A stretch of DNA of 64,000 bases. It comes from Nitrosomonas sp. Is35. Its GTDB lineage: Bacteria > Pseudomonadota > Gammaproteobacteria > Burkholderiales > Nitrosomonadaceae. A program made the position numbers and the translations under genes. Shown here in pieces: positions 1-64,000 of the stretch (positions within the stretch are counted from its first letter, which is position 1; the number at the start of each line of letters is the position of its first letter). Under the pieces are notes generated by a model. That model saw only the letters and a list, made by a program, of their open reading frames with translations. It was not told the DNA's origin and did no database searches. The stretch spans positions 1,302,001 through 1,366,000 of the forward strand of contig NZ_JAWJZH010000001.1 in the NCBI RefSeq assembly GCF_033063295.1. Direction: 5' to 3'.

Positions 1-1720
1 GGTCGGTATCGTCGTATTCATTATTCTGGTGGTGATCAACTTTGTTGTGATTACCAAAGGTGCGGGACGTATTGCTGAAGTCAGCGCGCGTTTTACCTTG
101 GATGCCATGCCGGGTAAGCAAATGGCGATCGATGCCGACCTGAACGCCGGATTGATCGGCGAGGATGAAGCGCGCAAACGCAGAGCAAATATTTCTCAGG
201 AAGCGGATTTTTACGGTTCCATGGATGGTGCCAGCAAATTCGTGCGCGGCGATGCGATTGCCGGCATCTTGATTATGTTGATTACCATCATCGGCGGGTT
301 GATTGTCGGTGTCATGCAACATGATTTGGAGCTAGGCGCGGCGGCAAAGAATTATACCTTGTTGACCATTGGCGACGGCTTGGTCGGACAAATTCCGGCG
401 CTGATTATTTCCACCGCCGCCGGTTTGATGGTGAGCCGTGTCACTACCGACGAGGATCTGGGCGAGCAGGTTCTGAATCAGCTGTTCAATCAACCGCAAA
501 TATTGGTCATTACTGCGGTCATTTTGGGTGTGATGGGAATGATTCCCGGCATGCCGAACTTTGTATTTCTGCTGATTGCATCCATTTTGGGCGGAATCGC
601 CTACTTCAAAATTAAGAACCCGGTTGTTAAGCCGGTTGAGACGGTGGTTCCGGAATTGCCTTCCATCGAAAAAACGGACGCAAGCTGGAGTGACGTCACA
701 CCGATTGATACGTTGGGATTGGAAGTCGGCTATCGCTTGATTCCTTTGGTCGATAAAGCGCAACAGGGCGATCTGCTGAAAAGAATTAATGGCATCCGCA
801 GAAAATTCGCTCAGGAAATCGGTTTCTTGCCGCCGGTCATTCATATCCGCGACAACCTGGAACTGCGTCCGAATGCTTATTGCATCACGTTAAAAGGTTC
901 GATCATCGGGCAAGGTGAGTCGTATTCCGGCATGTATCTGGCGATCAATCCTGGACGTGTCACCGCGCAGTTGCCGGGTTCCGCAACGACCGATCCGGCG
1001 TTTGGTCTTCCTGCCGTTTGGATCGAAGCCAATTTGCGCGAGCAAGCGCAAATCAACGGTTATACCGTGGTCGATGCCAGCACTGTGGTGACCACCCATA
1101 TCAATCATCTGATTCATATGCACGCGGCCGAGTTACTGGGGCGGCAGGAATTGCAAAAGCTGCTGGATCATCTCAATGCGCAGTTTCCGAAACTTATCGA
1201 AGACTTGGTGCCGAAGTTGCTGCCGCTATCGACGGTACAAAAAGTTTTGCACAATCTATTGGAAGAGAATGTGCATATCCGCGACATGCGCACCATCATT
1301 GACGTGCTGACCGAATATGCAGCGCAGACACAAGACGCGATCGAACTGACCGCAGTGGTCAGAACTGCTCTGGGGCGTGCGATCGTCGATCAATTTTACC
1401 CTGCCGGATCCGAAGTCCAAGTCATGAGCCTGCATCATGAGCTGGAAAACATACTGGGTCACGTTATGCAGACCGGCGGCGGACAGGGTGCCGGAATAGA
1501 ACCCGGGTTGGCCGATACCTTGTTGAGAGAAGCGCGTAACGCAGCGCAACAGCAGGAAAAACTGGGATTGCCGATGGTGTTGCTGGCGCCGGGCTCGATC
1601 CGATTCCTGCTGGCTAAATTTTTACGCCGCGCGATTCCACAGTTAAGAGTGTTGGCGCATTCTGAAATTCCGGATTCACGAAAAATCAAAATCACTTCCG
1701 TGATTGGAGGTAACAAATGA
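1..1720 (+). CDS. flhA: Flagellar export apparatus protein FlhA (3' part, 5' end outside window)
   Basis: FlhA is the export-gate membrane protein of the flagellar type III secretion system; its cytoplasmic domain docks chaperone-substrate complexes. The reading frame is already open at base 2 (VGIVVFIILVV) and runs without an ATG into the recognisable FlhA core, so the start lies left of the window. About 573 residues are present of roughly 690-700 usual. They include the loop with 'MPGKQMAIDADLNAGLI', transmembrane helices up to about position 600, and the whole soluble C-terminal domain. The stop overlaps the ATG of flhF (ATGA), which indicates translational coupling. First gene of a flhA-flhF-flhG-fliA-motC-motD series. 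Identity is secure. Confidence 0.97.
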   Translation, partial: VGIVVFIILVVINFVVITKGAGRIAEVSARFTLDAMPGKQMAIDADLNAGLIGEDEARKRRANISQEADFYGSMDGASKFVRGDAIAGILIMLITIIGGLIVGVMQHDLELGAAAKNYTLLTIGDGLVGQIPALIISTAAGLMVSRVTTDEDLGEQVLNQLFNQPQILVITAVILGVMGMIPGMPNFVFLLIASILGGIAYFKIKNPVVKPVETVVPELPSIEKTDASWSDVTPIDTLGLEVGYRLIPLVDKAQQGDLLKRINGIRRKFAQEIGFLPPVIHIRDNLELRPNAYCITLKGSIIGQGESYSGMYLAINPGRVTAQLPGSATTDPAFGLPAVWIEANLREQAQINGYTVVDASTVVTTHINHLIHMHAAELLGRQELQKLLDHLNAQFPKLIEDLVPKLLPLSTVQKVLHNLLEENVHIRDMRTIIDVLTEYAAQTQDAIELTAVVRTALGRAIVDQFYPAGSEVQVMSLHHELENILGHVMQTGGGQGAGIEPGLADTLLREARNAAQQQEKLGLPMVLLAPGSIRFLLAKFLRRAIPQLRVLAHSEIPDSRKIKITSVIGGNK

Positions 1721-3048
1721 AAGTAAAACGCTATCTTGCTTCTACATCCCGCGAAGCGCTCCGTCATGTCAAAGAAGAATTGGGTGAGGACGCGGTTATT
1801 CTGTCGAACCGTAAAACCCGGGATGGCGTGGAAATCATGGCGCTGGCGGATTCCGATATGACCGATCTGGTGCAACCCCACACACCGGCTATACCGGCTA
1901 AGCCATCAATGCAATCAACGCCTTCGATGCCTTCAATGCCGCCGTTGCAGGGTATTTCGCATTACGAGCAAAGCAAAATGCTGAGCGCGGCTGATCCGTA
2001 TTCAGACATGCTGCCAATGAGCAAAGAACCGGCGGAATCGCGTAAAACTTCGAGTGATGTGCTATCCGCATCCTTAGCCAAGGACATCATCGCCGAGATC
2101 CAAGCGATGAAAAGCACGCTGGAAGATCAACTTGCGACCGTGGCTTGGGGGAGTTTTACCCAACGCAGCCCAGAAAAAGTAAAGCTGTTACGCACCCTGC
2201 TGGATACGGGATTCAGCCCATTATTGGCGCGCCGTCTGATCGACAAGCTATCCGCAGGTCTCGATTACGAGCACAGCCTGAAACAAGCCATGTCCGCGTT
2301 GGCGTTTAATCTGCGGACAGCGGCCAGTGACGATATCATTGAAAAGGGTGGGGTGTATGCACTGATCGGCCCGACCGGTGTCGGTAAAACAACGACCACA
2401 GCGAAACTGGCGGCGCGTTGCGTGATCCGGCATGGTGCCGACAAGGTGGCGTTGCTGACGACCGATAGTTACCGGATTGGCGGTCATGAGCAATTGAGAA
2501 TTTATGGACAATTATTGGGTATTCCCGTACGCAACATCAAGGATACCGAGGATTTGCAGCTGACGCTGTCGGAGCTCAAAAATAAGCATATGGTGCTGAT
2601 CGATACCGTGGGCATGAGCCAGCGCGATCAAATGGTGGCGCAGCAAATCGCCATGCTCAGCAACTGCGGCGCGGATGTGAAGCGCATGCTCATTCTCAGC
2701 GCCACATCCAGCGGCAGTACATTGGATGAAGTGATTGCCGCTTATCAGAAGAACGGAATTTACGGTTGCATCATCACCAAAATCGATGAGGCTGCGAGCC
2801 TGGGCGTGGCGCTGGATGTTGTTATCCGCAGAAAATTGCCGCTGCACTATGTCGCCAACGGGCAGAAGGTTCCGGAAGATATTCACACCGCCAATTCACG
2901 CTATTTGTTGCATCGCATTTTTAAATCGGTGCCGGGTGATACGGCTTTTACTTTACAGGATGCCGAGTTCGCGTTGGTCATGGCGACCCGGAATACCGAG
3001 CCAGCACCGTCGGAAGAAAGATCATTAGCGGGATTCATGTATGACTAG
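1717..3048 (+). CDS. flhF: Flagellar biosynthesis GTPase FlhF
   Basis: SRP-type GTPase that sets the place and number of polar flagella, acting with FlhG at the membrane. The 443-residue protein has the usual FlhF plan: a short N-terminal B domain (starts MKVKRYLASTSREALRHVKEE), a proline- and methionine-rich linker (about residues 55-85), then the NG domain. GTPase motifs are visible: P-loop GPTGVGKTTTTAKLA near residues 218-232, DTVGM near 295 and TKID near 351. The ATG overlaps the flhA stop and follows a GGAGG ribosome site, so the start is well supported. Its own end overlaps flhG by 8 bases. Confidence 0.96.
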   Translation: MKVKRYLASTSREALRHVKEELGEDAVILSNRKTRDGVEIMALADSDMTDLVQPHTPAIPAKPSMQSTPSMPSMPPLQGISHYEQSKMLSAADPYSDMLPMSKEPAESRKTSSDVLSASLAKDIIAEIQAMKSTLEDQLATVAWGSFTQRSPEKVKLLRTLLDTGFSPLLARRLIDKLSAGLDYEHSLKQAMSALAFNLRTAASDDIIEKGGVYALIGPTGVGKTTTTAKLAARCVIRHGADKVALLTTDSYRIGGHEQLRIYGQLLGIPVRNIKDTEDLQLTLSELKNKHMVLIDTVGMSQRDQMVAQQIAMLSNCGADVKRMLILSATSSGSTLDEVIAAYQKNGIYGCIITKIDEAASLGVALDVVIRRKLPLHYVANGQKVPEDIHTANSRYLLHRIFKSVPGDTAFTLQDAEFALVMATRNTEPAPSEERSLAGFMYD

Positions 3049-3937
3049 GTTGATTTTACAAGATCAGGCCGCTGGCTTGCGCAACCTGACTTCCTATCGG
3101 AAGCGTGATCCGGCGCGCGTCTTTACCATCGCCGGCGGTAAATCGCGTGTCGGGAAAACCAGTGTGGTTGTGAATCTTGCGGCAGCGCTGGCGCAGAACG
3201 GCCAACGGGTTTTATTGATCGATGAAAATCCTTGCCATAACAATATCTGCACCAGTTTGGGTTTGCAGGCGCGCTTCGATTTACTGCATGTGATTCATAA
3301 AGATAAAAGACTCGACCAGGTGCTGCTGCAAGGCCCGGAAAATATCACGATCCTATCGGCGATGCGCGGCATTCATGCATTGAACAAGTTGAACCCGCTC
3401 GAACAGGATTGGCTGGTTAAAAGCTTTTCGGAGCTGACGGAGTCCGTCGATATCGTGTTGATCGATACCGCTATGACCGGCACGACGCATGTTCTACCGC
3501 TAAGCCTGGCTTCGGAACAAGTCATGATCGTGATTTCCGGTTCTGCGGCATCGATTACCGGTGCTTACGCGCTGATCAAAATCATGAGCCAGGAGTATTC
3601 CAAGCAGCATTTCCTGATTCTGGTGAATAAGGTTGAATCGGAAACGGAAGCACTGATGATTTATCAGAATTTATACCGGGTGGCGCGCCAGTATTTATCG
3701 GTATCGCTTGAATATGCCGGTTACGTTGAAAGTGATGAGCGCTTACGGAGCGCAACGCAATTGTGTAAACCGGTGATCGAGATGTTTCCGGTTTCGCAAG
3801 CGGCTATTTGCTTCCGGCATGTAGCAGAAAATATTTTGCGCTCTACTTGCCCGGATAAATATAGCGGGGGAATGGATCATTTCATGCAGCGATTGATTAT
3901 GACGAGTCATTTGAGTATGGCTAATTTTACGGTGTGA
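3041..3937 (+). CDS. flhG: Flagellar number regulator FlhG (FleN/MinD-like ATPase)
   Basis: MinD/ParA-family ATPase that stimulates FlhF and limits flagellar number. The 298-residue protein has a deviant Walker A motif, GGKSRVGKTS, at residues 32-41 and a Walker B segment VDIVLIDTA near residues 137-145. It also has the short basic N-terminal stretch with the DQAAGLR motif, which in FlhG homologues activates FlhF. The segment after the first strand reads LLIDENP, where most relatives have DAD or DLD; the effect is unknown. The start codon lies inside the end of flhF, as expected for a coupled operon. Confidence 0.92.
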   Translation: MTRLILQDQAAGLRNLTSYRKRDPARVFTIAGGKSRVGKTSVVVNLAAALAQNGQRVLLIDENPCHNNICTSLGLQARFDLLHVIHKDKRLDQVLLQGPENITILSAMRGIHALNKLNPLEQDWLVKSFSELTESVDIVLIDTAMTGTTHVLPLSLASEQVMIVISGSAASITGAYALIKIMSQEYSKQHFLILVNKVESETEALMIYQNLYRVARQYLSVSLEYAGYVESDERLRSATQLCKPVIEMFPVSQAAICFRHVAENILRSTCPDKYSGGMDHFMQRLIMTSHLSMANFTV

Positions 3938-3943
3938 TTGAAT

Positions 3944-4660
3944 ATGTATACTGCGACTGGAACCAAAACGATTGATAAAGAACAATTTGTCACTGAATTT
4001 ACGCCGCTGGTCAAGCGCATTGCTTACCATATGATGACGCGCCTGCCAGCTAGCGTACAAGTTGATGATTTGATTCAGGCCGGCATGATCGGCTTACTGG
4101 ATGCGATTAATCGCTACGAAGGATCTTACGGGCGCCAGTTTGAGAGTTATGCGGCGCAACGGATACGCGGTTCGATTCTGGATGAGTTGCGCGAAGCCGA
4201 TTGGCTGCCGCGCAGTATCCGTAAAAAGATGCGCCGGATCGAAGCGGCGGTGAATATGCTGGAACAACGGAATGGGTGTGCGCCGAGTGAGCTGGATCTG
4301 GCAGCCGAGCTGGAAATGTCGCTGGATGAATATCACGAGACCCTGCAAAGCGCACGCGGCGCGCAGTTGATTTATTACGAAGATTTTCAGCAGGAAGATG
4401 AAGAGCCTTTTCTGGATCGGCTTTTCATTGATTCCGAAGGCGATCCGCTGAATGCACTGCTGGATGAAAATTTCCGCAGCACATTGATTGCCGCCATTGA
4501 TAACCTCCCGCCACGGGAAAAGCAGGTCATGGGTATGCATTACGAGCAGGAAATGAATCTGAGGGAAATCGGTGAAGTGCTGGGTGTCAGCGAATCCCGT
4601 GTATGTCAGTTGCACACGCAAGCAGTGGCAAGGCTGCGCAGCCGCTTAAGAAATACTTGA
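3944..4660 (+). CDS. fliA: RNA polymerase sigma factor FliA (sigma-28)
   Basis: Sigma-28 directs transcription of late flagellar genes and is held inactive by FlgM until the hook is finished. The protein is about 238 residues, the normal length. Region 2 is visible (VDDLIQAGMIGLLDAI near residues 36-51, then FESYAAQRIRGSILDELRE), followed by region 3 and region 4 (LPPREKQVMGMHY and LREIGEVLGVSESRVCQLH). A TTG six bases upstream is also in frame, but the ATG at 3944 fits better. It follows the flhG stop by six bases. flgM, coding for its anti-sigma factor, lies 2 kb downstream on the other strand with a sigma-28-like promoter. Confidence 0.96.
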   Translation: MYTATGTKTIDKEQFVTEFTPLVKRIAYHMMTRLPASVQVDDLIQAGMIGLLDAINRYEGSYGRQFESYAAQRIRGSILDELREADWLPRSIRKKMRRIEAAVNMLEQRNGCAPSELDLAAELEMSLDEYHETLQSARGAQLIYYEDFQQEDEEPFLDRLFIDSEGDPLNALLDENFRSTLIAAIDNLPPREKQVMGMHYEQEMNLREIGEVLGVSESRVCQLHTQAVARLRSRLRNT

Positions 4661-4703
4661 AGTGTTTTATACCGTCTATCCGCGCCATTAAACGGATTAT
4701 GTG

Positions 4704-5462
4704 ATGCTTAAAAAATCAAAGATGGATTTGAACAGCGTTTTTGGCATTCTGCTGGCCTTGGTGGCGATCGTAGGCGGGCAGTTTCTTGAAGGCGGGCATA
4801 TCAGTTCTTTGTTGCAAGCGGCCGCATTTGTAATCGTGATGGGTGGTACTGTCGGAGCGGTTTTACTGCAAAGTCCGATGAAAATTTTCATCAATGGTGT
4901 GCGAATGGGGGCATGGGTTTTCTTTCCACCGGAACAATCTCCGCAAGCGCTGATTAAACAAATTATCAACTGGGCGCATATCGCCCGAAAGGAAGGATTG
5001 CTGGTGCTTGAAGAGTTTGTCCCTGGTGTAAAGGATCCATTGACAAAGAAGGGATTGCAACTGTTGGCGGATGGCAGTCCGCCGGAAAAACTGCGTGAAG
5101 CTTTGGAAATTGACGTTTTGGCTTTGGAGAATCATCAACGTCAATCGGCCCGGATCTGGGAAGCTGCCGGCGGTTATGCGCCGACAATTGGCATTTTGGG
5201 CGCTGTACTCGGATTGATTCACGTCATGGAAAACTTATCCGATCCCAATCTCCTGGGAAACGGTATTGCGGTTGCTTTTGTGGCAACAGTCTACGGTGTT
5301 GGATTAGCCAATCTGGTTTTCTTACCGGTAGCAAATAAGCTCAAAACTATCATCGGCGAGCATGTCGTGATGCAGGAAATTCTGGTCGATGGCTTTGTGG
5401 CGATTGCGCAGGGTGAGCATCCGCGACTCATCGAGAGCCGGTTGAACGGCTATTTCATTTAA
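4704..5462 (+). CDS. motC: Flagellar motor stator protein MotC (MotA family)
   Basis: Inner-membrane stator subunit that, with MotD, couples ion flow to flagellar rotation. About 252 residues with four predicted membrane helices: two near the N-terminus (residues about 9-50) and two in the C-terminal half. The conserved MotA segment with the channel proline is present (GYAPTIGILGAVLGLIHVM, about residues 155-173). The charged cytoplasmic loop lies between the two helix pairs. GTG at 4701 is directly upstream of the ATG and in frame; the ATG is preferred. The name motC rather than motA follows the gene position after flhF-flhG-fliA and next to motD, as in Pseudomonas; it is a positional inference. 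Confidence 0.9.
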   Translation: MLKKSKMDLNSVFGILLALVAIVGGQFLEGGHISSLLQAAAFVIVMGGTVGAVLLQSPMKIFINGVRMGAWVFFPPEQSPQALIKQIINWAHIARKEGLLVLEEFVPGVKDPLTKKGLQLLADGSPPEKLREALEIDVLALENHQRQSARIWEAAGGYAPTIGILGAVLGLIHVMENLSDPNLLGNGIAVAFVATVYGVGLANLVFLPVANKLKTIIGEHVVMQEILVDGFVAIAQGEHPRLIESRLNGYFI

Positions 5463-5510
5463 ATCTGATGCAAGCAAAATAACGATCAGTCAATAATTCT
5501 TGAAAATCCG

Positions 5511-6302
5511 ATGCTGAGAAAAAGAAAACAAAAAAATGACGATCACACTGAAAATCAGGAACGCTGGCTGGTGTCCTATGCTGATTTCATAACGCTGCTG
5601 TTTGCTTTTTTTGTGGTGATGTATGCCGTTTCGTCGGTGAATGAAGGGAAGTACCGCGTTCTAAGTTCTTCGTTAGTGAGCGCATTTAAGAGTAGTAATC
5701 CAACAAACGCGGTGCCGGTGCAGTCCACGGAATTCATACCGATTAATATCCACCCATCAAATGAAACGGATTCAATCAAACTGATTGATAATCTCAGTAT
5801 TCATAAAGCAAAAAAACAAGAAAAAATGAAAAGCATGGCGAAGAATATTCTTCATGCTTTGGATCCTTTAGTGAAGGATGGTCAAGTGAGAATTACGCAA
5901 AGTTCTTTGGGAATAACGGTTGAAATCAATGCCAGCGTTCTTTTTTCACCAGGGCAAGCTAAACTGGCCGAGAATTCAAGCTTGACACTGCAAGCGGTCG
6001 CCAATGTGATCAAAGGCCATGAGCATGAGATTCATGTTGAAGGGCATACGGATAATATGCCGATCCATAATGGGAGTTTTCCATCAAACTGGGAATTGTC
6101 GACAGCTCGAGCTAGTAGCGTGGTCAGATTGTTTATAGAAAATGGTGTTGAAGCACACCGGCTGACTGCAGTAGGATATGGCGAGAATCGGCCGATAGAA
6201 AGTAATGACGCCCCTGAGGGAAGAAAAAGAAACCGCCGGGTATCGGTTATGATTCTATCTGCCGATCCGGATAAAGTAACTGAAATTCCTATCGTTGAGT
6301 AA
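5511..6302 (+). CDS. motD: Flagellar motor stator protein MotD (MotB family)
   Basis: Peptidoglycan-anchored stator subunit paired with MotC. The 263-residue protein starts with a basic cytoplasmic tail and has one membrane helix at about residues 22-42. That helix carries the ion-binding aspartate D25 in SYADFITLLF. It ends in an OmpA-like peptidoglycan-binding domain (about residues 140-250) with EGHTDN and the NWELSTARA and RNRRV motifs. The 48-base gap after motC fits one operon. No strong sigma-28 promoter was found between fliA and motC, so transcription may continue from upstream. The call between MotB and MotD rests on neighbourhood. Confidence 0.92.
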   Translation: MLRKRKQKNDDHTENQERWLVSYADFITLLFAFFVVMYAVSSVNEGKYRVLSSSLVSAFKSSNPTNAVPVQSTEFIPINIHPSNETDSIKLIDNLSIHKAKKQEKMKSMAKNILHALDPLVKDGQVRITQSSLGITVEINASVLFSPGQAKLAENSSLTLQAVANVIKGHEHEIHVEGHTDNMPIHNGSFPSNWELSTARASSVVRLFIENGVEAHRLTAVGYGENRPIESNDAPEGRKRNRRVSVMILSADPDKVTEIPIVE

Positions 6303-6313
6303 TTACGCTAAGA

Positions 6314-6778
6314 TCAAATGTAAGTTTGACCTTTGGGGCCATAGAGCGAAACATTTCCTGCTGCACAGTGTAATGCAGCGAAAGCGCGTTGATTATGTTG
6401 CAGTTGAGTTGAAATCATTAAACCATTTGAGTAATTGAGTTGTTGGGCTAATTTTGCCAAATCGAGTAATTCATTCCATAAATCTTTTACTTCTAATAGA
6501 TTCGAGTGTTGTTTGATTAATCCCATTAACCAAGCATCGATACTATTTTTCTCCAGATTGAGCCCTTGTTGCTTGAAGTAATCGGTGCGATGCTCGTCAA
6601 ACTGTATCAATTCTTCGATTAAACGTGATTTGTCTGAAGCCAGAAAATCTATCGCTTCTATTTTTCCTTCCACAAGCGCATTTTCTTCTTTTTTGAGAAT
6701 CTCAATAAATGCCTGAAAAATATCTTTTTCATCCCTCAGTTCATTCATAAAGCACACTATGTGCTGTGATTGAGACAT
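6314..6778 (-). CDS. flgN: Flagellar export chaperone FlgN
   Basis: Cytosolic chaperone for the hook-filament junction proteins FlgK and FlgL. It is 154 residues, rich in glutamate, leucine and glutamine and almost wholly helical in appearance, as FlgN proteins are. Sequence conservation in this family is weak; the call depends largely on size, composition and the flgM-flgN pair. Its ATG overlaps the flgM stop by one base (TAATG), which points to coupled translation. The gene converges on motD, with only 11 bases between the two stops. Confidence 0.85.
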   Translation of the reverse strand: MSQSQHIVCFMNELRDEKDIFQAFIEILKKEENALVEGKIEAIDFLASDKSRLIEELIQFDEHRTDYFKQQGLNLEKNSIDAWLMGLIKQHSNLLEVKDLWNELLDLAKLAQQLNYSNGLMISTQLQHNQRAFAALHCAAGNVSLYGPKGQTYI

Positions 6779-7083
6779 TAGAAGGCACCTTTCTTAGATT
6801 GAATTAATTCTTTAACTGTTTCGAGTAATCGATCAGCTACAACCTCAGGATTGATTTGAAAATTACCTTCGCTAATCGCTTGTTTTATTTCTGCGACACG
6901 CGCAGTATTAACAACCGAGCCATTTGCGGAACTGCTATCAATATTTTGCAGTTTCGCCGCGTTCGGGCTTAAATGCACACTATTTTCTTGACTTGCATCC
7001 GAACTGGGTGTGATATCAGCCCGCCTTTTTCCATCACTGACAGATACGGTTGACACTGGCTGTAATGATTTATCTATTTTCAT
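6778..7083 (-). CDS. flgM: Anti-sigma-28 factor FlgM
   Basis: Binds FliA and blocks late flagellar transcription until it is exported through the finished hook-basal body. The 101-residue protein has the FlgM layout: an unstructured, serine- and asparagine-rich N-terminal half starting MKIDKSLQPVSTVS, then the sigma-binding C-terminal helices (RVAEIKQAISEGNFQINPEVVADRLLETV). An AGAGGT ribosome site precedes the ATG. A sigma-28-type promoter lies about 35 bases upstream, so FlgM is probably made under control of the sigma factor it inhibits. flgA, which often precedes flgM, is not present here. Confidence 0.92.
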   Translation of the reverse strand: MKIDKSLQPVSTVSVSDGKRRADITPSSDASQENSVHLSPNAAKLQNIDSSSANGSVVNTARVAEIKQAISEGNFQINPEVVADRLLETVKELIQSKKGAF

Positions 7084-7116
7084 TTTTAGACCTCTTGACG
7101 AAATTCATTGAGTGCC

Positions 7117-7143
7117 TTATCGACACCTTTATGCAGAACTTTA
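7117..7143 (-). promoter_or_regulatory. Sigma-28 (FliA) promoter of flgM-flgN
   Basis: On the minus strand the sequence reads TAAAGTTC, 11 bases, then GTCGATAA. The enterobacterial sigma-28 consensus is TAAAGTTT-N11-GCCGATAA, so 14 of 16 positions match and the spacing is exact. Transcription would start close to 7110, leaving a short leader before the flgM ATG at 7083. Confidence 0.8.
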
Positions 7144-7365
7144 GTAATCAAAGTTTTTTCATGAAACTTAAGAATATTAAAGTAAATGACTAAATTTTCT
7201 ATTATTGTAATGCTGTTACGACACAAGTCGAAATGAAATTCAGTATTTTTGAAATATATAATTCTATTGTTTTGCCAGATTTTGGTGACTGGTAAACCAA
7301 ATGGATATCGTAGATAATCAATTTTCCTCGGAAGCCATCATATATTATTTTTAACCGGTAACTAA

Positions 7366-8115
7366 ATGTCTTTTATATTTAAAGCAAGTGCCAGTGCGGT
7401 TCGTGACTTAGTTCGTTTCAAGATTGCTTGGATCATTGTTTGGCCAATTTTGGTTTCAATCCTGTTATGGCTCATCATCGGTTTTGTTTTCCAGAATAGT
7501 TTCTCTGAATTAGTTTCCATGTTGTTTGATCAGATTGGGATTGGCGAATGGTTGCGGAATCTTGAGTCTGATTGGGTGTCCGCTGCTATTCAGAATTTCA
7601 TTTACTTTATGGTGTACGTACCGCTTGTAATAATGACGTCGTTGATGATTACCGCTATTTTTGTAATGCCTGCACTTATCAATTTGGTAGGGAATCGCGA
7701 CTATCCGGAACTCAAGCGGGAATATGGCGGTACGATCGCCGGGAGTGTAATAAATGCAGTGTTGGCTTTTGGTGTTTTTATACTCATATGGGTTGTCACG
7801 TTACCGTTATGGGCGGTAGGCGCGGGTATCATTATTCCTTTTGCCGCCGCTGCTTTTATGAATCAACAATTGTTCCGCTACGATGCATTATCGGAGCATG
7901 CCAGCAAGCAAGAAATCAAGACGATATGTGCGGAAAACAAATATTCATTGTGGGGATTAGGATTGTTGACCGGATTAATTCAATTTATACCGGTACTCAA
8001 TTTGCTGGCGCCAATTTATACGGCACTCGCATTTATTCATTTCGGGTTGGATCATCTGAAACTCTTGCGTGCTCAAAATCTTCTGGATAACAATCTCCCT
8101 GCCGATAATCACTAA
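7366..8115 (+). CDS. EI24-domain integral membrane protein
   Basis: A 249-residue inner-membrane protein of the EI24/CysZ-like family. Several hydrophobic helices are visible, at about residues 20-42, 76-105, 125-165 and 200-225. The protein ends in a conserved-looking segment, LLAPIYTALAFIHFGL. Related bacterial proteins include the sulfate permease CysZ, but the short, diverse members such as this one have no established substrate. There are no sulfur-assimilation genes nearby. It stands alone between flgM and a DUF3025 gene in the same direction, 48 bases apart, so the two may be co-transcribed. Confidence 0.75.
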   Translation: MSFIFKASASAVRDLVRFKIAWIIVWPILVSILLWLIIGFVFQNSFSELVSMLFDQIGIGEWLRNLESDWVSAAIQNFIYFMVYVPLVIMTSLMITAIFVMPALINLVGNRDYPELKREYGGTIAGSVINAVLAFGVFILIWVVTLPLWAVGAGIIIPFAAAAFMNQQLFRYDALSEHASKQEIKTICAENKYSLWGLGLLTGLIQFIPVLNLLAPIYTALAFIHFGLDHLKLLRAQNLLDNNLPADNH

Positions 8116-8163
8116 CGCGAACCTATTGAAGCAGCAATAATTCCGGTCAAACTGAAATCAGGA

Positions 8164-8997
8164 ATGAATGTACAACTGTGGAATCCTGATTTTATTGAAC
8201 TTTCGCCGATATTTAAGCCTTTCTTGTATCTGCAAAGATATTTCAAGAATCAGCGGTCCTGGCCCGGGCCTGACGATTTAAATAAGCTCTGCGCTCTGCA
8301 GAACCGGCAAATGCTTACCCGATCCGGGAAAACAGTCCGCTTTGTGCCGCAGATCCCCGGAAAAGATGCTGTTGAACAACGATATGAATCAGGAATTTAC
8401 TTGACCGGTGAGATACCGACAAGAACCCAAAATTGGCACGATTTTTTTAATGCGTTGGTATGGCAAATTTTTCCGCAAGCTAAATCCGTGTTGAACCAGC
8501 TGCACTATCAGGCACAGTTGGTTGAGTTATCCAATCAAGTACGGAATCGTTGTAAGTTACGAGATGCAGCAACGCTGTTCGATGAATCTGGGGTGATTGT
8601 CGTATGTAGTCAGGCAGCATTAATTCAGTTGATAAAAGATTTTGAATGGAAGGAATTGTTTTGGCGGCAACGCAAGACGGTGTTGCTATCAATGCGTTTT
8701 TTTGTTTTTGGACATGGGCTGTATGAGAAGGCATTAAATCCCTATGCCGGTATGACGGGCAAAGCGATAATTTTTAATGTGCCGGAAACTTTCTTTGCGC
8801 AGGATTTACCGGCTCAATTGTGTGCTATCGACACCATGTTGGCGCTGTACTTATTGCAAACGTTATCGTCGACTTCCGATTTAGTGCCGGTTCCGCTTTT
8901 AGGATATCCGGGCTGGATTGGCGATAACGACAGTGAGTTCTACTATGAAAATAAACAATATTTTCGTGATCGACCTAAGCCAAAACAAATGAGATAA
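8164..8997 (+). CDS. DUF3025 family protein
   Basis: A 277-residue soluble protein of the DUF3025 family, function unknown. Family hallmarks include the N-terminal 'RSWPGPDDLN', the central 'NWHDFFNALVWQIFPQAK' and the C-terminal 'PLLGYPGWIGDN'. An AGGA-type ribosome site directly precedes the ATG. It follows the EI24-type gene closely and is followed by a long hairpin (8999-9058) that may end the transcript. No catalytic motif can be assigned from the sequence. Confidence 0.8.
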   Translation: MNVQLWNPDFIELSPIFKPFLYLQRYFKNQRSWPGPDDLNKLCALQNRQMLTRSGKTVRFVPQIPGKDAVEQRYESGIYLTGEIPTRTQNWHDFFNALVWQIFPQAKSVLNQLHYQAQLVELSNQVRNRCKLRDAATLFDESGVIVVCSQAALIQLIKDFEWKELFWRQRKTVLLSMRFFVFGHGLYEKALNPYAGMTGKAIIFNVPETFFAQDLPAQLCAIDTMLALYLLQTLSSTSDLVPVPLLGYPGWIGDNDSEFYYENKQYFRDRPKPKQMR

Positions 8998-8998
8998 G

Positions 8999-9058
8999 CG
9001 TTTTTCTTTATCGATCTTGATCGATACGTTGATTTATCGACTTTTCTAAGAAAAACGC
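8999..9058 (+). terminator. Hairpin between the DUF3025 gene and ndk
   Basis: GCGTTTTTCTT (8999-9009) pairs perfectly with AAGAAAAACGC (9048-9058) across a 38-base loop, which itself holds a TCGATCTTGATCGA palindrome. It starts right after the stop codon. There is no terminal T-run, so it may be a processing or weak termination structure rather than a classical terminator. Confidence 0.45.
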
Positions 9059-9150
9059 CCGATGCCGGAATTAATCCATATGTTTTACGAATCCTGGCTG
9101 TTTTTTTGTTAAAATACACCGCTTAATTTACTAATTTATTGGAGTATTTA

Positions 9151-9576
9151 ATGGCAATTGAAAGGACACTATCCATCATTAAACCGGATGCTGTGGCGAA
9201 GAATGTAATTGGGCAAATTTATTCCCGTTTTGAATCAAATGGTTTGAAAATCATTGCGGCGCGAATGATGCACTTGTCACAAGCTGAAGCTGAGCAATTC
9301 TACGCCGTGCATCGTGCGCGTCCGTTTTTTAACGATCTGGTTAAATTCATGACATCGGGTCCTGTGATGGTGCAAGTACTGGAAGGGGATGAAGCCATTA
9401 AAAAGAACCGCGATCTAATGGGCGCTACCGACCCCAAGAAAGCTGAGAAAGGAACGATTCGCGCCGATTTTGCTGACAGCATTGACGCCAATGCAGTACA
9501 TGGTTCCGATGCACCGGAAACGGCCGCGGTTGAAATTGCCTGTTTTTTTCCAACATTAAGTATCCATTCCCGTTGA
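9151..9576 (+). CDS. ndk: Nucleoside diphosphate kinase
   Basis: Transfers the gamma phosphate of ATP to nucleoside diphosphates through a phosphohistidine. With the ATG at 9151 ([15 protein letters not shown]) the protein has the standard 141 residues; an in-frame start at 9139 exists but the family always begins at this methionine, and GGAGT sits at the right distance. The catalytic histidine is in the [16 protein letters not shown] segment. The extreme C-terminus is slightly unusual ([14 protein letters not shown]). It begins the conserved ndk-rlmN-pilF-rodZ-ispG-hisS block. Confidence 0.97.
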
Positions 9577-9600
9577 AGCACTGCGTGCTGTAGCTCAATA

Positions 9601-10701
9601 GTGACAATCAATCTGTTAAATTACGATGGCAAGGGTCTGGCTGATCTTTGCGCCACGATAGGCGAAAAACCTTTTCGTGCAAAGCAGCTGCTGCACTGGA
9701 TTCATCAATCCGGTACCGCTGATTTTGCTGCGATGAGCGACTTGGCAAAAAGTTTGCGTGAAAAACTCGCTGCGATGGCGGTTATCGAATTGCCGCAAAT
9801 CACATATGACTCCGTAGCCGCAGACGGTACTCGCAAATGGCTGCTGTCCGTCGGCTCCGGCAATGGCATAGAAACTGTCTTCATACCGGAAGCAAATCGC
9901 GGTACGCTATGCGTTTCCAGTCAGGTAGGGTGCGCTTTGGCATGTACCTTCTGCTCAACCGGGAAACAAGGCTTTAATCGTAATTTAACAGTGGCTGAGA
10001 TCATTGGACAGCTATGGATTGCCAACAAAACAATTGGATTGAATACCGGTGATCATGCATCGCAAGCAAACAGAGCCGTGACCAATGTGGTGATGATGGG
10101 CATGGGTGAACCCCTGGCCAATTTTGATAATGTGGTAACCGCGCTGGACATCATGCTGGATGACCATGCTTATGGTCTTTCACGCCGGCGCGTGACGGTC
10201 AGTACATCCGGGCTAGTACCCGCCATTGATCGATTGCGCGAGCGTTGTCCGGTCGCTTTGGCGATTTCCTTGCATGCGCCGAACGATGCACTGCGCGATC
10301 AATTGGTGCCGATCAATAAGAAATATCCGATCAAAGAGCTGTTGGCTGCTTGTCAGCGCTATCTGCCGTCAGCGCCGCGCGATTTCATCACGTTCGAGTA
10401 TGTCATGCTGGACGGTGTGAATGACAGTACCGCGCATGCGCGCGAGCTTATAAAACTGGTGCAGGATGTTCCCTGCAAATTTAATTTAATTCCGTTCAAT
10501 TCATTTCCAGGTTCCGGTTTCAAGCGCTCAAGCGCCGAAGCTGTGCGGATTTTCCGCGATATATTGATGCAAGCAGGATTGGTGACTACGGTGCGGAAAA
10601 CCCGTGGTGACGATATTGCGGCGGCCTGCGGCCAGCTTGCTGGGCAGGTAAAAGACAAAACACGCCGTACGGCTAATTTAAAGACAGAGGCGATGCAGTG
10701 A
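9601..10701 (+). CDS. rlmN: Dual-specificity 23S rRNA/tRNA adenine C2-methyltransferase RlmN
   Basis: Radical-SAM enzyme that methylates C2 of A2503 in 23S rRNA and A37 in some tRNAs. The 366-residue protein has the CxxxCxxC iron-sulfur motif at C111, C115 and C118 (CALACTFC), the GMGEPL motif near residue 164, and the N-terminal helical domain with '[15 protein letters not shown]'. The start is a GTG; there is no strong ribosome site, but the conserved N-terminus ([13 protein letters not shown]) begins here. It lies 24 bases after ndk and overlaps pilF by four bases. Confidence 0.96.
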
Positions 10702-11486
10702 AAAAAAAGCTGTTATTTTTTTTTACACTGCTGCAATTTCTGATAGGGTTCAGTGGCTGCGTACAGCAGTCAACCAATAACGGCATGTCGGTTCAAGCAA
10801 ACTCGGACCGGGCTTTCCAAAGTGCGAAGATTCATACGGAACTGGCGGCGGAATATTTCTATCGTGGCCAGCTCGATGTGGCGATCGAAGAAGTTAACGA
10901 AGCATTAAAAGCGCAATCCAATTATGCGCTTGCCTACAATGTGCTGGGGCTGATTAATATGACGTTGAGCGAAGATAGTAAAGCACTGGATAATTTTGAG
11001 CGTGCTATGCGTTTGGCGCCGAGGAATTCGGAAATTCGCAATAACTACGGATGGTTCTTGTGCCAGCGTTTTTCGCAACGCATGGATCAAGCTATTGATC
11101 ATTTTATGACGGCTGCTAAAGATCCACTCTACGCAACACCGGAGATGTCTTATACCAATGCTGGGATTTGCGAGGCTAAGCGCCAGAATTACACTGAAGC
11201 AAAAGTTTTTTTACAAAAAGCATTATCCCTTAAATCCAATTATGCACCTGCGGCGATCGGATTGATTGATATCGATTTTCAACGCGGCAATTTAGCCGAA
11301 GCAAAATCCAAGCTTGCACTGTTTTTGCAAAATAACACGCAAACAGCCGAGAGTCTGCTGATGGCGATAAAGATTGAACAAGCGATGGGTAATCAATTAG
11401 CCGCTGAAAGCTACATTTTTCAGTTGCAGAAACATTTTCCGGAATCTAAAGAAACGGCCATGGTTCGAGAAGGAAGGATGAGATAA
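10698..11486 (+). CDS. pilF: Type IV pilus biogenesis/stability lipoprotein PilF (PilW), TPR
   Basis: Outer-membrane lipoprotein that acts as pilotin for the PilQ secretin. It is 262 residues. A signal peptide ends in a lipobox, FSGC, with the lipidated cysteine near residue 21, followed by about six TPR-like helical repeats ([19 protein letters not shown] and similar). The GTG start overlaps the rlmN stop and follows an AGAGG site. Its stop overlaps the rodZ ATG (TAATG). This rlmN-pilF-rodZ-ispG order is usual in beta- and gammaproteobacteria and supports the call even though no other pilus genes are in the window. Confidence 0.9.
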
Positions 11487-12658
11487 TGACGATGACTGAT
11501 GAAAAGAGCAGCAATAATCGTTCGTTTCCTGAGAATGCTTCACCGGATCCAGTGACGCATGGAAATGTGCAGATGACCGCGACGGAAACAATCGAGCCGT
11601 CATCAGATAAACCCGTGCATGATTTCAGTCCGCTGGCTTCCGGTTTGGATAGTCATCACAAGCAACTGCAAACGAATAATAATTACAACAGCATGAATAC
11701 CTCATTTGACAACAAGCCGTCCAGAAATGAATTCAACGCTATGGATTCGGCGAGTGTGGTACAAAGCGTCGGGCACTTGCTGCGTAATGCGCGAACGGCC
11801 AAAGGTTTGAGTATTGATGATATATCGCGGCAATTGCGATTGTCGGCGCAACAAATTGAAGCGATTGAAAAAGAAGATTTCGAGAAATTACCCGGACGGA
11901 CTTTCTTGCGTGGCTTTATCCGCAATTATGCCAATCTGGTTCAGCTGGATCCCGTTCCGCTGCTGCAAATGCTTCCCGAATCGACCCGAGTGATATCGAC
12001 TTACGAGCGTACGCCGTTTAAAAACAAACAAATATCGTTTTCCTCGAATCGCGAGAAACCCGGCAATCATTCATGGATCATCGCGATCATTTTGTTTGTC
12101 ATCATCTTGGGCGCGTATTTCCTTTTTGAAAACGGTGGCTGGAATAAAAATTCTGATATCAGCGCCGAAAGTGAAGAAAAGAAAACGGAATCCGCCACAG
12201 CCTCAGTAGAAATTCAGCTGCCTTTGCCGGGAGTGGTTAAAAATACATCCAATACACCCGACTCAACAACCAATAAGCCATTGGAAGTCAATAATCCGGC
12301 TCCTACCACGGAAAATACAGCGGCTCAGGCGGATGCAAAAACTGAAAGCGCGCCAGAAAATAAGCCCGCTGTTGAAAAAACTGAGAAAACTGAAAAAACC
12401 GCTGCTTTCGATAAAAACACTGGTCATTTATATTTTAAACTCACTGCGGATTCATGGATCAAAGTGGTGGATGGCAAAGGTGTGACCGTGTTCGAGCAGC
12501 TCAGAAAGAGCGGCAGCGAGCAGATTGTCACAGGTAAGCGGCCGCTATCCCTGGTCATTGGCAATGCATCAGGTGTCAATCTCACCTATAATGACAAGGA
12601 AATCGATATTTCATCCTACAAGAAACAAGGTGGAACTGCGCGTTTCACGCTCGAATAA
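11486..12658 (+). CDS. rodZ: Cytoskeletal/cell-shape protein RodZ (HTH-TM-DUF4115)
   Basis: Membrane protein linking the MreB cytoskeleton to wall synthesis. The 390-residue protein has a long polar N-terminal extension of about 90 residues, then a Cro/XRE-type helix-turn-helix (VGHLLRNARTAKGLSIDDIS to about residue 160). Next come the 'GRTFLRGFIRNYANLV' motif, one membrane helix (about 193-212, WIIAIILFVIILGAYFLF), a proline/threonine/lysine-rich periplasmic linker and the C-terminal DUF4115 domain. The N-terminal extension before the HTH is longer than in E. coli RodZ. A GGAAGGA site precedes the ATG, and the start is coupled to pilF. Confidence 0.88.
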   Translation: MTMTDEKSSNNRSFPENASPDPVTHGNVQMTATETIEPSSDKPVHDFSPLASGLDSHHKQLQTNNNYNSMNTSFDNKPSRNEFNAMDSASVVQSVGHLLRNARTAKGLSIDDISRQLRLSAQQIEAIEKEDFEKLPGRTFLRGFIRNYANLVQLDPVPLLQMLPESTRVISTYERTPFKNKQISFSSNREKPGNHSWIIAIILFVIILGAYFLFENGGWNKNSDISAESEEKKTESATASVEIQLPLPGVVKNTSNTPDSTTNKPLEVNNPAPTTENTAAQADAKTESAPENKPAVEKTEKTEKTAAFDKNTGHLYFKLTADSWIKVVDGKGVTVFEQLRKSGSEQIVTGKRPLSLVIGNASGVNLTYNDKEIDISSYKKQGGTARFTLE

Positions 12659-12696
12659 AAGTGCCTGTAATCTTTTGATCTCAATACAATTAAATT

Positions 12697-13935
12697 ATGC
12701 CTGAGAATAATTCTGCAATAAATCGCCGATCCAGTGTGGGTGTCCGGATTGGTTCTATCATGCTGGGTGGCGGTGCGCCGGTCGTAGTGCAGTCCATGAC
12801 AAATACGGATACGGTTGACGAAGTTGCCACAACCGAGCAAGTCGCGCAGTTGGCGCGCGCTGGATCCGAACTGGTGCGTATCACCGTCAACTCCATGGAA
12901 GCGGCGAAAGCGGTGGCCGGAATCCGCGCGCGTTTGGATGATATGGGATGCCATGTGCCGCTGGTCGGTGATTTTCACTTCAACGGCCACAAACTACTGA
13001 CCAGTTATCCCGATTGCGCCAAGGCTCTGGCGAAATTTCGTATCAATCCGGGAAATGTCGGTCACGGCAAGAAGCGCGATGAACAATTTGCGACCTTGAT
13101 TGAAACCGCCTGTAAATATGACAAGCCGGTACGTATCGGTGTCAATTGGGGAAGCCTCGATCCGGAAATGCTGGCGCGTATCATGGATGAGAACGCCGCT
13201 TCCAGTGATCCGCAAGATGCGAAATATGTCATGCGCGAAGCGCTGATTACTTCTGCGCTGGAAAGCGCGGCAAAGGCGGAAGAAATCGGTTTGAACCGCA
13301 ATAAGATTGTTTTATCGTGCAAAGTCAGCGGCGTGCAGGATTTAATCATGGTCTATCGCGAATTGGCTGCGCGTTGTGATTATGCGTTGCATCTGGGATT
13401 GACTGAAGCCGGCATGGGTTCCAAAGGGATCGTGGCATCCACGGCGGCACTGGCCGTGCTGTTGCAGGAAGGTATCGGCGATACGATCCGTATCTCGTTG
13501 ACACCGGAACCGGGCGGCAGCCGTTCGCGCGAAGTGATTGTGGCACAGGAGATTCTGCAAACGATGGGATTGCGCGCGTTTGTTCCGCTGGTGGCGGCAT
13601 GCCCGGGATGCGGCCGTACCACCAGCACGTATTTCCAAGAACTGGCGGAAAGTATCCAAGCGTATGTGCGTGACGAGATGGTGGTGTGGCGCGAGCAATA
13701 CGATGGTGTTGAAAATATGTCACTGGCTGTGATGGGATGCGTGGTGAACGGCCCGGGTGAAAGCAAGCACGCCAATATTGGCATTAGCTTGCCGGGTTCC
13801 GGTGAAAATCCGGTAGCGCCGGTATTCGTGGACGGACAAAAAACCGTTACCTTGAAAGGCGACAATATCGCCAACGAATTCCGCGCGATTGTCGATCGAT
13901 ATGTCAGCGAAAAGTATCCGAGAAAAGCTGTCTGA
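12697..13935 (+). CDS. ispG: 4-hydroxy-3-methylbut-2-en-1-yl diphosphate synthase IspG
   Basis: Iron-sulfur enzyme that reduces methylerythritol cyclodiphosphate to HMBPP in the non-mevalonate isoprenoid pathway. At 412 residues it is longer than E. coli IspG (372), as in many betaproteobacteria. The three [4Fe-4S] ligands are visible: C302 and C305 in CPGCGRTT, and C348 in [10 protein letters not shown]. The N-terminal barrel has [11 protein letters not shown] and the GVNWGSLD motif. The stop overlaps the hisS ATG by one base. Confidence 0.97.
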
Positions 13936-15194
13936 TGGCTAATGGTGTTAAAGCAATCCGCGGGATGAACGACATCCTGCCGGATGAATCGTATCTCTGG
14001 GCGTATTTTGAACAAACGGTGCAGCAATGGCTCGCCGCGTATGGTTACCGCAATATCCGTACCCCGATCGTCGAACAAACCGATTTGTTTATCCGTTCCA
14101 TTGGAGAAGTGACTGATATTGTTGAGAAAGAGATGTATACCTTCGTGGATCATCTCAACGATGACAGCTTAACGCTGCGGCCGGAAGGCACGGCTTCATG
14201 CGTGCGCGCTGTGATCGAACATAGTTTGCTATATTCCGGTCCGCAGCGCTTGTATTATGCCGGTCCCATGTTCCGTCATGAGCGCCCGCAAAAAGGCCGC
14301 TACCGGCAATTTCACCAAGTCGGTGTGGAGGCGTTGGGTTACGCCGGGCCGGATATCGACGCGGAGCTGATCGTGATGTGCGCGCGTCTGTGGGATTTAC
14401 TGGGAATTTCCGGTTTACGGCTGGAAATCAGCACATTGGGCAATGCCGAGTCGCGCGCGCTGCATCGCACCCGGTTGATCAAATACTTTGAGCAACATCG
14501 CGATGTGCTAGACGAAGATTCATTACGGCGCTTGCATACCAATCCGTTGCGTATACTCGACAGTAAAAATCCAGGCATGCAAGGTATCATCGGCAACGCG
14601 CCGAAGCTGCTGGACGATCTGGACGCCGAATCATTGCAGCATTTTGAATCTTTGCAGCATGTTCTGCGGGAACGGGGTATTAATTTTGAAATTAACCCGC
14701 GCTTGGTCAGAGGGCTTGATTATTACAATCGCACCGTATTTGAATGGGTCACCGATAAGCTCGGTGCGCAAGGGACTGTTTGTGCGGGAGGGCGCTACGA
14801 TGGCTTGATTGAACAGGTGGGCGGGAAGCCTTCGCCCGCTTGCGGTTTTGCCATGGGTATCGAACGTCTGCTGGCACTGATGCAAGAATGCGGCAAGGAA
14901 ATTGCGCAACCGGCGCCGGATATTTATATTATCCATCAAGGCGATCAGGCGATGGCCTATGCCTGGACATGCGCGGAATTTCTTCGCGACCAAGAGTTTG
15001 ATGTCATTTTGCATTGCGGTGGCGGCAGTTTCAAATCGCAAATGAAAAAGGCTGATAATTCTGGCGCTCGCTATGCCATGATCATCGGCGATGATGAATG
15101 TCAGGCGCAAGAAGTGACGCTCAAACCATTGCGTGAACCGGTCGAACAAGCAAGGGTAAAATTAAACATCGTTACCGAATTAATTAATAAGTAA
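13935..15194 (+). CDS. hisS: Histidyl-tRNA synthetase
   Basis: Class II aminoacyl-tRNA synthetase that charges tRNA-His. 419 residues, the usual length. Motif 1 lies near the N-terminus, motif 2 is around '[16 protein letters not shown]' and motif 3 is at 'FAMGIERLL'. The histidine-specific segments [13 protein letters not shown] and CAGGRYDGL are present. The C-terminal anticodon-binding domain follows (about residue 330 on). Translation is probably coupled to ispG through the overlapping TGATG. The neighbours match the conserved ispG-hisS-yfgM-bamB-der order. Confidence 0.97.
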
Positions 15195-15233
15195 TTTTGT
15201 CATCAATAAATTAGCGTTAATCAGGGAAAAACC

Positions 15234-15869
15234 ATGGCATATTCTCACGAAGATCAGGAAAGAATTGAAGGATTCGCTGCGTGGTGGAATCGGTACGGCA
15301 ATTCGATCACCATTGTTTTGATCGCGGTTCTTGTCACGGCAGGCGGTACGAAAGCCTGGCAGTATTATCAGCAGAAGCAGGCACTGCAAGCGGCCGATTT
15401 GTACGCTTTGTTGCAACAGGTGCAAACCAGTGAGGACGCCGCAAAAATCAACGATGCAGCGCAACTGCTAACAACAGGATACCCATCCAGCGGTTATGCA
15501 CCCCGGGCGGCACTGATCGCCGCGCAAGCCGATGTGCAGGCGGGCAATAATAAACGCGCCATACAAACCCTGCAATGGATTATCGATCATGCCAAGGAAA
15601 CGGAAATGCACGATCTGGCGCGATTAAGAATATCCAGCATCCTACTGGACGAAGGAAAATACGATGAAGCATTACGGTTGTTAAGTACCGGTCACGGTAA
15701 AACTTTCGCCGGATTGTATTTGGATCGCAAAGGAGATATTCAAGTGGCGGCTGGCAAGATTGCCGAAGCCAAACTGAGCTATCAAGAAGCGATTGATAAA
15801 ATGAGTAAAAGTAACAATTACTTCAATATTGTCCAGATGAAACTGGATGCGCTGGGCGATTCCGATTAG
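15234..15869 (+). CDS. yfgM: YfgM family TPR membrane protein (SecYEG ancillary subunit)
   Basis: Inner-membrane protein with a short cytoplasmic tail, one membrane helix (about residues 20-38) and a periplasmic TPR-like domain. In E. coli YfgM associates with SecYEG and PpiD and helps hand proteins to periplasmic chaperones. The 211-residue length and the N-terminal 'QERIEGFAAWWNRYGN' fit the family. AGGGA precedes the ATG at a good distance. Position between hisS and bamB is the strongest support, since the family diverges in sequence. Confidence 0.88.
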   Translation: MAYSHEDQERIEGFAAWWNRYGNSITIVLIAVLVTAGGTKAWQYYQQKQALQAADLYALLQQVQTSEDAAKINDAAQLLTTGYPSSGYAPRAALIAAQADVQAGNNKRAIQTLQWIIDHAKETEMHDLARLRISSILLDEGKYDEALRLLSTGHGKTFAGLYLDRKGDIQVAAGKIAEAKLSYQEAIDKMSKSNNYFNIVQMKLDALGDSD

Positions 15870-15882
15870 ATGTGTCGCTAAA

Positions 15883-17106
15883 GTGACTGTTTTATTGAAT
15901 TTTGCCCGATCCGGGCGATTATTTCCTTCTGGGTTGATTGTTGCGCTGTTGTTGTCAGGGTGCAGCACGTTTAACCCCTTCGATATGCGTATCATCGAAT
16001 CCATGAGCACGGGGATATCCGATCTGCTGATCACCGATGAGCCGATCGTCTATGAGAAGGAAGAGTTGGATGCTTTAAAGAAAGCCGACCGCATTCCACT
16101 GAAATGGAAGGATAAAGCCGGTGAGAACGAAATTGCTTCCTTCTATACCGCGTTCGACAATGGCGCAGTTTATGTGGCCGATGAAGCCGGTAAACTGACC
16201 AAGTATAACGCCGCAACTGGTAAGCAAGAATGGCAGGTCAAATCGAAAAACAAATTTTCCGCCGGTGTGGGTATTGGTGAAGGATTGATCCTGATCGGAA
16301 CATTCAAAGGCGAAGTGCTTGCTTATAATGAATCCGGCCATATGTTATGGCAAGCATCGGTCACCAGCGAAATTCTCAGTCCGCCGCAAGTGCAGAATAA
16401 TGTCGTCGCCGTGCGCACGGTCGATGGCCGTATATTTGCACTGGATGCCATCGATGGAAAACGGAAGTGGATTTACCAAGGCGCTACGCCATCATTGACG
16501 GTGCGCAGCACAGCCGGAATAACACTGGCGCATGGCGCCATATTTGCCGGTTTTCCCGGTGGAAAAATGGTTGCGATGAGCTTATTTAACGGCAACATTG
16601 GTTGGGAAGTCGCCGTTTCGCAGCCGCGCGGCGTGACCGAATTGGAGCGCATGACGGATATCACCAGCGCACCCGTGATGAACAATCGTCTCGTTTGCGC
16701 AGTTGCGTACCAAGGGCGTGTTGCCTGCTTTGCGATTAACGATGGCGCGTACATATGGTCACGCGAATCGTCCAGCAGCGCAGGCTTGGTGATGGACAAC
16801 GATTACGTGTATGTAACCGAGGATAACGGCGTGGTTGCAGCCTACGATCTGCTGAGCGGTGCCGGTATGTGGAAACAGAGCCGGCTCGGGAGCAAGAAAT
16901 TAACCCGGCCTGTGATCATCGGGCAATATATTGTCGTCGCGGACGATCAGGGTTTTGTTAATGTATTGCGTAATTATGATGGCGCATTGGTGGCCCGCGC
17001 CGCTACCGATGGCAGTGTGATTCATAATGCAGCCAGCGTTTTGCCGGATGGTTTTGTGGTGCAAACAGCAAAGGGCGGTGTTTACGCTTTTAGCACGCAA
17101 TTCTAG
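15883..17106 (+). CDS. bamB: Outer membrane assembly lipoprotein BamB
   Basis: Lipoprotein of the BAM complex that inserts beta-barrel proteins into the outer membrane. It has a signal peptide with lipobox LLLSGC followed by eight PQQ-type beta-propeller blades (for example AAYDLLSGAGMWKQ and ALDAIDGKRKW). The open frame reaches back to an ATG at 15847 inside yfgM, but that gives an odd non-signal N-terminus. GTG at 15883 or TTG at 15892 gives a normal signal peptide, and GTG was chosen. No clear ribosome site decides between them. Confidence 0.92.
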   Translation: MTVLLNFARSGRLFPSGLIVALLLSGCSTFNPFDMRIIESMSTGISDLLITDEPIVYEKEELDALKKADRIPLKWKDKAGENEIASFYTAFDNGAVYVADEAGKLTKYNAATGKQEWQVKSKNKFSAGVGIGEGLILIGTFKGEVLAYNESGHMLWQASVTSEILSPPQVQNNVVAVRTVDGRIFALDAIDGKRKWIYQGATPSLTVRSTAGITLAHGAIFAGFPGGKMVAMSLFNGNIGWEVAVSQPRGVTELERMTDITSAPVMNNRLVCAVAYQGRVACFAINDGAYIWSRESSSSAGLVMDNDYVYVTEDNGVVAAYDLLSGAGMWKQSRLGSKKLTRPVIIGQYIVVADDQGFVNVLRNYDGALVARAATDGSVIHNAASVLPDGFVVQTAKGGVYAFSTQF

Positions 17107-17162
17107 CCGCTTCATTCTTTCCATTTGACGACACATAACGTGTTACGGTAGCAGCAAATATC

Positions 17163-18563
17163 ATGAAACCCACTCTTGTTCTGGTTGGCCGTCCGAATGT
17201 CGGCAAATCGACTTTATTCAACCGCTTGACGCGCACGCGCGATGCCATCGTCGCCGATATTCCCGGTTTGACGCGGGACCGGCATTACGGCCAAGGCCGG
17301 GTAGGGGATAAACCCTATCTGGTCATGGATACCGGCGGTCTGGAGCCGGTCATCAAGGAAGGCATTCTGCACGCCATGGCCAAGCAAACGCTGCAAGCCA
17401 TTGACGAGGCAGACAAAGTTATGTTCATTGTCGACGGCCGTCAAGGCGTGACCGCGCACGACAAAATCATCGCCGAGCAATTGCGCAAATCCGGGCAAAA
17501 GATTCTGCTGGTGGTGAATAAAACCGAAGGCATGGCCACCGCCGTCGTCACAGCGGAATTTTATGAATTGGGTCTGGGCGATCCCTGTGCAATTTCTGCC
17601 ATGCATGGCGATAACATCCAGGAACTTGCCGACCTGGCCTTGGCGGATTTTCCGGATGCCGAAGACGAAACGCCTGAAAGCAAACATCCTAAAATTGCCA
17701 TCGTGGGCCGTCCGAATGTCGGAAAATCCACGCTGGTCAATACGCTGCTTGGCGAAGAACGGGTGATCGCCTTCGACCAGCCAGGCACGACGCGCGATAG
17801 CATCTACATCGACTTTACGCATAAAGACAAACAATATACGTTGATTGATACGGCCGGATTGCGCCGCCGCGGTCAGGTGCATGAAACTGTTGAAAAATTC
17901 TCCGTCATCAAGACGCTGCAAACGATTGAAGACGCCAATGTCGTCGTGCTGGTGCTGGACGCGCGCAATGAAATTTCCGATCAGGACGCGCACATCGCCG
18001 GGTTTATTCTGGAAACCGGCCGCGCGCTGGTGATCGTGGTGAATAAATGGGATGGTCTGGATGATTATGAGCGCGATACGATTAAACGCGAATTAAACCG
18101 CAAACTGGCATTTCTGAGCTTCGCGCAATTGCACTACATTTCCGCGCTGCACGGCACCGGCATGAAGAGTCTGCTGCCTTCGATCGATCAGGCGTATGCC
18201 GCGGCCATGGCGCATTTGCCGACACCGAAACTGACGCGCGCGTTGATCGCTGCGGTCGAAAAGCACCCGCCGCCGCGCGGCGGCATGTCCCGTCCGAAAA
18301 TGCGTTATGCGCACCAAGGCGGCTCCAACCCGCCGTTGATCATCGTGCATGGCAGCATGCTCGAACATGTAGCGGAAACCTACCGGCGCTATCTCGAAAA
18401 CACGTTTCGCGAGACTTTCGAACTTAAAGGCACGCCTTTACGCGTGGAATTCAAAGTTGGGCGCAATAATCCCTACGCCGACAAAAAACCTGCGCCGCCA
18501 ACCGAGGATGAACAACGGCGCGCGCACAACCGGCGCAGACGTAACCGCAAAAAATACGGCTAA
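17163..18563 (+). CDS. der: Ribosome biogenesis GTPase Der (EngA)
   Basis: Essential double-GTPase that acts in late assembly of the 50S ribosomal subunit. The 466-residue protein has two G domains, each with [10 protein letters not shown] (near residues 8 and 181). It also has matching DTGGL and DTAGLRRR switch regions, NKTEG and NKWDG guanine-specificity motifs, and a C-terminal KH-like domain from about 350. It ends in a basic tail ([14 protein letters not shown]), which is common in this family. Last gene of the conserved block begun by ndk. Confidence 0.97.
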
Positions 18564-18721
18564 ACCGGAAAACGCGGTTGCTCATCTTCCAGCCATCCGG
18601 ATGCAACGCTTAAATTCCCATACACGGCTGCGGATTGACGGACTCATTCGATCGGATTAGATTGACCGCTGCAGGGGAAACGAATTTCTCCCGGCATCCT
18701 TCCGTACCTTCCTGAATTGAA

Positions 18722-21415
18722 ATGGGCCAATCGATGAGTAAACATTACCTCAGCCTGCTTTTCTCCCCGCGTTCCGTCGCCGTGATCGGCGCCAGCAACC
18801 GATTGGATTCGGTTGGCGGCGTCGTGTTCAAGAATATGCTGGATAACGGTTATCAGGGAAAACTGTATGCGGTGAATCCGAATCACACCGAGATCCAGGG
18901 TCTCTCTGCTTATGCCAGCATGGAGTCGATTGCTGAACCAGTCGATCTGGCGGTTATTATCACCCGGGCGGCAACGGTGCCGGATATCATCGAGTCATGC
19001 GGCAAGCGCGGCGTGCGGTTTGCTCTGGTATTGTCGGCGGGTTTCAGAGAGACCGGAGCGCAGGGCGTCGCGCTGGAGCGGGCCGTGGTTGAAAACGCCC
19101 GGCGTTACGGCATGCGGCTGATCGGACCGAATTGTCTGGGTATTTTGTGCCCGGCGTCGGGATTGAATGCCACGTTCAGCAACGGCGGCGCGAAAGCGGG
19201 CGGGTTGGCGCTGATTTCGCAATCCGGCGCATTCTGTACGGCCATCATGGACTGGGCGCGGCCCAACGATGTCGGTTTTTCTAGCATCATTTCGATGGGC
19301 TCCGCTGCCGGTATGGATTTTGGTGAGATACTCGACTACCTTGCATCCGATCCGCACACCGACAGTATTTTGCTGTATATCGAAGGCGTGCAGCATGCCC
19401 GCAGCTTTATGAGTGCGTTGCGCGCGGTGGCGCGGATCAAACCCATCTTCATCGTCAAAGCGGGCCGTCACGCGGCGGGTTCCAAAGCGGCGCTTTCCCA
19501 TACCGGCGCGCTGGTCGGCTCGGACGATGTATTCGATGCGGCCTTGCAGCGTTCCGGAGTGGTCCGGGTAGACACCATCGTGCAATTATTTTCCGCGGCC
19601 AAAGCGCTCTCAACCCATTTCCGTCCCGGCGGCAACCGGCTGGCCATTGTCACCAACGGCGGCGGTCCCGGCGTCATGGTGGCGGATCGGGCGGCTGACT
19701 TGGGGGTGGCGATGGCTACATTGTCCGATGGCACGTTAGCGCAACTGAACGCGGTTTTGCCGGATACGTGGTCGCACGGCAATCCGCTGGATATCATCGG
19801 TGATGCGACTGCGGAACGCTACCGCCATGCGGTTGCGCACTGTTTGCAGGATGACGGCGTGGACGGCGTGCTGGTGATTCTGACGCCGCAAGCGATGACC
19901 CGGCCGCTGGAAGTGGCCGATGCGATCATTGAGCTCTCGGCAAAATTCGATAAACCGCTGATTGCTTGCTGGATGGGAGAAGTGCAGGTCGACGCCGGCA
20001 GACAAGCGTTCAACCGGGCAGGAATCCCCAATTTCCGCACACCGGAACCCGCTGTCGAAGTGTTTTCCTTTATCTCCGCTTATTATCAAAATCAAAAGCT
20101 GCTGCTGCAAACCCCCGGCCCGATAGCCGATCACAGCGTGCCGGACGAAGAAGGCGCGCGCTTGTTGATTGAGGGCGCGTTGGCGGAGCATCGCAAGGTA
20201 CTGAGCGAGATCGAGTCGAAAGCAATTCTGGCGGCGTTTCGCATTCCGATCGCCAAAGCCGTGGTGGTGCGTTCTCCGAATGAAGCGCTGTTGATTGCGG
20301 AAGAATTCGGTTTTCCGGTGGTGATGAAAATCAATTCGCCGGATATCACGCATAAGTCCGATGTGGGTGGAATCCGCCTCAATCTCGGCAATGCACAAGC
20401 CGTCCGTGCGGCGTATCACGACATCATCCAATCGGTGCAAAAGAAAAATCCCGGCGCAAGAATAGATGGCATCGTCGTTGAACCGATGGTTATCAAGCCC
20501 AATGGCCGGGAGTTGATGGCCGGTGTGACCACGGATGCGGTATTCGGTCCGGTCATTACGTTCGGCGCGGGCGGTGTGCTGGTCGAAGTGCTGGGCGACC
20601 GCACCGTGGCTTTGCCGCCGTTAAATGGCTTCTTGGTGAAAGACATGATTCAGCGCACACGGATCGCCAAACTGCTGGGCGCTTTCCGTCACATGCCGGC
20701 GATCGACATGGCGGCGCTGGAAAATATTCTGTTGCGCGTGTCGGAAATGCTGTGCGCATTACCGTGGATTAAGGAAATGGACATCAATCCGCTGATCGTC
20801 GATGAAAACGGCGCGTGTGCCGTCGATGCGCGCATTGTCGTGGATTATCTGCTGCCTTCCGCCGATCGCTATGCGCACATGGCGATTCACCCGTATCCCG
20901 CCCACCTGATTACGCGCTGGCAATTGCCGGATGGCACGGACCTGACAATCCGGCCGATACGTCCGGAAGATGCGGAAATAGAGCAGGAATTTGTGCGCGG
21001 ATTATCCGCCGAAGCAAAATATTTCCGCTTCATGGATACCCTGCAAGAGCTTTCGCAAAGCATGCTGGTGCGTTTCACGCAAATTGATTATGACCGTGAA
21101 ATGGCGCTGATTGCCGTACTGAAACAGGATAACCGAGAGAAGGAATTGGGCGTATGCCGCTATGTGGCAAGCGCCGACGGTCAGTCCTGCGAGTTCGCTC
21201 TGGTTGTGGCGGATGAATGGCAAAACAAGGGCATCGGCAACAAATTGATGAATTGCCTGTTCGATGCCGCCCGTGCTAAGGGTATCAAAGTCATGGAAGG
21301 CGAAGTGCTGGCAACCAATCGATCGATGCTGGAGCTGGTGCACCGGCTTGGTTTCGAAGCGAGCATCAGCCAGGAAGATAGCGCCATCCGGCGGATTGTG
21401 AAACAGCTACTGTGA
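18722..21415 (+). CDS. Acyl-CoA synthetase (NDP-forming)-GNAT acetyltransferase fusion, PatZ/Pat-like
   Basis: A protein of 897 residues. The N-terminal CoA-binding domain has VAVIGASN near residue 20, followed by succinyl-CoA-ligase-like domains and an ATP-grasp domain (about 490-700, FPVVMKINSPDITHKSDVGG). The C-terminus carries a GNAT acetyltransferase domain (about 735-897, VADEWQNKGIGNKLM for acetyl-CoA binding). Enterobacterial PatZ has this order and acetylates lysines of metabolic enzymes such as acetyl-CoA synthetase. Whether the synthetase half is active cannot be seen, although the HTGALVGSD segment keeps the histidine that is phosphorylated in active ADP-forming enzymes. The start could also be ATG 18734 (MSKHYLS). 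Monocistronic in appearance. Confidence 0.88.
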   Translation: MGQSMSKHYLSLLFSPRSVAVIGASNRLDSVGGVVFKNMLDNGYQGKLYAVNPNHTEIQGLSAYASMESIAEPVDLAVIITRAATVPDIIESCGKRGVRFALVLSAGFRETGAQGVALERAVVENARRYGMRLIGPNCLGILCPASGLNATFSNGGAKAGGLALISQSGAFCTAIMDWARPNDVGFSSIISMGSAAGMDFGEILDYLASDPHTDSILLYIEGVQHARSFMSALRAVARIKPIFIVKAGRHAAGSKAALSHTGALVGSDDVFDAALQRSGVVRVDTIVQLFSAAKALSTHFRPGGNRLAIVTNGGGPGVMVADRAADLGVAMATLSDGTLAQLNAVLPDTWSHGNPLDIIGDATAERYRHAVAHCLQDDGVDGVLVILTPQAMTRPLEVADAIIELSAKFDKPLIACWMGEVQVDAGRQAFNRAGIPNFRTPEPAVEVFSFISAYYQNQKLLLQTPGPIADHSVPDEEGARLLIEGALAEHRKVLSEIESKAILAAFRIPIAKAVVVRSPNEALLIAEEFGFPVVMKINSPDITHKSDVGGIRLNLGNAQAVRAAYHDIIQSVQKKNPGARIDGIVVEPMVIKPNGRELMAGVTTDAVFGPVITFGAGGVLVEVLGDRTVALPPLNGFLVKDMIQRTRIAKLLGAFRHMPAIDMAALENILLRVSEMLCALPWIKEMDINPLIVDENGACAVDARIVVDYLLPSADRYAHMAIHPYPAHLITRWQLPDGTDLTIRPIRPEDAEIEQEFVRGLSAEAKYFRFMDTLQELSQSMLVRFTQIDYDREMALIAVLKQDNREKELGVCRYVASADGQSCEFALVVADEWQNKGIGNKLMNCLFDAARAKGIKVMEGEVLATNRSMLELVHRLGFEASISQEDSAIRRIVKQLL

Positions 21416-21519
21416 TCTTTCATTCCATGGTTTGATTTATAACGCATGCGGGCGATAATGCAATTTATTTGCGACTTGATTGAGCCGCTACGACTAATCC
21501 ATTTTTTCCGGTTTTCTTC

Positions 21520-22194
21520 ATGACCAATGATTCTTTAACACCTGCCTGTGACAGTTTGAATATCCTGGATTGCACGCAATGCCCGCGCCTGGCTGGTTTT
21601 TTGCAAGCGGTCAGAACGCAACACCCGGATTATCATGCGCGCCCCGTTAGTGCGTTCGGTGACGCGAACCCCAAATTGCTGATCGTCGGTATGGCGCCCG
21701 GCATGCACGGCGCCAATCGCACCGGGCGGCCGTTTACCGGCGATTATGCGGGAATTTTGCTGTATCAAACCTTGCATAAGTACGGTTTCGCCACCCATCA
21801 TGAATCGGTGTCGTCTGATGACGAATTGCAACTGACTGGCTGTCGCATCACCAATGCAGTGAAATGCCTGCCGCCGGAGAATAAGCCGACACCGCAAGAA
21901 ATCAAGCAATGCAATCAATATCTGTCGGTCGAACTCGATCAGTTTGTGCAACAAGGCGGTGCCGCCGTGCTCGCACTGGGTGGGATCGCGCATCGGGCGG
22001 TGCGGCTGAGCTTGCGGCTGAAAGCGAAGGATTATCCGTTCGGTCACGGCCGGGTGCATCAATTACCACCGGGCAATGGTGTACGGCTTTATGACAGTTA
22101 TCATTGCAGCCGCTACAATACGCAAACCAAACGCTTGACGGCGGAAATGTTCGAACAAGTGTTTGCTAACATCGTTGCTGAACTTCAGTCATAA
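21520..22194 (+). CDS. Uracil-DNA glycosylase, family 5 (UDGb)
   Basis: Removes uracil and some other damaged bases from DNA. The 224-residue protein shows the family 5 signature GMAPGMHGANRTGRPFTGD at about residues 58-76. The C-terminal YHCSRYNTQTKRLT segment matches the usual H-S-x-N motif. Cysteines that would hold a [4Fe-4S] cluster are present: the CTQC pair near residue 19 and two more in the CRITNAVKCLPP to IKQC stretch. This family is typical of thermophiles and actinobacteria but also occurs in many proteobacteria. There is no linked repair gene except uvrC two genes downstream. Confidence 0.88.
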   Translation: MTNDSLTPACDSLNILDCTQCPRLAGFLQAVRTQHPDYHARPVSAFGDANPKLLIVGMAPGMHGANRTGRPFTGDYAGILLYQTLHKYGFATHHESVSSDDELQLTGCRITNAVKCLPPENKPTPQEIKQCNQYLSVELDQFVQQGGAAVLALGGIAHRAVRLSLRLKAKDYPFGHGRVHQLPPGNGVRLYDSYHCSRYNTQTKRLTAEMFEQVFANIVAELQS

Positions 22195-22221
22195 CAATCC
22201 ATTAAGAAGGAGAAATTTTAC

Positions 22222-22410
22222 ATGCCTTACGTCAATATCCGTGTGGCGGGAACCTTAACGCGCGAGCAAAAACGGCAGATCGCCGAGGAACTGACCGATA
22301 CGCTGGAGCGCATCGCCAAGAAACCGAAATCGTATACCTATATTTGCTTTGACGAATTGCCCGTTGAAAACTGGGCGGTGGCGGGAAAATTGCTCGGTAG
22401 CGAGGATTAA
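22222..22410 (+). CDS. 4-oxalocrotonate tautomerase family protein
   Basis: A 62-residue protein that would use its N-terminal proline as general base after removal of the methionine: it begins MPYVNIRVAG. The beta-alpha-beta fold pattern and length fit the 4-OT family, whose members act as hexamers on enol-keto tautomerisation. The natural substrate is unknown; nothing in the neighbourhood suggests aromatic degradation. A strong AAGGAG site precedes the ATG. The gene is six bases from uvrC, so the two may be co-expressed. Confidence 0.88.
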   Translation: MPYVNIRVAGTLTREQKRQIAEELTDTLERIAKKPKSYTYICFDELPVENWAVAGKLLGSED

Positions 22411-22415
22411 GCGGT

Positions 22416-24233
22416 TTGACCGACACCGTCTTTAACGCCAAGGCGTTTTGCCGGGACTTGCCGCTGCAACCGGGCGTTTACCGCATGCTCAACGCCAAAG
22501 GCGAAGTGATTTACGTCGGCAAGGCGGTGAGCCTGAGAAAGCGAGTTTCTTCGTATTTTCAGAAAAGTAATCTGGCGCCCAGAACGCAATTGATGGTGTC
22601 GCAGGTGAACGGGATTGAAACCACGGTCACCCGTTCGGAAGCCGAAGCGTTGCTGCTGGAAAACAATCTGATCAAAAGCCTGAAGCCGCGCTATAACATT
22701 CTGTTCCGCGACGATAAGTCGTATCCGTATGTGATTCTAAGCGGACATGAATTTCCCCGCCTGGGGTTTTATCGCGGCGTGCTGGATAAAACACACCAGT
22801 ATTTCGGGCCGTATCCGAACGCCGGTATCGTGCGCGAGAGCATCCAGTTGCTGCAAAAGATTTTCCGCTTGCGCACTTGCGAAGACAGCGTGTTCAGCAA
22901 TCGCACCCGGCCCTGTCTGTTGTATCAGATCAAGCGTTGCAGCGGTCCGTGCATCCATCGGATCAGCCCGCAGGAATACCAAGCAGACGTTAATAATGCC
23001 GAATTGTTTTTGCAAGGCAAGCAAACCGAAGTGATGGAAGTGATCAACACCAAGATGTTGCAAGCTTCCGAGCGATTGGAATTTGAACAGGCCGCGCTAT
23101 TTCGCGATCAGATTCAGGCGTTGCGCCGCATCCGCGAGAAACAGTTTGTCGATAGTGGCAAAGCGCTCGATGCCGATGTGGTCGCTTGCGTGCTATCGCC
23201 GGATGGCTCCGGCAAAGCATGCGTCAACTTGGCGATGATTCGCGGCGGACGGCATTTGGGCGACAAAAGCTTTTTCCCGCAAAACGCCGACGATTACAGC
23301 GCAGCGAATGTGGTCGAAGCATTCTTGGCGCAGCATTACTTGAACCGCAGCGCACCGCCGCTGATTATTCTGGGCGAGAAAATCGAACGCGAAGCATTGC
23401 AGCAATTGCTGACCGAGCAATGCGGACACAAAATCACCATCCAACTGAATCCGATCGGCGAGAAGCGCGTGTGGCTCAACATGGCCATCGAGAATGCGCA
23501 GCTGGCGTTAAAACAGATGATGAGCCGCCATGCCAGTCAGGAAAAGCGCTTGCAAGCGTTGCAGCAGGAATTGCAGATGCCGGGAATCCAGCGCATCGAA
23601 TGTTTCGACATCAGCCATACGCTCGGCGAAGCAACCGTGGCGTCGTGCGTGGTGTACGATAATTTTGCCATGCGCAATAATGAGTACCGCCGCTACAACA
23701 TCGATGGCATCACGCCCGGCGACGATTATGCCGCGATGCGCGAAGCTTTGTCGCGGCGCTATCAGAAAGTGGTCAGCGGCGAAGGGCAATTGCCCGATCT
23801 GATTTTGATCGACGGCGGCAAAGGACAAGTCACGGCAGCGCAGGAAGCCTTGCAGGAGCTCGGTATATCCGACGCCAACTTGCTGGGCGTGGCGAAAGGC
23901 GAAGAACGCAAGCCCGGCCTGGAACAATTGATTTCTCCGTTGTTCGAAAAGCCGTTACAATTGCCCAGCGAGCATGCGGCACTCCACCTGATTCAGCAAA
24001 TCCGCGACGAAGCGCACCGTTTTGCGATACAAGGCCACCGCGGCCGGCGCGCCAAAGCCCGCACCAGTTCCACGCTGGAGAATATCGAAGGCGTTGGCGC
24101 CAAGCGCAGGCAGCAATTGTTGGGCCGGTTTGGCGGATTGAAAGGCGTGTTGACCGCGAGCATCGAAGAATTACAACAAACTGAGGGAATCAGCCGGAAA
24201 TTGGCGGAAAAAATCTATAAGGAATTACATTAA
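22416..24233 (+). CDS. uvrC: Excinuclease ABC subunit C
   Basis: Nuclease that makes both incisions in nucleotide excision repair. The 605-residue protein has the GIY-YIG domain at the N-terminus (QPGVYRMLNAKGEVIYVGKA), a cysteine cluster (CLLYQIKRCSGPC) and a UvrB-interacting UVR motif near residues 205-240. The RNase H-like 3'/5' nuclease domain follows (ECFDISHTLGE, LILIDGGKGQ), then two helix-hairpin-helix motifs at the C-terminus. The start is a TTG; it gives the conserved N-terminus and no ATG lies nearby in frame. The order uvrC-pgsA is common in proteobacteria. Confidence 0.96.
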   Translation: MTDTVFNAKAFCRDLPLQPGVYRMLNAKGEVIYVGKAVSLRKRVSSYFQKSNLAPRTQLMVSQVNGIETTVTRSEAEALLLENNLIKSLKPRYNILFRDDKSYPYVILSGHEFPRLGFYRGVLDKTHQYFGPYPNAGIVRESIQLLQKIFRLRTCEDSVFSNRTRPCLLYQIKRCSGPCIHRISPQEYQADVNNAELFLQGKQTEVMEVINTKMLQASERLEFEQAALFRDQIQALRRIREKQFVDSGKALDADVVACVLSPDGSGKACVNLAMIRGGRHLGDKSFFPQNADDYSAANVVEAFLAQHYLNRSAPPLIILGEKIEREALQQLLTEQCGHKITIQLNPIGEKRVWLNMAIENAQLALKQMMSRHASQEKRLQALQQELQMPGIQRIECFDISHTLGEATVASCVVYDNFAMRNNEYRRYNIDGITPGDDYAAMREALSRRYQKVVSGEGQLPDLILIDGGKGQVTAAQEALQELGISDANLLGVAKGEERKPGLEQLISPLFEKPLQLPSEHAALHLIQQIRDEAHRFAIQGHRGRRAKARTSSTLENIEGVGAKRRQQLLGRFGGLKGVLTASIEELQQTEGISRKLAEKIYKELH

Positions 24234-24290
24234 TTTCGCGCTGGATAGTTATCCAACGGCTTCCCTTTAAACAATCCATTTCATATCATC

Positions 24291-24875
24291 ATGCCTTTCA
24301 ACCTCCCCAATATTCTGACCTGGCTGCGCATTCTGGCCATTCCGCTATTTGTCGGTATTTTCTATCTGCCGCACACCTGGCTGTCGCCGGTGCAGCAGAA
24401 TTTAGTGGCGACCGTGATTTTTGCCGGTGCCGCGATTACCGATTGGCTGGATGGTTATCTGGCGCGCGTCCTTAATCAAACCTCGGCATTCGGCGCATTT
24501 CTCGATCCGGTCGCCGACAAACTGATGGTCTGCGCGGCTTTGATCGTGCTGGTTTATCTGGAGCGGCTGGATGCGCCCATCGCCTTTGTGATCATCGGAC
24601 GGGAGATTACCGTATCGGCATTGCGCGAATGGATGGCGCAAATCGGCCAATCGAAAAGCGTCGCGGTATCTTTCCTCGGCAAAATCAAAACCACGTCACA
24701 AATGATCGCCATTCCGCTGCTGCTGTACCATGAAAAAATCGGCGAGCATTTCGATCCGCAGCAAGTCGGCACTTGGTTTATTTACATTGCCGCGGTGTTA
24801 ACGCTGTGGTCGATGTTTTATTACCTGAAAGCCGCCGTACCGAAGGTACTGGAAGATGAAAAAAAACGTTCCTGA
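24291..24875 (+). CDS. pgsA: CDP-diacylglycerol-glycerol-3-phosphate 3-phosphatidyltransferase
   Basis: Integral membrane enzyme that makes phosphatidylglycerophosphate, the committed step to phosphatidylglycerol. The 194-residue protein holds the CDP-alcohol phosphatidyltransferase signature DWLDGYLARVLNQTSAFGAF, continuing LDPVADK (about residues 44-70). Several membrane helices flank it. It follows uvrC by 57 bases in the usual order. Ends in a basic tail, DEKKRS. Confidence 0.96.
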   Translation: MPFNLPNILTWLRILAIPLFVGIFYLPHTWLSPVQQNLVATVIFAGAAITDWLDGYLARVLNQTSAFGAFLDPVADKLMVCAALIVLVYLERLDAPIAFVIIGREITVSALREWMAQIGQSKSVAVSFLGKIKTTSQMIAIPLLLYHEKIGEHFDPQQVGTWFIYIAAVLTLWSMFYYLKAAVPKVLEDEKKRS

Positions 24876-24907
24876 TGGTTTCACACACATGACTGGGACG
24901 ATCAGCA

Positions 24908-25348
24908 ATGAAAATCTGGATTGATGCCGATGCCTGTCCGGTGGTGATTAAAGAAATTCTCTTTCGAGCGGCCGAACGAACGAAACGGCAGTTGATCCTG
25001 ATCGCCAATCATCCCCTCTACATCCCGCCATCGCCCTTTATCTGCATGCAGCAAGTCGAATCCGGGTTTGACGTGGCCGACAATGAAATCGTTAAACGAG
25101 TGGAAAGCGGCGATCTGGTGATTACCAGTGATATTCCCTTGGCGGCGGAAGTGATCCGGAAACAAGGTCTGGTACTGAGTCCGCGCGGCGAACTGTACAC
25201 CAAGGAAAACATCGGCGCGCGTTTAAGCATGCGGGATTTCATGGAAAATCTGCGCAACAGCGGCGTGGATACCGGCGGCCAGTCCGCCTTGAATCAAAAT
25301 GACCGCAAAATGTTTGCCAATCAATTGGATAAGTTATTGGCACAATAA
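24908..25348 (+). CDS. YaiI/YqxD family protein (DUF188)
   Basis: A 146-residue soluble protein of the DUF188 family. It begins with the family's hallmark [18 protein letters not shown] and contains [19 protein letters not shown] and the C-terminal LDKLL segment. The fold is related to PIN-like nuclease domains by its acidic residues, but the biochemical role is not established. It lies 32 bases after pgsA and may be part of the same transcript. The 174 bases after it show no clear gene. Confidence 0.88.
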
Positions 25349-25522
25349 CCGGACTGGGTCTTATTCTGTCAAGACTGGCATCACCCATCTGGTCGTGACT
25401 TGCTTGCCTTTTCAGGCCGGAAAGATCGCGGAAGCCTGCCGCTATCGTATAAAGATCATCATTACGCTGTAAGCCGTTCTGGAATCCCGTAATCATTTGC
25501 TTCCCGTTAGGCTGGGTATTGA

Positions 25523-25783
25523 TTACATTCGCAATTGCTTGTTAAACATAGATTCCAATGCACGTAGCGATACGGCTTGCTGCAAGACCCTTTTCCCTGC
25601 GTTTTTTCTCTGCTTTAAAATTAATTCATGCAATTTCTGCTCGGTTATGTCAAAAAAATGTTTCTTTCTCTTGCCATTTATCGATGTTTGCATTTTCGCT
25701 TTGATGCCAGCGTTTTCCAGTTTTCGCTTGGCTGTAATAGCGCAACAACCCAATATTTCTGATACTTGTTTGGTGGTTAACAT
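25523..25783 (-). CDS. Small helix-turn-helix protein, hypothetical
   Basis: An 86-residue basic protein starting MLTTKQVSEILGCCAITAK. The N-terminal segment resembles the winged helix-turn-helix of MerR/excisionase-type DNA-binding proteins (TTKQVSEILG is a typical first helix-turn). The rest is rich in lysine and arginine. An in-frame ATG 27 bases upstream exists, but AAGGAAAT just before 25783 favours this start. It sits alone, on the strand opposite to its neighbours, between core genes and an IS-disrupted gene. It could be a remnant of a mobile element, for example an excisionase-like regulator. No partner recombinase is present. Confidence 0.5.
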   Translation of the reverse strand: MLTTKQVSEILGCCAITAKRKLENAGIKAKMQTSINGKRKKHFFDITEQKLHELILKQRKNAGKRVLQQAVSLRALESMFNKQLRM

Positions 25784-26363
25784 TTTTATTTCCTTGGTCA
25801 GCAATTTCATTTGTTTTTATAAAAAATGAATTTTATTCAGTCGACTGTTACGCCTGAATGACAATTTTCAGAAACCGCTATGCGGAATTACTGATAACTG
25901 CCTATGCCATTGAGAAGATCGGATCCGGTTCATATTTCTGTCATGCTGCTGTCATTCCAGCGTGCAAAAATTGCACGGCTTCCCAGTATCAAGATTTATC
26001 ATCAAATGACTGAATTTCATAGAACTTCGTAGGAAATGGATATGATAATTTTTACACAAAAATCAAAAATAATTCTGCCAATGCTTTTGGCAATCTCATT
26101 GGTAGTACCGATTGCAAATGCAACGCCTGTATTACTGGGTATCGGTAATCTCCCAGGTGCCGGAAGTGATTTGTCTGGTCTGACAGATACACTTGAAAGT
26201 GGAGTTTCTGCTAACCTACTTGGCGGAATGGGTTCTGGTTTTGCATATGCCGGCAACAATACATTCTTGGCATTGCCGGATAGGGGGCCGAATGCGCTTG
26301 CCTATGCGGGAGGAAGTGCCGTGGATAACACGACATCCTATATTTCTCGCTTTCATACAATTA

Positions 26364-26370
26364 GCTTAAG
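26364..26370. repeat. Target site duplication, left copy (IS481 element)
   Basis: GCTTAAG, repeated at 28582-28588 directly outside the other end of the element. Confidence 0.88.
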
Positions 26371-26800
26371 TGTAAGAAATCTCAGGGTTGTTTACAGAGA
26401 GGTTGATTGAAATAAGCGTGAAGTATTTCATAAGGGGTAGCATTATTCAAACTCTTATGAGGTTTGACGGTATTGTAGAAGTTAATGAAACGGGAAAGCA
26501 GAACGCGCCGATCGGCGCAGTCTTTAAAGGAAATCTGGCTGTGCCACATATCCATCAGGGTGCGGATGACTCGTTCGGCTTTGCCGTTGGTTTGCGGACG
26601 ATTGATGCGGGTAAACTTCTGTCCGATACCGTGTTGTGTGCAAGCTTTGCCGAAAGCATGGCCGTCAGTTCCTTTAAATTCCTTGCCGTTATCGGAATAA
26701 GCGCAGTCGATCTGATACGGACATTGGGCAATGACAGTGTCTATGAGAAAGCGAGCTGCGCTGTGTTGAGTTTTATCGGGAAAAATATCGGCATACAGCT

Positions 26801-26808
26801 CCCTGGAA
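26801..26808. repeat. Target site duplication, left copy (IS256 element)
   Basis: CCCTGGAA, repeated at 28138-28145. Confidence 0.9.
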
Positions 26809-28137
26809 GGAGGTGTAAATAATTTTGTGTAAATGGTCATATTGCAGGAAACTGTTTATATATTTTTGGAGCAAAAATGACCACACCCAAACCCCTGCCA
26901 GCCGGCTTAATTGATAGCCTGCTGGCCGATTACAAAAAGCCAGAAGATTTAATCGGTGAGCATGGTCTTCTCAAGCAACTCACCAAAGCGTTGGTTGAAC
27001 GTGCCTTGCAAGCAGAAATGGCCGATCATCTTGGTCACGATAAGCACGAAACGGTAGTCAATGCCACTGGCAATACCAGAAATGGTAAAAGCCGTAAGAC
27101 CCTGAAAGGTGAATTCGGTGAGTTACCCATCGAGATCCCCCGTGACCGTGAGGGCAGCTTCGAGCCTCTGATCATTTCCAAGCATCAGACCCGCTGGGCG
27201 GGCTTTGATGACAAGATCCTCTCGCTGTATGCCCGTGGCATGACAGTGCGTGAAATCCAACAGCACCTCACTGAAATGTATGGCACAGAAGTATCGCCTA
27301 CGCTCATTTCTACGGTCACTGATGGCGTAATGGATGAAGTGAAGCAGTGGCAATCCCGGCCTCTCGATGCGGTGTATCCTGTGATCTATCTCGATTGTAT
27401 CCATGCCAAAGTTCGTGACGCTGGTAGCGTTCGTACCAAAGCGATTTACCTGGCGATCGGCATTAACATGGAGGGCCATAAAGAAATACTGGGCTTATGG
27501 ATTGCTCAGACCGAGGGTGCCAAGTTCTGGCTCAGCGTTGTCACTGAACTCAAAAATCGTGGCGTGCAAGATATCTTTATCGCCTGTGTCGATGGCTTAA
27601 AGGGCTTTCCCGAAGCGATTGAAACCATCTATCCACATGCCATTGTACAACTCTGTATCGTGCACATGGTTCGTAATAGTCTCAACTACGTCGGCTGGAA
27701 TAAACGCAAGGAAGTAGCTGCTGATTTACGTTTGGTCTACAGCGCCGCCACGATTGATGAGGCTGAACACGCGTTAGCCGACTTTGAAGATAAATGGAAC
27801 TATGCTTATCCACCGATCGCCCGATCTTGGCGCAATAACTGGCAACGCATCATTCCATTCTTCGACTACCCGCCTGAGATACGGCGCATTATTTACACCA
27901 CCAATGCGATTGAGTCAGTCAATATGAGCCTACGCAAAGTCAGCAAAAACCGTGGATCGTTTCCCAACGATGAAGCTGTGATCAAATTGTTCTATTTGGC
28001 TCTCAGCAATATCGCCAAAAAATGGTCTATGCCACTAAGAGATTGGAAACCGGCACTAAACAGGTTTACTATTCAATTTAACGAAAGAATGCCTCGGCAT
28101 TATTAACCACCGTTTACACAAAATCTAGGACACCCCC
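26809..28137 (+). mobile_element. IS256-family insertion sequence, apparently complete
   Basis: 1329 bp. The left end GGAGGTGTAAATAATTTTGT and the reverse complement of the right end GGGGGTGTCCTAGATTTTGT form inverted repeats, with about 22 matches in 29 bases. The target CCCTGGAA is duplicated at 26801-26808 and 28138-28145. The 8-base duplication, the length and the 409-residue transposase all fit the IS256 family. The right end runs into a stretch of eight C residues (28133-28140), five from the element and three from the target copy. Confidence 0.92.
26877..28106 (+). CDS. IS256-family transposase
   Basis: 409-residue mutator-type transposase that cuts and joins the IS ends. Start ATG follows GGAGC at a suitable distance. 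The DDE residues are visible: D in VIYLDCIHAKVRD (near residue 175), D in IACVDGLKGFPEAIE (near residue 240) and E in TNAIESVNMSLRK (near residue 343). N-terminal TKALVERALQAEMADHLG and the C-terminal RFTIQFNERM tail are typical. Nothing suggests inactivation. Confidence 0.95.
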   Translation: MTTPKPLPAGLIDSLLADYKKPEDLIGEHGLLKQLTKALVERALQAEMADHLGHDKHETVVNATGNTRNGKSRKTLKGEFGELPIEIPRDREGSFEPLIISKHQTRWAGFDDKILSLYARGMTVREIQQHLTEMYGTEVSPTLISTVTDGVMDEVKQWQSRPLDAVYPVIYLDCIHAKVRDAGSVRTKAIYLAIGINMEGHKEILGLWIAQTEGAKFWLSVVTELKNRGVQDIFIACVDGLKGFPEAIETIYPHAIVQLCIVHMVRNSLNYVGWNKRKEVAADLRLVYSAATIDEAEHALADFEDKWNYAYPPIARSWRNNWQRIIPFFDYPPEIRRIIYTTNAIESVNMSLRKVSKNRGSFPNDEAVIKLFYLALSNIAKKWSMPLRDWKPALNRFTIQFNERMPRHY

Positions 28138-28145
28138 CCCTGGAA
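28138..28145. repeat. Target site duplication, right copy (IS256 element)
   Basis: CCCTGGAA, matching 26801-26808. Collapsing the two copies restores the IS481 transposase reading frame. Confidence 0.9.
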
Positions 28146-28581
28146 AAATCATCGATGGCCACAAACAGGTACTCGCGAGGTTCATTGGCGGATTGCCCTT
28201 TCAACAAGGAAAGCCGCTTGGTATCAAAGTGAACAAGCTCGCCTGGGTAAGACTTGTTATAGCGTTTGGCTTCACGCTTGAGCCGTTCCTGGATGGCTTG
28301 TTCGACCTTAGCCAGGCGCTTAAGACCGTATTGCAACGTCTTGAACCGCTGATTGGTACTGTCACGCGGCGTAAATTCCTGCAGTCTCGCGCGTTTCAGT
28401 ACATCATAAATCGTTGGCCGGCTGACATGAAAGCGTTCCGCCAAATGCGCCACCTTCCACAGCCGGGTTTGATAAAGCCGCCAGATTTCCTGACGATCTA
28501 ATAAAGTTAATCGGGTGCGTTTGTGTATGTTCATCTACAGTATTCTCCCAAATACTGTAAACAACGCTAGTAATTCTTACA

Positions 28582-28588
28582 GCTTAAG
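28582..28588. repeat. Target site duplication, right copy (IS481 element)
   Basis: GCTTAAG, matching 26364-26370. One copy must be removed to restore the reading frame of the split PEP-CTERM gene. Confidence 0.88.
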
Positions 28589-29704
28589 CTATTCGGCAGG
28601 AACCACGCTTCCTCTCACCGTTACAACTACTTTAAACAGCACCACTCTGCTTTCAAGCACCACGCCTTTGACTTATGCAGCTGGCGCTGCGCTTTCGTTA
28701 AACACAGCAACAATTAATTATTTCAGCGGCCGTTCGGATAATTTTGGAGCGGGCAACTCACTCAATTCCAATAATGGAAGACTCGATCCGGAAGGCATTC
28801 GCGTCTCAAACGATGGTAAAAGTGTGTTTATCTCCGATGAATATGGTCCTTACGTTTATCAATTCGACCGTCAAACCGGCGAGCGGATCAAATCGTTCAC
28901 CTTGCCGGACAATTTGGCTGCTGCTAACCTAAGTTCAAGTGGTGCTTCAGAGATCAGTGGCAACGTCACTGGCCGGGTTGCCAACAAAGGTATGGAAGGG
29001 CTCGCTATTTCTCCGGATGGCACAACGCTATTCGGTTTTATGCAAAGCCCATTGCTGCAGGATGGTGGTGACGGCGGACGAGCCAACCGCATCGTTTCGA
29101 TTGATATTGTTACTGGCGCAACGCACGAATTTGCCTACGACAACCGGATTGGTACTAAGAATTACAATAGCAGTGAAATACTGGCCCTTAATAATCATGA
29201 ATTCTTAGTTCTTGAACGGGATGGCAAGGGACTGGGTGACGGTTCAAAAGCAGCGATCAAACAATTATGGAAGGTTGATTTGAATGGTGCTACCGACATC
29301 AGAGAAATGAGCGGTGAAGCCAATTTATTGACCAATCAGGGACACCCGGATAAGAGTTTGTTTCTCGATATTAGAGCGCTACTCAATGCGAATGGCATTA
29401 CGGATGCAAATATCCCGGCCAAGCTGGAAGGCGCAGCTTTTGGCGATGACGTCATCGTTGGCGCAGAAACTTACCACACGCTCATATTAGCCAATGACAA
29501 TGATTTTTCAGCCATTGCGGGGGATAATCAGTTCTTCGTCATTGGTTTCAAGGACGCAGATCTCGGCGGATCTGTTTTTCTTCCTCAAGCAGTAGCAGCA
29601 ATCCCAGAACCGGAGACCTATGCAATGTTGTTAGCGGGACTGGGTTTATTGGGATTTATGGTGCGCCGTAGAAAGTAATCATCGCTATAATTTAGGTTTT
29701 AACT

Positions 29705-29737
29705 ATAACAAATGGGGTTCAAGCCCCCATTTGTTAT
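29705..29737 (+). terminator. Strong hairpin after the PEP-CTERM gene
   Basis: ATAACAAATGGGG (29705-29717) pairs perfectly with CCCCATTTGTTAT (29725-29737) around a 7-base loop. It lies 27 bases after the stop codon. It is not followed by a clean T-run but is flanked by T-rich sequence on both sides and lies between converging genes, so it may serve both. Confidence 0.65.
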
Positions 29738-29796
29738 CTTGGACAAAGGTACGAGATTTTTTTCCTCGGATTGTTGCAAAGACCGTGCGTTGAGTT

Positions 29797-30660
29797 TTAA
29801 GCGGTTTTTAAATTGGATGGATTTTTCCAGTCAGGAATGATCAATCGATTACTGAAAATCATGATTTCAGAATCTTCAAGGCGATTTCGTCCATTGCTGG
29901 GAATATCATAGACAATAGCCGGATAACCTTTGTACATCTCCACAATTCCGGGGTGATTCGGATATGAAACTATCCAGTGTTGCATGACATTTTCCTTGAT
30001 CAGTTTTGCCATACTCACTCGATTATGATGAGAATCGTGATCTTTATGAAGACTTCGCTCTTCGGTATGACAGGGAGTATCAAAGTAAACGAGTGTTTTA
30101 TCCGGTAGTGACGGTAATACTGTTTTAATTAAGCCGGTAGCATCTTGGTTATATAAATGAATGCATGAGCGATGCAGCGCAATCCATTCAATGCCGCGAA
30201 TCAAATCTCGCTTATTAAAGCGGGCATCAAACTTCCAGCGCTTGCCTTGGCTTTTTCCATCGGTAACATCGCCGTATAGAATTCCTAACCGGTTAATCCG
30301 ATTTAGAAAGAAGATTGAGAAGCCTACTTCGAGCGCGCTATGATTTTCAGGGGAACGCAAGATATCTTGTTGCCGCTGCCATTCTTCTGTTGTTATTTTA
30401 ATATCGTGAATAGCTTTACAAAGCGCTTCCGGTTGATTGATGACGCTGTGCCAAAAAGCGTATATCGCAGGATTTGCATCGTTCAAATGAATATGAGACA
30501 CGTAACCTTGAGTGAGTAAATTCAGTGCGATCCCTGCGCTTCCGGCATAGGGCTCAACATAATGTCCACCCAGTAAATCGTTTTGCGCAAAAATTATTTT
30601 AAAAAAGCTGAGCATGTTGCTTCTTCCTTTGGGGTAACGCAGCGGGGTATTCAACTTCAT
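29797..30660 (-). CDS. D12-class DNA adenine methylase-like protein with altered motif IV
   Basis: A 287-residue protein with the alpha-type (D12/Dam) N6-adenine methyltransferase plan. It has an N-terminal RYPKGRSNML (family RYPGGKs), SAM-binding motif YVEPYAGSAGIAL near residues 35-47, then LNDANPAIYAFW. The target segment includes FFLNRINRLGILYGDVTDG. Where active enzymes have DPPY, this one reads VYFDTPC, so two of the four catalytic-loop residues differ. The YP-GG signature near the start is also changed (PKGR). It may be inactive or altered in function. ATG 30660 is preferred over 30672 because GGAG stands six bases before it. No restriction enzyme gene is adjacent, so it is an orphan. 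Confidence 0.8.
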   Translation of the reverse strand: MKLNTPLRYPKGRSNMLSFFKIIFAQNDLLGGHYVEPYAGSAGIALNLLTQGYVSHIHLNDANPAIYAFWHSVINQPEALCKAIHDIKITTEEWQRQQDILRSPENHSALEVGFSIFFLNRINRLGILYGDVTDGKSQGKRWKFDARFNKRDLIRGIEWIALHRSCIHLYNQDATGLIKTVLPSLPDKTLVYFDTPCHTEERSLHKDHDSHHNRVSMAKLIKENVMQHWIVSYPNHPGIVEMYKGYPAIVYDIPSNGRNRLEDSEIMIFSNRLIIPDWKNPSNLKTA

Positions 30661-30672
30661 AGAGCGCTCCAT

Positions 30673-31153
30673 CGCGAATTTGATGTGATGTTCATCATAA
30701 GCTCACAGGCAAAATTGAAATTATTTTTATTATACATTCGCGGTGAAAAATAATGTGCAATCAGTAATTTGTAACATTTCTGTAATAAAACTTTTTTGGT
30801 ATTCGTGACAGCGCATTGTTGAATAGCCGGAAATTGCGATTGCTGAATCAATCATCAATCCGGCGGGTCCCTGATTTTTCAACAACCGTTGCAAATTTAC
30901 ATCACGCGTCAATGCAATCTTAACTTCCTGATAGCAATTAATCTTAAGCAAAAAATTAGCGGTTTTTTGCTGCCGCGATACAAAAATCCGCAAAATTTTT
31001 CTGCACAAAAAATAATTTGTGTTGTACCATTGGTGCCATAGCATTCTCCATCAACCACTAGATATTGTGGTTCTGTTCAAATAATGCTATTCCATTGAAT
31101 CAACAGAAATTTGTATTTTTCTTTGATGAATCATCAGTCAGGAGGAATCACCG
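30673..31153. other. 481-base intergenic region before nrdA
   Basis: No gene was found in this AT-rich stretch. It separates the divergently oriented methylase gene and nrdA, so it must carry both promoters. The nrdA-proximal part contains a likely NrdR box (31055-31070) and a second weaker palindrome (31004-31021). The ribosome site AGGAGG stands at 31140-31145. The rest shows nothing I can assign. Confidence 0.6.
31055..31070. promoter_or_regulatory. Possible NrdR box upstream of nrdA
   Basis: CCACTAGATATTGTGG resembles the 16-base NrdR consensus (acaCwATATaTwGtgt): it keeps the outer CxC...GxG symmetry and the ATAT core. A weaker palindrome, CACAAAAAATAATTTGTG at 31004-31021, lies 50 bases away centre to centre. 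Paired NrdR boxes are usually closer, about 31 bases, so the second site is doubtful. NrdR represses ribonucleotide reductase genes. Confidence 0.45.
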
Positions 31154-34018
31154 ATGCAGCTCGCGACAGAACAAACTCACCTCAAACCTGTTTCCGGAAG
31201 TCAAAGTTTTATGGATACACCAGTACAAAATTCCCGTTTTTCCCAGCATAAAATCATCCGCCGCAACGGTGCGGTGGTGGCGTTTGAGCCGGGCAAGATT
31301 TCGGTGGCGCTGACCAAGGCGTTTATTGCCGTCGATGGCGGGCAGGGCGCGGCATCGGTGCGGGTGCGCGAAGTCGTGGCCAGCCTGACCGAAGAAGTGG
31401 TCAATGCCTTGCTGCGCCGCCAGCCGGACAGCGGCACGTTTCATATCGAGGATATTCAGGATCAGGTCGAGCTGGCATTGATGCGCTCGGGCCAGCACGA
31501 TGTGGCGCGCGCTTATGTGTTGTACCGCGAGGAACGCGCACGCGAACGCGCCAAGCTGAAGCAGAAATCGGCTGCCGAGACGGCTGCGGAAACGTTGTAT
31601 GTCGTCGATAACGGCCAACGCGTGCCGCTGGATGTGGCCAAATTATCCGCATTGATCGAATCATCCTGCGCCGGTTTGGGCAATACCGTCGATCCTGCGC
31701 TGATTCTGAAAGCCACCGTCAAGGATTTGTACGACGGTGTCTCGTTCGATGAAGTCAACAAATCGCTGGTGCTGTCGGCGCGCGTGCTGATCGAAAAAGA
31801 CCCTGCGTACAGTTATGTCACCGCGCGCTTGTTACTGAACAACGTGCGTCACGAAGTGCTTGGCGAGGAAGTGACGCAACAGGCGATGCAGGCGCACTAT
31901 AAAGATTATTTCCCGGTATTCATCAAACGCGGTATCGAAGCCGAGCTGCTCGATCAACGCCTGGCGCAATTCGATTTGAGCCGTCTGGCCGACGCGCTGG
32001 ACGCCGAGCGCGATTTGCAATTCGACTATCTCGGACTGCAAACGTTGTACGACCGCTATTTCCTGCATATCAAAGAACGTCGCATCGAGCTGCCGCAAGC
32101 GTTCTTCATGCGCGTGGCGATGGGTCTGGCGTTGAACGAGATCGACCGCGAAGCGCGCGCCATCGAGTTTTATCACGTGTTGTCGAGTTTCGATTTCATG
32201 AGTTCGACGCCGACCTTGTTCAATTCCGGCACCTGCCGCTCGCAACTGTCATCGTGCTACCTGACCACCGTGCCGGACGATCTCGACGGCATTTACGAAG
32301 CGATCAAGGAAAACGCATTGCTGGCGAAATACGCCGGCGGATTGGGTAACGACTGGACGCCGGTGCGGGCCATGGGCGCGCGCATCAAGGGCACCAACGG
32401 TAAATCGCAAGGCGTGGTGCCGTTCCTGAAAGTGGTGTCCGATACCGCCGTGGCGGTCAATCAAGGCGGCAAGCGCAAGGGTGCGGTGTGCGCGTACCTG
32501 GAATGCTGGCATCTGGATATCGAGGAATTCCTGGAATTGCGCAAAAACACCGGCGACGACCGCCGCCGCACGCACGACATGAATACTGCCACATGGATTC
32601 CCGATCTGTTCATGAAACGCGTGATGGAAGGCGGCGACTGGACCTTGTTCTCGCCGTCGGATACACCCGATTTGCACGAGAAATTCGGCCAGCAATTCGA
32701 GCAAGCGTATCTCGGTTACGAAGCCAAAATCGAGCGCGGCGAGCTGGATCTGTACAAAAAGATTCCCGCCGTGCAATTGTGGCGCAAGATGTTGAGCATG
32801 CTGTTTGAAACCGGCCATCCGTGGATTACCTTTAAAGATCCGTGCAACGTACGTTCGCCGCAGAACCATATCGGCGTGGTGCACAGCTCCAACTTGTGCA
32901 CGGAAATCACGCTGAACACCAACGACAAGGAAATCGCTGTGTGCAATCTCGGTTCGGTCAATCTGCTCGCGCATCTGAAAGATGGCGCGCTCGATCTGGA
33001 CAAACTGAAACGCACCGTGCACATCGCTATGCGCATGCTCGACAACGTCATCGACATCAATTTCTACGCCGTCGCCAAAGCACGCAATGCCAACCTGAAA
33101 CACCGTCCGGTCGGTCTGGGCATCATGGGATTCCAGGATTGCCTGCATCAACTGGGCATTCCGTACAGCTCGCAAGAAGCGGTGGAATTCGCCGACCGTT
33201 CGATGGAAGCGGTGGCGTATCAGGCGTATTGGGCATCGACCGAATTAGCGCAAGAGCGCGGCTGCTACAGCAGCTACAAAGGCAGTCTGTGGGATCGTGG
33301 CATTCTGCCACACGACACGCTGGAAGTGCTGCGCCAGGAACGCGGCGGGTTTGTCGAAACGGATTTGTCGGCGACGCTCGATTGGGACGCATTGCGTGCA
33401 CGCATCCAGCAGTACGGCATGCGTAATTCCAACTGCCTGGCGATTGCGCCGACCGCGACGATTTCCAACATCGTCGGCGTTTCCGCCAGTATCGAACCGA
33501 CCTATCAGAATCTGTACGTCAAATCGAACTTGTCGGGCGAATTCACCATCGCCAACAAATCGCTGGTCAACGATCTGAAAAAACTCAATCTGTGGGACGA
33601 AGTGATGATTTCGGATTTGAAATACTTCGACGGCGCGATCAGCAAAATCGACCGCATTCCGGACCATATCCGCGCTTTGTACGCCACTGCGTTTGAAATG
33701 GATCCGCTCTGGCTGATCGAAGCGGGCGCGCGGCGGCAGAAATGGATCGACCAATCGCAATCGCTGAATATTTACATGGGCGGCGTATCCGGCAAGAAAC
33801 TGGATGAAACCTACAAACTGGCGTGGCTGCGCGGTCTTAAAACCACGTATTACTTGCGTTCGATGGGCGCCACGGCAGCGGAAAAATCCACGGTGCGCGC
33901 CGGATCGCTGAACGCGGTGCCGTCCGATGGCGGCGTGGTCAAAGCTGCGGTGGAAGTGTCCACGGTGGAAATCAAGTACTGCGCGATCGATGACGAGAGC
34001 TGCGAGTCTTGCCAATAA
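31154..34018 (+). CDS. nrdA: Ribonucleoside-diphosphate reductase subunit alpha (class Ia)
   Basis: Catalytic subunit that reduces ribonucleotides to deoxyribonucleotides with a thiyl radical. The 954-residue protein is longer than E. coli NrdA (761) because it carries two ATP-cone domains in tandem at the N-terminus (KIIRRNGAVVAFEPGKIS near residue 35 and VVDNGQRVPLDVAKLSAL near residue 150). Active-site segments are present: NLCTEITLN with its N, C and E residues, CRSQLSSCYL, and the C-terminal redox pair in CESCQ. The start follows AGGAGGAAT. Two cones may make allosteric control more complex. A 172-base gap separates it from nrdB. Confidence 0.97.
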   Translation: MQLATEQTHLKPVSGSQSFMDTPVQNSRFSQHKIIRRNGAVVAFEPGKISVALTKAFIAVDGGQGAASVRVREVVASLTEEVVNALLRRQPDSGTFHIEDIQDQVELALMRSGQHDVARAYVLYREERARERAKLKQKSAAETAAETLYVVDNGQRVPLDVAKLSALIESSCAGLGNTVDPALILKATVKDLYDGVSFDEVNKSLVLSARVLIEKDPAYSYVTARLLLNNVRHEVLGEEVTQQAMQAHYKDYFPVFIKRGIEAELLDQRLAQFDLSRLADALDAERDLQFDYLGLQTLYDRYFLHIKERRIELPQAFFMRVAMGLALNEIDREARAIEFYHVLSSFDFMSSTPTLFNSGTCRSQLSSCYLTTVPDDLDGIYEAIKENALLAKYAGGLGNDWTPVRAMGARIKGTNGKSQGVVPFLKVVSDTAVAVNQGGKRKGAVCAYLECWHLDIEEFLELRKNTGDDRRRTHDMNTATWIPDLFMKRVMEGGDWTLFSPSDTPDLHEKFGQQFEQAYLGYEAKIERGELDLYKKIPAVQLWRKMLSMLFETGHPWITFKDPCNVRSPQNHIGVVHSSNLCTEITLNTNDKEIAVCNLGSVNLLAHLKDGALDLDKLKRTVHIAMRMLDNVIDINFYAVAKARNANLKHRPVGLGIMGFQDCLHQLGIPYSSQEAVEFADRSMEAVAYQAYWASTELAQERGCYSSYKGSLWDRGILPHDTLEVLRQERGGFVETDLSATLDWDALRARIQQYGMRNSNCLAIAPTATISNIVGVSASIEPTYQNLYVKSNLSGEFTIANKSLVNDLKKLNLWDEVMISDLKYFDGAISKIDRIPDHIRALYATAFEMDPLWLIEAGARRQKWIDQSQSLNIYMGGVSGKKLDETYKLAWLRGLKTTYYLRSMGATAAEKSTVRAGSLNAVPSDGGVVKAAVEVSTVEIKYCAIDDESCESCQ

Positions 34019-34021
34019 TTC

Positions 34022-34161
34022 GAAACACCGATTAATTGCCTGCACAAGCGATTTGCTGCGTTGGGTGGTGCTCGGAAACTCGCCTATCTTGCGATATGTC
34101 TCGTTTCCTGCGCTCCATCCGCCTTGCAACTCATCTTGCTCGGCGAATTACTCAGTGTTTC
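34022..34161 (-). repeat. MITE-like element, copy A (between nrdA and nrdB)
   Basis: About 140 bp with imperfect terminal inverted repeats: GAAACACCGATTAATT at the left end and the reverse complement of the right end GAAACACTGAGTAATT (14 of 16). The whole element, read on the minus strand, aligns along its length with the + strand at 39567-39707, including the shared core CAAGATAGGCGA and TGGAGCG/CGGAGCG. Internal identity is roughly 65-70% by eye. It codes for nothing recognisable. It starts four bases after the nrdA stop and splits the nrdA-nrdB operon. Confidence 0.65.
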
Positions 34162-34189
34162 TTCAACAATATAAAAGAAGGAGTTCACC

Positions 34190-35380
34190 ATGCTGACATT
34201 TGAAGACGAACCGCAACAACCGCAAACACCACCAGTCAGCGCCATGCCGCGCACCGCCTTGCACGATTTTGAATTGCCGCTGGCAACACCGGCGCAAGAT
34301 GACCGCGATCACAGCACCGCCAGCCATCAGGCGGCCGCGGATGACGTGGCCGGCAGCGCCAACCGCCGCATTTCAGTTGAGGACAAATCCATCATCAACT
34401 GCAAAGCGGACGTCAATCAATTGGTGCCGTTCAAGTACAAATGGGCGTGGGATAAATACCTCGGTGCTTGCGCCAACCACTGGATGCCGCAGGAAATCAG
34501 CATGAGCCGCGATATCGCGCTGTGGAAAGATCCGAGTGGCCTGACCGAGGACGAACGCCGTCTGGTCAAGCGCAATCTGGGTTTCTTTGTTACCGCCGAT
34601 TCGCTGGCGGCCAACAACATCGTGCTCGGCACCTACCGCCACATCACCAACCCGGAATGCCGCCAGTATCTGCTGCGTCAGGCATTCGAGGAAGCGATTC
34701 ATACCCATGCGTATCAGTACATCGTCGAATCACTGGGACTGGACGAAGGCGAGATTTTCAACGCGTACCACGAAGTGCCGTCGATCCGCGACAAGGACGA
34801 ATTTCTGATTCCGTTCATCGATACGCTGACCAATCCGCACTTCAAAACCGGCACATTGGAAACCGATCAGCAACTGCTCAAAAGCCTGATCGTGTTCGCC
34901 TGCATCATGGAAGGGCTGTTTTTCTACGTCGGTTTCACGCAGATTCTGGCATTGGGACGGCAAAACAAAATGACCGGCGCGGCCGAGCAATACCAATACA
35001 TCCTGCGCGACGAATCGATGCATTGTAATTTCGGCATCGACGTGATCAACCAGATCAAAATGGAAAATCCGCAGCTGTGGACCAAAGCGTTCCGCGACGA
35101 AATCGGCGCATTGATGCAAAAAGCCGTGGCGCTGGAATACCGCTACGCCGAAGACACTATGCCGCGCGGCGTGCTCGGCATGAACGCGCCGATGTTCAAG
35201 GAATACCTGCGCTACATCGCCAACCGCCGCTGCCAGCAAATCGGCCTGGACGCGCTGTACCCGAACGCCAACAACCCGTTCCCATGGATGTCGGAAATGA
35301 TCGATCTCAAAAAGGAAAAGAATTTCTTTGAGACACGCGTGACGGAGTATCAAACGGGTGGGGCGTTGAGTTGGGATTGA
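34190..35380 (+). CDS. nrdB: Ribonucleoside-diphosphate reductase subunit beta (class Ia)
   Basis: Radical-generating subunit with a di-iron tyrosyl cofactor. The 396-residue protein has all iron ligands in family context: D in [12 protein letters not shown], the ExxH pair in [13 protein letters not shown] in [10 protein letters not shown], and ExxH in [11 protein letters not shown]. The radical tyrosine is four residues after the first ligand histidine (HTHAY). A polar N-terminal extension of about 65 residues precedes the core, as in other betaproteobacteria. AAGGAG precedes the ATG. A diverged partial copy of its last 265 bases plus the following 55 lies at 35841-36163. Confidence 0.97.
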
Positions 35381-35469
35381 GGGGAGTGCGACAGGTGCAG
35401 TCCGTTTATCAACATTTTTTCTTGGATATATTACGTGTGCTTGCATAAGCAAAGGTGTCGCGATAAGTC

Positions 35470-35712
35470 ATGAAACTTTGTTTCGTTGGAGTTACATCTA
35501 TTCTGTTTCTCTTGGGTTGCACCACGGTTCAAAAAATTAAACGCCCTGAAGGTGTAACCGAGTTTCTTATTGCTTGTGGTGCAGGTTCCGGCTGGAACAT
35601 TTGTTATGAAAAAGCCAATGAGCTATGTCCATTGGGATATAAGACACTTTTCGAAGATGCAGGTTTCAACCGAAAGGAGCTACGCATTTCGTGTCCAACT
35701 ACCAGTGAGTAA
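35470..35712 (+). CDS. Small lipoprotein, hypothetical
   Basis: 80 residues with a signal peptide ending in the lipobox LLGC (lipidated cysteine near residue 17), then a short mature part with four further cysteines (LIACGAG, NICYEKANELC, RISCPT). The cysteine number suggests disulfide bonds in the periplasm. I do not recognise a named family. It is bracketed by the true nrdB and the nrdB fragment, so it may have arrived with that fragment. Confidence 0.6.
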   Translation: MKLCFVGVTSILFLLGCTTVQKIKRPEGVTEFLIACGAGSGWNICYEKANELCPLGYKTLFEDAGFNRKELRISCPTTSE

Positions 35713-35801
35713 TCATGGTACTGCAAACTTGGGATCTAATCAGTCATTCCAGTGGATACGCTTTGTGTCGTTGAGTTCCAGATCGTCTCAACAGCTCGTA
35801 G

Positions 35802-35826
35802 GTTGGGGTGAGGTACGAACCCCAAC
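35802..35826. repeat. REP-like palindrome
   Basis: GTTGGGGT (35802-35809) pairs with ACCCCAAC (35819-35826) around GAGGTACGA. The surrounding GTAGGTTGGGGTGAGG...GAACCCCAACAC form resembles a palindromic interspersed repeat seen in many proteobacteria and cyanobacteria. It ends 15 bases before the nrdB fragment begins, so it marks the left edge of the duplicated segment. Confidence 0.55.
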
Positions 35827-35840
35827 ACAACAAAGTCGCC

Positions 35841-36163
35841 TGATGAAAAAGGCCGTGGCGCTGGAATACCGCTACGCCGAAAACACCATGCCGCGCGGCG
35901 TGCTCGGTATGAACGCACCGATGTTCAGGAATACCTGCGCTACATCGCCAACCGCCGCTGCCAGCAAATCGGTTTGGATGCGCTTACCCGAACGCCAATA
36001 ACCCGTTCCCGTGGATGACGGAAATGATCGACCTGAAGAAAGAAAAGAATTTCTTTGAAACGCGCGTGACCGAGTATCAAACGGGCGGGGCGTTGAGTTG
36101 GGATTGAGGGTTGTAGTAGTTGGCGATCCGTTTATGCAACATTTTTTGTCGGATATATTGCGT
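35841..36163 (+). pseudogene. Partial nrdB copy: 3' end and downstream flank, frameshifted
   Basis: Aligns with 35112-35436. It covers the codons for the last 87 residues of NrdB, the stop, and about 55 bases of the downstream flank (TCCGTTTAT...CAACATTTTTT...GGATATATT). Two single-base deletions break the frame (TTCAAGGAA to TTCAGGAA; GCGCTGTACC to GCGCTTACC). Apart from those, nearly all of about 20 substitutions are synonymous third-position changes, for example GGC to GGT, CTG to TTG and GAC to GAT. It has no start and no upstream part of nrdB, so it is non-functional. Confidence 0.92.
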
Positions 36164-36196
36164 TAATCCTCAATAGACGAAGATCAAGGAGAATCA

Positions 36197-36670
36197 ATGG
36201 AAATTAGTGCATCAGCGTCATTTTGGATCGGTATGATAGGGACGCTTGTGGGTGTCCTAAGTGGTGGCATAGCAGTTTATCAGTGGGCTGTTATTAACGA
36301 GGCAAAAAAGAGGCGCCATGAAATTCAGTTTATCTTGGCTGGTGTGGGTCATCTTGTGCTAAGTAAGTGCCAGAGTTGGAATAACCAAATTGCATTGCTT
36401 GCTAGGCCTGAAACAGCTGATGGTCTAGGGATTTTTCGAGTGCATGTTAGTGCAAGAGATGATATGAATGAGATTCACAGTCTAGTTACTGCGCTAGAAG
36501 GAACTATCGATTCAAGCTCTTCGGCGTCTAAAGCACTACTTCAGAAAAGTATAGAGCAAGCAAAGCTAAACAACGAACTTCAAGAAACGGCTCTGAAGAA
36601 TCCAACTAGGCATGAACCATTAGTAAATAGGGCTGAAGAGCCGAGATCGGAAAGTGGTGGTGCTAAATAA
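36197..36670 (+). CDS. Hypothetical membrane-anchored protein, first gene of pYEATS module
   Basis: 157 residues: a short N-terminus, one clear membrane helix (about residues 9-30, FWIGMIGTLVGVLSGGIAVY), then a basic turn and a mostly helical cytoplasmic part ending in a charged tail (NRAEEPRSESGGAK). I recognise no family. AAGGAG precedes the ATG. It lies just after the nrdB fragment and 58 bases before the pYEATS-like gene in the same direction; both are membrane-anchored and have lower GC than the neighbouring core genes. I infer a two-component unit, function unknown. Confidence 0.6.
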   Translation: MEISASASFWIGMIGTLVGVLSGGIAVYQWAVINEAKKRRHEIQFILAGVGHLVLSKCQSWNNQIALLARPETADGLGIFRVHVSARDDMNEIHSLVTALEGTIDSSSSASKALLQKSIEQAKLNNELQETALKNPTRHEPLVNRAEEPRSESGGAK

Positions 36671-36673
36671 CAT

Positions 36674-36698
36674 TGCTGCGCGATAAAACTGCGCAGCA
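36674..36698 (+). terminator. Hairpin between the two module genes
   Basis: TGCTGCGC (36674-36681) pairs perfectly with GCGCAGCA (36691-36698) around GATAAAACT. It has no T-run, so it may reduce read-through or protect mRNA rather than terminate. Confidence 0.4.
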
Positions 36699-36728
36699 TC
36701 GGTGACTTCTACGTTAGGTGATACGCGA

Positions 36729-37262
36729 ATGACAACTTCGGAGGTAATTTCACTTGTTCAAGCGATCATCTGGCCTACATTCGCTCTGATAGTTGTTTTT
36801 GTATTTCGCCGAAGCCTCATCAAACTGCTTTCAGCGGTTGAGAAGCGAATAGATTCTGGGGCTGAAGTAACGAGTACTTGGGTTACATTTGGTGCGGTTC
36901 CGTCAAACCTAAAATCGCCCGAAGGTAACGCCCCCGTAACCGATAGCCACTTGGCACTCATCCACAGCAGTTGGCGTTATCCGAAGAAAGATGCCGAATA
37001 CAAAAGACCGATGTACACCTTTCATGTTGTGATCCAGGCAACTGATGAGGTTTTGGATAGAATCGAGAGCGTCAAATATAGCCTTCATCCCTCATACCCA
37101 AACCCGATCCAGATAGTGACCGATAGAAAGTCGCGGTTTAAACTCAAAGAATTGGCTTGGGGAGAATCCAGTGTTCGTGCGGAGATTAAGATCAAGGAAC
37201 AGGAGCAAACTATCAAGCTCAGCAGATACATCAACCTCACTCAATCTGGCCCACGGATATAG
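36729..37262 (+). CDS. Membrane protein with C-terminal pYEATS-like domain
   Basis: 177 residues from ATG 36729 (MTTSEVISLV); an upstream in-frame start at 36702 is less likely because it overlaps the intergenic hairpin region. One membrane helix at about residues 10-28 is followed by a linker. A C-terminal domain (about residues 92-170) reads MYTFHVVIQATDEVLDRIES and KYSLHPSYPNP, then LKELAWGESSVRAEIKI. The order 'VxYxLHPxxPxP ... WGe-x-x-V' fits the prokaryotic YEATS (pYEATS) domain, a beta-sandwich related to eukaryotic acyl-lysine readers. pYEATS proteins have been linked by comparative genomics to membrane-associated conflict systems. The domain call is by eye and needs a profile search. 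Confidence 0.6.
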   Translation: MTTSEVISLVQAIIWPTFALIVVFVFRRSLIKLLSAVEKRIDSGAEVTSTWVTFGAVPSNLKSPEGNAPVTDSHLALIHSSWRYPKKDAEYKRPMYTFHVVIQATDEVLDRIESVKYSLHPSYPNPIQIVTDRKSRFKLKELAWGESSVRAEIKIKEQEQTIKLSRYINLTQSGPRI

Positions 37263-37445
37263 GATATACCTAACATTGCAATCAAAGGGATCGTCGCCTT
37301 TTTGCGGGGTTCTGGAGATTGTATTCGACACTGAATTACATCAGTCTAATGAAGTTTGGGCAAAACTTTGTGGCCCAGTTAGTTGGGAAGAATCGCATAA
37401 TAAGCGTATTAAGATGTACGTATTACCGGATGCAACTATGTAATA
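37263..37445 (+). other. Possible gene remnant between the pYEATS gene and the fumC fragment
   Basis: A frame open from 37171 continues past the pYEATS stop and ends at 37443. Its last 60 residues (GYRIYLTLQSKGSSPFCGVL and on to IKMYVLPDATM) look protein-like in composition. There is no ribosome site, and the N-terminal part merely overlaps the pYEATS gene. It may be the 3' remnant of another gene, cut off when the fumC fragment was joined directly behind it. I do not recognise it. Confidence 0.3.
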
Positions 37446-37542
37446 CCGTGAAGAACACGACACGATGAGTGTGGTCGAGGTGCCCGCCGAAGCATTGTGG
37501 GGCGCGTGAACGTAGCGTTCGCTGCAGAATTTCACGAAATTA
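37446..37542 (+). pseudogene. Partial fumC copy: 5' end, with stop codons
   Basis: Aligns with the start of fumC at about 39816-39912 (CCGTGAAGAAC, then GTGGTCGAGGTGCCCGCCG, then TGTGGGGCGCG, then TGCAGAATTTCA). It covers roughly codons 4-35 of FumC. Two C-to-T changes turn CAA and CAG codons into TGA and TAG, and other changes are synonymous (GCG CTG to GCA TTG, CGC to CGT). The similarity fades after 37542. It is a dead fragment. Confidence 0.88.
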
Positions 37543-37577
37543 AGTTTCTTACAACGATCTGAATTCTTATATTTTTG

Positions 37578-37604
37578 TTGAAAAACTTATTTTAGGCTTA
37601 TAAT
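37578..37604 (+). promoter_or_regulatory. Promoter of the RelE-type toxin gene, possibly giving a leaderless mRNA
   Basis: TTGAAA (37578-37583) and a perfect TATAAT (37599-37604), 15 bases apart. The expected transcription start, about seven bases after the -10 box, falls on or next to the GTG start codon at 37612, and no ribosome site fits between them. Confidence 0.5.
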
Positions 37605-37611
37605 CATAAGT

Positions 37612-37848
37612 GTGAATGACATCAGTTGGAAACCGAAAGCGCTGAAACAGGTTGAGAAAATCAAGGCTGCCGCTGTGCGCAAAAGAATTTTTACTGAAGT
37701 TCAGTCGCTGGCTTATTTTCCGGATTGCCAAGGTGTCAAGAAACTTGCCAATCATGCGTATAACTACCGGCTGCGAGTTGGCGATTATCGGGTATTTTTC
37801 GAGTTTGACGGCAGCGTGCATGTTATTCCATTTCTAAATCAAACATGA
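37612..37848 (+). CDS. Type II toxin, RelE/ParE superfamily
   Basis: 78 residues, basic, with the RelE fold pattern: MNDISWKPKALKQVEKIKAA, then VQSLAYFPDCQGVKKLANHA, then YRLRVGDYRVFFEFDGSVHV. RelE-type toxins cleave mRNA in the ribosome. The RxxxGDYRV element near the C-terminus is the usual conserved part. The start is GTG. The antitoxin gene follows 107 bases later in the same direction, the toxin-first order of HigBA-like and some RelE/XRE pairs. It follows immediately after the fumC fragment. Confidence 0.85.
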   Translation: MNDISWKPKALKQVEKIKAAAVRKRIFTEVQSLAYFPDCQGVKKLANHAYNYRLRVGDYRVFFEFDGSVHVIPFLNQT

Positions 37849-37921
37849 GTTTGTCAACTATCCTTGTCGTATTAATCATACTGTCCTTCGGATAGCTTTC
37901 GCGTCATGTTTGATTTGGAAA
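37831..37921. repeat. 18-base inverted repeat spanning the toxin-antitoxin gap
   Basis: TTTCTAAATCAAACATGA (37831-37848, the last codons and stop of the toxin gene) is matched in reverse complement by TCATGTTTGATTTGGAAA (37904-37921), 17 of 18 bases, across a 55-base loop. It could fold in mRNA as a long stem that sets toxin/antitoxin ratio, or be an operator pair for the XRE protein. Confidence 0.6.
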
Positions 37922-37955
37922 CGGAATTATTGATATTGAGGAGGTGAAAATCGCG

Positions 37956-38288
37956 ATGAGTGCACTTATTAATTACCAAACCATCCTGGATAGCACCGGA
38001 AAACCGGCTTTTGTCGTCGTGCCTTATGCCGAGTTTGTCAAACTTCCCGGCGTGGTACGCCCGGGCATGATCCCCAACGAGGTTGTTGGTAAACGCATCA
38101 TGAATGAAGTCAGTATGCTCGCCGCCTGGCGCGAATACCTGATGCTGACGCAAGAGGAAATGGCTAAACGCATGGGGATTACGCAAGCCGGTTACGCACA
38201 GATAGAAGCTGCCAAACGCCCGCGCAAGGCAACCCTTGAGAAAGCCGCAGCGGCTATGGGTATTACCTTGGATCAGCTCGCGTATTAA
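37956..38288 (+). CDS. XRE-family antitoxin
   Basis: 110 residues starting MSALINYQTILDSTGKPAF; GAGGAGG at 37938-37944 supports ATG 37956 over the GTG at 37944. The N-terminal part resembles a PHD/toxin-binding strand region (GKPAFVVVPYAEFVKL). The C-terminal part is a Cro/C1 helix-turn-helix (LTQEEMAKRMGITQAGYAQIE, about residues 66-90). It should neutralise the RelE-type toxin and repress the pair. The XRE domain lies at the C-terminus, as in other antitoxins of this toxin-first type. Confidence 0.85.
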   Translation: MSALINYQTILDSTGKPAFVVVPYAEFVKLPGVVRPGMIPNEVVGKRIMNEVSMLAAWREYLMLTQEEMAKRMGITQAGYAQIEAAKRPRKATLEKAAAAMGITLDQLAY

Positions 38289-38419
38289 AGGGCGCGTTTG
38301 GAGTTAAACAAAATCGCAATCCTGGTCAACCAATTTCCCCAATTCATTCCATTTATAGTCTTGTCTTGATGGATTTTGCAATCTTCACTAACAAACGAAT
38401 CTGTCCCCTTCGATATTTT

Positions 38420-38499
38420 TGTTCATATATGAATGTTAATTAATTATTGATATGCTCATATTTATGTACTAATATGATCGATAATATGGATATATTAAT
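38420..38499 (+). promoter_or_regulatory. AT-rich operator/promoter region of the mobile mystery A/B pair
   Basis: Very AT-rich, with a perfect palindrome TTCATATATGAA (38422-38433). GTTCATAT at 38421 is mirrored by ATATGAAC at 38497-38504 over the start codon. Such paired half-sites could be bound by the XRE protein encoded next, giving autoregulation. Promoter hexamers cannot be fixed with confidence in this composition. Confidence 0.4.
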
Positions 38500-38964
38500 A
38501 TGAACAAAAACCAAGCATCGCTAGCTAGAAAGCAATTGGAAAGACGTCTCGCACCCTTGCGTGAAGCAGGGGTTGTTGCGCCGCCGCGAGGATGGATAAA
38601 AGCCATTCGTGAAGCACTTGGCATGACTGCCCGCCAGCTTGCCGCGCGTATGGATGCTTCCCCTTCACGTATTCCGGTGATCGAAAAAGCGGAAGTGACT
38701 GGAGCAACTACGATCAAGACCTTGCGTGAAGCCGCCGAGGCAATGAACTGTACCTTTGTGTATGCTTTCGTGCCGGCAAAACCGCTCGATGATATTCTGC
38801 GTGAGCGTGCCATTCAGAAAACGCGCAAAGACATTGCCCGGCTCGATCACACCATGCGACTGGAAAACCAAGCTTTGCTCAAATCCGATCTCGACGATGA
38901 ACAGCGGCGCATGGTCGAACTGATTCTATCAGGCTCACTAAAAGGGTTATGGGAGGATAAGTAG
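38500..38964 (+). CDS. Mobile mystery protein A (XRE-type, likely antitoxin)
   Basis: 154 residues matching the TIGR02612-type family, which always occurs beside mobile mystery protein B. An N-terminal segment LARKQLERRLAPLRE precedes an XRE helix-turn-helix (REALGMTARQLAARMDASPS, about residues 38-58). C-terminal helices follow, with LDHTMRLENQAL and a final LSGSLKGLWEDK. It overlaps nothing and lies seven bases before the Fic gene. It is the likely DNA-binding antitoxin and regulator of the pair. Confidence 0.85.
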   Translation: MNKNQASLARKQLERRLAPLREAGVVAPPRGWIKAIREALGMTARQLAARMDASPSRIPVIEKAEVTGATTIKTLREAAEAMNCTFVYAFVPAKPLDDILRERAIQKTRKDIARLDHTMRLENQALLKSDLDDEQRRMVELILSGSLKGLWEDK

Positions 38965-38971
38965 CATTGTC

Positions 38972-39565
38972 ATGTCAGATCCTTTATTTATCGAGGACGA
39001 TGATGCGAATACTCCACTTACAGACGAAGAGCGTGAACAGCTTATTCCTGCCTATATCACGTTGCGGCACGAACTCAACGAAGCGGAGCAAATCAACATC
39101 GGTGAGGCGTTGCGCTGGGCTACCGCACGCAAGAAACGGGATGTGCTGGAGCAAAATTTCTTGCGCCAATTGCATAAGCGCATGTTTGGGGATGTGTGGC
39201 GTTGGGCAGGGCAATATCGCACCTCAGCCCGCAACATTGGTGTCGATGCCTATCGGATCACAATGGATATGCATCAAGCGATTGACGATGCTTGTTACTG
39301 GATCGAACATAAAACCTATCCGCCGGATGAAATTGCGGTGCGATTTAGTCACCGCCTTGTTGCAATCCATCCGTTTCCCAACGGAAACGGACGCATTTCG
39401 CGTCTTATCGGCGATCTTCTCGCCCAGCAGCTTGAACAGGAGCCATTCACATGGGGGCGTGCAAATCTGGTCGATGCCGGAGAAACCCGCGCTCGCTATA
39501 TTGAAGCCTTACGTGCCGCTGACAATCACGATATAAAGCCACTCCTGCTATTTGCCCGTTCTTAA
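38972..39565 (+). CDS. Mobile mystery protein B (Fic-family AMP-transferase)
   Basis: 197 residues. The Fic core motif HPFPNGNGR (residues about 133-141) is complete, including the catalytic histidine, so AMP-transferase or similar activity is possible. WRWAGQYRTSARNIG and the preceding helix are typical of the TIGR02613 family. Fic proteins modify target proteins such as gyrase subunits, usually held in check by an inhibitory helix or antitoxin; here the partner should be the upstream XRE protein. The stop codon TAA (39563-39565) lies inside the terminal repeat of the MITE-like element that follows. Confidence 0.88.
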   Translation: MSDPLFIEDDDANTPLTDEEREQLIPAYITLRHELNEAEQINIGEALRWATARKKRDVLEQNFLRQLHKRMFGDVWRWAGQYRTSARNIGVDAYRITMDMHQAIDDACYWIEHKTYPPDEIAVRFSHRLVAIHPFPNGNGRISRLIGDLLAQQLEQEPFTWGRANLVDAGETRARYIEALRAADNHDIKPLLLFARS

Positions 39566-39712
39566 AGAAATGCTGATTAATTCGGCGAACGAGAGGAAGC
39601 ACGAGGCGCACGGAGCGAAGCAGCCAAGACCTATCAACAAGATAGGCGAGGATGCGAGTACCGCGCAACGAAGTGATTCGCTCGTGCAATCAATTAATCA
39701 GCGTTTCCTTAA
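39562..39712 (+). repeat. MITE-like element, copy B (between the Fic gene and fumC)
   Basis: About 151 bp. The left end TTAAAGAAATGCTGATTAAT and the reverse complement of the right end TTAAGGAAACGCTGATTAAT match at 18 of 20 bases. The interior aligns, in opposite orientation, with copy A at 34022-34161. No coding capacity. The left terminal repeat supplies the stop codon of the Fic gene. Confidence 0.68.
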
Positions 39713-39806
39713 CTGTTGGAATGATAAACTCATGGTAATTCAGCGATGCGTTGGTAAACCAGAACCGCAATTTATTCAATGATCTAATTTGATGAGGTAA
39801 CTATCT

Positions 39807-41192
39807 ATGCAAACCCGTGAAGAACGCGACACCATGGGCGTGGTCGAGGTGCCCGCCGCAGCGCTGTGGGGCGCGCAAACGCAGCGCTCGTTGCAGAATT
39901 TCAAGATTTCCGGCGAGCGTATGCCGGTGGCGCTGATTCATGCGCTGGCTAGGGTCAAGCGCGCTGCCGCCAAGGTCAATCACGATTTGGGGTTGCTCAA
40001 TGCGGCCAGCGCGGCGGCGATCATCGAGGCGGCCGACGAAGTGACCGCCGGTCATTTCGACGATCAGTTTCCGCTGGTGGTGTGGCAAACCGGTTCCGGC
40101 ACCCAAACCAACATGAATGTCAACGAAGTGCTGGCGAACCGCGCTTCGGAAATTCTCGGCGGCGGGCGCGGCGCGGATCGCAAAGTGCACCCCAACGACG
40201 ACGTCAACAAAGGGCAATCGTCCAACGATGTGTTTCCCACCGCGATGCACGTCGCTGCCGTGCAGGAATTGCAGCATCGCTTGATTCCGGCGCTTCAATT
40301 ATTGCGTGAAACCTTGGCGGCCAAGGCGCAAGCGTTCGAATCCATCGTCAAAATCGGCCGCACGCATTTGCAGGATGCGACGCCACTCACCTTGGGGCAG
40401 GAATTTTCCGGTTATGTGGCGCAATTGGATCACGGCTTGCGGCATGTGCAAGCATCGATGGGGCATGTGTGCGAACTGGCGCTTGGTGGCACGGCGGTTG
40501 GAACCGGATTGAATGCGCATCCGGAGTTTGCGACACGTGTGGCGGCGGAATTGTCGCGGCTGAGCGGACTTCCTTTTGTCACTGCACCGAACAAGTTTGA
40601 AGCATTAGCAAGCAACGATGCCTTGGTGCACGCGCACGGCGCGTTGAAAACATTGGCCGCGTCACTGATGAAAATTGCCAACGATATCCGCTGGCTGGCA
40701 TCCGGGCCGCGCTGCGGCATCGGCGAATTGCGCATTCCCGAGAATGAGCCGGGCAGTTCGATCATGCCGGGTAAAGTGAACCCGACGCAATCGGAAGCGA
40801 TGACGATGGTGTGCTGCCAAGTGATGGGCAACGATGTGGCGATCAACATGGGTGGTGCGCTGGGGAATTTCGAGCTGAACGTGATGAAACCGCTGATCAT
40901 TCATAATTTCCTGCAAAGCGTGCGCTTGCTGGCCGATGCGATGGTCAGCTTCAACGACCATTGCGCCACCGGCATCGAAGCCAATCGCGAGCGTATCGAC
41001 GCGCTGATGCACAATTCGCTGATGCTGGTGACTGCATTGAATCCCCATATCGGCTACGACAAAGCCGCCGAGATTGCGAAGAAAGCGCACCGCGAAGGCA
41101 CGACATTGAAAGCCGCCGCGATTGCGACCGGTTACGTCACAGCAGAGCAGTTCGATGCCTGGGTGGTGCCGGAAAAGATGACCGGCAAATAG
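39807..41192 (+). CDS. fumC: Fumarate hydratase class II
   Basis: Iron-independent fumarase of the TCA cycle. 461 residues, the standard length. The signature [15 protein letters not shown] (about residues 315-329) carries the catalytic serine. [20 protein letters not shown] (about 185-204) holds the catalytic histidine. [17 protein letters not shown] is in the N-terminal half. GAGGT precedes the ATG at a good distance. A degenerate copy of its first 100 bases lies 2.3 kb upstream (37446-37542). The gene ends six bases before the UMF1 transporter gene. Confidence 0.97.
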
Positions 41193-41198
41193 CGCCTG

Positions 41199-42500
41199 AT
41201 GGCTTCTTCTTCCAATACCTCCGAACCGGTCACGCGCCGCGAACGTTTTGCGTGGTGCATGTACGATTTCGCCAACTCCGGCTATACCACCGTCATTCTG
41301 ACCGCCATTTTCAACGCTTTTTTTGTTGGCGTGATTGCCGCTGAGCAGGGGAGCGGCGATGCCACGTTGTTGTGGACGCTGGCGATGGCGGCAGCGAATG
41401 CGCTTGTTTTAATCAGCGCGCCGGTGGTGGGCGCGATTGCCGATTATTCCGGCGCTAAGAAACGCTTTCTGACGGTCACCACCATCGGTTGCGTGGTGTT
41501 TACCGCATTGTTGTATTTTGCCGGGCCGGGCGATATTGCACTGGCGGTTGTGCTGGTTATTCTGGCGACGTTTATGTTTGCCAGCGGCGAGAATCTGATC
41601 GCGGCTTTTTTGCCGGAAATCAGCACACCGGAGACGATCGGGCGGCTTTCCGGTTATGGCTGGGCGCTGGGATATTTTGGCGGTTTGTTGACGTTGGCGT
41701 TGTGTCTGGCTTATGTCACGTACGCCGAAAAGCAGGACATCGAAGCCGTGCAGTATGTGCCGGTGACCAATCTGATCGTGGCGGCGTTGTTTGCACTGGC
41801 CGCGCTGCCGACGCTGCTGTGGCTGCGCGAGCGCGCCACGGTCACGGAATCGTTCGACAGCAGCCATATCGTGCGGCAAGGGTTTAGCCGTTTGCGCGCT
41901 ACGTTGCGTCAGGCCCGTCTGCATACCGATTTGTTCCGTTTTCTGTTGGCATTGACCACGTACTATGCCGGTATTCATATCGTGATCGTGCTGGCGGCGG
42001 TATATGCGCAGGAAGTGATGGGGTTTCAAACCAAAGATACGATTATTTTGATCATGATGGTGAACGTGACGGCGGCGATGGGCGCTTTTCTGTTCGGCCA
42101 TCTGCAGGATCGCATCGGCTCGCTGCGCTGTATCGCGATCACGCTGGTCATCTGGATTGCGGCGATTGGCTGCGCGTATTTTGCGACGGACGAATGGCTG
42201 TTTTGGGTCGCTGCCAATTTGATCGGCACGGCCTTGGGTGGCGCGCAATCGGCGGGCAGGGCGCTGGTTGGGCAATTCACGCCAGCCGGACGGCAAGGCG
42301 AGTTTTTCGGTTTATGGGGGCTGGCGACCAAACTATCCGCGATGATCGGCCCGCTGACGTATGGTGCAATGGTTTATTTGTTTGCCGGAGATCACCGCAT
42401 CGCGTTGCTCAGCACGTTGGCGTTTTTTGTTCTCGGCCTTGCGATGCTCGCAACCGTCGATGAGCAAAGAGGGCGTGAAGCGGCCAATATCGAGTACTAA
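41199..42500 (+). CDS. UMF1-family major facilitator transporter
   Basis: 433 residues with about 12 membrane helices. The N-terminus RRERFAWCMYDFANSGYTTV is the hallmark of the UMF1 family, related to yeast vacuolar Atg22. The middle contains GRLSGYGWALGYFGGL, and near the C-terminus is GGAQSAGRALVGQFTPAGRQGEFFG. Bacterial members are thought to export small molecules such as amino acids, but the substrate is unknown. It follows fumC directly and is probably co-transcribed with it. A short palindrome (42540-42567) lies after the stop. Confidence 0.88.
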   Translation: MASSSNTSEPVTRRERFAWCMYDFANSGYTTVILTAIFNAFFVGVIAAEQGSGDATLLWTLAMAAANALVLISAPVVGAIADYSGAKKRFLTVTTIGCVVFTALLYFAGPGDIALAVVLVILATFMFASGENLIAAFLPEISTPETIGRLSGYGWALGYFGGLLTLALCLAYVTYAEKQDIEAVQYVPVTNLIVAALFALAALPTLLWLRERATVTESFDSSHIVRQGFSRLRATLRQARLHTDLFRFLLALTTYYAGIHIVIVLAAVYAQEVMGFQTKDTIILIMMVNVTAAMGAFLFGHLQDRIGSLRCIAITLVIWIAAIGCAYFATDEWLFWVAANLIGTALGGAQSAGRALVGQFTPAGRQGEFFGLWGLATKLSAMIGPLTYGAMVYLFAGDHRIALLSTLAFFVLGLAMLATVDEQRGREAANIEY

Positions 42501-42539
42501 AGGAATTTATGGGGTAGTTCGGGGGATTTTTTGAAGGCT

Positions 42540-42567
42540 CCTGTAGGAGCAATGTCGATCCTACAGG
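42540..42567 (+). repeat. Palindrome after the UMF1 gene, REP-like or terminator
   Basis: CCTGTAGGA (42540-42548) pairs perfectly with TCCTACAGG (42559-42567). The motif CCTGTAGGAGC is a common form of short palindromic repeats in proteobacteria. It stands between converging genes and could act as a terminator. Confidence 0.5.
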
Positions 42568-42621
42568 GTATTACTCAACAACAATAAACAGTGAAACGGA
42601 TGAATAGTTAAAAATTAACTA

Positions 42622-42777
42622 TTATTTACCTGGAAGTTCGTTACGGCCTTCCGCTGGTTTACCTTCATGAGTGGTGCCATAGTTATCTGAACTTGCGCTT
42701 TCTGGCGCTGTAGGTTTTCCACATGCCACTAACGATAATGCTAAAAGTGTTACAACAAAAAGTGCTGAAAATTTCAT
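42622..42777 (-). CDS. Small (51-residue) lipoprotein
   Basis: A short gene translating as MKFSALFVVTLLALSLVACG followed by a hydrophilic tail that ends EGRNELPGK. The signal peptide and lipobox LVAC are clear, with the lipidated cysteine at residue 19. GGGAAAA stands upstream of the ATG on the minus strand. Many bacteria carry such tiny lipoproteins of unknown role. The tail resembles no domain I know. It is downstream of, and in the same direction as, the TauE/SafE gene but 161 bases away. Confidence 0.7.
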   Translation of the reverse strand: MKFSALFVVTLLALSLVACGKPTAPESASSDNYGTTHEGKPAEGRNELPGK

Positions 42778-42938
42778 TTGTAGCTTTTCCCTAAAGTTAA
42801 TAAATACAACTCTTACTTTTTTGTCACAACAAAACTATACCACGTTACGAAGAATAGTCACTGATAAATTGCGATTTGGCGCACTTAAATACCCGCTGGA
42901 TCGTTTTGAGTTTGAAATTGGCTTGTTGCCAGCCGGAT

Positions 42939-43736
42939 TTATAGGATAGTAATTAACATTCTGATACCCAAGCCATAGAGCAAAATAACAAAGATTGTTC
43001 TGAGCGTGGCGGTTTTGGTGGAATGCGTGAGTTTTGCTCCGAGCGGCGCTGTCAGCATGCTGGCCGACACCAGCCAGGCTAATGCGGGTAAATAAACATA
43101 GCCTAAGCTGAAATCGGGCAGCGTTTCCGATTGTAAGAAACCATTCACGATATAACCGGCCGTGCCGGCCAAGGCAATAGGAAAACCGATGGCAGCGGCG
43201 GTGCCGATAGCGTGTTGCAGTTTGACGTTGCATAGCGTCAGGAATGGCACGGACAACAATCCGCCGCCGATTGCAACCAAGCTGGATAGGGCGCCGATGA
43301 CATTACCGGCGAGAAACAGGCCGAATCTCCCTGGGAGTTGAAATAGGGGGCTGGGGCGGAATTGCAGCAGCATTTGCGTGGCGGCGTAAAAAATGAAAAC
43401 GACAAAAATAACACTCAGCAGTTGACCTGTCATTGACCCGGCCAGGGTCGCGCCGCCAAAAGTACCGAGAAAAATACCCGGGGTAATATGCTTTACGATG
43501 GGCCAGTTTACGGCGCCATGCTGGTGGTGTGTGCGTAAGCTAACGGCGGAGGTGAAAATGATGGTGGCCATCGTGGTGCCCAGCGCAAAATGGATGATGC
43601 GGTCGGCGGGAAAGTCCTGCGCAGTGAACAGTGAGATAAGTACGGGAACGATGATCAGACCGCCGCCAATGCCGAGTAGCCCGGCAAAGAATCCCACAAA
43701 TGCTCCGGTTAACAGATAAATCAACCACCATTCCAT
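42939..43736 (-). CDS. TauE/SafE family sulfite/anion exporter
   Basis: 265 residues from MEWWLIYLLTGAFVGF; the frame stays open to 43796, but that extension would reach toward the EVE gene and lacks a membrane-protein start. The two half-repeats of the family are visible: GLLGIGGGLIIVPVL near the N-terminus and NVIGALSSLVAIGGGLLSVP in the middle, with about eight membrane helices in total. Members move sulfite, sulfoacetate or other organosulfur anions; the substrate here is unknown. It follows the EVE gene by 32 bases. Confidence 0.88.
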   Translation of the reverse strand: MEWWLIYLLTGAFVGFFAGLLGIGGGLIIVPVLISLFTAQDFPADRIIHFALGTTMATIIFTSAVSLRTHHQHGAVNWPIVKHITPGIFLGTFGGATLAGSMTGQLLSVIFVVFIFYAATQMLLQFRPSPLFQLPGRFGLFLAGNVIGALSSLVAIGGGLLSVPFLTLCNVKLQHAIGTAAAIGFPIALAGTAGYIVNGFLQSETLPDFSLGYVYLPALAWLVSASMLTAPLGAKLTHSTKTATLRTIFVILLYGLGIRMLITIL

Positions 43737-43768
43737 AATGTAAGCCTGATAAAAATAATTGGATTGTG

Positions 43769-44224
43769 CTACAGATACTGCAAGATAAATTGCCACTCGG
43801 ATGGATCGACCGGTGTGATCGATAAACGGTTACCCGTTTGCAACACGCGCATTCTGCTTAGTTGCGGATATTGCCTTAATTCCCTGATCGGGATCAGACG
43901 CGTTCTGTGCAATAGCATGATGTCGACATTAAACCAGCGCGGATTGTCTTGCGTTGCTTTAGGATCGAAATACTTGCTGGCCGGATTAAATTGCGTGGCA
44001 TCCGGATACGCCGGTTTGCTGACAACCGCTATGCCCATGATACCGGGGTCTTTGCAGCAGGAGTGATAGAAAAACACTTGATCGCCCACCGCCATCTGGT
44101 TGCGCATGAAATTGCGCGACTGATAATTACGCACGCCTTCCCAGGCTATCGTTTGATCCGGCCGTGCGGCAAAATCATCGATACTGAATTCATCCGGTTC
44201 AGATTTCATTAACCAGTAGCGCAT
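43769..44224 (-). CDS. EVE domain-containing protein
   Basis: 151 residues covering one complete EVE domain: MRYWLMKSEPDEFSIDDF at the N-terminus, WEGVRNYQSRNFMRNQMAVG, VFFYHSCCKDPGIMGIAVV and the C-terminal MRVLQTGNRLSITPV. EVE domains belong to the PUA-like fold and are expected to bind modified bases in RNA or DNA. Stand-alone proteins of this size are widespread in proteobacteria. No modification enzyme is adjacent. Confidence 0.92.
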   Translation of the reverse strand: MRYWLMKSEPDEFSIDDFAARPDQTIAWEGVRNYQSRNFMRNQMAVGDQVFFYHSCCKDPGIMGIAVVSKPAYPDATQFNPASKYFDPKATQDNPRWFNVDIMLLHRTRLIPIRELRQYPQLSRMRVLQTGNRLSITPVDPSEWQFILQYL

Positions 44225-44384
44225 TTTTTACATGAGGGGCGATTTTTACAGGCAACTTTGTCATCAGCGGCTCATTATAATGGATGACTTTCCGCCAGTT
44301 TTATTTTTGATGAAAATTCTGCACGCTAACGGCCAGCTTCTGTAGTATATTCCAAAACTTTTCTGCATTCTGACGACTTACACT

Positions 44385-45041
44385 ATGAATAATCACACAC
44401 TTTCTGATATTGCGGTGGATACCTGGGTACAAGGCGGTCCACTTTCGCTTAACGAACTGACCGGTTCGGTGGTCTTAATCGAAGTTTTTCAGGTCAATTG
44501 CCCGGGTTGTTTTATTTACTCGCTACCCCGAGCGGTTGATTTGCATGAGCGGTATCACGCGCAGGGTTTGACTGTGATCGGCTTGGCCACTGCATTTGAA
44601 GATTACGATAAGAATACGCTAGAGAATTTACAAAAGTTAATCGCGACCGGTGAAGTGATCGGTGAAACCTATAAGGCGCTCAATCAATACGGTTTATTAT
44701 CGGACGGTAAGTTGACGTGGAAAATACCGTTTGCGGTGGGTATGGATCGGGTTGTGGTGGAAACCGAACCGGTGACCGATGAACGCGTGCTGCATTATGC
44801 ACAAAATTTTTTACCCGATTTCGACAAGTTCAGCGATGAACAGAAGAAAACCGTGTTGCAGCAAGTCAACCATTATATGACGCAGAAATCGATGCGCGCG
44901 GAAACTTTCGAGCGCTTTGCGTTGCAAGGAACGCCATCGTGCATTTTGTTCGACCGTAAAGGTGAATTAAAGGATGTGTCGTTCGGGCAAATAGACTATA
45001 AACAGGCGATGGTCGAGCATTTTCTGGCAGAGAAAATTTAG
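44385..45041 (+). CDS. Thioredoxin-fold redoxin-like protein
   Basis: 218 residues. The thioredoxin-type active site CPGC (C39 and C42) follows VVLIEVFQVN, and the fold continues with LTVIGLATAFEDYDKNT. A second part carries GTPSCILFDRKGELKDVSFG, whose cis-proline-containing GTPS element is typical of TlpA/peroxiredoxin relatives. There is no signal peptide, so it should be cytoplasmic. A helical insertion of about 75 residues separates the two parts. The reaction is not known. Confidence 0.8.
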   Translation: MNNHTLSDIAVDTWVQGGPLSLNELTGSVVLIEVFQVNCPGCFIYSLPRAVDLHERYHAQGLTVIGLATAFEDYDKNTLENLQKLIATGEVIGETYKALNQYGLLSDGKLTWKIPFAVGMDRVVVETEPVTDERVLHYAQNFLPDFDKFSDEQKKTVLQQVNHYMTQKSMRAETFERFALQGTPSCILFDRKGELKDVSFGQIDYKQAMVEHFLAEKI

Positions 45042-45073
45042 TTTCATGAAAGGTTTTGCCACGATGTTCTTGT

Positions 45074-45733
45074 TTAACCGGCAGCTAGCGTTTTTTGAAG
45101 CCAAGCCTCGAATGCCTGATGATGATTCAGATCATATTGCCAGCAGAGGAATCCCATTTGCTGGCCGGCCGCGATATTTTGCGGCTGATCGTCAATATAA
45201 ATCGTCTCGGCTGGATCCAGCCGGTATGTGTTGATCGCATAGTGATAAATGGCCAATTCCGGTTTCAAAATACCGGCTTCAAATGACAATATTCTGTGTT
45301 CAAAGAGAGCGAACTCAGGGTAGGCGGTAAATATCCACGGACAATGAATCGCATTAATATTTGAAATCAGAATCAAATTGTGGTTATCAGCGGCCAGTTG
45401 ACGGACACAATGCCACATGGATGCATTGGGAGTGAAGATTTGTTGCCAGGCCTGGTAAAACTGCTCCCGGGTTGCATCACTCCCCAAGACGCTCAACGCC
45501 CAATCTGCAAAACCGGCAGGATCGATTTGTCCGCTTTCCAATGCGTCTTTGCGGTGCAGCACCGAGTGAATCCGTTCGTGCGCGTCATCGGTTCCTGATG
45601 GAATCAGCCGCGCCAGCGACGATTCAAAATCAAAATCCAGCAATACGCGGCCGATATCGAATAAGAATGTTTTCGTGCGGAAGGGAGGATTTCTGCTGCT
45701 TTGCTGCATCAATGGAATTGCGTGTGTAGTCAT
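45074..45733 (-). CDS. HAD-superfamily hydrolase (subfamily IA)
   Basis: 219 residues. HAD motif I is FLFDIGRVLLDFD with the nucleophile D26, motif II is LILISNI, motif III lies at GILKPELAIYHYAI, and motif IV is TIYIDDQPQNIAAGQQMG. The helical cap sits after motif I, as in subfamily IA (epoxide-hydrolase-like, YihX-like sugar phosphatases). Substrate unknown. It stands downstream of 6S RNA, where many proteobacteria instead have the 5-formyltetrahydrofolate cyclo-ligase gene. Confidence 0.88.
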   Translation of the reverse strand: MTTHAIPLMQQSSRNPPFRTKTFLFDIGRVLLDFDFESSLARLIPSGTDDAHERIHSVLHRKDALESGQIDPAGFADWALSVLGSDATREQFYQAWQQIFTPNASMWHCVRQLAADNHNLILISNINAIHCPWIFTAYPEFALFEHRILSFEAGILKPELAIYHYAINTYRLDPAETIYIDDQPQNIAAGQQMGFLCWQYDLNHHQAFEAWLQKTLAAG

Positions 45734-45749
45734 CGCGGGAAGAAAAAAC

Positions 45750-45787
45750 TAAAAAGGACAAGAGATGTTTGAAATATCTCTTGTCCT
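45750..45787 (-). terminator. Rho-independent terminator of 6S RNA
   Basis: On the minus strand AGGACAAGAGAT pairs perfectly with ATCTCTTGTCCT (12 base pairs, 45755-45787) and is followed by TTTTT. It sits immediately after the predicted 6S RNA and before the HAD gene. Confidence 0.88.
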
Positions 45788-45970
45788 GCAATAGCTCCCC
45801 ACATATGCCGTCAGACCGTCATCTTGAACCATAGGGTCCAAGGTGGTTGCTTCATGGATACATCAGGAACATCCCGAAAGGACGCGCACAACAGTATCAC
45901 TGTAATCCACAACCATTTTCTAAAAATGGTTCAAAGAATATAAGTCTAAACGAACACCGCAGGGATTAAC
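45788..45970 (-). ncRNA. ssrS: 6S RNA
   Basis: Binds the sigma-70 RNA polymerase holoenzyme and dampens transcription in stationary phase. Read on the minus strand, the 5' part has CTGCGGTGTTCG (compare CUGAGAUGUUCG in E. coli). The 3' part has CACCTTGGACCCTATGGTTC then CTGACGGCAT, which matches the E. coli sequence CACCUUGAACCAAGGGUUCAAGG and GGCGGCAUCUCGG. The length of about 183 bases is normal. It lies downstream of zapA in the same direction, as in most proteobacteria. The exact ends are estimated. Confidence 0.85.
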
Positions 45971-45999
45971 CTTATTTACAACTGTAACTCTTCACTATG

Positions 46000-46299
46000 C
46001 TAACTTTCTTTATCGGTCAGAACTTCATCTACTTTCTTTCTTAATGAAACAATTCTACGCCGAAATTCATCGATGTCAAAACCAGTTCCATTACGCAACA
46101 TCAGCAGTTCATGCGCAATCTGCAACGCTGCGATAAGTGCGATGCGATCAGAGTCAACAATCTTTCCTTCTGCTCTGATTTCTTGAATTTTTTTATCAAG
46201 ATAAGCTGCGGCAAGCAGAATTTCCTCACGCTCTTCATCGGGGCAGGCAATACAAAAATCCCGTCCCATGATGTTGAGGTTTAGCGGTTCATTATTCAT
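46000..46299 (-). CDS. zapA: Cell division protein ZapA
   Basis: FtsZ-ring associated protein that bundles FtsZ filaments. 99 residues: the N-terminal domain with LNLNIMGRDFCIACPDEERE, then a DSDRIALIAALQIAHELL helix leading into the coiled coil. It overlaps the upstream 65-residue gene by eight bases, and the 6S RNA gene follows by about 30 bases. Length and context are standard. Confidence 0.93.
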   Translation of the reverse strand: MNNEPLNLNIMGRDFCIACPDEEREEILLAAAYLDKKIQEIRAEGKIVDSDRIALIAALQIAHELLMLRNGTGFDIDEFRRRIVSLRKKVDEVLTDKES

Positions 46300-46489
46300 T
46301 ATCGGGTATGTTTAACAAAAGTGTTTCAAGCCGATCCGCCGTGACATGTATTTTCTCATTTAATTTCTCGCAATGCGCATGTGAGTCCGCAAGTTCTTCG
46401 CGCAGTTTTTTATTTTCAGTGCTGGTATCTTGATACAAGCGTAAAAGTAGAAAAACTTTATTTTCTAAGGATTTCAGTTCTGTTTCCAT
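46292..46489 (-). CDS. TIGR02449-type small coiled-coil protein (upstream of zapA)
   Basis: 65 residues, wholly helical with a leucine heptad pattern (LKSLENKVFLLLRLYQDTST, then NKKLREELADSHAHCEKLNE). This is the small family usually found directly upstream of zapA in beta- and gammaproteobacteria; it resembles ZapB and may act in the division ring. Translation is coupled to zapA by overlap. Function is inferred only from context. Confidence 0.82.
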   Translation of the reverse strand: METELKSLENKVFLLLRLYQDTSTENKKLREELADSHAHCEKLNEKIHVTADRLETLLLNIPDNE

Positions 46490-46623
46490 GGGGCACTAAT
46501 TTATGAACTATTAAAAGGGTTAATGGGTAACCAAATCTACAATTCTTATGCTGTGCCCGGGTATTCACTGAAATATTATTATTTTTGTTGTTGTTTTTTT
46601 ATAGAGACTTTATTTACCGGTAC

Positions 46624-46869
46624 TTATAGTTTGCGATGTGTGCCATCACAAAAAGGAGCATTACCGGTTTTTTTGCAGGTACATAACCATGCAGTTTTAT
46701 CTTCGCTCACACTAAATTTTTGGGGTGTAAATTCTGTATTTTTATGCGAACCGTCGCAAAAAGGCTGGGATTTGCTGCGGCCGCACGTACACCAATAATA
46801 ATCTTTTCCGGATTCCAGTTTGACTTCGATTGGTGAAAAAGGTTGGTTTGTGTTCGAGGTATTATCCAT
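46624..46869 (-). CDS. CDGSH iron-sulfur domain protein
   Basis: 81 residues with two CDGSH-type motifs: CTCGRSKSQPFCDGSH and CTCKKTGNAPFCDGTH. Each can ligate a [2Fe-2S] cluster through three cysteines and one histidine. Tandem-motif, membrane-free members are common in bacteria and may act in electron transfer or iron handling. No redox partner is adjacent. The gene stands alone in AT-rich surroundings; the 234 bases upstream hold its promoter and nothing else I can see. Confidence 0.92.
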   Translation of the reverse strand: MDNTSNTNQPFSPIEVKLESGKDYYWCTCGRSKSQPFCDGSHKNTEFTPQKFSVSEDKTAWLCTCKKTGNAPFCDGTHRKL

Positions 46870-47103
46870 TTTATCTTTTTATCAATAAGTTATTTAATAA
46901 TTGTCTGGTAGTGATTCTAGGTATTCAGTAGGTCTTATCACTAAATTATAATATTTATCATTATTATAGCTATCATTCTACAATTATCGCTGAACTATAT
47001 CGGCTAACTATCTATTGTTAATGCTATTTATTGAAACAATTGACAGTTGTTCTAGCGATTACGGATGCTCACAGATTTAACTTTAATTTTTTATTAAAAA
47101 TAT

Positions 47104-48279
47104 TTATACAAATAACCGCAAAGCGCTCGGACTGCCAGCGTTGATATGATTCTTTTTCATTGCGGTTTGTATTTCGATGAGCTGTTGCTTGCTTCTTTGA
47201 ATCCCACTGTCACTCAGCGGGACACGGTTATCGTCAACCATGATTCCGCCCAGTGTATTAGAGAAAATCTTCGCTAGATGCGTCATCTGATCGAATACTC
47301 TTTCTCCTTGCGCGACTCTGGGTACATCCAATAAGAAAGTAACGCCATGCGTTGTTAACGATTTCATGTTTTCTGGCAAGAACGGAGGAGATTCATAATT
47401 GCTCAATATGAACAATACGTTATTACTCTCATCGCGATACTTGAATAATCCCTCCGATTCCAGTTTAAATGCGGAAGCTTCGGCCAACGCGCGAATCTTG
47501 GTGCCGACAAACGCGCCGTTGTCCTTGCTGATGATGTTAATGCCGATCATGACATCCACATCGGCGCAGAATTTGTCCAGTTGAACAGCTTTTTCGTGTG
47601 CACTGACGATATCCGGGCATTCTGCTGTGGCATGAACTTGCGCTGCGAAATCTTGCACCAGATCGCGGAATTTGGATAAATTGACTTCGCTGATCGGCCC
47701 CGCTCTATCGGCAAGCTGCAAGCAGCCTTTTAAATGGCTGTAACCGTCGCTATCGACATTGGATTCATTGGTAATCTCCTCCCATGGTTCATTTTTATCT
47801 TGTTGGCCGAGCCAGTATACCGTTTTGCCGAAATCGAATTTCCGTTGCAGTAACTTCGCGATATGGGTATTGGGGATAACGGACTCGGAGCGGATATTGA
47901 CGATGTAATTTGAATTGCCGTCGTAATCCAATAGCGGCGAAGCGGCCGACGAAGGTGTGGCCGTGGCGGTGCTGATAGGGATATTGATTGCAGCTGGAGC
48001 AGGCGGTGCTACCTGCGGTCTTTTCGGTTCACTCGCGGGCGTATCGATTGGCGCAAAAGTATCAAACGGAATATCCGCCGGGACTTTATTGAATTTTGGC
48101 TCAATACGCTGAAACGGCTCATCGGAATTCTGTTCATCGAGCAGAATGTCATCGTGGTTATGATCGAACGCAGCTTGAATTTTCCGCCGGTAACGCAGTT
48201 GTTGCCACCAGTTGAAGACAACGACACCGGCAATAACGATGATGCCGATGATGATCAAGCTTATCTGCAAGTCACTCAT
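47104..48279 (-). CDS. zipA: Cell division protein ZipA
   Basis: Membrane anchor for the FtsZ ring. 391 residues from MSDLQISLIIIGIIV; GGAG seven to eight bases before 48279 favours this start over the upstream ATG at 48294. An N-terminal membrane helix (residues about 5-25) is followed by a charged region and a proline/alanine-rich linker (about 60-115). The C-terminal FtsZ-binding domain comes from about 240 (VMIGINIISKDNGAFVGTKI to TLGGIMVDDNRVPLSD). Downstream of smc in the same direction, the common smc-zipA arrangement. Confidence 0.92.
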   Translation of the reverse strand: MSDLQISLIIIGIIVIAGVVVFNWWQQLRYRRKIQAAFDHNHDDILLDEQNSDEPFQRIEPKFNKVPADIPFDTFAPIDTPASEPKRPQVAPPAPAAINIPISTATATPSSAASPLLDYDGNSNYIVNIRSESVIPNTHIAKLLQRKFDFGKTVYWLGQQDKNEPWEEITNESNVDSDGYSHLKGCLQLADRAGPISEVNLSKFRDLVQDFAAQVHATAECPDIVSAHEKAVQLDKFCADVDVMIGINIISKDNGAFVGTKIRALAEASAFKLESEGLFKYRDESNNVLFILSNYESPPFLPENMKSLTTHGVTFLLDVPRVAQGERVFDQMTHLAKIFSNTLGGIMVDDNRVPLSDSGIQRSKQQLIEIQTAMKKNHINAGSPSALRLFV

Positions 48280-48380
48280 ACTCAATATCTCCATATTATT
48301 TCCCTGCTATTTCGCACAATTGCCGTTACGTGTAGTATTAAAATTAAATTATGTCAGCTTTATGGGATTAATCACAGTCA

Positions 48381-51300
48381 TTAGATAGCAGGCTGTTTTT
48401 CGCGTTTGCCCATTTGTACCGCCGCAGCAAGGTCGACAGCTACTATCCTTGATACCCCTTGTTCTTGCATTGTAACTCCAATTAATCGCTGCGCCATTTC
48501 CATCGTGATTTTATTATGGCTGATGAATAGAAATTGCGTTTGTTTTGCCATGGTTTTCACCAGTTCGCAGAAACGGCTGGTGTTGCTGTCGTCCAGCGGA
48601 GCATCCACCTCATCCAACAAGCAGAAAGGCGCCGGATTGAGCCGGAATAGGGAGAAAATCAATGCCAAAGCCGTCAATGCTTTTTCTCCGCCGGATAATA
48701 ATTGGATCGAGCTATTTTTTTTCCCCGGTGGTTGCGCGGTCAGCAATAAGCCGGCATCTAAATTTTTATCATCACAGAATTCGAGCCGGGCTTGCCCACC
48801 GGCGAATATAACCGGAAAAATCTCGCTTAAATAGGTATTTACTTGAGTGAATGTGTCTTGCAAACGTAATTCGGTTTCCCGGTCAATTTGCTGGATAGCG
48901 CTTTCCAAAGTTGCAATGGCTGCATTCAAATCCTGTAATTGCATCAGCAAACTGGATTCTCTGCTCCGGCCATTCTCGAGCTCCTCCAATGCGGCAAGAT
49001 TCACGGCTCCCAGCGCAGCAATTTCCGCATTTAGTTTTTCGATCTCAGAATGCAGCCCGGTAACACTTTTTTTGGCAATTAAAGGTAATAACAATCCGGT
49101 ATCAACATGAGCGTCTTGGATCAATTCATCAAATTGGCCCATGGCGATACTCGCCGCTTGTTCCTTGAGCCTGGCTTGATTCATGGCTTCGCGCAGCGCA
49201 TGCGATTTTTGCTCCGATGCCATCCGGGCTTCTTCGATGCGCCGTAAATGGTTGATGGTATCCTCAACGGCTTGCCGTGCTTGCAATGCGGTTTGTTCAA
49301 TCGATTTGCGCTGTGTGCGGGCGGCGTCTAAGCGGCCGGTGAGTGGAGCAACATTCAGCGCATCCATTTCGCTGAGCAAGTTAGCTTGGTTTTGCGTTAA
49401 ATGTTGCAGTTCTTCATCCAGCGACTGGATGCTCGACTCGATTTCCATGATTTTGTTCTGGCAAGTTTGCGCCTGAAACGCTGCTTCTTGCATCGCGCGG
49501 GTCGATTGCTGGATGTTTTGCCGCTGCCATGCAAGTTGCTGATTGGCCGTTTCCCAGGCGAGCTGTGCTTGTTGCGTTTGCTCCTTGAGCGCGGCAATTT
49601 TTTGCTGATTTTCCTGCAAATTGATGGTTGCGGATTTTTGCAGCGCGTACTCGTGTTCCAAGGCTTGCCCGATTTCCATCAACTCAGCATTGATCTGGTT
49701 ATGACGGTGCGTTGCGCGTTCGCTGGCTTGTGACAATTTGACCGCATCCAGCTGTAATGCATGCCGCTGCTGCTGCAATTGCTTACTGTTTTTATCAATC
49801 GTTTGAATGGCATTGTTCAGTTCGGCGGACTGCTGCTCGGTTTTGGCCAGCAGATCGCGTTGCATGCGCAGGGCGGGTTCGAGCTGATCGATTTCTTTTT
49901 GTATTTGAATGAGCTCTTGCTGTCTTGATAAAACCCCATGCAATTGCGAATCGGGTGCATAAAAAGTGATACTGGTGCGGGTCAGGATGTGCCCCTGGCG
50001 GGTAACGAGCAGATCGCCGGAGCTCAGAGAATTCCTGTTGCTGAGACCTTCTTGAATATCGCCGGCGATATATACATTTTTTAACCAATGGTCCAGTACA
50101 GATTGGATTTCAGGCTGATTGACCGTGATGCAGGAGAGTAATTTTTGACCTGTGTGGTTGTGAGTGTCATTGGACGATAAATCACCGGCGATGGCGGATT
50201 TTTCATGCAGCGACCATTTCCCCTGCGGCACGCCGTCGATCCAATCGAGGATACTATCCAGCTGCTCAATCTCAATACTGTTAAGCCGTTCGCGCAGAAT
50301 CGCTTCCAATGCGTTTTCCCACTCCGGCGCTATGCTGATTTTCTGCCATAAACGCGGCAGCGTATTCAGCTGCCGTTGATGAAGCCAAGCGATTAAGCTT
50401 TGGTTGTTTTCCAGTTTCTGCTGCAGATTTTGCAATGCCGTATAACGGGCCGATGCTTGCGACAATGTCTGCTGCAGTTCTTGAATTGTTCTGACAATAT
50501 GCTGTTTAGATTGGGTTATTGCCGAAAATTGTGTTTCGATTTTCTGATGCTTCAGTTGTTCTTCTTTTAGTCTATTTTCAGTGTCATCGATCTGATGCTG
50601 CAATTGCGTCAATTGGTTAGGATCAATGAGCACAAATTCGCTTTGCTCTTGCAATAGGCGGGTATGGCGCGCTTCAAGCTGCTGAATATTTTTTGCCGCA
50701 TGAACGAGTTGATTGTCTTCCAGGCGGCTGGTTTGTTCGACGAGCAGTAAATCCTGCCGGAGCTGGTTTAATTTTTCCTGACAAGCATGAAAATTTGCCT
50801 CAATGGCCGGGAGTTTGCCGTTTTCTTCATGACATTTTTGAATGCTATCTTGTTGCGCTGATTCAATTTTTATTTTTTCCTGCTGCCAATGCGCCAGATT
50901 TTCCAGTTTGCTAGATTTCAACTGATTATTTTTTTGCAGTTGATTTTCAACTTGTTGCGTTTGTTGCAGCAGGCGATCATGCGTGCTGTTTAGATGATTG
51001 ATTTCTTGCGTCAAACGTCCAATTTCGGCATCAGCCGTATACAATTGCCCCTGTGCCTGGAGCAATTGGTCGTTAACAGCATGTTCTTGGGCGCGTGCTG
51101 TTTCATAGTCTTTTTCCGCTTGCTGCTGACTTGCAAGTACAGTTTCCAATTCGGCTGCCAGCTTCTGAATGTCTTGTTCCGCACGCTGCTGCTGTTTTTG
51201 CGCCTCGGTTCTACGCAACAGCCATAGCAGGGATTGCGAGTGGTGCAGATTTTCCTGCAATTGTTTGTATTGTTGCGCGATTTTTGCTTGTACTTCCAGA

Positions 51301-51920
51301 TGCTGCAGCTGTGCGCCCAATTCCTGGCAAATATCTTCCAAGCGGGTAAGATTTTTTCTCGATTCAGCAAGCCGGGTGGACGTTTCGTGCCTTCTTTCAC
51401 GATACTGGGAAATTCCTGCGGCCTCTTCGAGGAAGTTTCTTAATTCCTGCGGCTTGGCTTCAATAATGCGGGAAATCATGCCCTGTTCGATAATGGCATA
51501 ACCCCGGCCTCCGACACCCGTTCCCAGAAAGAGATCGGCAATATCCCGGCGCCGCACGGGCAGATTATTGATGTAATAACTTGAATTGCCATCGCGTTGA
51601 ATGACACGTTTGATGGCGATCTCGGCGTAGCTGGACCATTGTCCGGTAATTTTATTGAGGTGGTTGTCAAAGACGATTTCCACACTGGCGCGGCCAACCG
51701 CTTTGCGGTTATCCGACCCAGAAAAAATGACATCCTGCATCGAATCGCCCCGCAAAGCGGACGCTTTCGATTCTCCCAGCACCCATCTTACGGCGTCGAT
51801 GATGTTCGACTTACCGCAACCATTAGGGCCGACGATACCAACCAGATCTTGCGAAACGGGAACTACAGTGGGATCGATGAATGATTTGAAGCCGGCGAGC
51901 TTGATATGAGCTAGGCGCAA
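48381..51920 (-). CDS. smc: Chromosome segregation ATPase SMC
   Basis: Condensin-like protein that compacts and separates chromosomes. 1179 residues, full length. The Walker A motif GPNGCGKSNIIDAVRWVLGE is at about residues 31-50. Two long glutamine-rich coiled-coil arms flank the hinge (about 500-660, with LHGVLSRQQE). The C-terminal head has the signature LLSGGEKALTALALIF and Walker B PFCLLDEVDAPLDD near residue 1100. ScpA and ScpB genes are not in the window. The zipA gene follows 100 bases later. Confidence 0.96.
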   Translation of the reverse strand: MRLAHIKLAGFKSFIDPTVVPVSQDLVGIVGPNGCGKSNIIDAVRWVLGESKASALRGDSMQDVIFSGSDNRKAVGRASVEIVFDNHLNKITGQWSSYAEIAIKRVIQRDGNSSYYINNLPVRRRDIADLFLGTGVGGRGYAIIEQGMISRIIEAKPQELRNFLEEAAGISQYRERRHETSTRLAESRKNLTRLEDICQELGAQLQHLEVQAKIAQQYKQLQENLHHSQSLLWLLRRTEAQKQQQRAEQDIQKLAAELETVLASQQQAEKDYETARAQEHAVNDQLLQAQGQLYTADAEIGRLTQEINHLNSTHDRLLQQTQQVENQLQKNNQLKSSKLENLAHWQQEKIKIESAQQDSIQKCHEENGKLPAIEANFHACQEKLNQLRQDLLLVEQTSRLEDNQLVHAAKNIQQLEARHTRLLQEQSEFVLIDPNQLTQLQHQIDDTENRLKEEQLKHQKIETQFSAITQSKQHIVRTIQELQQTLSQASARYTALQNLQQKLENNQSLIAWLHQRQLNTLPRLWQKISIAPEWENALEAILRERLNSIEIEQLDSILDWIDGVPQGKWSLHEKSAIAGDLSSNDTHNHTGQKLLSCITVNQPEIQSVLDHWLKNVYIAGDIQEGLSNRNSLSSGDLLVTRQGHILTRTSITFYAPDSQLHGVLSRQQELIQIQKEIDQLEPALRMQRDLLAKTEQQSAELNNAIQTIDKNSKQLQQQRHALQLDAVKLSQASERATHRHNQINAELMEIGQALEHEYALQKSATINLQENQQKIAALKEQTQQAQLAWETANQQLAWQRQNIQQSTRAMQEAAFQAQTCQNKIMEIESSIQSLDEELQHLTQNQANLLSEMDALNVAPLTGRLDAARTQRKSIEQTALQARQAVEDTINHLRRIEEARMASEQKSHALREAMNQARLKEQAASIAMGQFDELIQDAHVDTGLLLPLIAKKSVTGLHSEIEKLNAEIAALGAVNLAALEELENGRSRESSLLMQLQDLNAAIATLESAIQQIDRETELRLQDTFTQVNTYLSEIFPVIFAGGQARLEFCDDKNLDAGLLLTAQPPGKKNSSIQLLSGGEKALTALALIFSLFRLNPAPFCLLDEVDAPLDDSNTSRFCELVKTMAKQTQFLFISHNKITMEMAQRLIGVTMQEQGVSRIVAVDLAAAVQMGKREKQPAI

Positions 51921-52013
51921 TTTTTTGTTTATTGGGTAAGGCAGTTATAATAAATAAAGCGCATGACACATTTTATCACTGTAACCGAATTAATTTAACT
52001 ACGAGCATGAAGA

Positions 52014-52433
52014 ATGACCAGCAAACCTGAAAAAACACTTGAGACCTTCCCGAATCCGTTTACCAGCAGGGATTACCATATTCATATGGAGATTCCTGAA
52101 TTCACCTGTTTGTGCCCGAAAACGGGACAACCCGATTTCGCCACTTTAATTTTGGATTATATTCCAGACAAAAAATGCGTCGAGCTTAAAAGCTTGAAAC
52201 TCTATATCTGGTCGTACCGGAATGAAGGGGTGTTTCATGAAGCCGTAACGAATAAAATTCTCGACGATCTCGTCGCTGTTTTAAAGCCTCGCTATATCCG
52301 GCTAACTGCACGTTTCTATGTGCGCGGCGGTATTTTTACCAATGTTATCGTCGATCACCGGAAAAAAGGATGGCAACCAAAACCGGTAGTTTTACTGCAA
52401 GAATTCAATAGTCAGTCGAATATTCGCGAATGA
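52014..52433 (+). CDS. queF: NADPH-dependent 7-cyano-7-deazaguanine reductase QueF
   Basis: Reduces preQ0 to preQ1 in queuosine synthesis. 139 residues, the short unimodular type. [14 protein letters not shown] carries the nucleophilic cysteine and the aspartate acid. [20 protein letters not shown] holds the substrate-binding glutamate and the QueF motif. [15 protein letters not shown] is near the end. An ATG at 52007 is out of frame and closes after seven codons, so 52014 is used. No other queuosine gene is nearby. Confidence 0.93.
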
Positions 52434-52588
52434 TTCTTAATAATTATCTTGAAGATAGTTGTATAATATTATGATTTTTAAATTTATTTGTTAAATTTTC
52501 ACTCTCTTTTTTGTAAAAAATAGTTTGCAAATGCGAAAAATTTATATATCCTGTTAGTCGATATGGATATAGAAAATAATATATGTAA

Positions 52589-53875
52589 ATGATTTTAAAA
52601 AGAAATAGCCTTGTTTTACTGATATCGTTAGTACTTGGATTTTGTTCATTTATAACACTGAATGCATTTGCGGACACATTAGTACAAGATAAGATTCAGT
52701 ATCATGCAAATCTCTGGAGTCGTATACAAAACGGTTTTGCGTTGGCACCGCCGCCCGATAGTAAAGCAATTCGTAAAATAGGCGCCTCCTATACACAGAA
52801 TCCAGAGTTATTTAACCGCATTATTGCCAATAGTGAGCGGTATCTCTTTTATATTGTGGAGGAGGTTGAGCGCCGTGGCATGCCGATGGAAATCGCACTG
52901 ATGCCGGTCATCGAAAGCGCTTACAATCCACTGATAAAATCCAATAGTCAAACGGCGGGTTTGTGGCAATTTCAGCCCGAAACGGGGAAAATCCTAGGGT
53001 TAGCGCAAAATGTATGGCACGATGACCGTCGTGACGTTATAGCTTCTACCCGAGCTGCACTGGATTATTTGCAGTATCTCCATGCGAAATTTGATAACTG
53101 GAAACTGGCCATCGCGGCTTACAATTTGGGCGAAGGTGTAGTTAGCAAGGTATTATCCAGAAGTCTTCATAAGGGCAGGTCGAGCAATTTTTATGATTTG
53201 AATCTGCCCAGCGATGCCAAGCATTATGTGTATAAGCTATTGGCGGTTAAAGATATCATAGTCAGTAGTAAGAAATATGGTATACAAATCCGGCCGATAG
53301 AGAATCGACCGTATTTTGATGAAATCAAAATACATGAACACATCGACATCCCTCTCGTTACCCGCCTTGCCAATATTTCCGAAGCTGAATTCAATGCATT
53401 AAATCCTGCTTACAATCGTTATGTTATCAAGGTGATGGATGAACCTCGCACGTTGTTATTGCCTAAAAGGAATAAAGATATTTTTTTGAAGAATCTTGAG
53501 ACATATCAAGATCCTAGAGTATCTTGGCAAATTTATCATGTGAAGAAAGGGGAAAGTATCAATGAAATCGCAGCGCGCCATCAGACTACAGTGAAGCAAT
53601 TGCAGGCAATTAACGGTATTGCGCGCAGCAAAAATCTTACCCTCGGACAAAAAATATTGGTACCACAGATTGTGTCAGAGAATTATAGCGATGCTGCCTC
53701 ACTGAAGAAGAAACAGCTGCAGAATTATCAATCGAATGTTTATGTGGTGAAAAAAGGCGATACCTTATATGAAATCGCCAAGCGTTACGGTACGACCGTC
53801 AATCAGATCAAGCTTTGGAATAACAGTGATGAGAACTTGTCCATTGGTCAGAAGCTCATGATTGTAAGAAGTTAG
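52589..53875 (+). CDS. mltD: Membrane-bound lytic murein transglycosylase D, LysM
   Basis: Cleaves the glycan strands of peptidoglycan. 428 residues. A signal or anchor segment (LVLLISLVLGFCSFITLNAFA) comes first. A GH23-type lytic transglycosylase domain follows, with the catalytic glutamate in MPVIESAYNP near residue 110, then AGLWQFQPETG and AIAAYNLGEG. Two LysM domains lie at the C-terminus (YHVKKGESINEIAARHQTTV and YVVKKGDTLYEIAKRYGTTV). E. coli MltD is a lipoprotein; here a cysteine is inside the hydrophobic segment, but no good lipobox is seen. Confidence 0.92.
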   Translation: MILKRNSLVLLISLVLGFCSFITLNAFADTLVQDKIQYHANLWSRIQNGFALAPPPDSKAIRKIGASYTQNPELFNRIIANSERYLFYIVEEVERRGMPMEIALMPVIESAYNPLIKSNSQTAGLWQFQPETGKILGLAQNVWHDDRRDVIASTRAALDYLQYLHAKFDNWKLAIAAYNLGEGVVSKVLSRSLHKGRSSNFYDLNLPSDAKHYVYKLLAVKDIIVSSKKYGIQIRPIENRPYFDEIKIHEHIDIPLVTRLANISEAEFNALNPAYNRYVIKVMDEPRTLLLPKRNKDIFLKNLETYQDPRVSWQIYHVKKGESINEIAARHQTTVKQLQAINGIARSKNLTLGQKILVPQIVSENYSDAASLKKKQLQNYQSNVYVVKKGDTLYEIAKRYGTTVNQIKLWNNSDENLSIGQKLMIVRS

Positions 53876-53914
53876 GCGCTATCCCTGATTTATTTCTGAT
53901 TGCAAATATCGATT

Positions 53915-55372
53915 TCAAACACTTTTTAGCAGCTCGATCGCCCAACTGACCCCAAATCCGGTAATATCGCTATCCACCGCGCCCAAGCCGCCCTTATGGC
54001 TGCTAGCCGATAAATCCATATGTAACCATGGTGTGTCGCTGACAAAGCGCCGTAGAAAACAAGCGGCGAGGATATGATCGAATTCTCCGCCTAGCTCGCA
54101 CTGCTTGATATCCGCAATGGCGCTTTCAAGGCTTTCTTCGTAATCCGAGTCCATCGGGAAAACACACACACGCTCACCGCTTTCTTTGCCCGCGGCAACG
54201 GCGACTTGCAACAACTCATCGCGATTGCTGAAAATTCCGCTGTAACGGGATCCTAGGGCAGTTATCATACTGCCGGTCAACGTAGCGAAATCGATGATCA
54301 AATCGGGTTTTAATTGGTTGGCTAATGTCAAAGTGTCCGCCAATACCATTCGTCCTTCGGCGTCGGTATGCACGATTTCAATGGATAGCCCGCTGAGTGC
54401 CGTGATGATGTCATTTTGTTTATACGCCCGAGGACTGATGTGGTTTTGCGCAATGGCTAGCCAGCAATCTATTTTAATTGGGATTTCAGCGCGCGTTGCG
54501 GCAAGCAGAATGCCCAACGCGACGGCCGATCCGTTCATATCCTCATGCATTCCTTGCATATGCCGGGCCGGTTTCAGATTATGGCCGCCGGTATCAAAGC
54601 AAATGCCTTTTCCGACAATTGCGATAGTCTTATTGTCCGGATTTTGCTTGCCCTGATATTGCAGATGAACGATGGCGGCGTCTTCGGTATCACTGCCTTG
54701 TGCTACCGCCACAAAAGCGCCGGCGCCGATTTCTTTCAATTTATTGAGATCGTATTCCTGATATTTCCAGCCCTCATTCTCAGCCAATTTCTTAATTTGC
54801 TGGCGATAAGTGGTGGGTGTTAATTCATTGGCCGGTAATGCCGTCAAACCGCGCGCAAGCAAGTTCCCTTCTGCCCGGGCGCGTTGCAGCGTAAAGTTTC
54901 CAGCATCTTTGTAGCCATATAAAAAAATTTTCTCCAGCGGCTTTCTGACGGGTTTATTTTTGCGCACCGGGAGTACGGCGCCATTCACCCAGCTGGTAAA
55001 AACAGCCAGTTCGGAAAAGATTTTTCTTTGTTGCGTTGTGCCATGCACGGTAATATGCAATTCAACAGGATTTTCCCCAAGCAGCAATTTGACCGCTTTT
55101 CGCACGGTGGTTTGTTGCTCGAATACGGTTTGGTTCGTGTCGACCATTGCCCAAGCGCATAGCTCGCCATCGGGAAGATTTGCGCTGACTGGCGTTGCGA
55201 TCAGATCCGTTAATTTGATCTCGCGGCGCAGAAGTAATTTATTCAGTGATTCTTCACCGGGAATATCATGTTTCTTAGGGAGCTTTTCTAACTTCGGGAG
55301 GATTACGAGAATATGCGATGCTTTAGTAGATGGATCGATCGATGATGTATTTTGGAAAAGGGATGCCAGCAT
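53915..55372 (-). CDS. Leucyl aminopeptidase family protein (M17)
   Basis: Di-metal aminopeptidase, 485 residues from MLASLFQNTS. AGGAAAG seven bases before 55372 favours this start over 55411. Metal and active-site segments are present: VGKGICFDTGGHNLKPA near residue 254, MHEDMNGSAVALG, and HTDAEGRMVLADTL near residue 338. Small departures from classic PepA are FDTGGHN for FDSGGxS and MHEDM for MKxDM. This looks like the more divergent M17 branch rather than PepA itself, so no symbol is given. Confidence 0.88.
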   Translation of the reverse strand: MLASLFQNTSSIDPSTKASHILVILPKLEKLPKKHDIPGEESLNKLLLRREIKLTDLIATPVSANLPDGELCAWAMVDTNQTVFEQQTTVRKAVKLLLGENPVELHITVHGTTQQRKIFSELAVFTSWVNGAVLPVRKNKPVRKPLEKIFLYGYKDAGNFTLQRARAEGNLLARGLTALPANELTPTTYRQQIKKLAENEGWKYQEYDLNKLKEIGAGAFVAVAQGSDTEDAAIVHLQYQGKQNPDNKTIAIVGKGICFDTGGHNLKPARHMQGMHEDMNGSAVALGILLAATRAEIPIKIDCWLAIAQNHISPRAYKQNDIITALSGLSIEIVHTDAEGRMVLADTLTLANQLKPDLIIDFATLTGSMITALGSRYSGIFSNRDELLQVAVAAGKESGERVCVFPMDSDYEESLESAIADIKQCELGGEFDHILAACFLRRFVSDTPWLHMDLSASSHKGGLGAVDSDITGFGVSWAIELLKSV

Positions 55373-55545
55373 TGAAAGCTTTCCTGTTGTATAGTTTTTT
55401 TTGAATGACAAAATTGTGCGTCATTGCATTAAGAATGATAGCTGTAATTAATATTGATATTATATACGTCTTATACCCATTGTGGCTGGGATAGACTTAC
55501 AACGCATGGATTTATTCTGATTCTACCGGGGAGTTTCAAATAGGG

Positions 55546-56340
55546 ATGCATCAATATCTCGAATTAATGCAGCATGTCATTGACCACGGTCATCGTAAAT
55601 CGGATCGGACGGGAACGGGGACACTATCGGTTTTTGGCTATCAAATGCGTTTTAATCTGGCACATGGCTTTCCTTTGGTGACAACGAAGAAATGTCATTT
55701 GAAGTCGATCATTCATGAGCTGCTGTGGTTTCTACAAGGCAATACCAACATCGGCTATTTGCAGCAACATGGTGTATCGATATGGAATGAATGGGCTGAT
55801 GCGAATGGCGATCTCGGCCCGATATACGGCCATCAATGGCGTTCCTGGACGACAGCGGAAGGCGGACATATTGACCAGTTGCAGCAGGTAATTCAGCAGA
55901 TAAAAGATACGCCCGATTCGCGCCGTATGATTGTGTCGTCATGGAACGTGGGGGATTTGCATAAAATGCGCTTGCCGCCATGCCATGCTTTTTTTCAGTT
56001 CTATGTGGCGGATGACCGGTTATCGTGCCAGCTTTATCAACGCAGCGCGGATATTTTTCTCGGCGTGCCGTTTAACATCGCATCGTATGCCTTGCTGACG
56101 CTGATGATTGCGCAGGTGTGCCGACTCAAAGCCGGTGATTTTGTGCATACCCTGGGCGATGCGCATCTTTATCTCAATCATTTGGAACAGGCCCGTGAAC
56201 AACTATCGCGCGAACCCAAACCTTTGCCAATCATGAAATTAAATCCCGATATCAGAGACATCTTGGGCTTTCATTATGAAGATTTCAGCTTGGAGAATTA
56301 TGATTCCCATCCTGCTATCAAGGCGCCGGTAGCGGTATGA
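55546..56340 (+). CDS. thyA: Thymidylate synthase
   Basis: Makes dTMP from dUMP with methylene-tetrahydrofolate. 264 residues, identical in length to E. coli ThyA. The catalytic cysteine is in [12 protein letters not shown] (near residue 146). Folate and dUMP contacts are seen in [11 protein letters not shown] and [20 protein letters not shown]. The C-terminal IKAPVAV tail is conserved. The stop overlaps the folA ATG (ATGA), so the two are coupled; both act in folate cycling. Confidence 0.98.
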
Positions 56341-56846
56341 CGGCATTACGTCTATCCATCTTGGTAGCAATGGCGAAAAATCGGGTTATTGGCCGGGATA
56401 ATCGATTGCCTTGGCATTTACCGGCTGATTTGAAACATTTTAAGTTTCTAACGATGGGGCAAACCATTGTGATGGGACGTAAAACCTATGAATCGATTGG
56501 CAAACCTTTACCTGGAAGAGCCAATATCGTGATTACCCGCCAAACGGATTATGAAGTACCCGGTGCAGTCGTCGTCAATTCCTTGGAAGATGCATTGCTG
56601 GTATGTGAAGAGACCAGCACGATTGACACTGAAAATTTCATCATCGGGGGTGAGAAGCTTTACCAGCAAACGATTAAAATTTGCCAGCGCATGTATATCA
56701 CCGAAATTCAAAGCAATTTTGATGGTGATGTGTTTTTCCCAGAATTTAATCCCGGCGACTGGGAAGAAACGCAGCGCGACAAACACGTCGAGGGAAATTT
56801 AGAATATCACTTTGTCGTGCTTGATCGTAAATCAAGCACGACATAA
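56337..56846 (+). CDS. folA: Dihydrofolate reductase
   Basis: Regenerates tetrahydrofolate, including that oxidised by ThyA. 169 residues. Visible elements: [20 protein letters not shown] with the Trp-20 loop and catalytic acid region, [20 protein letters not shown] for cofactor binding, and the [13 protein letters not shown] segment. Chromosomal type by its position directly behind thyA. A strong hairpin (56883-56919) follows. Confidence 0.97.
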
Positions 56847-56882
56847 GCTATAATTCCCGTGATTTTTCAAGCTATTTGAAGC

Positions 56883-56919
56883 AGAAATGGTGAAGTAATG
56901 CAACCACTTCACCATTTCT
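56883..56919. terminator. Bidirectional hairpin between folA and the decarboxylase gene
   Basis: AGAAATGGTGAAGT (56883-56896) pairs perfectly with ACTTCACCATTTCT (56906-56919) around a 9-base loop. It lies between two converging genes and is the obvious candidate to end both transcripts, although neither side has a long T-run. Confidence 0.7.
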
Positions 56920-56958
56920 ATTGACGATTCTTAATCAGGCTTACCCAATTCTGGAAAC

Positions 56959-58134
56959 TTAAATCACTTTTACATCAGGTAATGGAAAGCCATTAAAATT
57001 GCTGGCGTATGCCGTCGTATAGGCGCCTGCATTAGGAATATAGATGAAATCGCCTTCTTGTATGTCGTTGGGCAACATCAAGTCGTGCATCAGGATATCC
57101 ACGGAGTCACAGGTTGGTCCGGCAACTGACCATGGAATATTGCTGCCTTTCCGATCGGTGAGAATCTCATAGCGTAAACCCTCGGTCATTTCAATGACAC
57201 CGCCAAACATGCCTGCATCCCAGTACATCCAACGTTTTCCATTGCGCGTTGCTGTTCCAACCACGCGGCAGACAAAATAAGCCGAATCCGATACCAAATA
57301 GCGGCCTGGCTCTGCCATGATGCGGAAATTACCCGGTAAATCGGCAATAGCGGTATTAATGACTTCAGCAATAACTTCGATGGAAGGAATCGGTTTGATG
57401 TGGCGAACCGGGTAGCCGCCGCCGATATTGAGCAAGCGGGGATTCAAGCCAGCTAGTTGCATTTCAGCAAATACTTTTTTAGCCCGTTCGATACCGACAC
57501 GCCAATTTTGCGGATTACGGCATTGCGAGCCGACATGAAATGTGACACCCGCTAGATCTGCTTTGAGTTTGGCGGCTTCTTGAATGATTTCATTGATATC
57601 GGCTAAGTGTGTGCCGAATTTTCCGGCTAATGGCCAATCGCTGCCGATATTGGGGGTATCGATGCGCAAATACATTTTTGCATCGGGTTTAACGCTGAAG
57701 ATTTTACGCATTTCTTCAATGCTATCGAGTACGTACCACTCAACGCCTTTTTCTGCGGCGTATTCAAGATAAGCTCTGGATTTCATCGGATTGCTGTAGA
57801 AAATTTCAGCAGCCGGTACACCTAATTTGAGTAATACATCCAACTCGGCGATGGAGGCAATTTCAAAACCAGCGCCTTCTTCGATCAGTGTTTTCAGTAC
57901 GCGCTCATCAGGATTGGCTTTCACCGCATAATGCGGATGCACTCGAGGCATTGCAGTCTTGAAGCGCCGGGTTTTTTGCCGGATTATATTGCTGTCAACC
58001 AGTAAAAAAGGTCGTCGATAACCTTCATTTAAAGCATTTCGGACATGCTCAAAATTCAGACTGACTTCAGGGTGCGTATCAAACAGAACTTCAGATTGGT
58101 CGGATTTTTGAAGTGTGGACGAGAGTATAGCCAT
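56959..58134 (-). CDS. Ornithine/lysine-type PLP decarboxylase (alanine racemase fold)
   Basis: Fold type III PLP enzyme of 391 residues, most like eukaryotic-type ornithine decarboxylase, which makes putrescine. The PLP lysine is in HYAVKANPDERVL (near residue 69). GGGYP and MAEPGRYLV hold the cofactor phosphate. GPTCDSVDIL carries the substrate cysteine and aspartate across the dimer interface. The diamine specificity (ornithine, lysine or both) cannot be decided from sequence. AAGGAG stands upstream of the ATG. A 21-codon ORF with its own strong ribosome site ends 22 bases before the start, suggesting translational control. Confidence 0.88.
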   Translation of the reverse strand: MAILSSTLQKSDQSEVLFDTHPEVSLNFEHVRNALNEGYRRPFLLVDSNIIRQKTRRFKTAMPRVHPHYAVKANPDERVLKTLIEEGAGFEIASIAELDVLLKLGVPAAEIFYSNPMKSRAYLEYAAEKGVEWYVLDSIEEMRKIFSVKPDAKMYLRIDTPNIGSDWPLAGKFGTHLADINEIIQEAAKLKADLAGVTFHVGSQCRNPQNWRVGIERAKKVFAEMQLAGLNPRLLNIGGGYPVRHIKPIPSIEVIAEVINTAIADLPGNFRIMAEPGRYLVSDSAYFVCRVVGTATRNGKRWMYWDAGMFGGVIEMTEGLRYEILTDRKGSNIPWSVAGPTCDSVDILMHDLMLPNDIQEGDFIYIPNAGAYTTAYASNFNGFPLPDVKVI

Positions 58135-58156
58135 GCATATGCTCCTTTATAAAACG

Positions 58157-58222
58157 CTACGTTTCAGGAATGTGAATATTTACTAAATCCGCGGGAGCAA
58201 AAAAGTTCTTGGTGCTTCTCAT
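58157..58222 (-). CDS. Upstream ORF / possible leader peptide of the decarboxylase gene
   Basis: A 21-residue reading frame, MRSTKNFFAPADLVNIHIPE plus a final threonine. It is preceded by AAGGAGG at an ideal five-base distance, the best ribosome site in this area. It ends 22 bases before the decarboxylase ATG. In enterobacteria the ornithine decarboxylase gene speF is controlled by an ornithine-sensing leader peptide, so a similar role is possible, but the peptide sequence is not like SpeFL. Function is inference. Confidence 0.5.
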   Translation of the reverse strand: MRSTKNFFAPADLVNIHIPET

Positions 58223-58490
58223 GATGACCTCCTTATCGGTGAATTTCCTGGATTTAAATTTGCACGCATTATAGTCTGCATTCGGGGCAAATCAAGCTTT
58301 TTTTATCTGTAATTATATTCAATATAAAACAATAGCTTATGTAGTTATAATTTATGCCCTATTAGACGGGTATTTAGCAAAAAAGTTTAGCGTGTTTTTG
58401 AAGTTTGTTTTGCGTGACTGTCTAGTTTTAATACACATGGAAATATTGAACGCACGATTTCTTGGATATCCATAAATTTGGAGTTGGTTA

Positions 58491-59294
58491 GGGCCTGTTA
58501 ACACAATCTGATTGCTTCGACGATGAGAGCGAAGTGGATAAAGGAGATGAAGACGACATCGAGCTTATCGAACCTGGAGAAGATGCGGCGAAATCCCTTG
58601 AGCCTTCTGAACAATCGTTCGATCTCGTTGCGTTTTTTGTACATGGCACGGTTGTATTCCCAGGGTGACAAGCGATTTGCTTTGGGCGGAACAACCGGGA
58701 TGTAACCCAAATCTAGTGCCAGTTGCCGGGTTTGGTCGCCCTCATAAGCACGATCCATCAGCAGGTAGGTGGGCGTATTGACGGGACCGAGGGAAAGCAA
58801 AAGCTGCCTGCCCTCTGGCGCATCGTGGGCGTGACCGGGCGAGAGGGCAAAGCCTATGGTTGTTCTGGAATCTGCGGCAACCAGATGAATTTTGGTGGTC
58901 CATCCACCTCGAGATTTTCCGATGGATTGGGGGCCGTTTTTTTTAACGCACCCGTACCGTCGGGATGGACTTTGATGCTGGTGCTGTCCAGCGAAACAGT
59001 TTCAATACGGATACGGATGATTTGCTGATGCTGAAGTTGCCCAAATACATGGCTCAGTACACCACTCTTTGCCCAGCGATTCATGCGGGTATAGATGGTA
59101 TGCCAGTTGCCGAATCGCTTGGGCAGTCCTCGCCACTTGCAGCCATGCTCGGCAACGTAAAGAATGGCATTGAGAACTTGCAGATTGGAATGGCTGACGT
59201 TGCCACGCTGACGCGGCAGGCAGTGCTCGATCTGTTGATATTGAGTTTCGGTGATTTCCATCACCAAATTATATCAAATAGCGTTAACAGGCCC
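58491..59294 (-). mobile_element. IS5-family insertion sequence (IS427-like), complete
   Basis: 804 bp with inverted ends starting GGGCCTGTTAAC (58491-58502 and, reversed, 59283-59294), matching perfectly for 12 bases and partly beyond. TA flanks both ends, consistent with a 2-base target duplication. One transposase is coded in two frames on the minus strand. The right end abuts the stop codon of the TIGR03790 gene. Confidence 0.9.
58498..59261 (-). CDS. IS5-family transposase, expressed by -1 frameshift
   Basis: Two overlapping frames. The first, from ATG 59261 (MEITETQYQQIEH), holds KWRGLPKRFGNWHTIYTRMN and SLDSTSIKVHPDG with the first catalytic D. The second, ending at 58498, holds LLMDRAYEGDQTR with the second D and KKRNEIERLFRRLKGF with the E. 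A run of eight A residues on the coding strand (complement of 58937-58944) allows a -1 slip. After it the frame reads LKKNGPQSIGKSRGGWTTKI and is continuous to the end, about 254 residues in all. This is the usual mode of expression in the IS427 group, so the element looks active. Confidence 0.88.
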
Positions 59295-60562
59295 TAATTC
59301 CAGTGTAACTTCAAATAACCATCCGTTTTTTCATTGAACTTTAAAAGAAATCGATTCTCTCCGCGGCGAATGGTCTGGGGTCGCGAAGCTAACTTGAACG
59401 GTCCGGCAGCAGAATGTGATTTTTCTATTTTTAATCGTCCAACTCGGGGTGAGAAAATTTTCAATTCAAACCGGTCTGTACTCATTTCACGTAATAGTGG
59501 CGCAAATGGTTTCGCTAAAGGTTCGCCAATGAACACGCCTTGTCCCGGCCACGCGACGCTTTTCCAATAAGCCTCAAGCGCACTGGCGCCCAATGCATAA
59601 TGAAACATGGCGACTACCGGGGACGGGAATTTTTGCGGGAAACTGCAGGGCTCAATGACCGTGCCATAGCTTGCCGTGGCGCCTGCTTCCAGCCAGCGCA
59701 AGCTGCTCATCTGGGAAGAATCGGTCAGCATGCCGCCCACCGATGTCAGGTGATCGGCCAGTGCACCGGGGATAAACTCGAGCGTGTCCAACGAGGATAC
59801 GTGGGTAAGTCCGGTAAAATAAAACAGCACATCCTTGCGGTCTGAAATGAAATCGGCTTCCAATACCTGCACTGGAAAAATGCCGGTAAATTCTTTTGCC
59901 GTCTCAGCGAAAGTTATTGCGCGTGTACTGCGCGCTTTATCCGAGGTGTTCAACAAATATGCTTGACCTTTGGGAAATGTATGATCGGATGCAATGCCCC
60001 GGTCAATCAAATCCTTAATCTGCGTAAACGAAGTGCCGGCCAGCATCATAGCCGGACGTATCTTATAGTCATCGAATGGGTAAGAGCCGAGCGCATTGAA
60101 ATAAGGACTCGGTGCTGTCGGTTCGCACTTATCGGCGCAGTATTTTTTGTCGAAGCCAAATGCCAAAGCGGAAGTCAGCGACATGCATTCCACCCGGTAC
60201 GGAGCTGTCCAGGCGACGGCGAATGCTTGCACATGCTCAGGTGTAAGCCGGTCAATTTTAGCTTTCAGCTGCTTGAATTCCGTTGCAGTCAGGGTGGTGC
60301 GGCCGGGTGGGAAACGCAGATGAATGACATTGACTTCCGGTATCTGCCGTGCACGCTGATAGTAGCTGCCTACTTGCTGGGAGAGCGGGTCGCTGTCATT
60401 GATGATTATAGCGATATCTTCCGGCATTAAGCCGGTACGCGTCAGAGAAATATGCTGCAAAGCTTCTGCCGCAAGCGTCACGGGAAATGCAGAGAATAAA
60501 ATCAACGCGAGAATAACTGGAAACCTTTTGATTCGTTTTGCGCATATTTGAGTCAACATCAA
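59294..60562 (-). CDS. TIGR03790 family exported protein
   Basis: 422 residues with a signal peptide (FPVILALILFSAFPVTLAAE). The TIGR03790 hallmarks follow: LMPEDIAIIINDSDPLSQQVG, YYQRARQIPEVNVIHL, AFAVAWTAPYRVECMSLTSAL and ASYGTVIEPCSFPQKFPSPV. The last segment resembles caspase/gingipain-like folds, but catalytic residues cannot be named. The function of the family is not known. The final stop codon TAG takes its last base from the inserted IS5-type element; before insertion it would have read TAA, so the protein is unchanged. Confidence 0.85.
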   Translation of the reverse strand: MMLTQICAKRIKRFPVILALILFSAFPVTLAAEALQHISLTRTGLMPEDIAIIINDSDPLSQQVGSYYQRARQIPEVNVIHLRFPPGRTTLTATEFKQLKAKIDRLTPEHVQAFAVAWTAPYRVECMSLTSALAFGFDKKYCADKCEPTAPSPYFNALGSYPFDDYKIRPAMMLAGTSFTQIKDLIDRGIASDHTFPKGQAYLLNTSDKARSTRAITFAETAKEFTGIFPVQVLEADFISDRKDVLFYFTGLTHVSSLDTLEFIPGALADHLTSVGGMLTDSSQMSSLRWLEAGATASYGTVIEPCSFPQKFPSPVVAMFHYALGASALEAYWKSVAWPGQGVFIGEPLAKPFAPLLREMSTDRFELKIFSPRVGRLKIEKSHSAAGPFKLASRPQTIRRGENRFLLKFNEKTDGYLKLHWN

Positions 60563-60593
60563 TGAGTCTCCACATGGTTTTATTCCTTTGACT

Positions 60594-61160
60594 TCAAATT
60601 TTCGGCAATGTTACGCCTTGTTGACCCTGATATTTTCCGCCCCGGTCTTTGTACGATGTTTCACACACTTCATCCGATTCAAAGAAAATCACTTGCGCCA
60701 CGCCTTCATTCGCATAGATTTTGGCGGGCAGGGGGGTGGTGTTGGAAAACTCCAGCGTGACATAACCTTCCCATTCCGGTTCGAATGGCGTGACGTTGAC
60801 GATAATGCCGCAGCGCGCATAGGTCGATTTACCCAAGCAGATGGTCAGCACGTTACGCGGAATGCGGAAATACTCGACGGTGCGCGCCAGTGCAAAAGAA
60901 TTAGGCGGGATGATGCAAACATCGCTTTTAACATCGATAAACGAATTAGAGTCAAAATTTTTCGGATCGACAATCGTGGAATTGATGTTGGTGAATAACT
61001 TGAATTCGTCCGAACAGCGGATATCGTAGCCGTAACTTGAAGTTCCATAGGAAACGATACGTTGATCGTCTTTATGGCGGATCTGGTCGGGCTCGAACGG
61101 CTCGATCATGCCGTGTTCGAGTGCCATGCGGCGTATCCATTTATCTGATTTAATCGTCAT
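60594..61160 (-). CDS. dcd: dCTP deaminase
   Basis: Converts dCTP to dUTP, feeding thymidylate synthesis (thyA is 4 kb away). 188 residues. [38 protein letters not shown] and the catalytic glutamate in [20 protein letters not shown] are present, with GVAQVIFFE near the end. It lies 13 bases after mrp and is probably in the same transcript. Confidence 0.96.
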
Positions 61161-61173
61161 CCTTCAATTCTTC

Positions 61174-62262
61174 CTAGTCATTTTCCATTACGATTTTAGC
61201 GAACAACTCCGAGTGATCTTCGGCGGATTCAGCCACCTTAACGGCAACTCGCCGTGCAATTAAACGGTAAATTCCGGCAATTTTGCCGTCTGGCTCTGCA
61301 ACCACGCTGGGTTTGCCCGTGTCAGTGTGCTCGCGGATCTTGATATCGAGCGGCAATGCGCCCAAAAATTCGACGTTGTAGTCCTGGCACATTTTTTCGC
61401 CGCCGCCGGTACCGAAGATGGGTTCGGTATGTCCGCATTGCGAGCAAGTGTGCGTGCTCATGTTTTCCACGATACCCAGAATCGGGATGCCGACTTTTTC
61501 AAACATCTTCAGACCTTTGCGCGCATCGAGCAAAGCAATGTCCTGTGGTGTGGTGACAATAACGGCGCCGGTCACCGGGATTTTTTGCGCCAGTGTGAGC
61601 TGGATATCGCCGGTACCAGGCGGTAAATCAACGACGAGATAATCCAAATCCTTCCAATTGGTATCGTTGAGCAATTGCTGCAAAGCCTGAGTCACCATCG
61701 GTCCGCGCCACACCATCGGCGTCTCGGCGTCGATCAACAAACCGATCGACATGGCCTGAATACCATGCGCTAGCATCGGTTCCATGGTCTTGCCGTCATG
61801 TGATTCCGGATGGCCGGTAATGCCGAGCATTTGCGGCTGCGACGGACCATAAATATCCGCGTCCAGAATACCCACGGATGCGCCTTCTGCCGACAATGCC
61901 AGCGCCAGATTGACTGCCGTTGCCGATTTGCCGACACCGCCTTTGCCGGATGCCACGGCAATAATGTTTTTAACGCCGGGAATCAGCTTAACGCCGCGTT
62001 GCACGCCGTGAGGAATGATTTTGCTGCTCACGCTCACCTGGATAGCGCCGATACCCGGCACCGCCTGCAATGCTCCGGTAATTTGCTGTTGTACTTGATT
62101 CTTGACGCTATTGGCGGGATAACCGAGCTCAATGCCGATGGTTACGTTGTTTCCTGCAATTTGAATCGCGCTAACGGATTTTGCAGTCACATAATCTTTA
62201 TTCGTGGTTGGATCGATGGTTTGTTGCAATACAGCTTGTATTTGTTGTTCGGAAATGGTCAC
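61174..62262 (-). CDS. apbC: Mrp/ApbC family iron-sulfur cluster carrier ATPase
   Basis: P-loop scaffold/carrier that binds and delivers Fe-S clusters. 362 residues from GTG 62262 (VTISEQQIQAVLQQ); AAAGGAG seven bases upstream supports this over an in-frame ATG at 62298. An N-terminal MIP18-like domain (about 1-85) precedes the MRP ATPase domain. That domain has VASGKGGVGKSATAVNLALA near residue 100, DADIYGPSQP and the CSQC cysteine pair near residue 275. Shares the intergenic region with metG, which points the other way. Confidence 0.95.
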   Translation of the reverse strand: MTISEQQIQAVLQQTIDPTTNKDYVTAKSVSAIQIAGNNVTIGIELGYPANSVKNQVQQQITGALQAVPGIGAIQVSVSSKIIPHGVQRGVKLIPGVKNIIAVASGKGGVGKSATAVNLALALSAEGASVGILDADIYGPSQPQMLGITGHPESHDGKTMEPMLAHGIQAMSIGLLIDAETPMVWRGPMVTQALQQLLNDTNWKDLDYLVVDLPPGTGDIQLTLAQKIPVTGAVIVTTPQDIALLDARKGLKMFEKVGIPILGIVENMSTHTCSQCGHTEPIFGTGGGEKMCQDYNVEFLGALPLDIKIREHTDTGKPSVVAEPDGKIAGIYRLIARRVAVKVAESAEDHSELFAKIVMEND

Positions 62263-62388
62263 TACAAAACTCCTTTTTACTACCGCTGAGCGGCTCACAA
62301 TTTAATCGGGAAATGGTAACAAATATCGGGAATGCACACACAGTTTGTTACAATTGACACTTATTTAATCTGATTCGTTTAATAATTA

Positions 62389-64000
62389 ATGAACAAGCGA
62401 AAAATTCTGGTGACTTCCGCGCTGCCGTATGCCAATGGCAGTATCCATTTAGGTCATTTGGTGGAATATATTCAAACGGATATCTGGGTGCGTTTTCAGA
62501 AAATGCGCGGACATACGGTTTATTATGTGTGCGCCGACGATACGCACGGTACGCCGATCATGCTGCGTGCGGAGAAGGAAGGTATCACACCGGAAGCTTT
62601 GATCGCGCGTGTTCATGCGGAACATTCCGGCGATTTTACCGGCTTTCACATCCAGTTTGATAATTATTACAGTACCCACTCGCCTGAAACGCGGCATTTC
62701 TCCGAGGATATTTACGGCAAATTGAAAACCGCCGGATTGATCGCGATTCGCGGTATCGAGCAACTGTACGATCCGGTCAAGAATATGTTTTTGCCGGACC
62801 GTTTTGTCAAAGGCGAATGCCCGAAATGCGGCGCCAAGGATCAATACGGTGATTCCTGCGAAGCGTGCGGCGCGGCGTATGCGCCGACCGAGCTGAAAAA
62901 TCCGTATTCCGCGGTTTCCGGCGCAAAACCGGTCAACAAATCTTCCGAACATTATTTTTTCAGTTTATCCGATGCGCGCTGCGCCGATTTTCTGCGGCAA
63001 TGGGCCTGCAATGGCGACCATCTGCAACCGGAAGCGGCCAACAAAATGCGCGAATGGGTCGGCGAAGCCGGAGAAAATAAACTCTCCGATTGGGATATTT
63101 CGCGTGATGCACCGTATTTCGGCTTCGAGATTCCCGGCGCGCCCGGCAAGTATTTTTACGTCTGGCTCGATGCGCCGATCGGTTACATGGGCAGTTTCCA
63201 AAACTTATGTGCGCGTGAACAAATCGATTTTGACGAATTCTGGCAACCGCAATCCGATACCGAGTTGTATCACTTCATCGGCAAGGATATTCTGTATTTC
63301 CACGCGCTGTTCTGGCCCGCGATGCTGAAAAACGCCGGTTACCGTACACCGACCAAGATTTTCGCGCATGGTTTTCTGACTGTGAACGGCGAAAAAATGA
63401 GCAAGTCGCGCGGCACGTTTATCACCGCGGAAAGTTACTTGAAACAAGGTTTGAATCCCGAATGGCTGCGCTATTACTACGCCGCCAAGCTGAACAGCAC
63501 CTTGGAAGACATCGACCTGAACCTGGACGATTTCGTCGCGCGCGTCAATTCCGATCTGGTCGGAAAATTCATCAATATTGCCAGCCGCTGCGCCGGTTTT
63601 ATCACCAAACGCTTTGACGGTAAGCTGGTGTCCGGCGAGCAATATCAAGCATTGCAAGCCATCGTGAACGAACATTTTTCCAGCTGGCGCCCCGAAGTCA
63701 TCGAACAAGCCTTTGAAGAACGCGAATTTTCCGCAGCCATCCGCCAAATCATGAAATTCGCCGATGAGGCCAACGAAATGATTCACAATTTAGCGCCGTG
63801 GGAAATTGCCAAGCATACGGATCGCGCTGACGATTTACACCGCGCTTGCAGTCTCGGTATCCAGTTGTTCTATTTGCTATCGCGTTACTTGAAGCCGATC
63901 CTGCCCGGTACCGTGCAGCAAATCGAGGCATTTCTCAATGGCGGACCGCTGACTTGGCCGCAGTTGCGCGCTGATCAACCGGTTTCGGATTTGTTATTAC
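62389..64000 (+). CDS. metG: Methionyl-tRNA synthetase (5' part, runs off the window)
   Basis: Class I aminoacyl-tRNA synthetase. The frame opens at ATG 62389 ([20 protein letters not shown]) and is still open at base 64000, so about 537 residues are seen of roughly 690. The HIGH-like motif is SIHLGH near residue 22. The zinc knuckle is [19 protein letters not shown] near residue 145. The KMSKS motif is intact in [12 protein letters not shown] near residue 340. The mrp-metG divergent pair with dcd behind mrp is a common proteobacterial arrangement. Confidence 0.97.

Follow-up and report, generated by a model that had tools for sequence, protein, structure and literature searches.

Sequence comparison points to an integron-type insertion site as the best explanation for the small genes that vary between nrdB and fumC in the ammonia-oxidising bacterium Nitrosomonas; the initial annotation of this 64-kb stretch of DNA (hereafter the window) had missed this site. 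We consider it probable that cassettes reached the nrdB–fumC gap through an integrase that acted in trans or has since disappeared, and that recombination in the flanks together with illegitimate joins stacked successive alleles and left scars.

The comparison set consisted of 85 Nitrosomonas genomes, the window's own genome being labelled G000. The nrdB–fumC interval was readable in 52 of the 85; that of G071 is flawed, Ns breaking its nrdB. The survey of scars and blocks covered intervals of at least 200 bp. Two models were used: R1 for the attI-like site, with 23 training rows including the fragment-flank site of the window (G000_FRAG), and R2 for attC, trained without any nrdB interval. 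As a control set, we took 64 nrdB loci (1.05 Mb) from records not named Nitrosomonas.

Organisation of the nrdB–fumC interval

The gene order described by the initial annotation was borne out (Table 1): an intact nrdB is followed by a lipoprotein-like ORF, a copy of the nrdB 3' end, two ORFs, a 5' piece of fumC, toxin–antitoxin ORFs and the intact fumC. The two gene copies are the only direct repeats of at least 60 nt reported across the whole window. In the repeat search, the nrdB copy appears as three ungapped pieces (35841–35927, 35927–35984 and 35985–36110; 91–95% to 35112–35383), its downstream flank at 36137–36163 matches 35410–35436 at 89%, and the fumC copy (37436–37537 against 39805–39906) reaches 84%. 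The nrdB copy itself had been drawn as far as 36163; its stop ends at 36107, and it is the conserved flank that extends to 36165.

Table 1. Features of the nrdB–fumC interval in the window
Feature	Position	Strand	Basis or remark
Resident intact nrdB, mosaic	34190..35380	+	5' part with G070/G029, last 169 nt with G075
Degenerate attI-like site behind resident nrdB	35410..35436	+	R1, E 7.8e-4 over window; outside R1 training set
Small lipoprotein-like ORF, nrdB-adjacent cargo	35470..35712	+	No Pfam or PADLOC match
Left half of REP-like palindrome, cut after GTCGCC	35790..35840	+	
nrdB 3' fragment from codon 308 through the stop, with two 1-base deletions	35841..36107	+	Repeat and codon comparison
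Better preserved attI-like site behind nrdB fragment, ending in insertion core GTTA	36128..36165	+	R1 37.9 bits, E 1e-10 over window; the sequence is an R1 training row
First cassette ORF, 157 aa, without family	36197..36670	+	
Decayed attC candidate separating the cassette ORFs, without a 5' L box	36665..36719	+	R2 9.4 bits, E 0.14
Second cassette ORF, predicted prokaryotic YEATS (pYEATS) domain protein	36729..37262	+	PF20305 E 2.3e-21
ACCTAAC just 3' of pYEATS stop, putative attC R box remnant	37268..37274	+	
fumC 5' scar (nt 1–100)	37438..37537	+	Repeat comparison
ParE-like toxin of fumC-linked block	37612..37848	+	PF05016 E 3.4e-8
HTH antitoxin-like protein of ParE/HTH block	37944..38288	+	PF01381 E 8.8e-12
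Stretch separating ParE/HTH block from fumC in other species; here joined to HTH/Fic block	38291..38362	+	
HTH protein of HTH/Fic block	38500..38964	+	Also in G031, G079, G080
Fic-domain protein of HTH/Fic block	38972..39565	+	PF02661 E 1e-13; PADLOC PDC-S04 E 8e-23
Intact fumC	39807..41192	+	

PADLOC also gave no match for the first-cassette, pYEATS or ParE ORFs, Rfam gave none at E ≤ 1 in the window from 30 to 44 kb, and the matches listed from a plasmid search with the accessory block were mostly nrdB genes. For the first cassette ORF, a single weak further match was found in the 85 genomes (29%, E 5e-4). The pYEATS ORF had been listed from 36702; most of its close homologues are 177 aa long, a length consistent with a start near 36729. 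The ACCTAAC behind its stop is the complement of the GTTAGGT at its start.

An attI-like site behind nrdB

The site behind nrdB has a core of about 20 nt in common with the attI of integrons in the genus; the sequences diverge right after GTTRRRY, and the right flank begins GTTATATATATGCAATGAATG. Among the 36 long intervals, the left motif was found at 11 mismatches or fewer in 17 (lowest shuffle minimum 11) and the right motif at 12 or fewer in ten (lowest shuffle minimum 14); a clear left motif is absent in 19. Of the 13 integrase loci examined, 5 have this core upstream of the integrase gene (those of G026, G066, G067, G090 and G100), and it occurs also in G097, in G068-C100 and, with a piece of intI, in G063-C46. 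The remaining 8 of the 13 loci are without it, so that other integrase types in the genus would use other sites. At E ≤ 0.01, R1 gave 144 matches in 57 of the 85 genomes, up to 23 of them being its own training rows; it gave none at E ≤ 1 in the control loci. A plain hotspot of homologous recombination was also considered and was dropped once the GTT boundaries appeared.

No integron integrase was found beside the slot: TIGR02249 scored over its cut-off in 21 of the 85 genomes, with none listed near nrdB, and in G000 no match did so, an N-terminal intI piece elsewhere being all that was found. A search of the 85 genomes for a match spanning the empty site returned none, the query giving halves only.

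Candidate cassettes and attC sites

The first ORF behind nrdB belongs to 32 families in 35 genomes and lies on the + strand in 34 of these 35 (the one counted for G000 overlaps the lipoprotein-like ORF). R2 yielded ten matches at E ≤ 1 in 54 loci (574 kb), eight of which fall inside the nrdB–fumC intervals of seven genomes, although these intervals make up 12.8% of the bases searched (binomial P 2.5e-6). One of the two matches outside the intervals is strong (L165, E 1.6e-5), and the control set returned a single match. Counted by interval, R2 matches occur in 7 of the 51 from other genomes, only G016 having two, and 29 of the 36 long intervals, the window's included, are without one.

The attC candidate of the window was the best of eight R2 matches in 2071 bases and has a hairpin z of −3.0; the whole-window R2 search did not recover it. 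Its 3' half looks, by eye, like one of the attC sites in G090's intI-bearing array. Three of eight candidate attC folds were significant. Other approaches yielded little: a strict RYYYAAC/GTTRRRY scan found no attC in the G090 integron, Rfam gave nothing over gathering on four integron loci, an ad hoc duplex-energy scan was powerless (two of four positive controls beat all their shuffles), and a first attC alignment was left unused because its arms failed to align. When the cargo of the nrdB slot was compared with that of integron and dispersed loci, nine alignments passed, several of them being repeats; a slot ORF of G020 has 39% identity with one from the integrase locus of G001, and a slot ORF of G107 has 36% with one from L186.

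Mosaic nrdB and the scars of two core genes

A codon-level comparison of the nrdB copy with the resident 3' end shows 17 synonymous and 3 nonsynonymous substitutions and two 1-base deletions; with 21% of single changes made at random expected to be synonymous, the binomial P for so few nonsynonymous ones is 1.4e-9. The count thus agrees with the initial annotation, which had noted about 20 nearly all synonymous substitutions with two single-base deletions and had concluded that the copy diverged as a working gene. The left junction of the copy falls inside a REP-like palindrome, complete copies of which are present in the intervals of other species. An nrdB 3' scar was seen in three genomes of the 85-genome set.

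The resident nrdB is itself a mosaic by its sequence affinities. Its last 169 nt show one difference from species G075 and 10–16 from seven other species, and the two group with support 100/96 in the tree of 3' ends, built like the clade tests from the 49 genome rows passing filters. The same pair is rejected for the 5' part (p-AU 0.0038, in a hand-picked set of 18 of the 51 other genomes), which groups with G070 and G029. A scar of homology-facilitated illegitimate recombination would show an imported segment with a homologous and a non-homologous junction; with its non-homologous junction in the REP-like element and its mosaic nrdB, the locus is a candidate for such a scar.

A fumC 5' scar lies left of the ParE/HTH block in 13 of the 16 carriers of this block among the 85 genomes, and 12 of the 13 genomes with both scar and block show no nrdB piece. 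Both fragments had been attributed to one foreign block running from nrdB to fumC; because the fumC scar goes with the toxin–antitoxin block, this attribution fails, and on their distribution the two fragments are separate scars. The HTH antitoxin-like gene is found at 95% or more in 16 of the 85 genomes, next to fumC, which in G102 is truncated. In 14 genomes it is 92.9–97.4% identical to that of the window, and their fumC is 76.9–90.7% identical. With ParE_toxin and HTH_3 domain genes side by side, the block has the layout of a type II toxin–antitoxin system, whose activity is predicted. Two other propositions were right: nrdB and fumC are neighbours, lying 33–173 bp apart in 16 of the 52 readable intervals across the genus, and homologous recombination in the flanks shaped the locus, as is visible in fumC and in the mosaic nrdB.

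Alternative explanations

The broken nrdB copy could be foreign, a donor piece of nrdB with cargo having entered by homologous recombination in the flanking genes with no site-specific system. The copy diverged under purifying selection, flank recombination has left its traces in both core genes, and over the last 169 nt the fragment shows 9–14 differences from every compared species. The initial annotation, which held the fragment to be foreign, expected trees to separate it from the resident gene; it is not the sister of the resident nrdB in the best tree, but that grouping is only disfavoured, short of rejection (p-AU 0.087). The foreign origin was not borne out: it is the resident 3' end that conflicts with its own 5' part, yet of the 20 sites at which the two differ, 11 have the fragment and 8 the resident deviating from the majority state of the clade. 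A view in which the fragment carries the common alleles of the clade and the resident the odd ones was withdrawn on this count. As the fumC piece goes with another block, and as the GTT boundaries, attI core and attC matches would be left unexplained, we regard this reading as a whole as rather unlikely.

The clade tests did not reject the resident with G075, G070 and G029 (p-AU 0.217), a grouping under which the resident end would be the native one, the resident with G070 and G029 (p-AU 0.067) or the fragment with G070 (p-AU 0.381), and none of them fixes the direction of import. We lean towards the resident 3' end with its lipoprotein cargo as the putative import and the broken copy as the older end, the reverse being somewhat less likely.

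Distinctly unlikely, in our view, is that the conserved site serves a different recombinase or forms part of a dispersed MITE-like repeat, with its nearness to intI as a by-product. The dispersed copies do have common arms (about 190 nt left, about 75 nt right) longer than the core, many site-bearing genomes have no intI over the cut-off, and the eight integrase loci without the core fit as well. However, the core in G090 has intI on one side and a succession of ORFs with attC matches on the other, and the cargo in seven nrdB intervals ends in attC according to an independently trained model.

Slightly less probable again is that the 3' end of nrdB was duplicated in tandem at the locus together with its flank, after which one copy would have decayed and the resident 3' end been converted by a G075-like allele. 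The noncoding flanks of the two copies have some states in common, as such a duplication would give, and their sister grouping is not rejected, but the excess of synonymous changes (17 of 20) is not expected of a promoterless 3' stub and the left junction lies inside the REP-like element. An assembly artefact, which the presence of a 270-nt and a 100-nt repeat within a single locus might suggest, has a negligible probability, with copies that differ by 8–16%, a genome of two contigs at 100% completeness and a fumC scar that recurs in other assemblies.

Proposed history of the locus

With an integron-type insertion site as the preferred reading, the nrdB–fumC gap in the N. oligotropha/ureae-like part of Nitrosomonas would hold an attI-like site where cassettes with attC are inserted at G^TT by an integron integrase, so that species would differ in the small gene or genes directly behind nrdB. 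Homologous recombination in the flanks and illegitimate joins would have stacked alleles of the interval, truncated core genes remaining as scars. In the window, two alleles of the nrdB end would have been joined: nrdB and the lipoprotein gene precede half a REP-like palindrome, and the codon-308 end of another nrdB follows with its attI-like site and two cassettes (an orphan ORF and the pYEATS protein). The old fumC start (nt 1–100) may have been displaced by the ParE/HTH block carrying a new fumC 5' end, and the HTH/Fic block was probably added in the same way.

More tentatively, and with a confidence that stays somewhat short of even, the genus may possess a distributed integron. Besides intI arrays, attI-like landing sites with conserved arms would be spread across the chromosome, and some of them would recur at one locus from species to species; each would have a few cassettes and be filled in trans by an integrase gained and lost; the nrdB–fumC slot would be one of them, and the core-gene scars would record slot swaps by homologous recombination.

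Relation to known systems and implications

Like CALINs, the slot presents candidate attC cassettes at a conserved chromosomal locus away from intI, variable between species. CALINs, however, are called from at least two attC without intI, whereas the nrdB slot mostly has one cassette per locus (in the window, one decayed attC candidate), and its left edge still bears an attI-like site. The chromosomal integron of Nitrosomonas, reportedly known from the work of Leon and Roy in 2003 on N. europaea IntI, offers another likeness, since G090 and G067 have arrays with intI whose attI core and attC cassettes are matched by the attI-like core and candidate cassettes of the slot; it differs in that the nrdB site is without intI and has its two arms about 20 nt closer together, and some integrase loci of the genus are without the nrdB-site core.

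The attG secondary sites, attributed to Loot et al. (2024), are described in PMC12444791 as neither attC nor attI and as widely scattered. As the slot would, they place cassettes in the chromosome outside an integron, whereas the nrdB site resembles attI, has the core of integrase-linked sites and is reused at one locus. Gene-transfer hotspots between core genes (PMC5635113) resemble the slot in that accessory genes come and go within a gap flanked by two conserved genes; the slot differs by its site-specific boundaries and core-gene scars.

Integron surveys seek intI or clusters of attC, and single-cassette attI-like slots without integrase could therefore escape them. Were this so, integrons would reach further among environmental bacteria than current estimates suggest. 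Lying behind nrdB, on which growth depends, the cassettes could be expressed through that gene, and the layered recombination scars at this locus might reveal in what order genes were gained.

The nrdB–fumC interval as a probable cassette slot

The cassette slot that holds the nrdB and fumC fragments resembles an integron without an integrase. The genome of Nitrosomonas sp. Is35 (3.3 Mb, two contigs, 100% complete) was compared within a set of 85 searchable Nitrosomonas genomes, 52 of which, this one included, have nrdB and fumC readable on a single stretch; among the matches listed, N. oligotropha Nm75 has the closest nrdB from a named species (96%). The two genes are 33–173 bp apart in 16 genomes and 416–6874 bp apart in 36. 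Behind the nrdB stop many relatives have CAGTTTATGCGACATTTTTTGTCGTATATATTACGTT in common and diverge right after GTTRRRY; the far side of the slot opens with GTTATATATATGCAATGAATGAAATG and is conserved as far as fumC. The left motif was found at ≤11 mismatches in 17 of the 36 long intervals (minima over 20 shuffles per interval, 11–18) and the right motif at ≤12 mismatches in 10 (shuffle minima 14–19). Of the first ORFs of at least 60 aa in 35 long intervals, 34 lie on the plus strand and 32 start no more than 130 bp from the nrdB stop; the 35 form 32 families. Nine cargo proteins scanned against Pfam gave two hits over the cut-off (a PIN domain and a GmrSD N-terminal domain), two below it and five without any.

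In published work, CALINs are described at fixed loci in Xanthomonas, together with attG sites that are neither attC nor attI (PMC12444791), CALINs are presented as mobilised in trans (PMC11389934), and an N. europaea integron is mentioned or cited (PMC3108266, PMC2426708, PMC9229058). Judged by titles and the start of abstracts, none of the papers found, in a largely open-access literature, on Nitrosomonas integrons, CALINs and cassettes or on orphan attI-like sites reports such slots.

Integron-like recombination sites

The core of the attI-like site behind nrdB also stands about 100 nt upstream of the integrase gene intI, pointing away from it, in five of the 13 integrase loci examined (G026, G066, G067, G090, G100); the other eight, of other integrase types, are without it. 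The core is also found in G097, in G068 (contig C100) and beside an intI piece in G063 (contig C46), and in G090 it precedes a series of ORFs separated by attC. At E ≤ 0.01 a 41-nt sequence model of this site, R1, matched 144 places spread over 57 of the 85 genomes, a count that includes up to 23 training rows; by coordinates read by eye, 20 fall at nrdB and no fewer than 12 within about 300 bp of an integrase match. None of 64 nrdB loci taken from records under names other than Nitrosomonas gave an R1 match at E ≤ 1. G068 holds 11 R1 matches; on its contigs C31 and C92 such a site adjoins an N-terminal integrase piece.

The attC model R2 (69 positions) was trained on four attC from intI arrays and four from dispersed sites, with none from any nrdB interval. 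On 54 nrdB loci it gave ten matches at E ≤ 1, eight of which fall inside intervals (two in G016, one each in G102, G090, G076, G027, G072 and G108), each on the same strand as nrdB and with E 1.3e-5 to 0.039; the intervals make up 12.8% of the bases in those loci (enrichment P 2.5e-6). The two matches outside intervals are in loci L165 (E 1.6e-5; G067, downstream of fumC) and L161 (E 0.96). In the 64 loci of other records, used as a control (1.05 Mb), R2 had one match (E 0.34), and bottom-strand folds are significant in three of eight attC candidates (G016, G090 and the window).

Dispersed sites

Twenty dispersed attI-like places were fetched and 17 read. Behind each of the 17 is an ORF of at least 90 aa; 14 of these ORFs are on the plus strand and start no farther than about 120 nt away, and the exceptions start 305–394 nt on (G035, G090) or lie on the opposite strand (G008). 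The left arm, about 190 nt long, is common to the sites (L193–L212), and nine of the 17 also have the right arm, of about 75 nt. Some occupy the same locus in G007, G030 and G108, and another same-locus site adjoins a common 125-aa ORF in G029, G077, G079 and G102. On 32 integrase, dispersed and other loci, R2 gave 31 matches at E ≤ 1, eight of them training sequences. Is35 itself has a second attI-like site, with an SNase-domain gene and then further co-oriented ORFs behind it, and a relic integron that also contains an ORF for a lipoprotein-like product and, on the opposite strand, one more ORF (Table).

Table. Positions of candidate recombination sites and other features in Is35 and related loci (window positions unless a locus or contig is named).
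Feature	Position	Strand	Remarks
attI-like site behind resident nrdB	35410-35436		degenerate
attI-like site behind nrdB fragment	36128-36165		better site
Decayed attC candidate	36665-36719		between orphan ORF and pYEATS gene; 5' L box missing
Stretch between ParE and HTH genes	37828-37926		about 100 nt, short inverted repeat
Inverted pair, first copy	34022-34091		nrdA–nrdB gap
Inverted pair, second copy	39638-39707		upstream of fumC
Second attI-like site of Is35	G000:C1:1174742-1174778		
Region of second site	L218, about 5156-5800	minus	no intI beside site
Relic integron of Is35	L184:8223-9319 = G000:C1:1466222-1467318		truncated N-terminal intI and attC match
Truncated intI ORF of relic	L184:8780-9319		
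attC match of relic	L184:8223-8291		E 2.6e-10
attC match in G067	L165:348-446		outside nrdB–fumC interval

Putative cassettes of the window

The decayed attC candidate has a 3' half that resembles, by eye, an attC of the G090 integron, and is the best R2 match in its stretch (9.4 bits, E 0.14), below threshold in the whole-window R2 search. Across the 85 genomes the orphan ORF has one further match (29%) and the pYEATS protein four, all distant (33–36%). In the protein collection the latter belongs to a set of 122 relatives at E ≤ 0.001, itself included; many are single sequences from short contigs, and a few have the further accessions PF01582 or PF13676 (TIR-type).

The nrdB scar

The initial annotation had reported an nrdB 3' and a fumC 5' fragment; both are present, the sole direct repeats of at least 60 nt reported across the 64 kb. 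Its description of the nrdB copy as mostly synonymous in its changes, with two one-base deletions, was borne out by a count of 17 synonymous and 3 nonsynonymous changes beside those deletions, which supports its view that the copy diverged as a working gene: most of the divergence dates from when both lineages were working genes. Its inference holds in part, and fails in deriving both fragments from one foreign block, since they are scars of separate events with separate histories.

Pieces of the nrdB 3' end were found in the intervals of Is35, G080 (from codon 371–372) and, through a sensitive self-search, G084. The window's piece begins at codon 308, exactly at the cut of a REP-like palindrome after GTCGCC, an element complete in other species, and the G080 piece likewise starts at the end of a REP-like element. 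G084 (locus L169) has an internal fumC piece behind nrdB (interval 137-346) and an nrdB 3' piece before fumC (1413-1487), so both scars seem to have arisen there independently.

Sequence comparison shows the resident nrdB to be a mosaic. Over its final 169 sites, which start at 35212, a single difference separates it from G075, against 10–16 from G070, G029, G031, G076, G079, G080 and G108. Its 3' end clusters with G075 (100/96, tree of 51 rows) and its first 922 nt with G070/G029 (100/98), the grouping of the latter part with G075 being rejected (p-AU 0.0038); nrdA of the window clusters with G070 (100/99). The fragment shows 9–14 differences from these same eight genomes, and of the 20 sites differing between the copies, 11 have the fragment, 8 the resident and 1 both at odds with the majority state of the clade. 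Clade tests on the 3' end, based on 269 nt, decide little: p-AU was 0.087 for fragment with resident, 0.067 for resident with G070 and G029, 0.217 when G075 joins these three, 0.145 for fragment with G070 and G029, and 0.381 for fragment with G070. The nrdB end was donated by the lineage of Is35, that of G075 or a third. Our preferred reading takes the resident end as the import and the fragment as the older end: a single event would then account for both the mosaic and the broken copy, and it is the fragment that has the better attI-like site behind it.

The fumC scar and a mobile toxin–antitoxin block

The fumC 5' piece (nt 1–100) lies directly left of the ParE/HTH pair. The HTH protein of this block occurs at ≥95% in 16 of the 85 genomes, always beside fumC (a truncated fumC in G102), and 13 of these carriers, G023 by genome search alone, have a fumC 5' piece left of it: nine full (about 100 nt) and four remnants only (from nt 62–76 to about 100). 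No such piece lies left of the block in G103, G075 and G027. A different piece (nt 1–52) occurs in G080 without the block, and G102 has a second one, of 389 nt, right of the block and ahead of further cargo and intact fumC. The scars of G102 are nested (L155, interval 3497-4754): a 39-nt remnant, the toxin–antitoxin block, the 389 nt of fumC, a GmrSD-domain gene and intact fumC. In G077, G090, G020, G022 and G080 sequence matching the conserved right flank of the cassette site lies just upstream of the scar, so that in these genomes the scar probably represents the original start of fumC and the start of the intact gene the newcomer.

The stretch between the ParE and HTH genes is present in G029, G070, G075, G077, G102 and G103 and missing in G013, G020, G022, G027, G082, G090, G092 and G107. 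Upstream of the window's fumC lies one copy of a 70-nt inverted pair (79%), within a 158-nt stretch that is absent at the same place in G031 and is possibly a MITE.

The stretch before fumC and the first windows of the gene are closest to G079 and G031 (95–96% at 39723 vs 74% in G070), and deeper in the gene G070 is closest (87% at 40473 vs 77–79%), a switch of relative that marks a crossover inside fumC. In 14 genomes the HTH gene is 92.9–97.4% identical to that of the window, against 76.9–90.7% for fumC; the ParE/HTH block has therefore moved between species at the nrdB–fumC locus.
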